Positions 1 to 39,195 of a stretch of 39,195 nt of DNA are shown here, piece after piece. The translations under genes and the position numbers were made by a program. Where the stretch lies: contig NZ_MKCR01000019.1 of the NCBI RefSeq assembly GCF_001855565.1, forward strand, positions 1 through 39,195, given 5' to 3'. The notes below the pieces were generated by a model that worked only from the letters and a program-made list of their open reading frames with translations, made no database searches and was not told where the DNA came from. Source of the stretch: Chromobacterium amazonense. GTDB taxonomy: Bacteria > Pseudomonadota > Gammaproteobacteria > Burkholderiales > Chromobacteriaceae. The number at the start of each line of letters is the position of its first letter. The first letter of the stretch is position 1.

Positions 1-380
1 AGCTCGCCCCTTCGGAAAGCCTGCCGGCCGCCGGCCAGGGCGCGCTGGGCATAGAAATCCGCGAGGATCGCGCAGACCTGCTGGCGCTCTTGGCGCCGCT
101 GAACCACGCCGAAAGCCGCGCCTGTACCGCCGCCGAACGCGCCCTGGCCAAGGAGCTGGGCGGCAGCTGCCAGGTGCCGCTGGGCGCCTTCGCCACGCTG
201 GCCGACGGCACGCTGACCCTGGGCGGCCTGGTGGCGCATCCGGATGGCTCGGTGGTGCTGACCGCCAGCGCCAGCGCGCCGGCCGACTATGCAGAGGCGC
301 TGGGCCGCGCGGTGGCGAAGAAGCTGATCGACGCCGGCGCCCGCCCGCTGATAGACGCGGTGCTGGCGGAACCTCGCTGA
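1..380 (+). CDS. hemC: Porphobilinogen deaminase (hydroxymethylbilane synthase), C-terminal part
   Basis: HemC polymerises four porphobilinogen units into hydroxymethylbilane in the cytoplasm, the step before HemD. Only about 125 C-terminal residues are present; the reading frame starts at base 3 and the gene begins outside the window. The family motif GQGALGIE lies near the left edge, followed by an R-x-C-T-x-x-E-R stretch and GGSCQVPLGAFA. The Cys of GGSC (codon 168-170) is the residue that carries the dipyrromethane cofactor in this family. The stop at 378-380 lies 7 bases before hemD, so the two are almost certainly co-transcribed. Nothing looks broken; the gene is simply cut by the window. 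Confidence 0.95.
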   Translation, partial: LAPSESLPAAGQGALGIEIREDRADLLALLAPLNHAESRACTAAERALAKELGGSCQVPLGAFATLADGTLTLGGLVAHPDGSVVLTASASAPADYAEALGRAVAKKLIDAGARPLIDAVLAEPR

Positions 381-387
381 GGCTTCA

Positions 388-1119
388 ATGAAGCGCATCC
401 TGGCCGCCCGCCCCTTGGCGCAATGCCCCGGCCTGCTGGCCGCGCTGCGCGCCGAAGGCTGGCAGGCCGAGCACTTGCCGCTGATGGCGATCGAAGCGCT
501 GCCGGAAGCGCTGGCCGCGCTGCCGGCGCAGGCGGCGCAGGCCGACGCGCTGTTCTGGGTCAGCCCCAGCGCCATCGATATCGGCTGGCCGGCGCTGGCC
601 GGCATGGACCTCGCCGCCAAGCGGCTGGCCTGCGTCGGCGCGAGCAGCGCCAAGCGTCTGGCCGCGCTGTCCGGCCAGCCTGTGCTGCATCCGACCGCAG
701 GCAGCGACAGCGAAGCGCTGCTGGCCATGCCGGAGCTGGCCGATGTCGCAGGCCAGAACTGGCTGATCGTGCGCGGGCAGGGCGGCCGCGCGCTGCTGGC
801 CGACGCGCTGGCGCAGCGGGGCGCCGCGACGGCCTTCGCCGAAATCTACCGCCGCGTCGACGGCGCGCCGGACTGGGCGGCTTTCGACGCCGCGCCGCCC
901 GATGCCGTCATCATCACTTCCAGCGAAATGGTAGAGCAATTGTTCCGACTGGCTGGTCCGAGCCGGACCGGGGCGCTACAATGCCTGCTGTACTGCGTGC
1001 CGCATCCGCGCATTGCCGAGCGCCTGGCCGCCTTCGGCGCGGCACGCGTCGTGACAACCCGGGCCGACGACGCCGCAATGGTCGCCGGCCTAAAAGAATG
1101 GTTCCGTCGTCACCCATGA
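388..1119 (+). CDS. hemD: Uroporphyrinogen-III synthase
   Basis: HemD cyclises hydroxymethylbilane, inverting ring D, to uroporphyrinogen III, the branch point to heme, siroheme and cobalamin. The 243-residue product has the usual family length and two-lobe pattern. It starts with a KRILAARP strand and has an IVRGQGGR-x-x-L-x-x-x-L segment, the E-x-YRR motif, and ITSSEMVEQL in the second lobe. HemD sequences are poorly conserved, so the position after hemC and before hemX is strong support. The ATG at 388 follows hemC by 7 bases. Its stop overlaps the hemX start in an ATGA arrangement (1116-1119), which suggests translational coupling. Confidence 0.93.
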   Translation: MKRILAARPLAQCPGLLAALRAEGWQAEHLPLMAIEALPEALAALPAQAAQADALFWVSPSAIDIGWPALAGMDLAAKRLACVGASSAKRLAALSGQPVLHPTAGSDSEALLAMPELADVAGQNWLIVRGQGGRALLADALAQRGAATAFAEIYRRVDGAPDWAAFDAAPPDAVIITSSEMVEQLFRLAGPSRTGALQCLLYCVPHPRIAERLAAFGAARVVTTRADDAAMVAGLKEWFRRHP

Positions 1120-2153
1120 GCGAATCCCAGATCCACGAAGCCATCCCGGCCCAGCCGCCCGCAGCCCGCAAGCGCCCCAATCTCGCCATCCTGGTGGCGA
1201 TCGTCGCGCTGGGCGTCTCCGGCTGGCAGTTCTACACCACTCAGCAGCAGCTGGACGCGATGCGCCAGGAGCTGGCGCGCCGGCTGGCCGAAGGCAGCGG
1301 CGCCGGCAAAGAGCAGCGCGCCATCGCCGAACAGGCGCTGCTGGCGGCCCGCGCCACCGATGGCAAGCTGGCGCTGGTGGAGGCCCGCGTCAACGAGGCG
1401 GCCGGCCAGTACGCCACGCTGAACGGCATGTACCAGGAGCTGACCAAGAACCGCACCGACTGGCTGCTGTCCGAACTCGAGCACACGCTGGCCATCGCCA
1501 GCCAGCAGCTGCAGCTCGCCGGCAACGTCAGCTCGGCGGTCTCGGCGCTGGAAATGGTCGACGCGCGGCTGTCCAAGTTCGACCGGCCGCAGCTGATCGG
1601 CGTGAAAAAAGCCGTGGCCTCGGACCTGGAAAAACTGAAAGCGCTGCCCTACCTCGACACCGTCGGCCTCACCGTCAAGCTGGACCGGCTGATGCTGAGC
1701 GTCGATTCGCTGCCGCTGGCCGTGGACGCCCATCGCCTGGGCGGCACGCAAGCGGGCAAGCCGGCGCAGCCGCCGGCAGGCGCCCCGTGGTGGGAGCGGC
1801 TCAGCGCCGAAATCAGCGGCAGCCTGGGCGAGCTGGTGCACATCCGCCGCATGGACAAGCCGGAGGCGCTGCTGCTGTCGCCGGAACAGGCCTTCTTCCT
1901 GCGCGAAAACCTCAAGATGCGGCTGCTGGACGCCCGGCTGGCGCTGCTGCAGCGCGACGGCAAGACCTACGCCGCCGACATCGCCGCCGCGCGCAGCTAC
2001 GTGCAGCGCTACTTCGACCGCGACGCCGCGGCCGCCACCCAATGGCTGGCCACGCTGTCCGAACTGGAAGGCGCGCCCTTGGACATCAGCTTGCCGGACA
2101 TGAGCGCCAGCCTGAAGGCGGTGCGCGATGCCCAAGGCAACAGCGGGGAGTAA
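1116..2153 (+). CDS. hemX: HemX family inner-membrane protein (uroporphyrinogen-III C-methyltransferase-like annotation)
   Basis: This is a 345-residue protein of the HemX family, found between hemD and hemY in many beta- and gammaproteobacteria. It has a short Pro/Ala-rich cytoplasmic N-terminus and one membrane segment at about residues 24-42. A long helical, coiled-coil-prone periplasmic part rich in Glu, Gln and Ala follows. Databases often call it a uroporphyrin-III C-methyltransferase, but I see no SAM-binding GxGxG motif, so that name is probably only inherited. A role in organising the heme pathway at the membrane is inference. The start is the ATG overlapping the hemD stop; hemY begins 3 bases after its stop. 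Confidence 0.88.
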   Translation: MSESQIHEAIPAQPPAARKRPNLAILVAIVALGVSGWQFYTTQQQLDAMRQELARRLAEGSGAGKEQRAIAEQALLAARATDGKLALVEARVNEAAGQYATLNGMYQELTKNRTDWLLSELEHTLAIASQQLQLAGNVSSAVSALEMVDARLSKFDRPQLIGVKKAVASDLEKLKALPYLDTVGLTVKLDRLMLSVDSLPLAVDAHRLGGTQAGKPAQPPAGAPWWERLSAEISGSLGELVHIRRMDKPEALLLSPEQAFFLRENLKMRLLDARLALLQRDGKTYAADIAAARSYVQRYFDRDAAAATQWLATLSELEGAPLDISLPDMSASLKAVRDAQGNSGE

Positions 2154-2156
2154 GCG

Positions 2157-3365
2157 GTGAGATTCGCATTGTGGATTACCGGCCTGTTCGCGTTGGCCGT
2201 GCTGGTGGGGCTGGCCTCCACCCTGAATACCGGCTACGCCATTCTGTTTCTGCCGCCGTACCGGATGGAAGTATCCTTCAACCTGATGATCGTGCTGGTG
2301 GTGGGGCTGATCGTCGCCACTCATCTGGTGCTGCGGCTGCTGGCGCTGGCCACCGACCTGCCGCGCCAGGTGCAGCGCTTCCAGCGCCAGAAAAAGCTGA
2401 AGGCCGCCCGCCACGCTTTGCGCGAAGCCGGCATCGCCTTCTTCGAGGGCCGCTTCCAGAAGGCCGAACGCGAAGCCGCCAAGTCGCTGGATGACGAATA
2501 CGCCCCGGAAAACCGGGCGCTGGCGCTGCTGATCGCCGCGCGCTCTGCCGGTTACGCCGGCGCCGCCGACAAACGCGACGGCTACCTCAACCAGCTCGAC
2601 CAATTGCCGGAGCGGCTGCAGCTGGCGCGCCACATGCTGGACGCCGAGCTGCGCCTGGAAGAGAAAGACGCCCTGGGCGCGCTGACCGCCATCGAGCGCG
2701 CGCGCGCGCTGTCGCCGAATCTGACCAACGCGCTGAAGCTGGAGCTGAAGGTGCGCCTGCTGCAAAAACAGCCGGAGGCCATCCTCACGCTGACCGAGAA
2801 ACTGCTGAAGGCCGACGCGCTGGAGCCGGAACAGGCGCGCCGCTATCGGCTGGCGGCCTACCAACAGCAGCTGGCTAGCCTGTTGTCCGAGCGCGAAGTC
2901 CGCGACTGGCTGCGCCGCATCCCCGAGGCCGAGCGCGGCAATCCGCAGCTGCAGCAACAGATCGTCGCCCATCTGATCCGCCTGCAACAGTACGACTACG
3001 CGGCGACGCTGCTGTCCGAGGCGCTGGCCGGCGACGACATGGAGCTGCCGGAACTGGCGCGCGAACTGGGCCAACTGGCCGTCCACCTGAGCGTGGACAA
3101 GCGTCTGGCGCTGCTGAAGGAAGCCGACACCTGGCTGAAGCAGCGTCCGCGCGACCATTGGCTGTTGCTGGCGCTGGGACGCCTGGCGCAGGCCCAGCAG
3201 CTGTGGGGCAAAGCGCAGAACTATCTGGAAGCCAGCGTCTCCATCCAGCCGACGCTGTGCGCGCACGCCGAGCTGGCCAAGCTGTTCGAAGCCACCGGCA
3301 AGGAAGAGCAATCGCAGATGCATTACCAGAAGAGCCTGGAGCTGGCGCTGAGCCAGGGCTGCTGA
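2157..3365 (+). CDS. hemY: HemY family membrane protein with TPR repeats
   Basis: This is a 402-residue HemY-type protein, unrelated to the Bacillus HemY protoporphyrinogen oxidase. Two N-terminal membrane segments (about residues 4-24 and 40-62) enclose an N-T-G-Y-A-I-L-F-L-P-P-Y-R-M-E loop typical of the family. An alpha-helical TPR-like region rich in Ala, Leu and Arg runs to the C-terminus. The start is GTG, 3 bases after the hemX stop, with a GGGGAG ribosome-binding site about 9 bases upstream inside the end of hemX. It is the last gene of the hemCDXY operon and is followed by a terminator. The biochemical role is not settled; its constant linkage to hemD/hemX points to heme synthesis at the membrane. 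Confidence 0.9.
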   Translation: MRFALWITGLFALAVLVGLASTLNTGYAILFLPPYRMEVSFNLMIVLVVGLIVATHLVLRLLALATDLPRQVQRFQRQKKLKAARHALREAGIAFFEGRFQKAEREAAKSLDDEYAPENRALALLIAARSAGYAGAADKRDGYLNQLDQLPERLQLARHMLDAELRLEEKDALGALTAIERARALSPNLTNALKLELKVRLLQKQPEAILTLTEKLLKADALEPEQARRYRLAAYQQQLASLLSEREVRDWLRRIPEAERGNPQLQQQIVAHLIRLQQYDYAATLLSEALAGDDMELPELARELGQLAVHLSVDKRLALLKEADTWLKQRPRDHWLLLALGRLAQAQQLWGKAQNYLEASVSIQPTLCAHAELAKLFEATGKEEQSQMHYQKSLELALSQGC

Positions 3366-3385
3366 TCGCCCATCGCCCCTCCCCG

Positions 3386-3417
3386 CGCCGCCCGCCGTTA
3401 CCGGCCGGCGGCGTTTT
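3386..3417 (+). terminator. Rho-independent terminator after hemY
   Basis: A 7-bp stem CGCCGCC (3386-3392) pairs with GGCGGCG (3407-3413) and is followed by TTTT. It lies 20 bases after the hemY stop, as expected for the end of the hemCDXY transcript. Confidence 0.75.
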
Positions 3418-3433
3418 CATTTGCGCGGCGGAC

Positions 3434-3463
3434 AAAAAAAAATCGGGCTCCGCAGGGAGCCCG
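3434..3463 (-). terminator. Strong minus-strand terminator with no annotated minus-strand gene
   Basis: A perfect 8-bp stem CGGGCTCC (3444-3451) / GGAGCCCG (3456-3463) closes a 4-base loop. Nine A residues at 3434-3442 read as a T run on the minus strand, so the hairpin terminates minus-strand transcription. The flanking genes hemY and lysR are both on the plus strand. It either ends an unannotated minus-strand RNA arising in 3465-3716 or is the relic of a lost gene. Confidence 0.7.
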
Positions 3464-3511
3464 TGCATGCCAACGTGGACTGGCAGACCAATCATACGAG
3501 AGCGCAGGGCG

Positions 3512-3532
3512 CATCATTGTCCGACAATGATG
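3512..3532. repeat. Perfect 10-bp dyad in the hemY-lysR spacer
   Basis: CATCATTGTC (3512-3521) and GACAATGATG (3523-3532) form a perfect inverted repeat around one central base. A second perfect 8-bp hairpin GTCGCCGC / GCGGCGAC lies at 3614-3634. These could be a regulator-binding site for lysR or structures in a minus-strand RNA ending at 3434. The sequence alone does not decide between the two. Confidence 0.5.
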
Positions 3533-3716
3533 ATGCCTGGCAGGCAAAGCTGTGCCAGAATCAAGCAATATGCATGGCTGCTCGTCCAGCTATGCATTCA
3601 GGTTGCCGTGCCAGTCGCCGCGACCTGCGGCGACAACTGCGCAGAATACGCGGTGCCGCCGTTTCGCACAAAGCAGTTAATCTCATGAAAACTATGAAGA
3701 AAAGGCATGTAACAGC

Positions 3717-4637
3717 ATGAAGCTGCCTCCGCTGAATGCCCTGCGCGTATTCGTCGTCGCCGCCGAACATTTGTCGTTCACCCGCGCGGCCGCCGCGCTG
3801 AGCCTGACCCAGGGCGCGATCAGCCGCCATGTCCAGACGCTGGAAGAATACTACGGCGCCACATTGTTCACCCGCCAGGCCCGCGGCCTGGCGCTGACCG
3901 CCGAGGGCGAAGCGCTGCTGAAGCCGGCGCGCGAAGCTTTCCAACTGCTCAACGAAGCCAGCGAGGCGCTGCGCCTGCGCCAGAGCGACCTGCGGGTGCG
4001 GATGCCGCCGACGCCGGCCATGCGCTGGGTGCTGCCCAATCTGGCCGATTTCCAGGCCCGGCATCCGGAGTACACCCTGCACCTGCTGACGCAGCTGATC
4101 CACAACAAGCCGTTCAATCGCGCCGAATACGATCTGGCCGTGGTCGGCCTGTCCAGCCCGGAAGCCGCGCCGGATCTCCGGTTGGAATGCATCTGCCGCG
4201 AGAAGCTGATCCCGGTATGCGCGCCTGGCCTCTTGGCCGGCAAGCACCCGCTGCACACCCCGGACGATCTGAAACACCACACCCTGCTGCATCCGTGGCG
4301 CGACCAGAACACCTGGAAACGCTGGCTGAAGCTGGCCGGCGTGAACGGCGTCAATCCGGAGAGCGGCGTCACTTTCGACGCGCTGGAATACGCGCTGCAC
4401 GCCGCCGTGGCCGGCATGGGCGTGACGCTGGCCCAGGCTTCGATGGTGACGCAGGATCTGGACAGCGGCAGGCTGGTGATTCCGTTCGATACCGTGCTGG
4501 AAACCGAGTGGGCCTACTATCTGGTCTATCCGCACGAACTGGCCGAGCTGCCCAAGGTGCGCGCCTTCCGCGACTGGCTGGTCGGCACCGTCGCCCTCAG
4601 CGAGGAGGCCAGCTGGCTGACGCGCCAGGGCTACTGA
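3717..4637 (+). CDS. LysR-family transcriptional regulator, GcvA-like
   Basis: This is a 306-residue LysR regulator of standard length. The N-terminal winged helix-turn-helix (residues 1-62) reads LNALRVFVVAAEHLSFTRAAAALSLTQGAISRHVQTLE, the pattern of the GcvA/AmpR branch. It is followed by LFTRQARGLALTAEGEALL. The remainder is a periplasmic-binding-protein-like effector domain with the family's A-x-x-G-M-G-V-T-L-A segment near residue 235. GcvA-type regulators usually control a divergently transcribed gene, but none is present here: hemY upstream and the exporter downstream are both on the same strand. The target and ligand are therefore unknown. The ATG start has only a weak AAGG about 12 bases upstream. 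Confidence 0.88.
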   Translation: MKLPPLNALRVFVVAAEHLSFTRAAAALSLTQGAISRHVQTLEEYYGATLFTRQARGLALTAEGEALLKPAREAFQLLNEASEALRLRQSDLRVRMPPTPAMRWVLPNLADFQARHPEYTLHLLTQLIHNKPFNRAEYDLAVVGLSSPEAAPDLRLECICREKLIPVCAPGLLAGKHPLHTPDDLKHHTLLHPWRDQNTWKRWLKLAGVNGVNPESGVTFDALEYALHAAVAGMGVTLAQASMVTQDLDSGRLVIPFDTVLETEWAYYLVYPHELAELPKVRAFRDWLVGTVALSEEASWLTRQGY

Positions 4638-4695
4638 AGCCGCCGCAATATCTGTTAACCACCTGGGTTTGGACAGCCCCGCCGGCTGTCGCCAA

Positions 4696-4717
4696 AATAG
4701 TTGATATAGCAACTATT
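4696..4717. promoter_or_regulatory. Palindromic operator of MarR type upstream of the exporter
   Basis: A perfect inverted repeat AATAGTTG-N6-CAACTATT ends 9 bases before the exporter ATG. Its size and AT-rich character fit MarR-family operators. The MarR gene at the 3' end of the same transcript is the obvious candidate ligand. A possible -35 TTGGAC at 4669-4674 would place the -10 region at the edge of the palindrome, so a bound regulator would block transcription. Binding is inferred. Confidence 0.65.
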
Positions 4718-4726
4718 GCCGTATCA

Positions 4727-6328
4727 ATGATGAATTCTCCCGATTTTTCCCACACGCTCCCCGCCGCGCTGGATTTCCGCCAACGCCTGCAGGCCATGCT
4801 GGGCCTGTGCTGCGTGCTGATCATGGTGGCGCTGGACCAGACCGTGGTCGGCACCGCCATGCCGACGGTGGTGGCCGATCTGCGCGGCTTTTCGCTGTAC
4901 GCCTGGGTCGGCACGTCCTACCTGCTGACCTCCGTCATCACGGTGCCGATTTTCGGCAAGCTGGGCGACGACCACGGCCGCAAGCCGTTTGTGCTGACCG
5001 CCATCGTGCTGTTCACCGGCGCCTCCATGCTGTGCGGCCTGGCGCAGAACATGCCGCAACTGGTGATGGCGCGCGCGCTGCAGGGCGTGGGCGGCGGCAT
5101 GCTGGTGGCCACCACTTTCGCTTGCGTGCCGGACCTGTTTCCGCATACCGCCGAGCGGCTGCGCTGGCAGGTGATGCTGTCCGCCGCCTTCGGCCTGGCC
5201 AACGCCATCGGCCCCTCGCTGGGCGGCTTTCTGACCGAATACTTCGGCTGGCGCTGGGTATTCTTCGTCAACCTGCCGGTCGGCGTGGTCAGCCTGTGGT
5301 TCGTCTGGCGCTTCCTGCCGGTGATCCGCCACGACGAGCGGCCGCCGTCGCGGCTGGACTGGCAAGGGGCGGCGCTGATCGCGCTGTTCCTCGGCTCGCT
5401 GCAGCTGGCGGTGGAGTGGCTGCCGCAGCACAAGCCGCCGCTGCTGCTGGGCGGACTGGCCGTGCTCAGCCTGAGCGCGCTGCTGACCCTGGTCTGGTGG
5501 GAAAAGCGCAGCCCCAACCCGCTGCTGCCGCCCAGCATGCTGTTGCACCGCGGGCTGGCGCCGCTGTTCGGCCTGTCGCTGCTGATGGGCTTCGGCATGT
5601 TCGCCGTGATGTACTACGCGCCGCTGATGTTCCAGGCCGGTTTCAGCCTGTCGCCGAACCAGGCCGGCCTGCTGGTGACGCCGCTGGTGGTGTTCATCAC
5701 CATAGGCAGCATGCTGAACGGCCGCATCGTGCAGCGTTTGCGCCATCCGACACGGCTGCTGGCCCTGGGCCTGCTGATGTTCGCGTTGACCGCCGCGCTG
5801 CTGAGCCGGGTCGGCCCCGCCACCGCGCATGGTCTGATCATTGCCAACATGATGATGGGCGGCCTGGGCCTGGGCCTGCTGATGCCCAACCTGACCATTT
5901 TCGTGCAGCAGCTGGCGCCGCGGCAGCAGCTGGGGGTTGCCACCGCCATGCTGCAATCGACGCGCATGATAGGCGGCATGCTGGGCACCGCCTTGATGGG
6001 CGTGGTGGTCAGCCATCAGTTCCAGCAACGGGTCGGCGCGATGCTGGCGGACCGCCAGCAAGCCCAATGGCTGCACTGGCTGGCCGATCCGCAAACCCTG
6101 CTCAACCCTGACATCCTGGCGCAGTTCCGCCAAGCGGCCGCCGCGGCGCAGCCGGACGCGCAGCCGGACGCGCTGCTGGCCGCTGCCCGGCTGCTGCTGG
6201 TGGACGCCATCCATTTCAGCCAATGGCTGGTGGCGGTGATTCTGTTGCTGGGCCTGTGGCTGGCGCGCAAGGTGCCGCCGGTCGAGCTGAGCGGCTCCGC
6301 GCCGTCCCCGGCATCCGTCCATGACTGA
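4727..6328 (+). CDS. MFS drug exporter, DHA2 (EmrB/QacA) family
   Basis: This is a 533-residue inner-membrane proton antiporter with about 14 predicted membrane segments, as expected for the DHA2 group. The early loop carries GKLGDDHGRKP, a match to MFS motif A, and the first helix region contains LDQTVVGTAMPTV, a hallmark of EmrB-like pumps (D-x-T-x-V-x-x-A-x-P). A further GPSLGGFLTEYFGWRWVFFVNLP stretch is the drug-proton antiporter signature (motif C). The start is the first of two adjacent ATGs (4727 or 4730); no clear ribosome-binding site is visible. It overlaps the downstream marR gene by 8 bases, forming an exporter-regulator operon that probably responds to the exported compound. The substrate cannot be told from sequence. 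Confidence 0.9.
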   Translation: MMNSPDFSHTLPAALDFRQRLQAMLGLCCVLIMVALDQTVVGTAMPTVVADLRGFSLYAWVGTSYLLTSVITVPIFGKLGDDHGRKPFVLTAIVLFTGASMLCGLAQNMPQLVMARALQGVGGGMLVATTFACVPDLFPHTAERLRWQVMLSAAFGLANAIGPSLGGFLTEYFGWRWVFFVNLPVGVVSLWFVWRFLPVIRHDERPPSRLDWQGAALIALFLGSLQLAVEWLPQHKPPLLLGGLAVLSLSALLTLVWWEKRSPNPLLPPSMLLHRGLAPLFGLSLLMGFGMFAVMYYAPLMFQAGFSLSPNQAGLLVTPLVVFITIGSMLNGRIVQRLRHPTRLLALGLLMFALTAALLSRVGPATAHGLIIANMMMGGLGLGLLMPNLTIFVQQLAPRQQLGVATAMLQSTRMIGGMLGTALMGVVVSHQFQQRVGAMLADRQQAQWLHWLADPQTLLNPDILAQFRQAAAAAQPDAQPDALLAAARLLLVDAIHFSQWLVAVILLLGLWLARKVPPVELSGSAPSPASVHD

Positions 6329-6749
6329 CGCTCAGCCGAACCTGCTGCAACAACTGAGCCGCAGCAGCCGCGCCATGTACGGCGCCTTCGAGAGCCTGGT
6401 GGGCGAGGCGCTGCCGCGCTGGCGCATCCTGAAGGCGCTGGAGGAGCTGCGCACCGCCAGCCAAAAGCAGCTGGCCGGCCACTTGCAGATGGACCCGGGC
6501 GCGCTGACCCGGCAATTGAAACTGCTGGAGGCGGAAGGCCTGGTGCGGCGCGACACCGACCCGGCCGACAATCGGCAGACCCTGGTCTCGCTGGACCAAG
6601 GCGGCCTGGCCTTGCTGACGGCGGCGGCGCCGCACCGCCAGGAGTTCTTCCGCCAGGCGCTGGCGGACATCGATCCGGCCCAGCTGGATATCGCCTTGCA
6701 GGTGCTGCGGCAGCTGGAGGAACGCTTCCGCCGCATGAGCGGGCGCTAG
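6321..6749 (+). CDS. MarR-family transcriptional regulator
   Basis: This is a 142-residue MarR protein. The winged helix-turn-helix spans about residues 45-100: SQKQLAGHLQMDPGALTRQLKLLEAEGLVRR followed by the wing DTDPADNRQTLVSL, with the conserved D-x-x-D-x-R signature. Helices at both ends form the dimer interface. Its start lies inside the 3' end of the exporter gene (8-base overlap), so both come from one message and are probably translationally coupled. It is likely the autogenous repressor acting on the palindrome at 4696-4717 and released by a phenolic or drug ligand of the pump. The ligand is unknown. Confidence 0.9.
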   Translation: MTDAQPNLLQQLSRSSRAMYGAFESLVGEALPRWRILKALEELRTASQKQLAGHLQMDPGALTRQLKLLEAEGLVRRDTDPADNRQTLVSLDQGGLALLTAAAPHRQEFFRQALADIDPAQLDIALQVLRQLEERFRRMSGR

Positions 6750-6782
6750 GGACGCGATCCTCGCAGCAAACGCCAGCCACGC

Positions 6783-8327
6783 CTAGGCGTCATCGGCGGC
6801 CCGTTGATCCTGCCCGGCCACGATGATGCGATTGCGACCCAGCTGCTTGGCGCGGTACAGCTCGCGATCCGCCGCCTCGATCAACTGCCGGCTGTCCGCC
6901 ACATCGCGCGGCAGCACGCAGGCGCCGCCTATGCTGATGGTGACATACGGCGCCACCGTCGATTCGGCATGCGGCAGCTGCAGTTCGCGCACCGCCTCCA
7001 GCACCGCCTCGCCGACGTAGATGACGCCATCCTCGGCGGTGTCCGGCAGCAGGCAGATGATCTCCTCGCCGCCATAGCGCGCCACCAGGTCCTGCGGCCG
7101 CCGCACGCTGCTGCGGATCGCCTGCGCCACCTCGCGCAGGCAGTAGTCGCCGCTGACATGGCCGTAATGGTCGTTGTACAGCTTGAAGAAATCGATATCG
7201 ATCATCAGCATGCCCAGGGACGCGCCCAGCCGCCGCGCTCGCCGCCATTCGCCGTCCAGGCTTTCCTCGAAGCAGCGGCGGTTGGCGATGCCGGTGACCG
7301 GGTCCACTCGCGACAAGGCCAGCACTTCGGCATGCGATTGCTCCAGCGCCAGCGTGCGGATGCGCACCTGCTGCTCCAGCCGCTCCTGCTGCTGGCTCAA
7401 CTCAGCCTTGATCTTGCGCTGCTCCGACATCAGCGCGCTGACCCCCAGCGACACCAGCGTCAGAATGCCGATATAGGTTTGCAGAATCACCAGCGTGCTA
7501 TAGGCGGAATAACCCAGATACGGTCCGCCGCCATGGCGGGTGCCCCACAACGCCAGCCACATGATCAGCAGCAAGGCCATCAGCACTTCGCGGGTGGTGA
7601 AGCGAAACGCCGCCCAGGCCACCAAGGGCAGCACCAGCATGTCCAGCGGATAGGTGGTGTCCACCGTAGGGTGCCACCAGACGAACAAACCGGCGGTCAG
7701 CAAGGTCACCATGCCGAAATAGGCCAGCATTTCGTACCACACATCGCGGCTTTGCCGCGACCGCCCCTGGTGATAGACGTTCAGGCACAGGCTGCCGAAC
7801 AGCAAGGTGCCGCATCCGTTGCACAGCCACCACAGGCACAGCCGCGACACCAGCTCCTTCTGCGGCAGCAGATGGGAAAAATAAAGGGAGGCGGTGCCGA
7901 TCAGGCTGCCCAGCAGCGTCATCACCACGATGATCACATTGAAGGCGATGCATTGGCCGAAGCTGTCCAGGGGATTGCGCCGGCCGAAATAGCGCCGCAT
8001 CAGCCAGGCGCCCAGCAAGGTCTGCGCCAGCACGCCCATGGCCACGCCCAAGGCCGGCGGCAGCCAATGCATGCCGTCCAGCGTCGTCCGCCAGCGCCAA
8101 GCCTCGCTGGCCAGCGCGCCGATCAGCACGCCCGGCCACACCCGCCAGCCCAGCAGTATCATCGCAGCCAGCGCCAAGCCTGGCTGCGGCCAGACCACGC
8201 TGTCCATGCCCTGCTCCAGCAGCAGCAATTGGTCTCCCAACCAGGAAGCCAGCCAATATCCCGCTGCGACCAAAGCCATGGCCAGCCAATCCGGCAAGGC
8301 CGGGGAGCTTGTAGCAATGCCGCGCAT
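6783..8327 (-). CDS. Membrane-bound diguanylate cyclase, MASE1-GGDEF
   Basis: This 514-residue protein makes cyclic di-GMP from two GTP. The N-terminal half has about eight membrane segments and fits a MASE1 sensory domain, including the W-P-x-P-G-L-A-L-A and GWRVWPGVLIGA motifs. A coiled-coil linker (SEQRKIKAELSQQQERLEQQ) leads to the C-terminal GGDEF domain. The active-site loop reads GGEEI at about residues 419-423, an accepted active variant. RPQD lies five residues upstream (410-413) and is a classic RxxD inhibitory site, so product feedback is expected. I chose the ATG at 8327 because AGGGAG stands 5 bases upstream; a TTG nine codons earlier has no such site. It converges with marR, and the sensed signal is unknown. 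Confidence 0.88.
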   Translation of the reverse strand: MRGIATSSPALPDWLAMALVAAGYWLASWLGDQLLLLEQGMDSVVWPQPGLALAAMILLGWRVWPGVLIGALASEAWRWRTTLDGMHWLPPALGVAMGVLAQTLLGAWLMRRYFGRRNPLDSFGQCIAFNVIIVVMTLLGSLIGTASLYFSHLLPQKELVSRLCLWWLCNGCGTLLFGSLCLNVYHQGRSRQSRDVWYEMLAYFGMVTLLTAGLFVWWHPTVDTTYPLDMLVLPLVAWAAFRFTTREVLMALLLIMWLALWGTRHGGGPYLGYSAYSTLVILQTYIGILTLVSLGVSALMSEQRKIKAELSQQQERLEQQVRIRTLALEQSHAEVLALSRVDPVTGIANRRCFEESLDGEWRRARRLGASLGMLMIDIDFFKLYNDHYGHVSGDYCLREVAQAIRSSVRRPQDLVARYGGEEIICLLPDTAEDGVIYVGEAVLEAVRELQLPHAESTVAPYVTISIGGACVLPRDVADSRQLIEAADRELYRAKQLGRNRIIVAGQDQRAADDA

Positions 8328-8469
8328 GAATCTCCCTTTACGAACAGACCGCAAGACGGCCCCGCAGATGACGGCAGATTGGTATGGTTTCCGCTATGCC
8401 TGGCGGCGCATCTAATGTCATCGTAGTTGGCGAATCCGCGCCTCGCAGCATGCGGCCAGGCGATGGACG

Positions 8470-8499
8470 AAAAAAAACCGAAGCGTCGCTTCGGTTTTT
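8470..8499 (-). terminator. Terminator after the oxygenase gene
   Basis: CCGAAGC (8478-8484) pairs with GCTTCGG (8488-8494). A run of eight A on the plus strand (8470-8477) gives the T tract for minus-strand transcription; there is also a T5 run on the plus side. It lies 21 bases beyond the oxygenase stop and separates it from the diguanylate cyclase downstream. Confidence 0.85.
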
Positions 8500-8520
8500 G
8501 AATAGGCCAGGCTCTGGCGC

Positions 8521-9363
8521 TTACATCTTGACGCCCAGTTCGCGCAGACGCTCGTCCAGATAGCTGCCGGCGGTGTGGCGGTCGGACAGCACCACTTCCG
8601 GTCGCGGGTGCAGGAACAGCGGCAGCGAGACGCGGCTCTTCTGCGCGCCTTCGCCGGTAGGATTGACCACGCGGTGCTGGGTGGACGGGTAGTAGCCGGC
8701 GGACGCTTCCTGCAGCATGTCGCCGATGTTCACCACCAGGGTGCCGAAGTCGCAGGGCACGTCGATCCAGTCGCCGTGCTTGTCCTGCACTTGCAGGCCC
8801 GGCTCGTTGGCGGCCGGCAGAATGGTCAGCAGATTGATGTCGCCGTGGGCGGCGGCGCGCAGCGAGCCGGACGGCTCGTTGCCGGTCAGCGGCGGGTAAC
8901 GCAGCACGCGCAGCAGCGTCTGCTGGCTGCCTGCTATCATGTGCGACAGCGGCTCGCGGTAGTTGGCGGCGATATCGGACGGGGTGTATTGCTGCACCCA
9001 GGACAGCAGCTCCTGCGCCAGCTGGTTGGCGATGCCGTAGTAACGGTCGGCGTCGGCCTTGAGCGCCGGCGGCACCCGGCCCCACGGATAGATGTGGAAA
9101 TATTCCTTGATGTCCTTGAGCATGGCGCCCTTGGCGGTTTCCGACACCTCCGGCGAGAACCAGCCGTCCTGTTTCTCCACCGAGAAAGCGTAGTCGAACT
9201 TCTCTTCGCTGTTGAAGAAGCCCAGCCAGTCGGCGTAGATCTTCTCCACCAGGTCTTGCGGAATGGGATGGTTGGTCAGCACGCCGAAGCCGGTTTCGTG
9301 CAGGGAACGGGTGAACTGCTCCGCGGCGTCCGGGGCGCGGTAATCGACAACTCTGACGTTCAT
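8521..9363 (-). CDS. 2-oxoglutarate/Fe(II)-dependent oxygenase, isopenicillin N synthase-like
   Basis: This is a 280-residue soluble non-heme iron oxygenase of the isopenicillin N synthase-like family. The iron triad is visible as H173-G-D175 (HGDINLLTIL) and H230 (QHRVV). The R244-V-S246 pair would bind 2-oxoglutarate or substrate carboxylate. The N-terminal segment GFGVLTNHPIP is the family's DIOX_N hallmark. I took the ATG at 9363, although the frame stays open upstream, because AGGAAAA precedes it and the protein then has family length. A promoter lies about 65 bases upstream and a terminator follows. No biosynthetic cluster surrounds it, so the substrate is unknown; it could be a stand-alone small-molecule hydroxylase. 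Confidence 0.85.
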   Translation of the reverse strand: MNVRVVDYRAPDAAEQFTRSLHETGFGVLTNHPIPQDLVEKIYADWLGFFNSEEKFDYAFSVEKQDGWFSPEVSETAKGAMLKDIKEYFHIYPWGRVPPALKADADRYYGIANQLAQELLSWVQQYTPSDIAANYREPLSHMIAGSQQTLLRVLRYPPLTGNEPSGSLRAAAHGDINLLTILPAANEPGLQVQDKHGDWIDVPCDFGTLVVNIGDMLQEASAGYYPSTQHRVVNPTGEGAQKSRVSLPLFLHPRPEVVLSDRHTAGSYLDERLRELGVKM

Positions 9364-9427
9364 GGGGTGGTTTTCCTGATGAACCCGGCGCCGCCATGCA
9401 ATATCGGGGCGGTCGCCGGCCGCGCGC

Positions 9428-9456
9428 ATTGTAGCGGCTAAGCTACAGGCCGCCAA
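9428..9456 (-). promoter_or_regulatory. Sigma-70 promoter with internal palindrome for the oxygenase
   Basis: Read on the minus strand, TTGGCG (9456-9451) is separated by 17 bases from TACAAT (9433-9428), a good sigma-70 promoter. The inverted repeat TGTAGC-N6-GCTACA (9430-9447) lies between and over these boxes and could be an operator. The transcript leader would be about 60 bases. Confidence 0.55.
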
Positions 9457-9641
9457 GCCGTTGGCATCGAGACTGTTGGAAAACCACCAAGAACCGGCGA
9501 CCTTGCCGGGCAAGGCCGCCAGGGCCGATCCGCCGCGAACGGGTCGGAGCAGGGCGGTCAACGGAATGGTCCGCGCGGCGGCAGCGGCGGCGCAGCCTGC
9601 TGTACTTTCATTACAGGCCGGGCCGCCGCCGGGAAAAAGGC

Positions 9642-9831
9642 CTAGGGGCTGTTGACGTTTGGTGGGCGGTCGCGCCGGGATGCGTTTTGCAGCGAATCGA
9701 GGCGTTTCGCGCGCCGCATAGTCATTCTCTCCCAGCGCGGAACAACGAAGAGTCGGCGCGAAAGGCACCCGGCCCTGCGGGTTTGGCGAAGCGCAAACGC
9801 GATCCACTCACCAAACGTCAACAGCCCCTAG
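9642..9831. repeat. MITE-like inverted-repeat element, 190 bp
   Basis: Perfect 23-bp terminal inverted repeats at 9642-9664 and 9809-9831 bound a 144-bp GC-rich core without a gene. Both ends carry CTAG followed inward by GGGCTGTTGACG. CTAG may be a 4-bp target duplication or part of the repeat. Similarity between the arms fades inside the terminal repeats. This is the structure of a miniature, non-autonomous transposable element. The 464-base gene-free stretch 9364-9827 consists of this element plus the oxygenase promoter region; I see nothing else in it. Confidence 0.7.
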
Positions 9832-10610
9832 ACCCGCTGATCCATGTCCAGCGCCGGGGTGCCGGGACAGGCTTGCGCCACCACCCGCGCCGGCACGCCG
9901 GCCACCGTGGCGTGCGGCGGCACGTCCTCCAACACCACGCTGCCGGCTCCCACCTTGGCGCACTCGCCGACGCGGATATTGCCGAGCACCGCCGAGCCGG
10001 CGCCCAGCATCACGCCGTCGCCTATCTTCGGATGGCGGTCGCCGCGCTCCTTGCCGGAGCCGCCCAGCGTCACGCCGTGCAGGATGGACACATTGTTACC
10101 GATGACGGCGGTCTCGCCGACCACCAGGCCGGTGCCATGGTCCAGCATCACGCCTTCGCCGATGCGCGCCGCCGGATGGATGTCGGCGCCGGTCACTTCG
10201 GAAATGCGGTTCTGCAAAAACAGCGCCAGCGTGGTGCGACCCTGCTGCCATAGCCAATGCGTGATGCGCTGGCTCTGGATGGCGTGGAAGCCCTTGAAAT
10301 ACAACAGCGGCGTGGAATAGCGGTCGCAGGCCGGGTCGCGCTCGTAACAGGCGCGGATGTCGGCGCGCATCGCCGCGCTGATGGCCGGATCGGCCTGGAA
10401 GGCTTCGCGGAACAGTTCGAGCAGCGCGCGCGGATCCATCACCGGACTGGCGAGCTTGCTGGAAAGATGGAAGGCCAGCACGTCTTCCAGCGTGGCGTGG
10501 CGCAATACGGTCATGTGCAGAAAACTGGCCAGCAACGGCTCGCTGTCCACCGCAGTCAGCGTTTCGTCGCGGATGGCCGACCATAGCGGATCAAGCGGGG
10601 AGGCACTCAT
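9828..10610 (-). CDS. cysE: Serine O-acetyltransferase
   Basis: CysE acetylates L-serine with acetyl-CoA to O-acetylserine, the first step of cysteine synthesis. The 260-residue product has the N-terminal helical domain (DPLWSAIRDET) and a C-terminal left-handed beta helix of hexapeptide repeats. The repeats include DIHPAARIGEGVMLDHGTGLVVGE, the catalytic-region LHGVTLGGSGKERGDRHPKIGDGV, and the end cap ATVAGVPARVV. The chosen ATG (10610) has CTGGAG upstream; another ATG lies six codons earlier. The protein stops shortly after DMDQ, and its TAG stop lies inside the terminal repeat of the adjacent MITE-like element. The tail that in E. coli CysE ends in Ile and docks into CysK is therefore short or absent here. 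Confidence 0.93.
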   Translation of the reverse strand: MSASPLDPLWSAIRDETLTAVDSEPLLASFLHMTVLRHATLEDVLAFHLSSKLASPVMDPRALLELFREAFQADPAISAAMRADIRACYERDPACDRYSTPLLYFKGFHAIQSQRITHWLWQQGRTTLALFLQNRISEVTGADIHPAARIGEGVMLDHGTGLVVGETAVIGNNVSILHGVTLGGSGKERGDRHPKIGDGVMLGAGSAVLGNIRVGECAKVGAGSVVLEDVPPHATVAGVPARVVAQACPGTPALDMDQRV

Positions 10611-10733
10611 CGGGTACTCCAGTGACATCTAGTCAAATAGTGTAGCGTGCCACAGTCCGCGCCAACAGACAAAAACGCCGCGCCGTCAGAATTCACCCGC
10701 GGCCGCGACTAAACTCAAACGAGGAGAACCGCC

Positions 10734-11396
10734 ATGAAACGTCTTGCGATCTGGCCGCTGCTGTTCAGCTTGGGCGCGCTGGCCGCCGCGCCGGAGGTGC
10801 CGGGCTGGCATGAGTATCAGGGCGGCCGGCTGGCTGCCGCCCGCGTCGCCTTCTGGCAGGCCGCCGAGCGCGGCGACCGGGTCGCCGCCTTCGACCTGGC
10901 GATGATGGACTGGAAGGGCGAGGCCGGGCCGGTGGACAAGCCAGCCGCGGTCTTCTGGCTGAAAAAGGCCGCCGATCTCAACCTGCCGCAAGCACAGCAT
11001 GCGCTGGGCGTGCTGGCGGAAAAAGGCGACGGCGTGCCCAAATCGCTGCCCGAGGCGACGCGCTGGTTCACGCTCTCCGCGCGCCAGGGCTATCTGCCGG
11101 CGCAGCTGGATCTGGGCACCCAGTATTTCCTGGGGCGGGGCGCGCCGCAGGACGACAGGCTGGCCGCCTATTGGTACCAGGAAGCGGCCAAGCAGGGTGA
11201 TGCCGGCGCGCAATATCTGACCGCCAGCATGTACGAACACGGCCGCGGCGTGAAACAGGACATTCCGGCGGCGATACGCTGGTATGCCCGCGCCGGCGCG
11301 CAGGGCGACGTCGGCGCCCGCGCCAAGGCGCTGGATCTGGCCAAAAGCGAAATGGGGCGGCGCGCTCAGAACGCGTCCAGCGGCAGCTTCAGGTAA
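10734..11396 (+). CDS. Exported Sel1-repeat protein
   Basis: This is a 220-residue protein with a cleavable signal peptide (about residues 1-18, ending LAAA) and four to five Sel1-like repeats. The repeat signature A-x-x-x-L-G-x-x-x-x-x-G-x-G-V recurs, for example ALGVLAEKGDGVPKS, DLGTQYFLGRGAPQD and YLTASMYEHGRGVKQD. Such helical solenoids usually act as periplasmic protein-interaction scaffolds; the partner is unknown. GAGGAG sits 8 bases before the ATG. The last 31 bases overlap the 3' end of the convergent hydrolase gene, so the two messages are complementary at their ends. Confidence 0.85.
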   Translation: MKRLAIWPLLFSLGALAAAPEVPGWHEYQGGRLAAARVAFWQAAERGDRVAAFDLAMMDWKGEAGPVDKPAAVFWLKKAADLNLPQAQHALGVLAEKGDGVPKSLPEATRWFTLSARQGYLPAQLDLGTQYFLGRGAPQDDRLAAYWYQEAAKQGDAGAQYLTASMYEHGRGVKQDIPAAIRWYARAGAQGDVGARAKALDLAKSEMGRRAQNASSGSFR

Positions 11397-12226
11397 CGCA
11401 CGCCGTTGTCTTCCGCCGGCGGCAGCCGGCCGGCGCGGATGTTGACCTGTATCGATGGCAGCAGCAGCCGCGGCATGTCCAGCGTCGCGTCGCGCGCCTG
11501 GCGCATCTTCACGAAGGCCGCCTCGTCCACGCCGTCGCGGGCGTGCAGATTGGCGCGGCGCTGCTCGGCCACCGTCGCGCGCCACGCCGGCTCGCGGCCC
11601 GGCGGCGGATAATCGTGGCACAGCAGCAGCCGGGTTTCGTCCGGCAGCGCCAGCAGCTTGCGGATGGAACGGTACAGCATGGCGGCATCGCCGCCGGGAA
11701 AATCGCAGCGCGCGGTGCCCACGTCCGGCATGAACAAGGTGTCGCCGACAAACACCGCGTCTTCCACCTGGTAGCCGACATCGGCCGGCGTATGGCCGGG
11801 CAGCGCCAGCACCCGGGCGTCCAGTTCGCCGATGCGGAAGGTTTCTCCGTCCTCGAACAGATGGTCGAACTGCGAGCCATCGCAATGGAACGCCGGTTCC
11901 AGATTGAACACCCGGCTGAACGTGGATTGCACCTCGTCTATGCGCCGGCCGATGCCGATTTGGCCGCCGGCCTTGTCCTTCAAATACCCGGCGGCGGACA
12001 AGTGGTCGGCGTGGGCATGGGTTTCCAGTATCCACTGCAGCGTCAGCCCCCGCTCCATCAGAAAAGCCAGCAGCCTGTCCGCGCCATGGCGCGCGCTGCG
12101 GCCGGAGCTTGGATCGAAATCCAGCACCGGATCGATGATGGCCGCGTGGCCGCCGGGCCGGTCGTAGACGATGTGGCTGATGGTATGGGTGGCGGCGTCG
12201 AAAAAGCTCTCGATCTGAACCGGCAT
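11366..12226 (-). CDS. Metallo-beta-lactamase-fold hydrolase, persulfide dioxygenase-like (Blh/ETHE1 type)
   Basis: This 286-residue soluble protein has the MBL metal-binding motif THAHADHLSAA (H70, H72, D74, H75). PGHTPADVGY, VGDTLFMPDVGTARCDFPGG and CHDYPPPGREP follow, a combination typical of ETHE1/Blh-type persulfide dioxygenases and their close relatives. In these enzymes one iron oxidises glutathione persulfide to sulfite. Divergent transcription with a TauE/SafE-type transporter across a palindromic promoter resembles BigR-controlled sulfide detoxification operons. No rhodanese domain is fused. A general glyoxalase-II-like thioesterase is the alternative, but the sequence block is closer to the persulfide group. 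Confidence 0.85.
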   Translation of the reverse strand: MPVQIESFFDAATHTISHIVYDRPGGHAAIIDPVLDFDPSSGRSARHGADRLLAFLMERGLTLQWILETHAHADHLSAAGYLKDKAGGQIGIGRRIDEVQSTFSRVFNLEPAFHCDGSQFDHLFEDGETFRIGELDARVLALPGHTPADVGYQVEDAVFVGDTLFMPDVGTARCDFPGGDAAMLYRSIRKLLALPDETRLLLCHDYPPPGREPAWRATVAEQRRANLHARDGVDEAAFVKMRQARDATLDMPRLLLPSIQVNIRAGRLPPAEDNGVRYLKLPLDAF

Positions 12227-12246
12227 GTTTTCCTCCGCGGGTGGGC

Positions 12247-12282
12247 TTTACTTCATTATATTAAATCATATAATGTATTGAA
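12247..12282. promoter_or_regulatory. Divergent promoter with ArsR/BigR-like palindromic operator
   Basis: The perfect inverted repeat CATTATAT-TAAATC-ATATAATG (12254-12275) contains a TATAAT box on each strand (plus 12269-12274; minus 12260-12255). A plus -35 TTTACT (12247-12252) has a 16-base spacer; a weak minus -35 TTCAAT (12282-12277) mirrors it. Outer arms ACTTCA and TGAAGT extend the symmetry. One repressor dimer bound here would silence both the hydrolase and the exporter. Its AT-rich form fits ArsR-family sulfur sensors; no such regulator gene is in the window. Confidence 0.65.
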
Positions 12283-12357
12283 GTATAGCCGATAAAGACC
12301 TGCCCTCATGCCCTCATTTCCCGCCCGCCTCATCGCGCCCGCTCCCGGAGTCATCGC

Positions 12358-13164
12358 ATGCTGCTGATGCTGGCGCTGGGCATGCTGCTGGGCGCGATAT
12401 TGGGGCTGACCGGCGCCGGCGGCGGCATTCTGGCGATTCCGGCGCTGATGGCCGCCCAGGGCTGGAGCCTGCCGCAAGCCGCGCCGGTCGCCTTGCTGGC
12501 CGTGGTGGCCGGCGCCGCGCTGGGCGCCTATGAGGGCTGGCGCCGCCGCTTGGTGCGCTATCGCGCCGCGCTGCTGATGGCGATCAGCGGCGTGCCCTTC
12601 ACCGCGCTGGGCGCCCGGCTGGCGCAGCAATTGCCAAGCGCGTGGCTGGCCGGGCTGTTCGCGCTGGCGATGCTGACCGTGGCCACCCGCACTTGGCGCG
12701 CCGCCCACCCCGAGGCCATCCTGTCCCAGAAGCCAAGGCAAACACTGTGCCGGCTGAACCCGGACACCGGCCGCCTGCGCTGGAACGTGCTCAGCGCCGC
12801 GGCGCTGGCCGGCGTCGGCGCCTTCACCGGCTTGCTGACCGGCCTGCTGGGCGTCGGCGGCGGCTTCGTCATCGTGCCGGCGCTGCGCCGGCTGAGCGAT
12901 CTGGGCATGCAAGCCATCATCGCCACCTCGCTGCTGGTGATCGCGCTGGTCGGCAGCGGCGGCGTGGTCTCGGCGCTCTGGCACGGCGCGCGGCCGCCCT
13001 TGCCGCTCAGCGCCGGCTTCGTGCTGGCGGCGATGGCCGGCATGCTGCTGGGCCGGCGTCTCAGCAGGCGGCTGTCGCCGCAACAACTGCTGCGCGGCTT
13101 CGCGCTGCTGGTGGCGGCCATAGGCGTCGCCATGCTATGGCGCGCTGTCGCCATTACTCTCTGA
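12358..13164 (+). CDS. TSUP (TauE/SafE) family membrane transporter, putative sulfite exporter
   Basis: This is a 268-residue inner-membrane protein with about eight hydrophobic segments. It has the duplicated TauE/SafE signatures GAILGLTGAGGGILAIPAL near the N-terminus and GLLTGLLGVGGGFVIVPAL in the second half. Members of the family export sulfite, sulfonates or related sulfur anions. The divergent persulfide-dioxygenase-like enzyme would make sulfite, so export of that toxic product is the natural inference. The ATG at 12358 has CCGGAG 8 bases upstream. An internal cytoplasmic loop (about residues 110-145) separates the two halves. Confidence 0.88.
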   Translation: MLLMLALGMLLGAILGLTGAGGGILAIPALMAAQGWSLPQAAPVALLAVVAGAALGAYEGWRRRLVRYRAALLMAISGVPFTALGARLAQQLPSAWLAGLFALAMLTVATRTWRAAHPEAILSQKPRQTLCRLNPDTGRLRWNVLSAAALAGVGAFTGLLTGLLGVGGGFVIVPALRRLSDLGMQAIIATSLLVIALVGSGGVVSALWHGARPPLPLSAGFVLAAMAGMLLGRRLSRRLSPQQLLRGFALLVAAIGVAMLWRAVAITL

Positions 13165-13171
13165 CGCCCAG

Positions 13172-13198
13172 CAAAAAGCCGCGGACGCGCCGCGGCTT
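13172..13198 (-). terminator. Minus-strand terminator downstream of cyaY
   Basis: AAGCCGCG (13176-13183) pairs with CGCGGCTT (13191-13198) across a 7-base loop. The five A at 13173-13177 give a T run on the minus strand. It lies about 90 bases beyond the cyaY stop and also sits at the 3' end of the convergent TSUP gene. Confidence 0.6.
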
Positions 13199-13288
13199 GA
13201 GCCAAGCATACAGCCGATCTGCGGCTCAAATATAGGCTTCCTCGCCGTGCAGGCTGACGTCCATCCCTGCCTCCTGCGCCGCGCGGAG

Positions 13289-13606
13289 TCAATCGTCGAA
13301 ACTGAACTCCTCGCCGCTGCCGGCGCGGATCGCCTCCGCCAGCGTGGAGAAGAATTCCGAGCCGTCGCGGCCGGCGATCCAGGCTTCGCCCTCGCGGGCG
13401 AAATGGTAGCCGCCGCTCTTGGCGGCGATCCACATCTCCTGATTGGAAGCGTGGCGATTGACGATGACTTTTTCGCCGCTGTCGAACTCGATCTCCAGCA
13501 CATTGCCCTGGCGCAAGGTATCGACATCCAGCTCGTGATCGTCCAGCGCCTGTTCGATGCGGTCGAAAATGGCGTCGCTCAATTGCAGAAATTCGCTTTC
13601 GGTCAT
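13289..13606 (-). CDS. cyaY: Iron-sulfur cluster assembly protein CyaY (frataxin)
   Basis: This 105-residue cytoplasmic frataxin homologue binds iron and the IscS/IscU complex and tunes iron-sulfur cluster assembly. The acidic N-terminal helix (SEFLQLSDAIFDRIEQALDD) provides the iron-binding ridge. The sheet has VLEIEFDSGEKVIVNRHASNQEMWIAAKSGGYHF, the conserved frataxin core ending in N-x-Q-x-x-x-W. Length and order match the family. It is divergent from lptM, the same arrangement as cyaY/yifL in Enterobacteria. Confidence 0.95.
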   Translation of the reverse strand: MTESEFLQLSDAIFDRIEQALDDHELDVDTLRQGNVLEIEFDSGEKVIVNRHASNQEMWIAAKSGGYHFAREGEAWIAGRDGSEFFSTLAEAIRAGSGEEFSFDD

Positions 13607-13696
13607 GATGGCTTCCTGATGGCGCCGCCCGCGGACAACACGGCGCGGCGGGGTTTTGCTAGTATGCTGATTTTGCCATAACGGATCATTGCCAGT

Positions 13697-13867
13697 ATGC
13701 GTACCCTGCTCGCTTGCGCAAGTTTGTCCCTATTCCTGGTCGCTTGCGGCTACAAGGGCTCGCTGGTCCTGCCCAAGGCGCCGGCCGCTCGCCATGAGCC
13801 GGCTCCGCCCAAACCGGCCGCGTCGGCGCCCGTCGCCGCCAAACCCGCGGCCTCCGCCGCCCAATAA
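13697..13867 (+). CDS. lptM: LptM (YifL)-like small lipoprotein
   Basis: This 56-residue lipoprotein is easily missed because of its length. The N-terminal signal ends in the lipobox LVAC (Cys at residue 17). It is followed at once by GYKGSLVLPK, matching the C-G-x-K-G-x-L-x-x-P core of LptM/YifL, and then by a low-complexity Pro/Ala/Lys tail. LptM helps the LptD outer-membrane LPS translocon mature. Position divergent from cyaY supports the call. In E. coli dapF follows yifL; here the next gene is a HisC-like aminotransferase instead. Confidence 0.8.
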   Translation: MRTLLACASLSLFLVACGYKGSLVLPKAPAARHEPAPPKPAASAPVAAKPAASAAQ

Positions 13868-13960
13868 TTCCTTTGGCATAAGGATATTTCCAGATGGTGG
13901 CTTGTCTGAACAGACTCTTGGCCTAGAATGGCCCAATCAACTGGAATGCCGGGAATTGTC

Positions 13961-15055
13961 ATGCCACATTACGCGCGCCATCTGGAACACCACACCATCG
14001 TCAATCCGTTTCCCGGCATCGCCAAGCTGGAAGCGGCGCTGGGCCACAAGGTGGTCAATCGGCTGGGCGCCAACGAAAGCCTGGCACGCCCCGACTCCCC
14101 GCTGTTGGCGCAATGGGGGGAGGCGCTGGCCGAACTGGCCAGACTCTATCCAGACCCGTACGCGCTGGCCTTGCGCGAGCGCGCGGCGCAGTTGCACGGC
14201 GTCGAACCCAGCCAGGTGCTATTCGACAGCGGCGCGGACAGCCTGATCCTGCTGGCGCTGCGCTTGCGCTGCAATGCCGGGGACGCCGTGGTGTGCAGCG
14301 CCGGCACCTACCCCGCCTTCCGCTACTTCGCCGAAGGCGTGGGCGCGCGCATTCTGGAAGTGCCATATCGACCGCATGGCATAGGCCTGCGGCCCGACCT
14401 GGCGCGGCTGTGCGAAGTGGCGCAGGCAGAGCGCGCCGTGGCGCTGTACCTGGCCAACCCGGACAATCCCACCGGCCACTACTGGTCCGCCGCAGATATC
14501 CAGGCGCTGCGCCAGCAGTTGCCGTCGAGCACGCTGCTGATTCTGGACGAGGCCTACGTCGACTTCTGCACCGAGCCGCAAGACGCGCCGCCGGCCGGCG
14601 CGCTGCCCAACACGCTGCGGCTGCGCACCTTGTCCAAGGCCTATGGCCTGGCCGGCCTGCGCGTCGGCTTCGCGCTGGCGCCGGCCGACATCATCGCCAA
14701 GGCCGACCAGATCCGCCCGCAATACGCGCTGTCCGGCCTGGCCCAGCACGCCGCGCGGCTGGTGCTGGACGATCCGGACTACTCGCGCCAGCTGGTGCGG
14801 GCCACGCTGCAGCTGCGCGACAAGCTCGACGCCGCGCTGCGCGCGCGCGACCTGACGGTGCTGCCCTCGCATACCAACTTCGTCGCCGTGCTCTATCCCA
14901 ACGCCGCTGCCGCCGAGGACATCCAACGTCGGCTGCTGGCCGACGGCATCGCGGTGCATCGGCCGCCGCACCCGGCCCTGCGCCATCTGTTGCGCGTCAC
15001 CGCCCAGCCGCCGGCGCTGTCCAGCAAAGTGCTGGACGCCTTGGCCGGCCATTGA
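13961..15055 (+). CDS. PLP-dependent class I/II aminotransferase, histidinol-phosphate aminotransferase-like
   Basis: This 364-residue fold-type I PLP enzyme resembles HisC. Visible motifs are GANES near the N-terminus, YPDPYALALRERAA, ANPDNPTG, LILDEAYVDF and RTLSKAYGLAGLRVGF. In the last, the Lys of SKAYG is the Schiff-base lysine and the Arg of GLRVG contacts cofactor phosphate. It is probably a histidinol-phosphate or related aromatic/aliphatic aminotransferase. No other his genes are nearby, so the substrate is not fixed. I prefer the ATG at 13961, preceded by GGGAA at 5-6 bases, over in-frame ATGs at 13928 and 13946 that lack a site. Confidence 0.82.
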   Translation: MPHYARHLEHHTIVNPFPGIAKLEAALGHKVVNRLGANESLARPDSPLLAQWGEALAELARLYPDPYALALRERAAQLHGVEPSQVLFDSGADSLILLALRLRCNAGDAVVCSAGTYPAFRYFAEGVGARILEVPYRPHGIGLRPDLARLCEVAQAERAVALYLANPDNPTGHYWSAADIQALRQQLPSSTLLILDEAYVDFCTEPQDAPPAGALPNTLRLRTLSKAYGLAGLRVGFALAPADIIAKADQIRPQYALSGLAQHAARLVLDDPDYSRQLVRATLQLRDKLDAALRARDLTVLPSHTNFVAVLYPNAAAAEDIQRRLLADGIAVHRPPHPALRHLLRVTAQPPALSSKVLDALAGH

Positions 15056-15095
15056 CCGCCGTCGATGCAAAGACATAATCGCCACTCGTTTTTCC

Positions 15096-15126
15096 AGCGG
15101 GATCTCTGCCCAGGCGAGATCCCGCT
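15096..15126 (+). terminator. Hairpin after the aminotransferase gene
   Basis: A perfect 11-bp stem (15096-15106 with 15116-15126) with a 9-base loop lies 40 bases after the aminotransferase stop. The trailing sequence is TCGT rather than a T run, so it is a probable but not canonical terminator. Confidence 0.5.
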
Positions 15127-15207
15127 TCGTATTGGCCCGCCGCGCCAAAACCATCGCCTGGCAGGGCGCATCCGGCAGCGGCGCCGCGCCTGAAAACGAA
15201 TAAAACC

Positions 15208-15240
15208 GGGATGCGGTTCGGATCGGCATCCCTCCCTCCG
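15208..15240 (+). other. Hairpin upstream of the small exported protein gene
   Basis: GGGATGC (15208-15214) pairs with GCATCCC (15226-15232), followed 8 bases later by a T5 run. It lies 20-50 bases before the next start codon. It may be a second terminator or a 5' leader structure of the following gene. Confidence 0.35.
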
Positions 15241-15260
15241 TTTTTGAACACGATGCCCAC

Positions 15261-15641
15261 ATGATGAAAACCCACTTCCCCCGCGGCCTGGCGGCATGGA
15301 GCCTGCTGGCTGTCGCCACCGTCTGCCTGGCCCGTCCGATTCCCGTTCGCGACGACGGCGAAACGCCGATCACGCTGCAAGGCACTGTGATCGGTCCGCT
15401 TACCTCCGGCGACAAGGCGGAAGGCACGCTATTCAAGGCCTATCATCTGAAACTGGCCAAGCCGATGCGCTTCGACGACGGTGCCGATTGCGGCCCGCAG
15501 GACAAGACCAGCCTGGCGCTGAGCCAGGAAGACATGGGCCGCTACAAAGGCAAGACCGTCACCGTGCAAGCCAAAGTGTTCTGCCAGATCAACCGCACCG
15601 GCACCTATCATCTGGGCGACATCGCCGTCGTGGCGCGCTGA
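15261..15641 (+). CDS. Small exported protein, DUF4431-like
   Basis: This 126-residue protein has a signal peptide (about residues 1-24, ending VCLA). The mature part is one small beta-rich domain: ITLQGTVIGPLTSGDKAEGTLFKAYHLKLAKPM, then a segment YKGKTVTVQAKVFCQINRTGTYHLGDIAVV. The strand order (L-x-G-T, x-L-x-L-x-K-P, GKTVTV-x-x-x-x-F) recalls the DUF4431 family of exported OB-like domains, but I am not certain. Two mature Cys residues could form a disulfide. The function is unknown. Adjacent ATGs at 15261 and 15264 are equally plausible; no strong ribosome-binding site is seen. Confidence 0.6.
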   Translation: MMKTHFPRGLAAWSLLAVATVCLARPIPVRDDGETPITLQGTVIGPLTSGDKAEGTLFKAYHLKLAKPMRFDDGADCGPQDKTSLALSQEDMGRYKGKTVTVQAKVFCQINRTGTYHLGDIAVVAR

Positions 15642-15764
15642 ACCGGTTGCCAGCAGCGCGCAGCGGCATCATTCCCAGCCGCCAGCGCATGAGGCGCGGC
15701 GGTTTGGCCTCTTTGCTGCCAGCCGTTATCATCGGTCGCTTGTCCACTGCTTCCCGGAGCCGAC

Positions 15765-16583
15765 ATGTTCCTGCCGTCCTCCCTGTCGCTAGCCGCCTTC
15801 GCGCTGCTGGCGCTCGGCCTGCTTGCCGCCAGCCTGCGCCGGCAACCTCCCGCCTGGATCGCGCTGGCCTGCAGCGCCCTGATGGCGCTGGCTGCCGGCG
15901 TGCTGCAGCCGCTGGGCGTGGTTTTCGCCGCCGCCGCCAGCCTGACGTTGGCGCAGCTCAAACGACCGCGTCCAGAGCTGACCGTGGTGTGGATCGCGCT
16001 GCTGTTGGCGCTGGCCCTGCACGCGCTGCCCGGCTTCGACAACCCGCTGCTGTGGCAAGGCAAGGCCAGTGCCGATAGCGCGCCTTACCGGTTGTTCTGG
16101 AGCTACGACAAAGGCCTGGCCGGGCTGATGTTGCTGCTGGGCCTCTCCACCGCGCCGCTGCCGGACAGGCAATTGGGCTGGCCGGCGGCGCTGGTGGGCG
16201 CGCTGGCGCTGCTGCTGACGCTGGGCATCGCCGCCGTCAGCGGCATCATCGGTTTTTCCCTGAAGTGGCCGGCCTGGCTGCTGCCCTGGTTGCTGGCCAA
16301 CTGCTTCCTGGTCTCGCTGGTGGAAGAGGCCTTCTTCCGCGGCGGCATCCAGCGTTGGCTGGAACTGCGCACCGAGCCTTTCGCCGCGCTGCTGGCGGCG
16401 TCGCTGCTGTTTGGCCTGGCGCATCTGGCCGGAGGCTGGGCCTGGGTGGGGCTGGCGACCCTGGCCGGCATAGGCTACGGCCTGCTCTACGCCGCCCGCC
16501 GCCAGTTATGGCTGGCCGTGCTGGCGCACCTGGGCTTCAACACCTTGCACCTGCTGCTGTTCAGCTATCCGAAACTGGCGTGA
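15765..16583 (+). CDS. CPBP-family intramembrane glutamic protease
   Basis: This is a 272-residue, highly hydrophobic protein with about eight membrane segments. The C-terminal half carries the CPBP (Abi/Rce1-like) active-site motifs. E187-E188-A-F-F-R-G is motif 1, F-G-L-A-H220 is motif 2, and H255-L-G-F-N259 is motif 3. Family members cleave membrane or prenylated proteins and some give bacteriocin self-immunity. No bacteriocin gene is adjacent, so a housekeeping or orphan role is more likely. CCCGGAG precedes the ATG by 6 bases. The gene stands alone between two spacers. Confidence 0.85.
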   Translation: MFLPSSLSLAAFALLALGLLAASLRRQPPAWIALACSALMALAAGVLQPLGVVFAAAASLTLAQLKRPRPELTVVWIALLLALALHALPGFDNPLLWQGKASADSAPYRLFWSYDKGLAGLMLLLGLSTAPLPDRQLGWPAALVGALALLLTLGIAAVSGIIGFSLKWPAWLLPWLLANCFLVSLVEEAFFRGGIQRWLELRTEPFAALLAASLLFGLAHLAGGWAWVGLATLAGIGYGLLYAARRQLWLAVLAHLGFNTLHLLLFSYPKLA

Positions 16584-16708
16584 AAGCATCGATTCGAGAC
16601 AGCTTTATTCTCTAACTGTCTTGATATGAAAATAAAAAACCATAACGGGTAGCCCGCGCCATCGGTTAAAATCGCGGTCTTCGTTCACCATCCGCGAGCA
16701 GCACCGCC

Positions 16709-17197
16709 ATGATTGAAGTCGGCATCGTGATGGGTAGCAATAGCGACTGGGAAGTGATGCAGCACGCCGCGCGCATGCTGAAACACTTCGGCGTCGCCTG
16801 CGAAACCCGCGTCGTCTCCGCCCACCGCACCCCTGACCTGCTGTTCCAGTACGCCGAACAAGCCGCCCCGCGCGGCCTGAAGGCCATCATCGCCGGCGCC
16901 GGCGGCGCCGCCCACCTGCCGGGCATGCTGGCCGCCAAAACACATGTGCCGGTGCTGGGCGTGCCGGTGCCGTCCAAATACCTGCGCGGAGAGGACTCGC
17001 TGCTGTCCATCGTGCAGATGCCCAAGGGCATACCGGTCGCCACCTTCGCCATCGGCGAAGCCGGCGCCGCCAACGCCGCCCTGTTCGCCGTGGCCATGCT
17101 GGCGACCACCCGGCCGGAACTGGCCGAAAAGCTGGTGGCCTTCCGCCAGGAACAGGAACGGACCGTGCTGGCGATGACGCTGCCGGAGATCGAATAA
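16709..17197 (+). CDS. purE: N5-carboxyaminoimidazole ribonucleotide mutase
   Basis: PurE moves the carboxylate of N5-CAIR to C4 to give CAIR in purine synthesis. The 162-residue product is class I Pur[11 protein letters not shown] at the N-terminus (phosphate-binding), SAHRTPD with the catalytic-site His, then [12 protein letters not shown] and [29 protein letters not shown]. It overlaps purK by one base (TAATG at 17195-17199), so the two subunits of the CAIR route are translationally coupled. A TAAAAT -10-like box lies at 16667-16672, 37 bases before the start. Confidence 0.96.
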
Positions 17198-18327
17198 TGG
17201 CCGCCATCCTGCCGCCAGCCATGCTGGGCATCCTCGGCGGCGGCCAGCTCGGCCGCATGTTCGCCGTGGCCGCCAAGACCATGGGCTACCGCGTCACCGT
17301 GCTGGACCCGGACGAAAACGCCCCGGCCGCGGCTTTCGCCGACCGCCACATCCGCGCGCCGTACAACGACCCGGCCGCGTTGCGCGAGCTGGCGCAAAGC
17401 TGCGCCGCCGTGACCACGGAATTCGAGAACGTCAACACCGACGCCATGCGCGAGCTGGCCAAGACCACGCGCGTCTCGCCGTCCGGCGACTGCGTGGCCA
17501 TCGCCCAGGACCGCATTGTCGAAAAAAGCTGGATCAACAAGGCCGGCCTGCCGACGGCGCCGTACCTGGCGATCGAAAGCGTCGAAGACATCCAGGTGGA
17601 CCTGGCGCCCTACCTGCCGGGCATCCTGAAAACCGCCCGCCTGGGCTACGACGGCAAGGGCCAGGTGCGGGTCAAAACCGCCGCCGAAGCGCGCGCCGCC
17701 TACGCCAACCTGGGCGGCCAGGCCTGCGTGCTGGAAAAGATGCTGGACCTGAAGCTGGAGGTCTCGGCCATCGTCACCCGCGTCAGCCAAGCGCAAAGCG
17801 CGGTGTTCCCGGTGGCGGAAAACATCCACCAGGACGGCATCCTCGACGAATCCATCGTGCCGGCGCGCATAGACCCGGCGCTGGCTGCGCAGGCGCAGGG
17901 CATGGCCAAAAAACTGGCCGACGCGCTGGACTACGTGGGCGTGCTGGCGGTGGAGTTCTTCGTGCTGGCCGACGACAGCCTGGTGGTCAACGAGATCGCC
18001 CCGCGGCCGCACAACTCCGGGCATTACACGCTGACCGCCTGCCTGACCGACCAGTTCCAGCAGCAAGTGCGCGCCCTATGCGGCCTGCTGCCGGGCAAGA
18101 CCGACCTGCTCAGCCCGGTGGTGATGGTCAACTTGCTGGGCGACGTGTGGAAAGAGGGCGGCGGCGAGCCGAACTGGGACGTGCTGGCCGAAGCGCCGAA
18201 TGCCCAGTTGCACCTGTATGGCAAGAAAACGGCGCGGCCCGGCCGCAAGATGGGCCACTTCAACGTGATGGCCGCCAGCGCCGACGAGGCGCTGGAGCAG
18301 GCCAGGGCGCTGAAAGATACGCTGTAA
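17197..18327 (+). CDS. purK: N5-carboxyaminoimidazole ribonucleotide synthase
   Basis: PurK uses ATP and bicarbonate to carboxylate AIR, making the PurE substrate. The 376-residue ATP-grasp enzyme begins [35 protein letters not shown]. It continues with TTEFENV and [20 protein letters not shown]. The ATP-grasp core contains [23 protein letters not shown] and the metal-binding [14 protein letters not shown]. Length and motifs are typical and intact. A hairpin terminator follows immediately, before purC. Confidence 0.96.
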
Positions 18328-18333
18328 TTCATC

Positions 18334-18361
18334 GGGCGATGCCATCAGGCATCGCCCTTTT
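18334..18361 (+). terminator. Terminator or attenuator between purK and purC
   Basis: A perfect 10-bp stem GGGCGATGCC (18334-18343) / GGCATCGCCC (18348-18357) with a 4-base loop is followed by TTTT (18358-18361). It begins 6 bases after the purK stop and ends 18 bases before purC. It would end most purEK transcripts or act as an attenuator for read-through into purC. Confidence 0.8.
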
Positions 18362-18379
18362 GCATTTCAAGGAAGCATG

Positions 18380-19258
18380 ATGACCGGACTCTCCACCACC
18401 AACCTGACCAGCCTGAAGAAGATTTACTCCGGCAAGGTGCGCGATCTGTACGAGATCGACGACAAGCGCATGCTGATGATCGCCACCGATCGGCTCTCCG
18501 CCTTCGACGTGATCCTGGACGATCCGATTCCGGCCAAGGGCCAGATTCTGACCGCCATCTCCAATTTCTGGTTTGAAAAACTGAAGGACGTGGTGCCCAA
18601 CCACCTGACCGGCGACCAGCCCGAAGACGTGGTGGCGGCGGCCGACCTGCCGCAGGTGCAAGGCCGCTCGGTGGTGGCCAAGCGCCTGAAAGCAGTGCCG
18701 ATCGAGGCGGTGGTGCGCGGCTACCTGGCCGGCTCCGGCTGGAAGGAATACCGGCAGTCCGGCTCGGTCTGCGGCATCGCGCTGCCGGCCGGGCTGAAGG
18801 AAGCGGACAAGCTGCCCGAACCCATCTTCACTCCGTCCACCAAGGCGGCGGTCGGCGACCACGACGAGAACATCAGTTTCGCCCAGTGCGAGGCCATCGT
18901 CGGCGCCGAACTGGCTGCCAAGGTGCGCGACACCGCCATCCTGCTGTATAAAACCGCCGCCGAATACGCGGCCACGCGGGGCATCATCATCTGCGACACC
19001 AAGTTCGAGTTCGGCCTGGACGAAAACGGCGTGCTGACGCTGATGGACGAGGCGCTGACGCCGGACTCCAGCCGCTTCTGGCCGGCCGACAGCTACCAGC
19101 CGGGCAGCAACCCGCCGTCCTTCGACAAGCAGTTTGTCCGCGACTGGCTGGAGGCCTCCGGCTGGAACAAGCAGGCCCCGGCCCCGGCCGTGCCGCTGGA
19201 GGTACGCGAGAAAACCGCCGCCAAATACCGCGAGGCGCTGGAGAGGCTGACCGGCTAA
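18380..19258 (+). CDS. purC: Phosphoribosylaminoimidazole-succinocarboxamide synthase
   Basis: PurC (SAICAR synthetase) joins CAIR and aspartate using ATP. The 292-residue protein is the longer yeast-like form, with [14 protein letters not shown] at the N-terminus (nucleotide-binding), [31 protein letters not shown], and [12 protein letters not shown][17 protein letters not shown] near the end. Two adjacent ATGs exist (18377, 18380). The second is better spaced from the AAGGAAG ribosome-binding site. It is the third purine gene in a row, separated from purEK only by the hairpin at 18334-18361. Confidence 0.96.
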
Positions 19259-19264
19259 GTCCCC

Positions 19265-19293
19265 CATGCCGCCGGCCCCGAGTCGGCGGCATG
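19265..19293 (+). terminator. Hairpin after purC
   Basis: A perfect 10-bp stem CATGCCGCCG (19265-19274) / CGGCGGCATG (19284-19293) with a 9-base loop starts 6 bases after the purC stop. The T run is weak (CCTTG), so termination may be partial. Confidence 0.5.
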
Positions 19294-19353
19294 CCTTGAG
19301 CATCAAGCCTGCTTGCGGCTACTATCTAGTGCCTGTCATACCGCCGCGACGCC

Positions 19354-19935
19354 ATGAGCCTGACTCAACCGACACTCGACACCGCGCGCCTGAAACTGCT
19401 GCCGGCTCATCCGGACCTGACGGCGGCGGCGCTGGACTACCACAGCCGCAACCGCGCCCACCTGGAGCCATGGAATCCTACGCCAGGGCCACAGTTCTAT
19501 ACCGAAGCCTATTGGGCCATGCAGATGCGCCAGGCCGCCCGCGCCTGGGCAGAAGGCCATAGCGCCCGCTTCTTGCTGGCCATGCAAGACGAACCGGAGC
19601 GCATCATCGGCACCGTCGGCTTCAGCAATATCGTGCGCGGCGTGTTCCAGGCCTGCCATCTCGGCTACGGCATAGACCATGCCTGCGAAGGCCAAGGCAT
19701 GATGCGCGAGGCGCTGCAGGCGGCGATACGCTTCGCTTTCGACGAATTGAAGCTGCACCGCATTCAAGCCAATTATCAGCCGTCCAACGCGCGCAGCGCG
19801 GCCTTGCTGCAGCGGCTGGGCTTCGTGATCGAAGGCCAGGCCAAGAACTATCTGTTCCTGAACGGCGCCTGGCGCGACCATGTGCTGACCTCGCTGACCC
19901 ACCCCCATTTCGACAACCGGCCGCTGCTCGGCTGA
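19354..19935 (+). CDS. GNAT-family N-acetyltransferase, RimJ/RimL-like
   Basis: This 193-residue acetyltransferase fits the RimJ group that acetylates protein N-termini or small amines with acetyl-CoA. The N-terminus TARLKLLPAHPD and the segments IIGTVGFSNIVRGVFQACHLGYGID, then EGQGMMREAL (the Q-x-x-G-x-G/A acetyl-CoA loop), and RIQANYQPSNARSAALLQRLGF are typical. The final part has the usual LNGAWRDHVLTSL pattern. Its substrate cannot be inferred. It lies 16 bases upstream of the hydrolase gene, so the two are probably co-transcribed. Confidence 0.87.
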   Translation: MSLTQPTLDTARLKLLPAHPDLTAAALDYHSRNRAHLEPWNPTPGPQFYTEAYWAMQMRQAARAWAEGHSARFLLAMQDEPERIIGTVGFSNIVRGVFQACHLGYGIDHACEGQGMMREALQAAIRFAFDELKLHRIQANYQPSNARSAALLQRLGFVIEGQAKNYLFLNGAWRDHVLTSLTHPHFDNRPLLG

Positions 19936-19951
19936 AACGAGAGGACCGCGC

Positions 19952-20866
19952 ATGCTACGCGCCACCCTGACCGCCGCCGACGGCGTCGCCATACCGCTAT
20001 GCCAATGGCGGCCGGAGGGCCCGATACGCGCCGTGGTGCTCATCTCGCACGGCATGAGCGAGTACGCCGCGCGCTACCACCGCTTCGCCAGCATGCTGGC
20101 GGAAGCCGGCTACGCCGTGTACGCGCACGACCACCGCGGCCATGGCAGCTCGCCCGTGCCGCGCGGCTTCTTCGCCGCCGAGGACGGCTGGCGCAAGGTG
20201 GTGGACGATGTGGAAACGGTGCGCCGCCACGCCGCCGCCGAACACCCCGGCCAGCCCCTTGTCCTGCTGGGCCACAGCATGGGCAGCTTCATCGCCCGCG
20301 CCTATTTCCTGCGCTACGGCGTCCATCTGTCCGGGCTGATGCTGTCGTCCACCGGCTATCGCCAGAGCGCATTGGCGCGGCTGCTGGGCGGCTTGGCGCG
20401 ATGCCTGGGCCGGCGCAATGGCTGGGACCGCCCCAGCCGGCTGATGGCCAGGCTGGTCTTCGGCAGCTTCAATCTGGGTTTTCCGCCGTGGCGCACCCGC
20501 ATGGACTGGCTCAGCCGCGACCCGGCCGAGGTGGACGCCTATATCGCCGATCCGGACTGCGGCTTCGACCCGACGCCGGGCCTGTGGGCCGACCTGTTCG
20601 GCGGCATCATGGCGATGGAAGCGGGCGAGGCGGCCGGCGCCGCCATCAACCGCCATTGCCGCATTCTGCTATTCGCCGGCAGCCGCGACCCGGTCAGCCT
20701 GGGCCGGCTGGCGCTGGGCCAACTGGAAATCCGCTACCGCGACGCCGGCGTGCTGGACTTGCAAAGCAAAGTGTATCCAGGCGGCCGGCACGAAATGCTG
20801 AACGAGCGCAACCGCGCCGAGGTAGAGGCCGACTTGCTGCATTGGCTGGCGCAAAAAAACGCCTGA
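19952..20866 (+). CDS. Alpha/beta hydrolase, monoacylglycerol lipase-like
   Basis: This is a 304-residue serine hydrolase. The N-terminus has VVLISHGMSEYAARYHRFASMLAEAGYAVYAHDHRGHG, the Hydrolase_4 pattern of monoacylglycerol lipases and lysophospholipases. The nucleophile elbow is GHSMGS with Ser109. The acid is likely the Asp in AGSRDPV and the base the His in GGRHEMLNE near the C-terminus. No signal peptide is seen, so it acts inside the cell. GAGAGGA precedes the ATG. The physiological ester is unknown; lipid turnover is likely. Confidence 0.87.
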   Translation: MLRATLTAADGVAIPLCQWRPEGPIRAVVLISHGMSEYAARYHRFASMLAEAGYAVYAHDHRGHGSSPVPRGFFAAEDGWRKVVDDVETVRRHAAAEHPGQPLVLLGHSMGSFIARAYFLRYGVHLSGLMLSSTGYRQSALARLLGGLARCLGRRNGWDRPSRLMARLVFGSFNLGFPPWRTRMDWLSRDPAEVDAYIADPDCGFDPTPGLWADLFGGIMAMEAGEAAGAAINRHCRILLFAGSRDPVSLGRLALGQLEIRYRDAGVLDLQSKVYPGGRHEMLNERNRAEVEADLLHWLAQKNA

Positions 20867-21021
20867 GCCAAACCTTGCTTATCCCAGACGCGCTGCGGCT
20901 TGTCGCCCGCGTGCCTAAGCAGGAAAAGGAAGCAGAAATGCAACAGCCGTCTGCCGCCAGCGTCCAGCGATGAAAACGGCCGTAACCAGCAGGAAAATGA
21001 ATTTAAATGCCAATATCTTTT

Positions 21022-21053
21022 TTGTTGATTGATATAAGCAACAAAATCAACAA
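21022..21053. repeat. AT-rich hairpin beside the insertion sequence
   Basis: TTGTTGATT (21022-21030) and AATCAACAA (21045-21053) form a 9-bp inverted repeat in the AT-rich spacer (20867-21069) into which the IS inserted. A wider pair, AATGCCAAT near 21006 and ATTGGCATT near 22260, now flanks the IS and would have been about 95 bases apart before insertion. This could be a regulatory region of the lipoprotein operon downstream. Confidence 0.4.
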
Positions 21054-21073
21054 TCAAGGCATTTTTTACTTAA

Positions 21074-22235
21074 GGAAGGTCTGAACAACCTGCCACGCAA
21101 ACAGAAATGCAATTTCTCGCGGGGCTTCGGTTGCATTTCACCCACCAATTCCAGATCGCCCGCCATGAGGATGACCGGGTGCTTCCGGTCATCCGGCCTT
21201 TTAACTCGCCGCCAGCAAGGCCTTTCGCGCCAGCCAGATGTTGGCCAGCCCAAACAGCGTCATCAGTTGCGCGGTGTTCTTCTTCAAACCGCGGTAGCGT
21301 GTTTTCAGGTAGCCAAACTGCTGCTTGATGACCCGAAACGGATGCTCCACTTTGGCCCGAATCTTGGCTTTGACCATTTCGCCCAGCTGGATCTGCCGGT
21401 CGTCGGCTGAATCGGTCAGCGCTTTGCGCTGGCCGGGCCTCATCGCAATCCACCAACGCACCGCTCGCGATTGGTGTTCGGCTCGCTTGTGCACGCCAGC
21501 AAAGCCGGCGTCGCCAAACACATCGATTTCCTCGCCGTGCAACAACTGATCGACCATCGTGACATCCGCCACATTGGCGGGGGTGCCGGCCACGTGATGC
21601 ACCAAGCCGGACTGGGCGTCGACGCCGATATGGGCCTTCATGCCGAAGTACCACTGATTGCCCTTCTTGGTTTGATGCATGTCCGGATCGCGCTCGCCCT
21701 GAGCGTTTTTGGTGGAGCTGGGCGCGTGGATCAGGGTGGCATCGACGATGGTGCCTTGCTTCAACATCAGCCCTTTGTCGCAGAGATGCTGGTGGATGGC
21801 GGTAAACAGAGCGTGGGTCAGCTGGTGCTTTTCCAGCAGATGGCGGAAGTTCAGCAGGGTGGTTTCGTCCGGGACGGCGTCCAGGGAGAGGCCGGCGAAC
21901 TGGCGCATGGAGGCGATCTCGTACAGGCTTTCTTCCATGGCGGGATCGGACAGGCTGTACCAGTGCTGCAGGCAGTAGACGCGCAGCATGGCGGACAACG
22001 GGTAGGGGCGGCGACCGTTGCCAGGCTTGGGATACACTGGATCGATGACGGCTTCGAGCTGCGCCCAAGGCATGACCTGATCCATCTCTGTCAGAAAGAT
22101 TTCGCGGCGGGTGCGCTTCTTCTTAGCGGCGAGTTCGAGATCGGTGAAGGTCATCTGCTGTCGCATGCTGGCGTCCTGGATCTGACTGAGGGGGAGTCAG
22201 TTTACGGGAAGATTGGAGACTTGTTCAGACCTTCC
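21074..22235 (-). mobile_element. IS5-family insertion sequence, complete, 1162 bp
   Basis: Perfect 15-bp terminal inverted repeats start GGAAGGTCTGAACAA (21074-21088) and end with their complement (22221-22235). They enclose one full-length transposase gene. TTAA occurs directly on both sides (21070-21073 and 22236-22239), a 4-bp target duplication of the YTAR type used by the IS5 group. Both ends and the reading frame are intact, so the insertion is recent and possibly active. Confidence 0.95.
21201..22166 (-). CDS. IS5-family DDE transposase
   Basis: This 321-residue transposase belongs to the IS5 group. The DUF772-type N-terminus holds the DNA-binding region with RPYPLSAMLRVYCLQHWYSLSDPAMEE. 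The DDE triad is D142 in GTIVDATLIHAPSSTKN, D219 in VFGDAGFAGVHKR and E274 in KIRAKVEHPFRVIK, with the Y-R-G-L-x-K-N motif following. No frameshift or stop interrupts it, so it should be functional. Start ATG at 22166; a second ATG four codons later is possible. Confidence 0.95.
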   Translation of the reverse strand: MRQQMTFTDLELAAKKKRTRREIFLTEMDQVMPWAQLEAVIDPVYPKPGNGRRPYPLSAMLRVYCLQHWYSLSDPAMEESLYEIASMRQFAGLSLDAVPDETTLLNFRHLLEKHQLTHALFTAIHQHLCDKGLMLKQGTIVDATLIHAPSSTKNAQGERDPDMHQTKKGNQWYFGMKAHIGVDAQSGLVHHVAGTPANVADVTMVDQLLHGEEIDVFGDAGFAGVHKRAEHQSRAVRWWIAMRPGQRKALTDSADDRQIQLGEMVKAKIRAKVEHPFRVIKQQFGYLKTRYRGLKKNTAQLMTLFGLANIWLARKALLAAS

Positions 22236-22468
22236 TTAAGTGGATTTCATAAAATATTTTATTGGCATTCATTCGCTTAGCCAGCGGCCATCCTGTGAAA
22301 ATTTAAATATCCAACAGGTATCCATTTCGGTTTTTGTGCGTTTCAATTTACAAAACAGCCTTGTACAGAAAATTTTGGCTTAACTATTATTGACATGCTC
22401 CCGCTTTATCGCCCATCGAATGGGCATCTGCGGGCGCGCCAAAATTCAATTCTGATCAATGGTTCATC

Positions 22469-22804
22469 ATGCAAATCAAGACTCTTCCGCTGCTTGCCGT
22501 AACGGTGCTGTCGCTGTCCGCCTGCTCCTCGTTCAAGGCCACCATCGTGCCGCAACAGAACAATACCTATTCCGCGGTCGCCATGGCGGATAATGCCAAG
22601 GACGCGCTGGATAACGCGGTGGGCAAAGCCAATGAAATCTGCAAGGACCAGAAGAAAAAACTGGTGGTGCTGAATCGAGAAGATGAGTCGAAGAACGACG
22701 GCGACAGCGCCCTGACGCAAATGGCCAAGAGCGTAGCCAGCTATGTGCTGCCTATCCGCAGCGATCAGGACTACAAGACCACGCTGCTGTTCCGTTGCGA
22801 GTAA
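22469..22804 (+). CDS. Lipoprotein, first of a tandem paralogous pair
   Basis: This 111-residue lipoprotein has a signal peptide ending in the lipobox LSAC (Cys19) and a small soluble domain of about 90 residues. Inside are NNTYSAVAMADNAKDALDNAVGKANEICKDQKKKL and a C-terminal strand DYKTTLLFRCE. The two Cys outside the lipobox (C58, C110) probably form a disulfide. The next gene has the same plan, so the two look like an old duplication. I do not recognise the family and assign no function. The spacer just upstream was the target of the IS5 element, whose right end lies 233 bases before this start. Confidence 0.7.
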   Translation: MQIKTLPLLAVTVLSLSACSSFKATIVPQQNNTYSAVAMADNAKDALDNAVGKANEICKDQKKKLVVLNREDESKNDGDSALTQMAKSVASYVLPIRSDQDYKTTLLFRCE

Positions 22805-22809
22805 GCGGC

Positions 22810-23148
22810 ATGCGTTGGAATCTTTTACTGCTGGCGGCGGCCTTGTCGCCGTTGGCCGCCTGCAGCCAGTTGCAGCAAACCGCCAGTGACCTGGGCGCCA
22901 CCGCGCAGGTCAATCTCAGCGCCTCGTCCGACCAGACCTATCTGCTGCATGGCCAGGGCAGCACCAGCCTGGCCGTAACGCGCGCCGTGTCGAAAAAAGC
23001 CAACCAGGTTTGCATGAACCTGGGAATGAAAGTGGGGCAAATGACGCGGGCCGATCCGGATGGCGAGGCCGAAGACAGCAGCCTGCAACCCAGGCAGTTG
23101 AACGGCCAGTACCAGCTGGCAGTCCGTTTCTCCTGCCAGCCGTACTAG
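22810..23148 (+). CDS. Lipoprotein, second of a tandem paralogous pair
   Basis: This 112-residue lipoprotein has the lipobox LAAC (Cys18). It repeats the plan of its neighbour: DQTYLLHGQGSTSLAVTRAVSKKANQVC in the middle and QYQLAVRFSCQPY at the end. The A-V-x-K-A-N-x-x-C core and a terminal Cys in a beta strand are shared (C68, C109). It starts 5 bases after the first lipoprotein's stop (ATG 22810 chosen over an upstream in-frame TTG), so the two form an operon closed by a terminator. Function unknown; location predicted at the outer membrane. Confidence 0.7.
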   Translation: MRWNLLLLAAALSPLAACSQLQQTASDLGATAQVNLSASSDQTYLLHGQGSTSLAVTRAVSKKANQVCMNLGMKVGQMTRADPDGEAEDSSLQPRQLNGQYQLAVRFSCQPY

Positions 23149-23152
23149 ACGC

Positions 23153-23178
23153 AAACGGACCCGCAACGGGTCCGTTTT
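23153..23178. terminator. Bidirectional terminator between lipoprotein and carbonic anhydrase-like genes
   Basis: AAACGGACCC (23153-23162) pairs with GGGTCCGTTT (23168-23177) over a 5-base loop, with TTTT at 23175-23178. It starts 4 bases after the lipoprotein stop and lies 13 bases beyond the end of the convergent gene, so it serves both. Confidence 0.85.
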
Positions 23179-23191
23179 CTACATCCGGCCG

Positions 23192-23758
23192 TCAGGCCGG
23201 AATCGCCTCCGCCTTGCCGTCCAGCGCCATCAGATAGCTCTCCACCGCCAGCTGCGGGTGCTTGTCCAAGATGGCCCGCCGCAGGGTCTTCAGCGCCGTG
23301 GCGTGGATTTCCGTTTCCCTCGCCGGCTCCTTGGCGAAATCTTCATTGAACACCACCTTGTAGGCGCCGCAATCGCGATGGTCCAGCAATACCACTTTCT
23401 TGATGTGGTGCAGGTCTATCGCCACGCCCAGGTGCTCCCAGAAAGTCGTGTTCCAGGCTGGGAACTTGTCGGTGATGGAAATCAGCGACGCGCCGGCCAG
23501 CACGATGTGGTCGTAATTGTCGCGCAAGCCCATGCCATTCATGAAAACCGCAGTGGCGTCGACCAGCCGATAGTCCATGCAGGACAGCAGCAGCACGTCG
23601 GTGCCCTTGGCCGCCCAGGCCGTGCGCGGCACAAAGCTGCCCAGCAGCGCGGCGCCGCCGCCCAGCGTGGCCAGCTTCAGGAAGCCGCGGCGGCCCAGCG
23701 GGCGCTGCTGCAGCGGGGTCAGGCAATCCATGTGGGCGTGGTGCGTTTCTTGGCACAT
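23192..23758 (-). CDS. Tat-exported beta-carbonic-anhydrase-like protein
   Basis: This 188-residue protein has a twin-arginine signal (R23-R24-G-F-L-K, hydrophobic core to about A49). The mature part has the beta-carbonic anhydrase zinc site: C60-x-D62-x-R64 (LSCMDYRL) and H127-x-x-C130 (DHRDCGAY). The mature domain is only about 140 residues, shorter than classical enzymes, and lacks parts of the usual active-site helix region. It could be a true periplasmic CO2/bicarbonate enzyme or a divergent zinc protein with another role. AGGAGA lies 5 bases before the chosen ATG, which decides the start over an upstream codon at 23824. Folding before export by Tat fits a metal-loaded cytoplasmic assembly. 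Confidence 0.8.
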   Translation of the reverse strand: MCQETHHAHMDCLTPLQQRPLGRRGFLKLATLGGGAALLGSFVPRTAWAAKGTDVLLLSCMDYRLVDATAVFMNGMGLRDNYDHIVLAGASLISITDKFPAWNTTFWEHLGVAIDLHHIKKVVLLDHRDCGAYKVVFNEDFAKEPARETEIHATALKTLRRAILDKHPQLAVESYLMALDGKAEAIPA

Positions 23759-23852
23759 CGTTATTCTCCTTTGTTGGCGACGACGCCAGTCGTCTGCGGC
23801 GATTATAGTCAGGTAAAACAGCACAATGACAGGTGATTGCGCGGCGCTTGCG

Positions 23853-23881
23853 TTGACAACTTACTTACCAGTAAGTATCTT
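23853..23881 (+). promoter_or_regulatory. fadH promoter with TetR-type operator
   Basis: A perfect -35 TTGACA (23853-23858) is followed after 17 bases by TATCTT (23876-23881). The perfect dyad TACTTAC-CA-GTAAGTA (23862-23877) fills the spacer. This is the usual form and placement of a TetR-family operator, so repression by steric block is expected. No tetR gene lies in the window; a fatty-acid- or acyl-CoA-responsive TetR repressor elsewhere is the likely ligand. Confidence 0.75.
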
Positions 23882-23949
23882 GGCCAGCAGGGTTGACATC
23901 GCCAGACGAATCAAAGGCTTGGGCGCGCCCCGTTCGAGCCGCTACATAA

Positions 23950-25989
<2,040 letters not shown>

Positions 25990-26009
25990 TCGCGCCCCAC
26001 TATCTGACA

Positions 26010-26034
26010 CGCCCCCGCCACGCGGGGGCGTTTT
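26010..26034 (+). terminator. Terminator after fadH
   Basis: CGCCCCCGC (26010-26018) pairs with GCGGGGGCG (26022-26030) over a 3-base loop, followed by TTTT. It lies 20 bases after the fadH stop. Confidence 0.88.
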
Positions 26035-26168
26035 CATTGCAAACAGAGGAAAGCGTTAAGGAATGTTTCTAGCCAGATCATCTTAACGCCGCTTACACAA
26101 TACTCAATCAGCATGGCGCGCGGCCATGAAACGGCCGCTTCACATCAAACCATATCTGGAGAAACGCC

Positions 26169-27431
26169 ATGACTGTTCCCCCAACCTTACGGCGCGCCGC
26201 CTTGGCCGCGGCGCTCAGCCTCGCCGCGCTGCCGGCGCTCGTCCACGCCGCCCCGTCTCCCATGCTGGACGCCAGCCACCCGGTCAACTGGTGGTTCGCC
26301 TTCAAGTTCAACGCCGCGTCCTTCCCCGGCTGCGGCGGTTCGGCCCAGGTGGACAGCTGCCAGTTTGGCGGCAGCCCGCAGAGCTACACCAGCGGCAACG
26401 GCTTCAGCCAGCAGTTCGTCTACGCCAGCAGCAGCGAGCCCAGCCTGAGCCAGGGCGGCGGCTGCGTGGGCGACACCACGACTGACCCTGTCGGCGCGAC
26501 CTTCAGCCAGATTTACAACGGCACGCTCAATTACGTGGTGTGGAACGACCAGTTCTATGGCGATCCGGCCATTCCCTCCTGCTCCGGCGCTTCCTGCGGC
26601 GCGCCGTGGGGCCATTCCAAGGGCGTGTTGGCCTGGGACGATCAGGGCAACGGCGTGGTGATGCAGGTGAGCACGCCGTCGTGGCCGGCCTCCGGCAGCG
26701 CGCAATACCCGCGCGGCAGCGACGGCAACACCCTGGGCTGCGTGCAGGACAACGACGTCAAGGTCAGCCAGCATTTCTTCGCCCTGAAACTGAGCCACGC
26801 CGACACGCTGGCCGTGTTGCAGGCCCTGGCCAACGCCAGCGTGGCGACTGACCCGGGCAATCCGCAGATCGTCAAGAACGGCGGCCCGGCCGACATCCAG
26901 AACGCGGTCAGCCAGCTGGGGCAGCGGTCTGACAGCTCGACGCCGCAAGTCAGCAAGCTGTCCAGCGGGGTCACGCTGATCGCCAAACCGTCGGCGCTGC
27001 AAGTGCCGCCGTGGCAACTGGTGTCTGCCGAACTCGGCGGCGCGCCGCTGCGCGCGGCCACCTGGTGGGAGGGCAGCAAGAGCATCGCCATCCCTTCCAC
27101 CAGCCGCGCCGGCGCGCCGGCCTGCTGGGACAGCAGCTTGCCGACGCCGGGCCCGGTGGCCATCGCCACTTCCGGCAGCTGGGCCGGACGCTCGTTCTCG
27201 CTGAAAGGCGGCATGGGCTACAACTTCAATCACGCCAAAATAGGCGTGAGCACCGGCGGCGGCGCCGCCTACGCCATCTTCGGCGACATGAACCAGGAGG
27301 GCGCGCTGTCCGGCAACTGCGCCAGCGCCCAGAACGGCCGCGGCGGCCTGTTCTTCGCCCTGCCCAACGCCGCGCTGGCGAACTCGATCGCCAAGCTGAT
27401 CGGCGGCAGCACCGCCGCCGCCGCGCGCTGA
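26169..27431 (+). CDS. Secreted DNase II-like nuclease
   Basis: This 420-residue exported protein has a signal peptide ending VHAA at about residue 28. It carries the two HxK catalytic motifs of deoxyribonuclease II (a PLD-related fold): H149-S-K151 in the signature WGHSKGVLAWD and H355-A-K357 in FNHAKIGVS. Other family landmarks are NWWFAFKF near the mature N-terminus, YVVWNDQ, and DVKVSQHFFALKL. Many Cys residues suggest disulfides in the periplasm or outside the cell. The family is best known from animal lysosomes, with a scattered bacterial presence. It probably degrades extracellular DNA for nutrition or competition. The gene stands alone after the fadH terminator. Confidence 0.82.
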   Translation: MTVPPTLRRAALAAALSLAALPALVHAAPSPMLDASHPVNWWFAFKFNAASFPGCGGSAQVDSCQFGGSPQSYTSGNGFSQQFVYASSSEPSLSQGGGCVGDTTTDPVGATFSQIYNGTLNYVVWNDQFYGDPAIPSCSGASCGAPWGHSKGVLAWDDQGNGVVMQVSTPSWPASGSAQYPRGSDGNTLGCVQDNDVKVSQHFFALKLSHADTLAVLQALANASVATDPGNPQIVKNGGPADIQNAVSQLGQRSDSSTPQVSKLSSGVTLIAKPSALQVPPWQLVSAELGGAPLRAATWWEGSKSIAIPSTSRAGAPACWDSSLPTPGPVAIATSGSWAGRSFSLKGGMGYNFNHAKIGVSTGGGAAYAIFGDMNQEGALSGNCASAQNGRGGLFFALPNAALANSIAKLIGGSTAAAAR

Positions 27432-27445
27432 TCTGCAATCGGGCC

Positions 27446-27478
27446 GCCGGAGCCGGCGATCGACAGGCCGGCTCCGGC
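27446..27478 (+). terminator. Strong hairpin after the DNase II-like gene
   Basis: A 12-base arm GCCGGAGCCGGC (27446-27457) pairs with GCCGGCTCCGGC (27467-27478) over a 9-base loop, 14 bases after the stop codon. It has no T run, so it is either a Rho-independent terminator of the weak-tail kind or a message-stabilising structure. Confidence 0.5.
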
Positions 27479-27594
27479 ATTCAAAACCTGCGTGAACAAG
27501 TAATCACACTCCAGCCTGGTTTATCTTGCGGCAAGCTTTGGCGACACCAAATGCCATATGCATGTGCATCATTCAACCAGCAAGGAACTTAGCC

Positions 27595-27981
27595 ATGATT
27601 CGCCAAGACGCGCGGTACCAGCAGGGCCTGGAGTTGATCCAATTTCTGCACGGGGGCCATAGCGGCGGCGAGCGGGTGGCGGCGGTAGCAGACATCAGCC
27701 CAGACTTCGCCGACATGACCATCGCCTGGGCCACCGGCCACATCCTGACTCGCCCCGGCCTGGATCTCGCCACCCGCGAGCTGATCCTGGTGGCGGCTTG
27801 CGCCCCCCAGGGTTTCGCGCTGGCGCAGCTGGTGGCGCACGCCAAGGCGGCGCTGCGCGCCGGCGCCACACGGCAGCAGATTCTGGAAACCATTCTGCAG
27901 CTGACCTTTTACGCCGGCGACCCGGCAGTCAGCAACGCGCTGGTGGCGCTGAAAGGCGTGCTGGCGGAACCGCAAGCCTGA
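27595..27981 (+). CDS. Carboxymuconolactone decarboxylase-family protein
   Basis: This 128-residue all-helical protein of the CMD/AhpD-like family has the segments LATRELILVAACAPQGFALAQLVAHAKAALRAGATRQQILETILQLTFYAGDPAVSNALVALKGVL. This pattern fits gamma-carboxymuconolactone decarboxylase-type proteins. The CxxC of the AhpD peroxidase subgroup is absent; a single Cys sits in AACAPQG. No protocatechuate genes are nearby, so a role in aromatic breakdown is not supported and the function is open. The start ATG 27595 has AAGGAA about 9 bases upstream; an open frame extends further up without a site. Confidence 0.8.
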   Translation: MIRQDARYQQGLELIQFLHGGHSGGERVAAVADISPDFADMTIAWATGHILTRPGLDLATRELILVAACAPQGFALAQLVAHAKAALRAGATRQQILETILQLTFYAGDPAVSNALVALKGVLAEPQA

Positions 27982-28143
27982 AGCGGCTTGCCGGGCCGGC
28001 AGCTGGCCAAGAGACGCCGACTCGACGATTGTCATTGCCATTTCCGCCTATATTTGCCATTTTCATCATGAACACCGCTTGCAAGCGCTGCTTTGGCTTT
28101 TCCATCCCGCCGGCCCGCGCCGGCACGTTCTTGAGGAGCGTTC

Positions 28144-29139
28144 ATGACCCGAAAATCCTTGCTATGCCTGGCTGTCCTGCTGGCGCCCTTGGCCTGGGCG
28201 GCCGATCCGCTGCCAGCCTTCCATGGCGATCCAAACCAGTCTTCGGTATCCGGCCTGTCCTCCGGCGCCTTCATGGCGGTGCAATATCAGGTCGCTTATT
28301 CCGCCTCTGTGGTCGGCGCCGGCGTGGTGGCCGGCGGACCGTACTACTGCGCCAAAGGCGGACTCGCCGGCGCCGGCCCCTGCATGAATACGGGCCAGCC
28401 CCCAGCCGCCTCCGAGCTGCTCAAATCCGCCAGGCAGTTTGCCGCCAAAGGCGAGATCGATCCGCTGGACAAGCTGGCCCGCCGCCGGGTCTATCTGTTC
28501 AGCGGCAGCAACGACAATACGGTGAAAACCCAGGTAGTGGATGTGGCGGCGGAGTTCTTCCGCCAGGCCGGCATGCCGGCCGGACAGATCGCCTATGAAC
28601 GCCGCCTGCCTGCCGGCCATGCCCAGATCACGCCGGCCTTCGGCAACGACTGCAGCGCGACCGCCTCCCCCTACATCAACCATTGCGAATGGCAAGGCAA
28701 AGGCTATGACCAGGCCGGCGTGCTGCTGCAGCACATCTACGGCCCGCTGCAAGCCAGGGCGCAAGCGCTGACCGGCCGTATCGTCCGCTTCGACCAGAAG
28801 CCGTACGCCGCCTCCGGCAGCAGCCTGGCCGACGAAGGCTTCGTCTATGTGCCGCGCGCCTGCGCCGAAGGCGAAGCCTGCAAGGTGCATATCGCGCTGC
28901 ATGGCTGCCAGCAGTACGCCGGCAAGGTGGGCGACGATTTCTACGCCCACACCGGCTACAACAATTGGGCCGACAGCAACCACATCCTCGTGCTGTATCC
29001 GCAGACCACGACCTCGCTGAAGAATCCGCAAGGCTGCTGGGACTGGTTCGGCTACACCGGCCCGGCCTATGCCTGGAAGAAGGGCCTGCAAATGCAGGCG
29101 ATCAAGCAGATGGCCGACCATCTGGTATCGGCGCGCTAG
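28144..29139 (+). CDS. Secreted PHB depolymerase-like esterase
   Basis: This 331-residue exported serine hydrolase has a signal peptide ending AWAA at residue 20. The lipase box G37-L-S39-S-G41 lies near the mature N-terminus, while the L-H253-G-C-Q-Q oxyanion motif lies in the C-terminal part. This is the permuted order of type 2 catalytic domains of extracellular poly(3-hydroxybutyrate) depolymerases. SGSNDNTV probably holds the catalytic Asp and AGHAQITP the His. No separate PHB-binding domain follows, so it may act on short-chain polymer, oligomers or other polyesters. GAGGAGC precedes the ATG. With the DNase II-like gene it makes a small cluster of secreted hydrolases. Confidence 0.82.
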   Translation: MTRKSLLCLAVLLAPLAWAADPLPAFHGDPNQSSVSGLSSGAFMAVQYQVAYSASVVGAGVVAGGPYYCAKGGLAGAGPCMNTGQPPAASELLKSARQFAAKGEIDPLDKLARRRVYLFSGSNDNTVKTQVVDVAAEFFRQAGMPAGQIAYERRLPAGHAQITPAFGNDCSATASPYINHCEWQGKGYDQAGVLLQHIYGPLQARAQALTGRIVRFDQKPYAASGSSLADEGFVYVPRACAEGEACKVHIALHGCQQYAGKVGDDFYAHTGYNNWADSNHILVLYPQTTTSLKNPQGCWDWFGYTGPAYAWKKGLQMQAIKQMADHLVSAR

Positions 29140-29162
29140 CGACACGCCCGCCGCGACAAACG

Positions 29163-29190
29163 ACCATGCCCCGCCAAAGCGGGGCATGGT
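29163..29190. terminator. Hairpin between convergent esterase and DAHP synthase genes
   Basis: A perfect 12-bp stem (29163-29174 with 29179-29190) and 4-base loop lies between the stop codons of the two convergent genes. T runs on both sides are short, but the position supports shared termination. Confidence 0.65.
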
Positions 29191-29208
29191 CTTGGTAACG
29201 CGCGGCGC

Positions 29209-30273
29209 TTATTCGGCCTGCAGGGCGCGGCGAGCCTTGATCGCGTCGGCCAGCTGGGTCAGCAGTTTTTCCGTATCGTCCCAGCCCAGGCAACCATCGG
29301 TGATGCTCTGGCCGTACTTCAGCTCGCAACCGGGCTTCTGGTCCTGGCGGCCCTCCACCAGATGGCTTTCCACCATCACGCCGAAGATGCTGCGGTCGCC
29401 GCCGGCGATCTGGCCGGCCACATCGCCGCTGACTTCCATCTGGCGGCGGTAGTCCTTGCGGCTGTTGGCGTGGCTGAAATCCACCATCAGCTTGTGCGGC
29501 AGGCCCACGGCGGTCAGCTCGGCGGCGGCGGCGCGCACGTGCTCGGCCGAATAGTTGGGTTCCTTGCCGCCGCGCAGAATGACGTGGCAGTCCGGGTTGC
29601 CGCCGGTGGACACGATGGCCGAATGGCCAGTCTTGGTCACCGACAGGAAATGGTGAGGCACGCTGGCGGCGCGAATGGCGTCCACCGCGATCTTCAGGTT
29701 GCCGTCGGTGCCGTTCTTGAAGCCCACCGGGCAGGACAGGCCGGAGGCCAGCTCGCGGTGCACCTGGCTCTCCGTAGTGCGCGCGCCGATGGCGCCCCAG
29801 CTGATCAGGTCGGCGAAATACTGCGGCGTGATCATGTCGAGGAATTCGGTGGCGGCCGGCATGCCCAGGTTGTTCAGCGTCAACAACAGGCGGCGCGCGA
29901 TGCGCAGGCCGGCGTTGATGTCGTAGGACTCATTCAGGTGCGGATCGTTGATCAGGCCCTTCCAGCCCACCGTGGTGCGCGGCTTCTCGAAATACACGCG
30001 CATCACCACCACCAGCTCGCTGGCCAGCGCCTGGCGCAGCGGCGCCAGCTTCTGCGCGTATTCGATCGCGGCGTCGGTATCGTGGATGGAACAGGGGCCG
30101 ATCACCACCAGCAGGCGGTCGTCCTCGCCGCGCAGCAGCGCCGCAATGTCGCGCCGGGTGTTGTAGATCAGTTCGGAGGCGGATTCGCTGATCGGCAGCT
30201 CATACAGGTGGGCGATCGGAGGAAGCAGTTCCTTGATCTCGCGGATTCTGACGTCATCGGTCTGGCGTTGCAT
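29209..30273 (-). CDS. aroG: 3-deoxy-7-phosphoheptulonate (DAHP) synthase, class I
   Basis: DAHP synthase condenses phosphoenolpyruvate and erythrose 4-phosphate, the first step of aromatic amino acid synthesis. The 354-residue protein is of the AroG/AroF/AroH type. LLVVIGPCSIHD holds the metal-site Cys, followed by YFEKPRTTVGWKGLINDPHLNESYDI, SWGAIGARTTESQVHRELASGLSCPVGFKNGTDG, and VMVESHLVEGRQD. It is closest in pattern to the AroG isozyme, but which amino acid inhibits it cannot be read with confidence. Its N-terminal segment, which carries the allosteric site in AroG, is complete. It is transcribed alone, with AAGGGA before the ATG. Confidence 0.92.
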   Translation of the reverse strand: MQRQTDDVRIREIKELLPPIAHLYELPISESASELIYNTRRDIAALLRGEDDRLLVVIGPCSIHDTDAAIEYAQKLAPLRQALASELVVVMRVYFEKPRTTVGWKGLINDPHLNESYDINAGLRIARRLLLTLNNLGMPAATEFLDMITPQYFADLISWGAIGARTTESQVHRELASGLSCPVGFKNGTDGNLKIAVDAIRAASVPHHFLSVTKTGHSAIVSTGGNPDCHVILRGGKEPNYSAEHVRAAAAELTAVGLPHKLMVDFSHANSRKDYRRQMEVSGDVAGQIAGGDRSIFGVMVESHLVEGRQDQKPGCELKYGQSITDGCLGWDDTEKLLTQLADAIKARRALQAE

Positions 30274-30362
30274 GCGGTTGTCCCTTGGCTATTTCGTTTT
30301 CTGCATAGCAGCAAGATAACCGGATTTGTCCGCCCTAGACAACCGCCGGCTGGCACAATGGG

Positions 30363-30394
30363 AAAAGCGCCGCGGCCCGAAGGCGGCGGCGCTT
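30363..30394 (-). terminator. Terminator after dksA
   Basis: On the minus strand AAGCGCCGC (30394-30386) pairs with GCGGCGCTT (30373-30365), with four T following (30366-30363). It lies 24 bases past the dksA stop and ahead of aroG. Confidence 0.75.
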
Positions 30395-30417
30395 GGCGCA
30401 AAACGGATGAATGGAGA

Positions 30418-30828
30418 TCAGTCTGCGTACTGGCGCTTCATGCGCTCGCGGCGCTCCTGGGCCTCCACCGACAGCGTGGCGGTGGGGCGCGCCATCAGGC
30501 GCTTCAGGCCGATCGGCTCGCCGGTGTCTTCGCAGAAACCGTAGGAACCGTCTTCGATCTGGCGGATGGAGGCCTGGATCTTTTGCAGCAGCTTGCGCTC
30601 GCGGTCGCGGGTGCGCAGCTCCAGGGCGTACTCTTCCTCCAGCGTCGCGCGATCGGCCGGATCGGGCGTGGCTTCCTGTTCTTGCAGATGGTTGGCGGTA
30701 GCGTTGGCGTTTACCAGCAACTCCTGCTGCATCTGCAACAACCGGTCCTTGAAAAACTCAAGGTGGTCGGCGTTCATGTAGTCATCGCCTTCCCAGTTGA
30801 GGATATCCTGTTCGGTCAGCTTGGCCAT
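30418..30828 (-). CDS. dksA: RNA polymerase-binding transcription factor DksA
   Basis: DksA binds the RNA polymerase secondary channel and, with ppGpp, represses rRNA and activates amino-acid promoters. The 136-residue protein has the long coiled coil with the tip residues D56 and D59 (DPADRA, matching D71/D74 of E. coli), then ELRTRDRERKLLQKI. The C-terminal zinc-finger region keeps only one of the four usual Cys: C99, with T102, S120 and A123 at the other places (CEDTGEPIGLKRLMARPTATLS). It therefore cannot bind zinc classically, a form known from several proteobacteria. ATG at 30828 chosen, with GGAAG upstream. Confidence 0.93.
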   Translation of the reverse strand: MAKLTEQDILNWEGDDYMNADHLEFFKDRLLQMQQELLVNANATANHLQEQEATPDPADRATLEEEYALELRTRDRERKLLQKIQASIRQIEDGSYGFCEDTGEPIGLKRLMARPTATLSVEAQERRERMKRQYAD

Positions 30829-30935
30829 GTTTGGTGCTTCCAGCATAGAGTTGGCAACAGGCGGAGAAGATTACCGGCGGGCCAATATTTGCGCAACTGT
30901 CTTGAGCCTGAATCCCAATAATTACTCTCGACTGC

Positions 30936-31063
30936 TATCATTTTTTATAGCCTGGCCCGGTATCAATAACAAGTCCGCCCGAATTTCAGTTCAAATCAAT
31001 AGCGACGTCGTTTTCGACCGGTCATTCCCATACAAGTTCAAAGGCGGCCGGAGCCGCCTTTTT
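30936..31063 (+). ncRNA. Candidate plus-strand small RNA between dksA and the cytochrome c gene
   Basis: An extended -10 element TGCTATCAT (30933-30941) is followed about 120 bases later by a strong terminator. That terminator has stem AAAGGCGGC (31040-31048) / GCCGCCTTT (31053-31061), a 4-base loop and a T5 tail. Both neighbours are on the minus strand, so this plus-strand signal pair has no gene. The predicted RNA would run from about 30948 to 31063. The -35 is poor. The stem could also weakly stop minus-strand transcription from the cytochrome gene. Confidence 0.4.
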
Positions 31064-31114
31064 AGCGAAGAAAAACCGTTGCGGTTTCGCATCGCCGCTA
31101 TCCACGCCAGGGAT

Positions 31115-31420
31115 TTATTTCTGGCTCAATACCCACTTCACCAGCGCTTTCAGGTCGGCATCCGGAATATTCGGATGCGGGGTCATCGGAATCGGACCCC
31201 ATACGCCGGAGCCGCCATTCTTCACCTTGGCGATCAGCTTGGCCTCGGCGCCCTTGTCGCCGGCGTATTTCTTGGCCACGTCCTTGTAAGCCGGGCCGAC
31301 GATTTTCTTGTCGACGGCATGGCAGGCGGTACAGCCATACTTCTGCGCCAGTTGCATATTCGCCATGGCCGGCGCGGCGGCGACGCCCAACAGCAGGGCG
31401 GCGAGCAGGGTCTTCTTCAT
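31115..31420 (-). CDS. Periplasmic class I cytochrome c (c551/c5 type)
   Basis: This 101-residue monoheme cytochrome has a signal peptide ending AMA (residue 20), leaving an 81-residue mature protein. The heme-binding motif is C30-T-A-C33-H34 and the Met ligand is M79 in PIPMTPHP. The GSGVWGPIPM segment and length match cytochrome c551-type carriers that shuttle electrons to oxidases or nitrite reductase. GGGAG lies 7 bases before the chosen ATG at 31420. It is downstream of yggT but probably has its own promoter. Confidence 0.88.
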   Translation of the reverse strand: MKKTLLAALLLGVAAAPAMANMQLAQKYGCTACHAVDKKIVGPAYKDVAKKYAGDKGAEAKLIAKVKNGGSGVWGPIPMTPHPNIPDADLKALVKWVLSQK

Positions 31421-31495
31421 CTTGATGCTCCCTATCGTTTCACGGTGCCGCCGGCAAAGACCGGCAGCTGTCAAAAGTATGACAAATAACCCGTC

Positions 31496-32080
31496 TTACT
31501 GGATAACCACTTTGAGTTGGGTCAAGAAACCCGTTTCCAGCATGCGCACCGGCAGCATCATGATCACCTGGATCACCAGCAGCAGCAGCAGCGGCGACAG
31601 GTCCACCCCGCCCACCACCGCGCGGCGGAACGGCCGCAGGAACGGCCGAGTCAGGCTGTCCAGCACCGGCGCGATCGGGTTGTACGGATTGATCCAGCTC
31701 ATCACGGCCTGCACGATCACCGCGCCCATCAGCAGCGTCAGCGACTGCTTGAACACTTCCAGCAGCGACAGCAACGCCAGCGCCACCCACACCTGCGGGA
31801 AGGCGAACACCTCCGGCAGCGAGCCGAGGAGCAGCATCAGGATATTGGCCAACAGGCACACCAGCCAGGCCAGCAGCATGGTGGCGGTGTCGTAATTGCG
31901 CACCGACGGCACCAGCTTGCGCGCCGGCAGCACCAGGAAATTGGTGGCGGCCATCACGAACTGGCATAAGGGGTGCTTGAACGGCGCGCGCGCCACCTGC
32001 AGGTAGAAGCGCAGCAGCAGCACCAGCACGAACAGGCCGGACAGGGTCTTGATCAGGAATTGCAGCGTATCGAAAAACAT
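31496..32080 (-). CDS. yggT: YggT-family inner-membrane protein
   Basis: This 194-residue protein has two YGGT repeats. The first includes LLRFYLQVARAPFKHPLCQFVMAATNFLVLPARKLVPS. The second includes SWINPYNPIAPVLDSLTRPFLRPFRRAVV followed by a D-L-S-P-L-L-L-L-L-V-I-Q helix. Four to five hydrophobic segments are predicted. The family is linked to osmotic tolerance and, in Gram-positives, to cell division, but the activity is unknown. It starts 9 bases after the proC stop, in the conserved yggS-proC-yggT operon. Confidence 0.92.
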   Translation of the reverse strand: MFFDTLQFLIKTLSGLFVLVLLLRFYLQVARAPFKHPLCQFVMAATNFLVLPARKLVPSVRNYDTATMLLAWLVCLLANILMLLLGSLPEVFAFPQVWVALALLSLLEVFKQSLTLLMGAVIVQAVMSWINPYNPIAPVLDSLTRPFLRPFRRAVVGGVDLSPLLLLLVIQVIMMLPVRMLETGFLTQLKVVIQ

Positions 32081-32089
32081 GATTGCGGT

Positions 32090-32893
32090 TTACTCCTGGC
32101 TGAGTTGTTGACCCATTTCGATCGAGCGCTCGCGGCAATCCATCGCGCCGGCGATGATGGCCGCCTTGACGCCCTCGGCTTCGAAGCGCGCGATGGCGCG
32201 CTCGGTGGTGCCGCCCTTGGACATCACGTTCTGCCGCAAGGCAGCCACCGGCAGCGGGCTTTGCCGCGCCAGCTCCACCGCCCCGTCGAAGGTGGCCAGC
32301 ACCAGTTCGCGCGCCTGCGCCTCGGCAAAGCCGGCCTTGAGCGCGGCCTCGATCATGCTTTCGATGAAGTAGAACACATAGGCCGGGCCGCTGCCGGAGA
32401 CGCAGGTAATATCGTCGATGCCGGTCTCGTCGTCCAGCCACACGGTCAGGCCCGCGGCGCGCATGACGGTTTCGGCGGCCTCGCGGTCCGCTGCGGCTAT
32501 CTCGGCGTCGGCATACAGGCCGGATACGCCCTTGCCCACCATGGCGGGCGTATTCGGCATCACCCGCACGATGCGGCCGCTGCCCAGCCAGCGCCGCAGC
32601 GCGTCCAGGCGGATGCCGGCGGCGATGGACACCACCAGCGCGCCGTTCAGCCGCGGCGCGAGCTGCAGGCACAATTCGCGCAGTTGCTGCGGCTTGACCG
32701 CCAGCACCACGACCTCGTCCGCGGAGAAGGCCCCCGGCAGCGTTTGGCCGCCGCTGCAGCCGAAATCGGCCGCTAATTGGTCCAGCTTGTCTTGCTGATG
32801 CTCCACCACATGGATGCGGTGGCCGCCCTGGCGGGCCAGCCCGCCTATGATGGCGCCGGCCATATTGCCGCCGCCGATGAAGGTGATTTGCAT
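32090..32893 (-). CDS. proC: Pyrroline-5-carboxylate reductase
   Basis: ProC reduces pyrroline-5-carboxylate to L-proline with NAD(P)H, the last step of proline synthesis. The 267-residue protein has the Rossmann N-terminus ITFIGGGNMAGAIIGGL, VVLAVKPQ, and VRVMPNTPAMVGKGVSGLY. The C-terminal signature is DDITCVSGSGPAYVFYFIESMIEAALKAGF and KGGTTERAI. It lies between yggS and yggT, all close together, so it is co-transcribed with them. Confidence 0.96.
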   Translation of the reverse strand: MQITFIGGGNMAGAIIGGLARQGGHRIHVVEHQQDKLDQLAADFGCSGGQTLPGAFSADEVVVLAVKPQQLRELCLQLAPRLNGALVVSIAAGIRLDALRRWLGSGRIVRVMPNTPAMVGKGVSGLYADAEIAAADREAAETVMRAAGLTVWLDDETGIDDITCVSGSGPAYVFYFIESMIEAALKAGFAEAQARELVLATFDGAVELARQSPLPVAALRQNVMSKGGTTERAIARFEAEGVKAAIIAGAMDCRERSIEMGQQLSQE

Positions 32894-32942
32894 GGTGTCC
32901 TCTGGACGCGTTGCGGCGCCGGCCGCGCCGGCGCCAATAAAC

Positions 32943-33638
32943 TCAATGGCTGTAGTGTCTGTCGCCGCAAATGGCCGAACCCACGCGCACCAGCGTGGCG
33001 CCTTCGGACACCGCCAGCTCCAGATCGGCCGACATGCCCATCGACAAGGTGTCCAGCGCCAGGCCCTCGGCGTTCAGTTGATCCCGCAGCCGCCGCAAAA
33101 CGGCGAACTGCGCGGCCAGCTTGGCCGCGTCCTCGGTTGGCTCCGGAATGCACATCAGTCCGCGCAGCCTCAGCCTCGGCATGGCCGCCGCGGCGCGCGC
33201 CAGTGCCATGGCCTCTTCCGGCGCGCAGCCGCTCTTGCTGTCTTCGCCGGAAACATTGACCTGCACGCATATGTTCAGCGGCGGCAGCGCGTCCGGCCGT
33301 TGCGCCGACAAGCGCTCGGCGATCTTGGGCCGGTCTACCGAATGCACCCAGTGCGCGCGTTCGGCCACCACGCGCGTCTTGTTCGACTGCAGGGGACCGA
33401 TGAAGTGCCATTCTACCGCCAGGTCGGCGAGCGCCTCGCATTTCTGCTGCAGTTCCTGCACGTAGTTTTCGCCAAAGGCTCGCTGGCCCAAGGCGAAGAG
33501 GTCGCGGATGTCGGCGGCGGGAAAAGTCTTGCTGACGGCGAGCAGGGCAACCGCGTCATCGGCGCGGCCAGCGGCCGCGCACGCCGCGCGCAGCCGCGAC
33601 TGCACCTGCGACAAGCGGGATGAGAGGGAATCTGTCAT
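32943..33638 (-). CDS. yggS: PLP homeostasis protein YggS (PLPBP family)
   Basis: This 231-residue TIM-barrel protein binds pyridoxal 5'-phosphate and balances its supply and amino-acid metabolism. The PLP lysine is in VALLAVSKTFPAADI (residue about 37). Other landmarks are FGENYVQELQQK, WHFIGPLQSNK, SVDRPKIAERLS, QVNVSGEDSKSGCAPEEA and LSMGMSADLELAVSEGATLVRVGSAIC. It is the first gene of the yggS-proC-yggT operon. In many betaproteobacteria it is adjacent and divergent to pilT; here a two-gene block separates them. Confidence 0.95.
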   Translation of the reverse strand: MTDSLSSRLSQVQSRLRAACAAAGRADDAVALLAVSKTFPAADIRDLFALGQRAFGENYVQELQQKCEALADLAVEWHFIGPLQSNKTRVVAERAHWVHSVDRPKIAERLSAQRPDALPPLNICVQVNVSGEDSKSGCAPEEAMALARAAAAMPRLRLRGLMCIPEPTEDAAKLAAQFAVLRRLRDQLNAEGLALDTLSMGMSADLELAVSEGATLVRVGSAICGDRHYSH

Positions 33639-33896
33639 GTATTAGGGGTCCGAGAGCGAATACCGGCCGTGGCCGGATGACGACTGCGTTATCGCGAAGA
33701 TTGTAGGGAAAGCGGCCGCGGATCACAATCGAACACCGCATCGCGCCATGGGCCGCGGCAGTGAACGCCGCGCGATGCAGCCACATTCTATATTGTTTCA
33801 ATAGAAATAATATCAATCAGCTAAATATTACATATGCATGTTGAAAGCCAGCCATCTGCGGTATGATGGTTGCCCCGCTTCCGCTGAATCCACGCC

Positions 33897-34391
33897 ATGA
33901 TTATCAGACTGATCGGTATTTCCTTGCTCGCCGCCTGGCTCTCTCTCCCCGTTCAGGCGCAATCGAATCCGATTCTCCTGACCGTCTCCGGGCATATCAG
34001 CCGCTATACCGACCCGCAGCAGAAAACCTATCAGTTCAGCGAGGCGGATCTACAGGCTTTGCCGCAGCATAAAATCGTCACGCAAACCAGCTGGACTCCG
34101 AAATCGACATTTTCCGGCCCACAGCTGCGCGATATTCTGCAAACAGTCGGCGCCAGCGGCGGCCAGGTCAAACTAACGGCGCTGAATGATTACACCTACA
34201 CCATCGCCGCCAAGGAGCTGGTCCAGTACGGCGTGATTCTGGCGCGGGAGCGGGATGGACGGAAAATGGACATTGCCGAGCGCGGGCCGCTGTGGCTGAT
34301 CTATCCGCTGGACAATATGCCTAGCCAGCTGCGCGGCCCGCTGCTCGACGCCAAGCTGGTTTGGCAAGTCAATCGCATCGATATCCGCTGA
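33897..34391 (+). CDS. PruR-like periplasmic sensor protein (molybdopterin-oxidoreductase-fold domain)
   Basis: This 164-residue exported protein has a signal peptide ending VQA at about residue 21. The mature part resembles the sulfite-oxidase/molybdopterin-binding fold: FSGPQLRDILQTVGASG, VKLTALNDYTYTIAAKEL, VILARERDGRKM and GPLWLIYPLDN. It contains no cysteine at all, so the Mo-ligating Cys is missing and it cannot be a normal molybdoenzyme. This is the pattern of PruR, which in Agrobacterium binds pterins in the periplasm and controls the membrane enzyme DcpA. It ends 7 bases before a hybrid histidine kinase gene, so it is probably the ligand-binding partner of that kinase. Ligand binding is inferred, not shown. 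Confidence 0.72.
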   Translation: MIIRLIGISLLAAWLSLPVQAQSNPILLTVSGHISRYTDPQQKTYQFSEADLQALPQHKIVTQTSWTPKSTFSGPQLRDILQTVGASGGQVKLTALNDYTYTIAAKELVQYGVILARERDGRKMDIAERGPLWLIYPLDNMPSQLRGPLLDAKLVWQVNRIDIR

Positions 34392-34398
34392 GGCCGCG

Positions 34399-36147
34399 AT
34401 GCCGACATCCCACCGCTCGCCAGAAGAGAAAATAGGCCGCCGGTTCCGCGCCGCCTGGAAAGGCGCCTCTCCCAGCATTCTGATGCTGCTGTTCGTCGTC
34501 GCCTCCGGCATTTACCTAGCAACGGAGCGCTTCATCGCGGCGCGCGCGCTGCCGCCGCATGGCGACGATCTGTATTGGAGCGTGGCGCAGCTGCAAGTGG
34601 AGCTGGAACGCTCGCGCGCCGAGCTGGAGCGGCTGCGCGGCGGCGAGATCGACGCCAGCCAGGCGCAGACTCGGCTGGCCATCGCCCAGAGCCGCACGCT
34701 GGATTTCCTGCTGCCGTCGCCGGTCGGCCGCCAGCTAAGCGGCATCAACGGTTTCGCTGCGCTGACCGAGCAGCTGCAACGCTTCTTCCACGACGAACGC
34801 GTGCGCCACCCGCAACCGGCCGACGCCGCGGCGCTGGTCGCCGCCATCGACCAGCTGCGGCCTACCCTGGCCGAGTTCGCCGTGCAGTCGCGCGTGGCCG
34901 AGGTCGGCGCCCGCGAAGCGCGCAACCGCGAGCAGGAGCGCAATCAGCATCTGATGTCGCTGTGGTTCGCGCTGTGGGTGGCCATCTGCATTGCCATTCT
35001 CTGCCTGCTGTATCGCTACCAGAACGCCCGCCGCGACGTCGCCTCGCACCAGGCGCTGTTGGAGCAAGAGCGCGCCGCCCACCAGGCGACGGTGGCGGCC
35101 GAGCTGGACCGCACCACCTTCCTCGCCACCATCAGCCACGAAATTCGCTCGCCGCTGCAGACGATGCAGGTCTGCGTCGAACTGATCGAGCCGCAGATCG
35201 CGTCCGGCGGCAAAACCCATGCCGCGCTGTCGCGGCTGAAGTCCAGCATGGCGCACTTGATGACCCAGGTGCGCGACATCATGGACATTTCCGCCATCCA
35301 CAACATGCAGTTCCGGCTGCAGCCGGAAGACATCGACCTCGCCCAGATACTGCACGAGGCGATAGACGCCTACCGGGTACAGCTGGAAGGCAAGGGGCTG
35401 CAGCTGAGCGTGGCGCTGGAAGACCTGCCGCCGCTGGCGAGGCTGGATGGCTGCCGGCTGCGCCAGATCGTCGGCAACCTGATCTCCAACGCCATCCGCT
35501 ACACCGACCACGGCTCGGTAACGGTAGCGGCGCGCGTGGAAACCGCGGACGGCCTGTCCGTGCTGGAAGTCCGCGTCGCCGACACCGGCATCGGCGTGCC
35601 GGCCGACCTGCAGTCGCGCATCTTCCAGCCGTTCTTCCAGGGCCGCCAGCGCCGGCCCGGCAGCAGCGGGCTGGGATTGGCCATCGTCAAGGAGCTGGTG
35701 CGGCTGCTGGGCGGGGAAATCGCCCTGCGCAGCGAGGAGGGCCGGGGTTCAGAATTCTCTGTGCGGCTGCCCATCCAGCTGACGCTAACCGCGCCGGACA
35801 AAACCATTCTGCTGGTGGATGACGACCCGAATATCCGCGAGCCTTTCGCCGACTGCCTGGCGCTGGATGGCTACGCGGTCACCACCGCCGCGACGGCCGC
35901 GGAGGCCTGTCGGCGGCTGCGGGAACAGGCCTTCGGCGTCATCCTGCTGGATATGCAGCTGGGCGCGGACAGCGGCTACGATGTGGCCTCCAAGGCGCGC
36001 GATGGTTTGAATCGGGCCGCGCGGCTGATCGCGATGACCGCCTATCCGGAAGAGTACAGCGACCCGCGCGCCGCCTGGTTCGACGAAAGGCTGGAAAAGC
36101 CGTTCGACCTGAGCCGTTTGCGCGCCAGCCTGCGCCAGCGCGGCTAA
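34399..36147 (+). CDS. Membrane hybrid histidine kinase
   Basis: This is a 582-residue sensor kinase. Two membrane segments (about 26-43 and 187-207) enclose a periplasmic, mostly helical domain of about 145 residues with coiled-coil character. A coiled linker leads to HisKA with H247 in TISHEIRSPLQ, then HATPase with NLISNAIRYT, DTGIGVP, FQPFFQG and GLGLAIVKEL. The C-terminal receiver has ILLVDDDPN, phospho-acceptor D518 in ILLDMQLG, MTAY and EKPF. No Hpt or output domain is present, so the phosphate must pass to a separate Hpt or regulator. Seven bases separate it from the PruR-like gene; pilT follows after 163 bases. The periplasmic domain is a plausible docking site for that protein. Confidence 0.88.
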   Translation: MPTSHRSPEEKIGRRFRAAWKGASPSILMLLFVVASGIYLATERFIAARALPPHGDDLYWSVAQLQVELERSRAELERLRGGEIDASQAQTRLAIAQSRTLDFLLPSPVGRQLSGINGFAALTEQLQRFFHDERVRHPQPADAAALVAAIDQLRPTLAEFAVQSRVAEVGAREARNREQERNQHLMSLWFALWVAICIAILCLLYRYQNARRDVASHQALLEQERAAHQATVAAELDRTTFLATISHEIRSPLQTMQVCVELIEPQIASGGKTHAALSRLKSSMAHLMTQVRDIMDISAIHNMQFRLQPEDIDLAQILHEAIDAYRVQLEGKGLQLSVALEDLPPLARLDGCRLRQIVGNLISNAIRYTDHGSVTVAARVETADGLSVLEVRVADTGIGVPADLQSRIFQPFFQGRQRRPGSSGLGLAIVKELVRLLGGEIALRSEEGRGSEFSVRLPIQLTLTAPDKTILLVDDDPNIREPFADCLALDGYAVTTAATAAEACRRLREQAFGVILLDMQLGADSGYDVASKARDGLNRAARLIAMTAYPEEYSDPRAAWFDERLEKPFDLSRLRASLRQRG

Positions 36148-36310
36148 GCCCCCAGGCGCGGCCGATGCGTTTTTCGGCACACGCGCCCGGCGCGGCGCGC
36201 GATTTTGTTGCGCCGGCTGCCCGCTACGCTTGAGAATGCACGGATAATCGCGCCCGTCCCTCCCCGCGCATGGACGGAGGCGCGTCCGCAATCTCGCAAC
36301 GGGTCTCGAT

Positions 36311-37348
<1,038 letters not shown>

Positions 37349-37434
37349 ATCCGGACGCGCAACCCGGTCAAAATCCCCCGCAGCCGCCAGCGGCCGCGGG
37401 CTAAACTGGAAGCAGCCAAGCAGGATACGCCGCC

Positions 37435-38571
37435 ATGGAAAAAGACCAGGCCTCCAAATTCATCCACGATCTGCTGAAACACGCGATCGGCAAGAACGCC
37501 TCGGACATCTTCATCTCGCCGGAATTTCCGCCGGCGATGAAGATAGACGGCAAGATCACCCCGGTGGCGCCGCAGCCCTTGTCGGCCCAGCAGAGCAAGG
37601 AGCTGGTGCGTTCGGTGATGAACGACCGCCAGACCGAGGAGTTCGAGTCCAAAAAAGAAGCCAATTTCGCCATCAATCCGCCGGGCATCGGCCGCTTCCG
37701 CGTCAGCGCCTTCGTGCAGCAGGGCATGGTGGGCATGGTGCTGCGCAAGATCAACACCGAAATCCCCAACCTCGACCAGTTGAACCTGCCCGAGGTGCTG
37801 AAGGATGTCGCGCTGATCAAGCGCGGGCTGGTGATCTTCGTCGGCGGCACCGGCTCCGGCAAATCCACCTCGCTGGCCGCGCTGGTGGACTGGCGCAACA
37901 GCACCAATCAGGATCACATCATCACGGTGGAGGATCCGATCGAATACGTGCACACGCACAAAAAGTCCATCGTCACCCAGCGCGAGATCGGCGTCGATAC
38001 CGAAAGCTGGGAAGTGGCGCTGAAGAACACGCTGCGCCAAGCGCCCGACGTCATCCTGATGGGCGAAATCCGCGACCGCGAAACCATGAACTACGGCCTG
38101 CAGTTCGCCGAAACCGGCCATCTGTGCCTGGCCACCATGCACGCCAACAACGCCAACCAAGCGCTGGACCGCATCCTCAACTTCTTCCCGGAAGAACGCC
38201 ACCAGCAGGTGCTGATGGACCTGTCGCTGAACATGCGCGCCATCGTGTCGCAACGGCTGGTGCCGCACAAGGGCGGCACCGGCCGCGTGGCGGCGGTGGA
38301 AATCCTGCTCAACAGCCCGCTGGTATCAGACATGATCTTCAAGGGCGAGATCGCCAGCCTGAAGGAAGTGATGGCGCGCTCGCGCGAAGCCGGCATGCAG
38401 ACCTTCGACCAATCGCTGTTCGAACTGTACGAGGCCGATCTGATCAGCTACGAGGACGCGCTGCGCAACGCGGACTCCATCAACGACCTGCGCCTGAGAA
38501 TCAAGCTGTACAGCGAAAGCGCCCGCAATCGGGACCCGCTGGAAGGCATAGACCACCTGGATATCGTTTGA
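37435..38571 (+). CDS. pilU: Type IV pilus retraction ATPase accessory PilU
   Basis: PilU is the PilT paralogue that supports forceful pilus retraction together with PilT. The 378-residue protein has Walker A GGTGSGKS (137-144, K143), the Asp box TVEDPIEYVH, Walker B DVILMGEIRDRETM and TGHLCLATMHANNANQALDRILNFFPEERH. The C-terminus DLRLRIKLYSESA is longer than in PilT and the AIRNLIRE motif is absent, which separates the two. An AGGA lies about 11 bases before the ATG; the gap from pilT is short, so the pair is probably co-transcribed. Confidence 0.95.
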   Translation: MEKDQASKFIHDLLKHAIGKNASDIFISPEFPPAMKIDGKITPVAPQPLSAQQSKELVRSVMNDRQTEEFESKKEANFAINPPGIGRFRVSAFVQQGMVGMVLRKINTEIPNLDQLNLPEVLKDVALIKRGLVIFVGGTGSGKSTSLAALVDWRNSTNQDHIITVEDPIEYVHTHKKSIVTQREIGVDTESWEVALKNTLRQAPDVILMGEIRDRETMNYGLQFAETGHLCLATMHANNANQALDRILNFFPEERHQQVLMDLSLNMRAIVSQRLVPHKGGTGRVAAVEILLNSPLVSDMIFKGEIASLKEVMARSREAGMQTFDQSLFELYEADLISYEDALRNADSINDLRLRIKLYSESARNRDPLEGIDHLDIV

Positions 38572-38595
38572 CCCGGCGCAACGCCGTTATTCACC

Positions 38596-39195
38596 ATGCC
38601 TCTTGATAACAACACTACTGTCCTGATCATCGAAGACTCCCACACCGTGCGCCAGAGCCTGCGCAGCATGCTGTCCACCGCCGGCATCACGCGCTCGGAG
38701 GGCGTCAGCAACGCCAGCGAAGCGCGCAACCGACTGCGCGGCAAGAACTACGACGTCGTGCTGTGCGACTACAACCTGGGCGAAGGCATGGATGGCCAGG
38801 AACTGCTGGAAGCGATGCGCAAGGGCGGCAACCTGCCGATCTCCACCATCTGGATCATGATTACCGGCGAGCGCCACTACGAACGGGTGGTGGCCGCCGC
38901 CGAAATGGCGCCGGACGACTACATTTTGAAGCCGTTCGCCTCGCAGATGCTGCTGGACCGGATGAATCTGGCCCACCAGCGCAAGATTTTCCTGGCGCCG
39001 GCCCACAAACTGGTGATGCAGGGCAAGCCGGAGCAGGCGATCCAGGTTCTGCGGCAGCTGGCGCGCGAAGCGCAGAACCCGCAATATCGGCTCGATGCCC
39101 AGCGGCTGGCCGCCGAGCTGTTGGTCAACGAGGGCCGCCAGAGCGAGGCGCTGACCATCTACCAGGAGCTGCTCAGCATGCGGGTGATCCCCTGG
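38596..39195 (+). CDS. Receiver-TPR protein, N-terminal part (cut by window end)
   Basis: The open frame starts at ATG 38596, 24 bases after the pilU stop, and runs to the window edge (200 codons seen). Residues 8-125 are a receiver domain: VLIIEDSHTVRQSLRSML with the acidic pair E13-D14, phospho-acceptor D58 in LCDYNLGEG, ITGE as the Thr segment, and K112 in LKPF. After it, helical repeats of TPR type begin (PAHKLVMQGKPEQAIQVLRQLAREAQNPQYRLDAQRLAAELLVNEGR). No DNA-binding domain is seen so far. It probably signals by protein contact. Its position suggests work with the pilus retraction motors; whether the nearby hybrid kinase feeds it is unknown. Confidence 0.85.
   Translation, partial: MPLDNNTTVLIIEDSHTVRQSLRSMLSTAGITRSEGVSNASEARNRLRGKNYDVVLCDYNLGEGMDGQELLEAMRKGGNLPISTIWIMITGERHYERVVAAAEMAPDDYILKPFASQMLLDRMNLAHQRKIFLAPAHKLVMQGKPEQAIQVLRQLAREAQNPQYRLDAQRLAAELLVNEGRQSEALTIYQELLSMRVIPW

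What the first reader, a model, noticed from the sequence alone, without database searches (positions are those of the whole stretch)
33897..36147. PruR-like periplasmic pterin-sensor paired with a hybrid histidine kinase next to pilTU
The first gene encodes an exported, cysteine-free protein of the molybdopterin-oxidoreductase fold (NDY and GPLWLIYP motifs). The second, 7 bases on, encodes a two-TM hybrid kinase with a helical periplasmic domain. Known PruR proteins bind pterins and control a cyclic-di-GMP enzyme (DcpA in Agrobacterium). Here the partner is a kinase with receiver, so the output would be a phosphorelay rather than cyclic di-GMP directly. The block sits between yggS and pilT, which are often neighbours, suggesting insertion near motility genes.
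Basis: partly seen in the sequence, partly recalled or inferred. Interest (0 to 1): 0.72.

Follow-up and report, generated by a model that had tools for sequence, protein, structure and literature searches.

The report
Pterin-sensor protein with partner kinase
A Chromobacterium genome carries a small exported protein that looks like a known pterin (vitamin-like molecule) sensor, next to the membrane kinase it probably controls; the kind is already described, but its relatives may tie together bacterial signalling systems whose trigger is unknown.

Summary
Window 33897-34391 encodes a 164-aa exported, cysteine-free protein. Its best PDB sequence match is Agrobacterium PruR (E 4e-20), and its (weak) model's top seven structural matches are PruR crystals. 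Seven bases on, 34399-36147 encodes a two-TM HisKA-HATPase-REC kinase with the WX7E motif. Its periplasmic domain matches that of PruR-linked GGDEF-EAL proteins (hhalign E 5e-10). This is a PruR-DTB pair, a published class: a new member of a known kind.

(2) BetR-type regulator genes track the Air-type and two smaller kinase classes, never this one, which suggests without proving that this orphan kinase feeds the genome's single BetR regulator. (3) A similar set (BetR-REC, PruR, hybrid kinase) lies beside transfer genes on both enterobacterial conjugative plasmids opened. No held paper I found links Air, Serratia Reg1-Reg2-BetR or these plasmids to pterins.

The pilTU link is positional: 14 of 19 genus genomes have yggS-pilT without the pair. 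Pterin binding and output are untested.

The parts
33897..34391 (+). PruR-type periplasmic protein, 164 aa; signal peptide about residues 1-21 (by eye); N97, Y99, W156 correspond to A. tumefaciens N102, Y104, W160
   Evidence: ORF; phmmer to 7kos E 4.2e-20; residue mapping counted by hand on its alignment; W156 in 39 of 39 PruR rows, Y99 in 33 with F in 6, N97 in 28 with D in 11; Foldseek
34399..36147 (+). DTB-type hybrid histidine kinase, 582 aa
   Evidence: best NCBIfam TorS 209.5 bits, below its 676.5 cut-off
34534..34944 (+). periplasmic sensor domain, about residues 46-182, DcpA-like
   Evidence: (hhalign 96.6%, E 5e-10)
34576..34602 (+). WX7E motif (W60, E68)
   Evidence: motif named in PMC13259868 section 8
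35110..35298 (+). HisKA with presumed phospho-acceptor H247
35455..35778 (+). HATPase_c domain
35806..36132 (+). receiver domain with D518, T547 and K567 in place; no HPt domain follows
   Evidence: roles of these residues recalled
33774..33896 (+). A+T-rich upstream stretch, presumed promoter region (no sigma-70-like match on this strand)
   Evidence: position
36182..36199 (+). terminator-like stem after the kinase (3 such found in the scanned region, 1.6 expected in shuffles, so weak)
33453..33773 (.). left flank that aligns with the pair-free site of relative G017
36142..36350 (.). right flank that aligns with the pair-free site of relative G017

Best explanation
The pair is a PruR-DTB signalling unit. 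The small exported protein binds a small, probably reduced, pterin in the periplasm in a truncated sulfite-oxidase-type pocket, as PruR does, and docks on the helical periplasmic domain of the kinase around the WX7E helix. This sets the balance between kinase and phosphatase in a hybrid kinase that ends in a receiver and has no HPt. It is a paralogue, in the sister clade, of the pair on contig C2 of the same genome, which has the gene layout of AirM-AirS-AirR. The most likely output is phosphotransfer to the genome's only BetR-REC regulator (the presumed AirR on C2), so that two or three pterin-sensor kinases would converge on one transcription factor. Shown: fold, pairing, motifs, sensor-domain homology, clade, gene counts. 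Inferred: pterin ligand (about 0.75), PruR-kinase contact (about 0.8), output through BetR (about 0.4).
For: PruR sequence and fold (model pLDDT only 60). Cys-free, N/Y/W positions kept. Sensor domain: hhalign 96.6%, E 5e-10, to PruR-linked GGDEF-EAL proteins (domains by Pfam); that profile finds two places at E <= 0.01 in the whole genome, the kinases of C18 and C19, both beside a PruR. WX7E. Pair conserved. Pteridine reductase in the genome: NF006598, 370 bits vs cut-off 288. Tree: class I 13 rows 97/91, with class II (the clade with the C2 kinase) 99/98. BetR genes: 26 in 19 genus genomes, 20 within 1 kb and 23 within 4 kb of one of the 59 PruR-kinase pairs compared; BetR and REC both over cut-off in 10 of 10 checked. 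Their number equals class II + V + VI in 17 of 17 genomes with class II, a rule noticed after the fact by reading. Class I and II agree at 77% of seven positions after the phospho-His against 57% over the core, class I and IV at 14%.
Against: No pterin-binding or phosphotransfer data. No response regulator lies next to this pair. Class III shares the same positions (71% with I, 86% with II), so they do not single out a BetR partner for class I. G010 has a BetR gene and no PruR; G011 has BetR and no class II. In a class-wide sample BetR is in 2 of 369 genomes and PruR in 30 of 369, only the own genome in both, so co-occurrence could not be tested outside the genus. The DcpA-type profile found C18 and C19 but not the C2 kinase, so sensor similarity is uneven. 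No AirS sequence was compared; the C2 set is called Air by layout. In C. violaceum ATCC 12472 the antibiotic-violacein phenotype of Air was not seen (PMC11019928 passage).
Confidence: 0.68

Rival explanations
1. Same sensor, other output: the kinase passes phosphate through its REC and a stand-alone HPt to a different regulator, for example a REC-EAL protein, so the result is c-di-GMP or another regulon rather than BetR.
For: The genome has 11 HPt matches, one in a 195-aa ORF of its own, and two full-length relatives of a REC-EAL protein (C3:249658 at 37%, C26:27737 at 33% identity; not checked by Pfam). Class IV relatives pair PruR-kinase-REC-HPt with a REC-EAL gene in 3 of 3 loci examined, of 11 class IV rows.
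Against: Class IV kinases agree with class I at only 14% of the seven positions after the phospho-His and carry their own HPt. No REC-EAL gene lies beside this pair.
Confidence: 0.35
2. The small protein keeps the SUOX-like fold but senses something other than a free reduced pterin (another small molecule or a redox state), as the Air paper's authors supposed for AirM.
For: PMC7240160 suggests an oxidative change as the signal and reports induction by translation inhibitors (passages). N97 varies to D and Y99 to F among 39 PruR rows.
Against: The residues named for pterin contact in PruR are kept in the window protein, and one solved PruR, 7rkb, is titled as in complex with neopterin.
Confidence: 0.2
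3. The pair is a functional part of the pilTU (twitching) locus.
For: It sits between yggS and pilT in G000, G003, G007 and G008, and about 1 kb before pilT in G014.
Against: 14 of 19 genus genomes have yggS-pilT 129-275 bp apart with no pair; 8 of 13 class I pairs are not near pilT. The REC-TPR gene after pilU is found in 8 of the 10 pair-free loci examined (10 of 14 such loci), so it belongs to the pil locus and not to the pair.
Confidence: 0.08

Closest known systems
PruR-DTB systems (PruR with DcpA-TorS-BaeS type kinase); PMC13259868 section 8, citing Greenwich et al. 2024 PNAS (not held)
   Same: Two-gene order, exported PruR-type protein, DcpA-type periplasmic domain with WX7E, TorS-like kinase with REC
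   Different: Nothing tested that defines the class differs; periplasmic domain about 137 aa here against about 190 aa quoted; no PAS found; the site beside pilT is its own
AirM-AirS-AirR of Chromobacterium (PMC7240160 passages; PMC11019928 passages)
   Same: AirM is an OxMoco-domain protein in one operon with the sensor kinase AirS; the authors note three other sensor kinase genes similarly arranged in that genome. The window pair is of this sort, and its kinase clade is sister to the clade whose members mostly face a convergent BetR gene
   Different: No BetR gene next to the window pair; its kinase is 48% identical to the C2 paralogue. AirM and AirS sequences themselves were not compared
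Reg1-Reg2-BetR (EepS-EepR) of Serratia marcescens (PMC7618870 abstract and passages)
   Same: Described as possible periplasmic sensing protein, membrane kinase with receiver, BetR-family regulator; signal unknown
   Different: Reg1 and Reg2 sequences were not obtained, so that Reg1 is a PruR is inference; the window pair has no BetR neighbour
PruR-DcpA of Agrobacterium
   Same: PruR protein and sensor domain type
   Different: DcpA has GGDEF-EAL output; here a histidine kinase and receiver

Membership tests
PruR | SUOX-type fold closest to PruR crystal structures | tested here: met
   E 4.2e-20; ranks 1-7 all PruR, best E 8.3e-10; the model itself is low-confidence
PruR | no Mo-ligating Cys; Trp at the A. 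tumefaciens W160 position; N102/Y104 counterparts | tested here: met
   features from PMC13259868 section 7 and a passage of section 11
PruR | N-terminal secretion signal, about 170 aa | tested here: met
   164 aa; hydrophobic N-terminus ending VQAQ judged by eye, no signal-peptide program
PruR | binds reduced pterin | not testable with these tools
   needs purified protein
DTB kinase | gene directly downstream of pruR in a two-gene unit | tested here: met
   7 nt gap; co-transcription not tested
DTB kinase | DcpA-type periplasmic domain with WX7E | tested here: met
   compared with PruR-linked GGDEF-EAL proteins of the same bacterial family (Pfam), not with A. tumefaciens DcpA itself
DTB kinase | kinase part most like TorS/BaeS | tested here: met
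   TorS best (209.5 bits), BaeS_SmeS 112.9 bits with several families between; both below the equivalog cut-offs, so it is not TorS or BaeS
DTB kinase | periplasmic contact with PruR | not testable with these tools
AirMSR | convergent BetR-family regulator next to the pair | tested here: not met
   neighbours are yggS and pilT; met for the C2 pair of the same genome (L031)
PruR-DcpA | GGDEF-EAL output domains | tested here: not met

The most novel reading that the evidence does not exclude
PruR-DTB, Chromobacterium AirMSR, Serratia Reg1-Reg2-BetR and a module on enterobacterial conjugative plasmids are one family: a periplasmic reduced-pterin sensor and kinase that report to a BetR-type regulator. 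The unknown signals of the Air and Serratia lifestyle switches would then be periplasmic or extracellular pterins. In Chromobacterium several paralogous pterin sensors, the window pair among them, would converge on one BetR regulator, while conjugative plasmids would carry their own copy.
Probability: 0.35. Interest if true: 0.75.

Novelty: new member of a known kind. Interest (0 to 1): 0.4.

Why it matters
The window pair alone adds one well-formed member to a published class. Placing it among its paralogues connects two literatures that, as far as I could see in the library searched, do not refer to each other: pterin signalling through PruR, and the Air and BetR-family switches that govern antibiotic-induced pigment, siderophores, type VI secretion and adhesion, whose authors say that the signal is unknown. 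It gives a concrete ligand class to test.

Tried and rejected
Moco enzyme: no Cys, and PF00174 below its cut-off. DcpA-like c-di-GMP enzyme: no GGDEF/EAL. REC-TPR gene after pilU as partner regulator: also present where the pair is absent, in 8 of 10 pair-free loci (one of the two misses, L155, ends 1.75 kb after pilU). Known RNA element near the pair: none at gathering threshold in 33400-36500. Class-wide co-occurrence of BetR and PruR: BetR too rare, 2 of 369. Kinase sensor model against PDB: nothing at E <= 0.001, best 0.11. Window kinase N-terminus on plasmids: no match at 1e-5. Insertion against loss: G017 lacks the pair and its flanks align with the window's; in the class II part of the tree it groups with G000 and G003 only weakly (81/37), inside a 100/98 group with occupied G007. 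Loss in G017 is likelier than gain but not settled.

Rows dropped: the kinase tree holds 59 rows, all of one genus; at least 3 further genus pairs (G005:C1:3854713, G016:C35, G011:C4) and all pairs outside the genus were left out. Classes were assigned by hand from identity and architecture before the tree; class V is not a clade on its own (2 changes, the single class VI row falls inside it), and the tool warns of long branches between I-III and IV-VI. Of the 18 PruR hits without a listed kinase, 3 have a kinase (L051-L053), 5 a GGDEF-EAL and 4 a GGDEF partner (Pfam), and 6 (L054-L058, L068) showed neither a kinase match nor a GGDEF motif.

Full report
Observation. The closest named record is Chromobacterium sinusclupearum (PruR-type protein 99%; its contig has the length of contig C6 of handle G003, whose kinase is 97% identical), so the window is a Chromobacterium.

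The small protein. Pfam PF00174 is just below its cut-off. A sequence search of the PDB gives four PruR-type proteins (7kos E 4.2e-20, 7rkb, 7kp2, 7kom) and then one chance-level match at 0.78. An AlphaFold model from four sequences is weak (pLDDT 60), yet Foldseek ranks seven PruR chains first (best E 8.3e-10), then sulfite oxidases from 3.7e-4. The review by Rucker et al. (PMC13259868; abstract, sections 7 and 8, the first part of the reference list and search passages seen) names N102, Y104 and W160 of A. tumefaciens PruR. Counted by hand on the alignment, they map with one constant offset to N97, Y99 and W156. W156 is kept in 39 of 39 PruR rows, Y99 in 33 (F in 6), N97 in 28 (D in 11) (related rows, not independent).

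The kinase. HisKA, HATPase_c and Response_reg exceed their cut-offs; H247, the N, D and G boxes and the receiver's D, T and K are in place (roles recalled). The periplasmic part is predicted helical and has no significant PDB match. It carries W60-x7-E68, the motif given for the class. In five genomes of the same bacterial family PruR is followed by a GGDEF-EAL protein (L059, L062, L063, L064, L066; Pfam), and the window's periplasmic domain matches theirs by phmmer (2e-6 to 3e-5), BLASTP (7e-8, single pair with L062) and hhalign (96.6%, E 5e-10 over 155 columns). Searching the whole genome with the profile of those sensor parts gives two places at E <= 0.01, the C18 and C19 kinases; the C2 kinase is not found. 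So the window pair has the PruR-DcpA type of sensor on a kinase: a PruR-DTB system.

Conservation. 47 of 101 related genomes have a PruR hit, 99 hits in all. A listed kinase hit lies within 1.5 kb downstream for 81 of 99 (for some the match covers the kinase core only). Of the other 18, 3 have a kinase, 5 a GGDEF-EAL, 4 a GGDEF partner and 6 neither. The window's genome has three pairs: C19 (window), C2 and C18.

Paralogue classes. I sorted 59 genus pairs by hand by identity and architecture, then built a kinase tree. Class I (window type, 13 genomes), II (17), III (11) and IV (11) each form one side of a branch; I and II together have 99/98 support. Class V (6) takes in the single class VI row. 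The tool warns that the long branches between I-III and IV-VI may mislead. Class IV kinases run on for 267-278 residues after the core; in the three I scanned this is REC-HPt, and a REC-EAL gene lies directly upstream of PruR in all three. Class V kinases lack REC.

BetR. In L031 the C2 pair faces a convergent gene with BetR and Response_reg domains. This is the layout given for airMS-airR in Chromobacterium (PMC7240160; [quoted passage not shown] I did not compare AirS itself, so 'Air orthologue' rests on layout and genus. A later paper ties CV_0535-37 to siderophores and reports that the antibiotic-violacein phenotype was not seen in ATCC 12472 (PMC11019928, passages). BetR genes: 26 in the 19 genus genomes, 20 within 1 kb and 23 within 4 kb of one of the 59 pairs; BetR and REC domains over cut-off in 10 of 10 checked (one of them is the C2 gene). 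Reading together, after the fact, BetR number equals class II + V + VI in 17 of 17 genomes that have class II; classes I, III and IV bring none. G010 (BetR, no PruR) and G011 (BetR, no class II) do not fit. At seven positions after the phospho-His that I recall as bearing on partner choice, class I agrees with II at 77%, III 71%, V 57% and IV 14%, and II with III at 86%; core identities are 57, 51, 36, 34 and 49% (13, 6, 4, 9 and 10 genomes). This favours, without proving, one shared regulator for I, II and III.

Location. yggS and pilT are 129-275 bp apart without the pair in 14 of 19 genus genomes; the pair sits between them in 4 (G000, G003, G007, G008); in G014 the pair precedes pilT and yggS is 51 kb away (gaps computed by hand; pairs). 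The pair-free site of G017 aligns with window 33453-33773 and 36142-36350. G+C is 0.53-0.60 at 33600-34399, against 0.63-0.70 on the yggS side, 0.64-0.71 in the kinase and 0.59-0.65 in pilTU. The pair is a block that comes and goes; no functional tie to pilTU is shown.

Supply of ligand. The genome encodes a pteridine reductase by NCBIfam NF006598 (370 bits, cut-off 288) at C12:86481-87203, matching the PruA role in the A. tumefaciens model.

Plasmids. The window PruR finds 649 of 72,556 plasmid records (400 predicted conjugative), among them Klebsiella 265, Escherichia 57, Salmonella 29, Shigella 15. Two records were opened (L094, L095): both have BetR-REC, an unassigned gene, PruR and a hybrid kinase near transfer genes (Pfam). 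The N-terminal part of the L095 kinase matches 423 records (360 conjugative) and its BetR-REC 470 (387 conjugative), with similar counts by organism; that the genes lie together was seen only in the two records opened, and, for kinase beside PruR, in the annotation columns of several listed rows. WX7E was not checked in the plasmid kinases. The window kinase N-terminus itself finds no plasmid match.

Literature limits. In the open-licence PMC library the searches 'PruR pterin', 'PruR DcpA', 'PruR-DTB', AirS/AirR/AirM/Chromobacterium, BetR with response regulator and histidine kinase, conjugative plasmid with hybrid sensor kinase and molybdopterin, and EepR/EepS/pterin/PruR/AirMSR/OxMoco showed, judged by their listings, no paper that joins these systems. 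The PruR review does not contain AirM, violacein, Serratia, BetR or plasmid. The Air paper and the Serratia paper do not contain 'pterin' as a word start. The original PruR paper was not held and may say more.

Verdict. Ordinary in kind, well formed, with a useful bridge to systems of unknown signal.

Noticed in passing
L094:3059-7156 (NZ_OM105937.1) and L095:2967-6976 (NZ_CP109976.1): Two conjugative plasmids of enterobacteria carry BetR-REC, an unassigned gene, PruR and a hybrid kinase near transfer genes; PruR, the kinase N-terminus and BetR-REC each match more than 400 plasmid records.
   Followed up: partly
L041:8267-9499, L046:6284-7504, L047:4397-5626: REC-EAL genes directly upstream of PruR and an HPt-bearing hybrid kinase: a branch in the genus that would turn the PruR signal back into c-di-GMP control.
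   Followed up: partly
L054, L056, L057, L058 (about 4.0-4.7 kb) and L055 (1.6-2.1 kb): PruR-type genes in five genus genomes with no kinase match or GGDEF motif beside them.
   Followed up: partly
L045:2727-8098 (G009 contig C25): A divergent PruR-kinase pair a few kb from ParA- and ParB-like genes (by eye), possibly on a mobile element; a BetR gene lies 2.8 kb away.
   Followed up: no
window 21201-22166 and L032:3613-4578, 4920-5885: Transposase-like ORFs of equal length (321 aa) and equal first 60 residues, in the window and twice beside the C18 PruR-kinase pair.
   Followed up: no
L031:1502-9398: The C2 (Air-type) pair lies between a flagellin-like gene and, beyond BetR, flhA/flhB-like genes (by eye); one class IV pair (L047) lies near cheB/fliE/fliF-like genes (by eye).
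   Followed up: no
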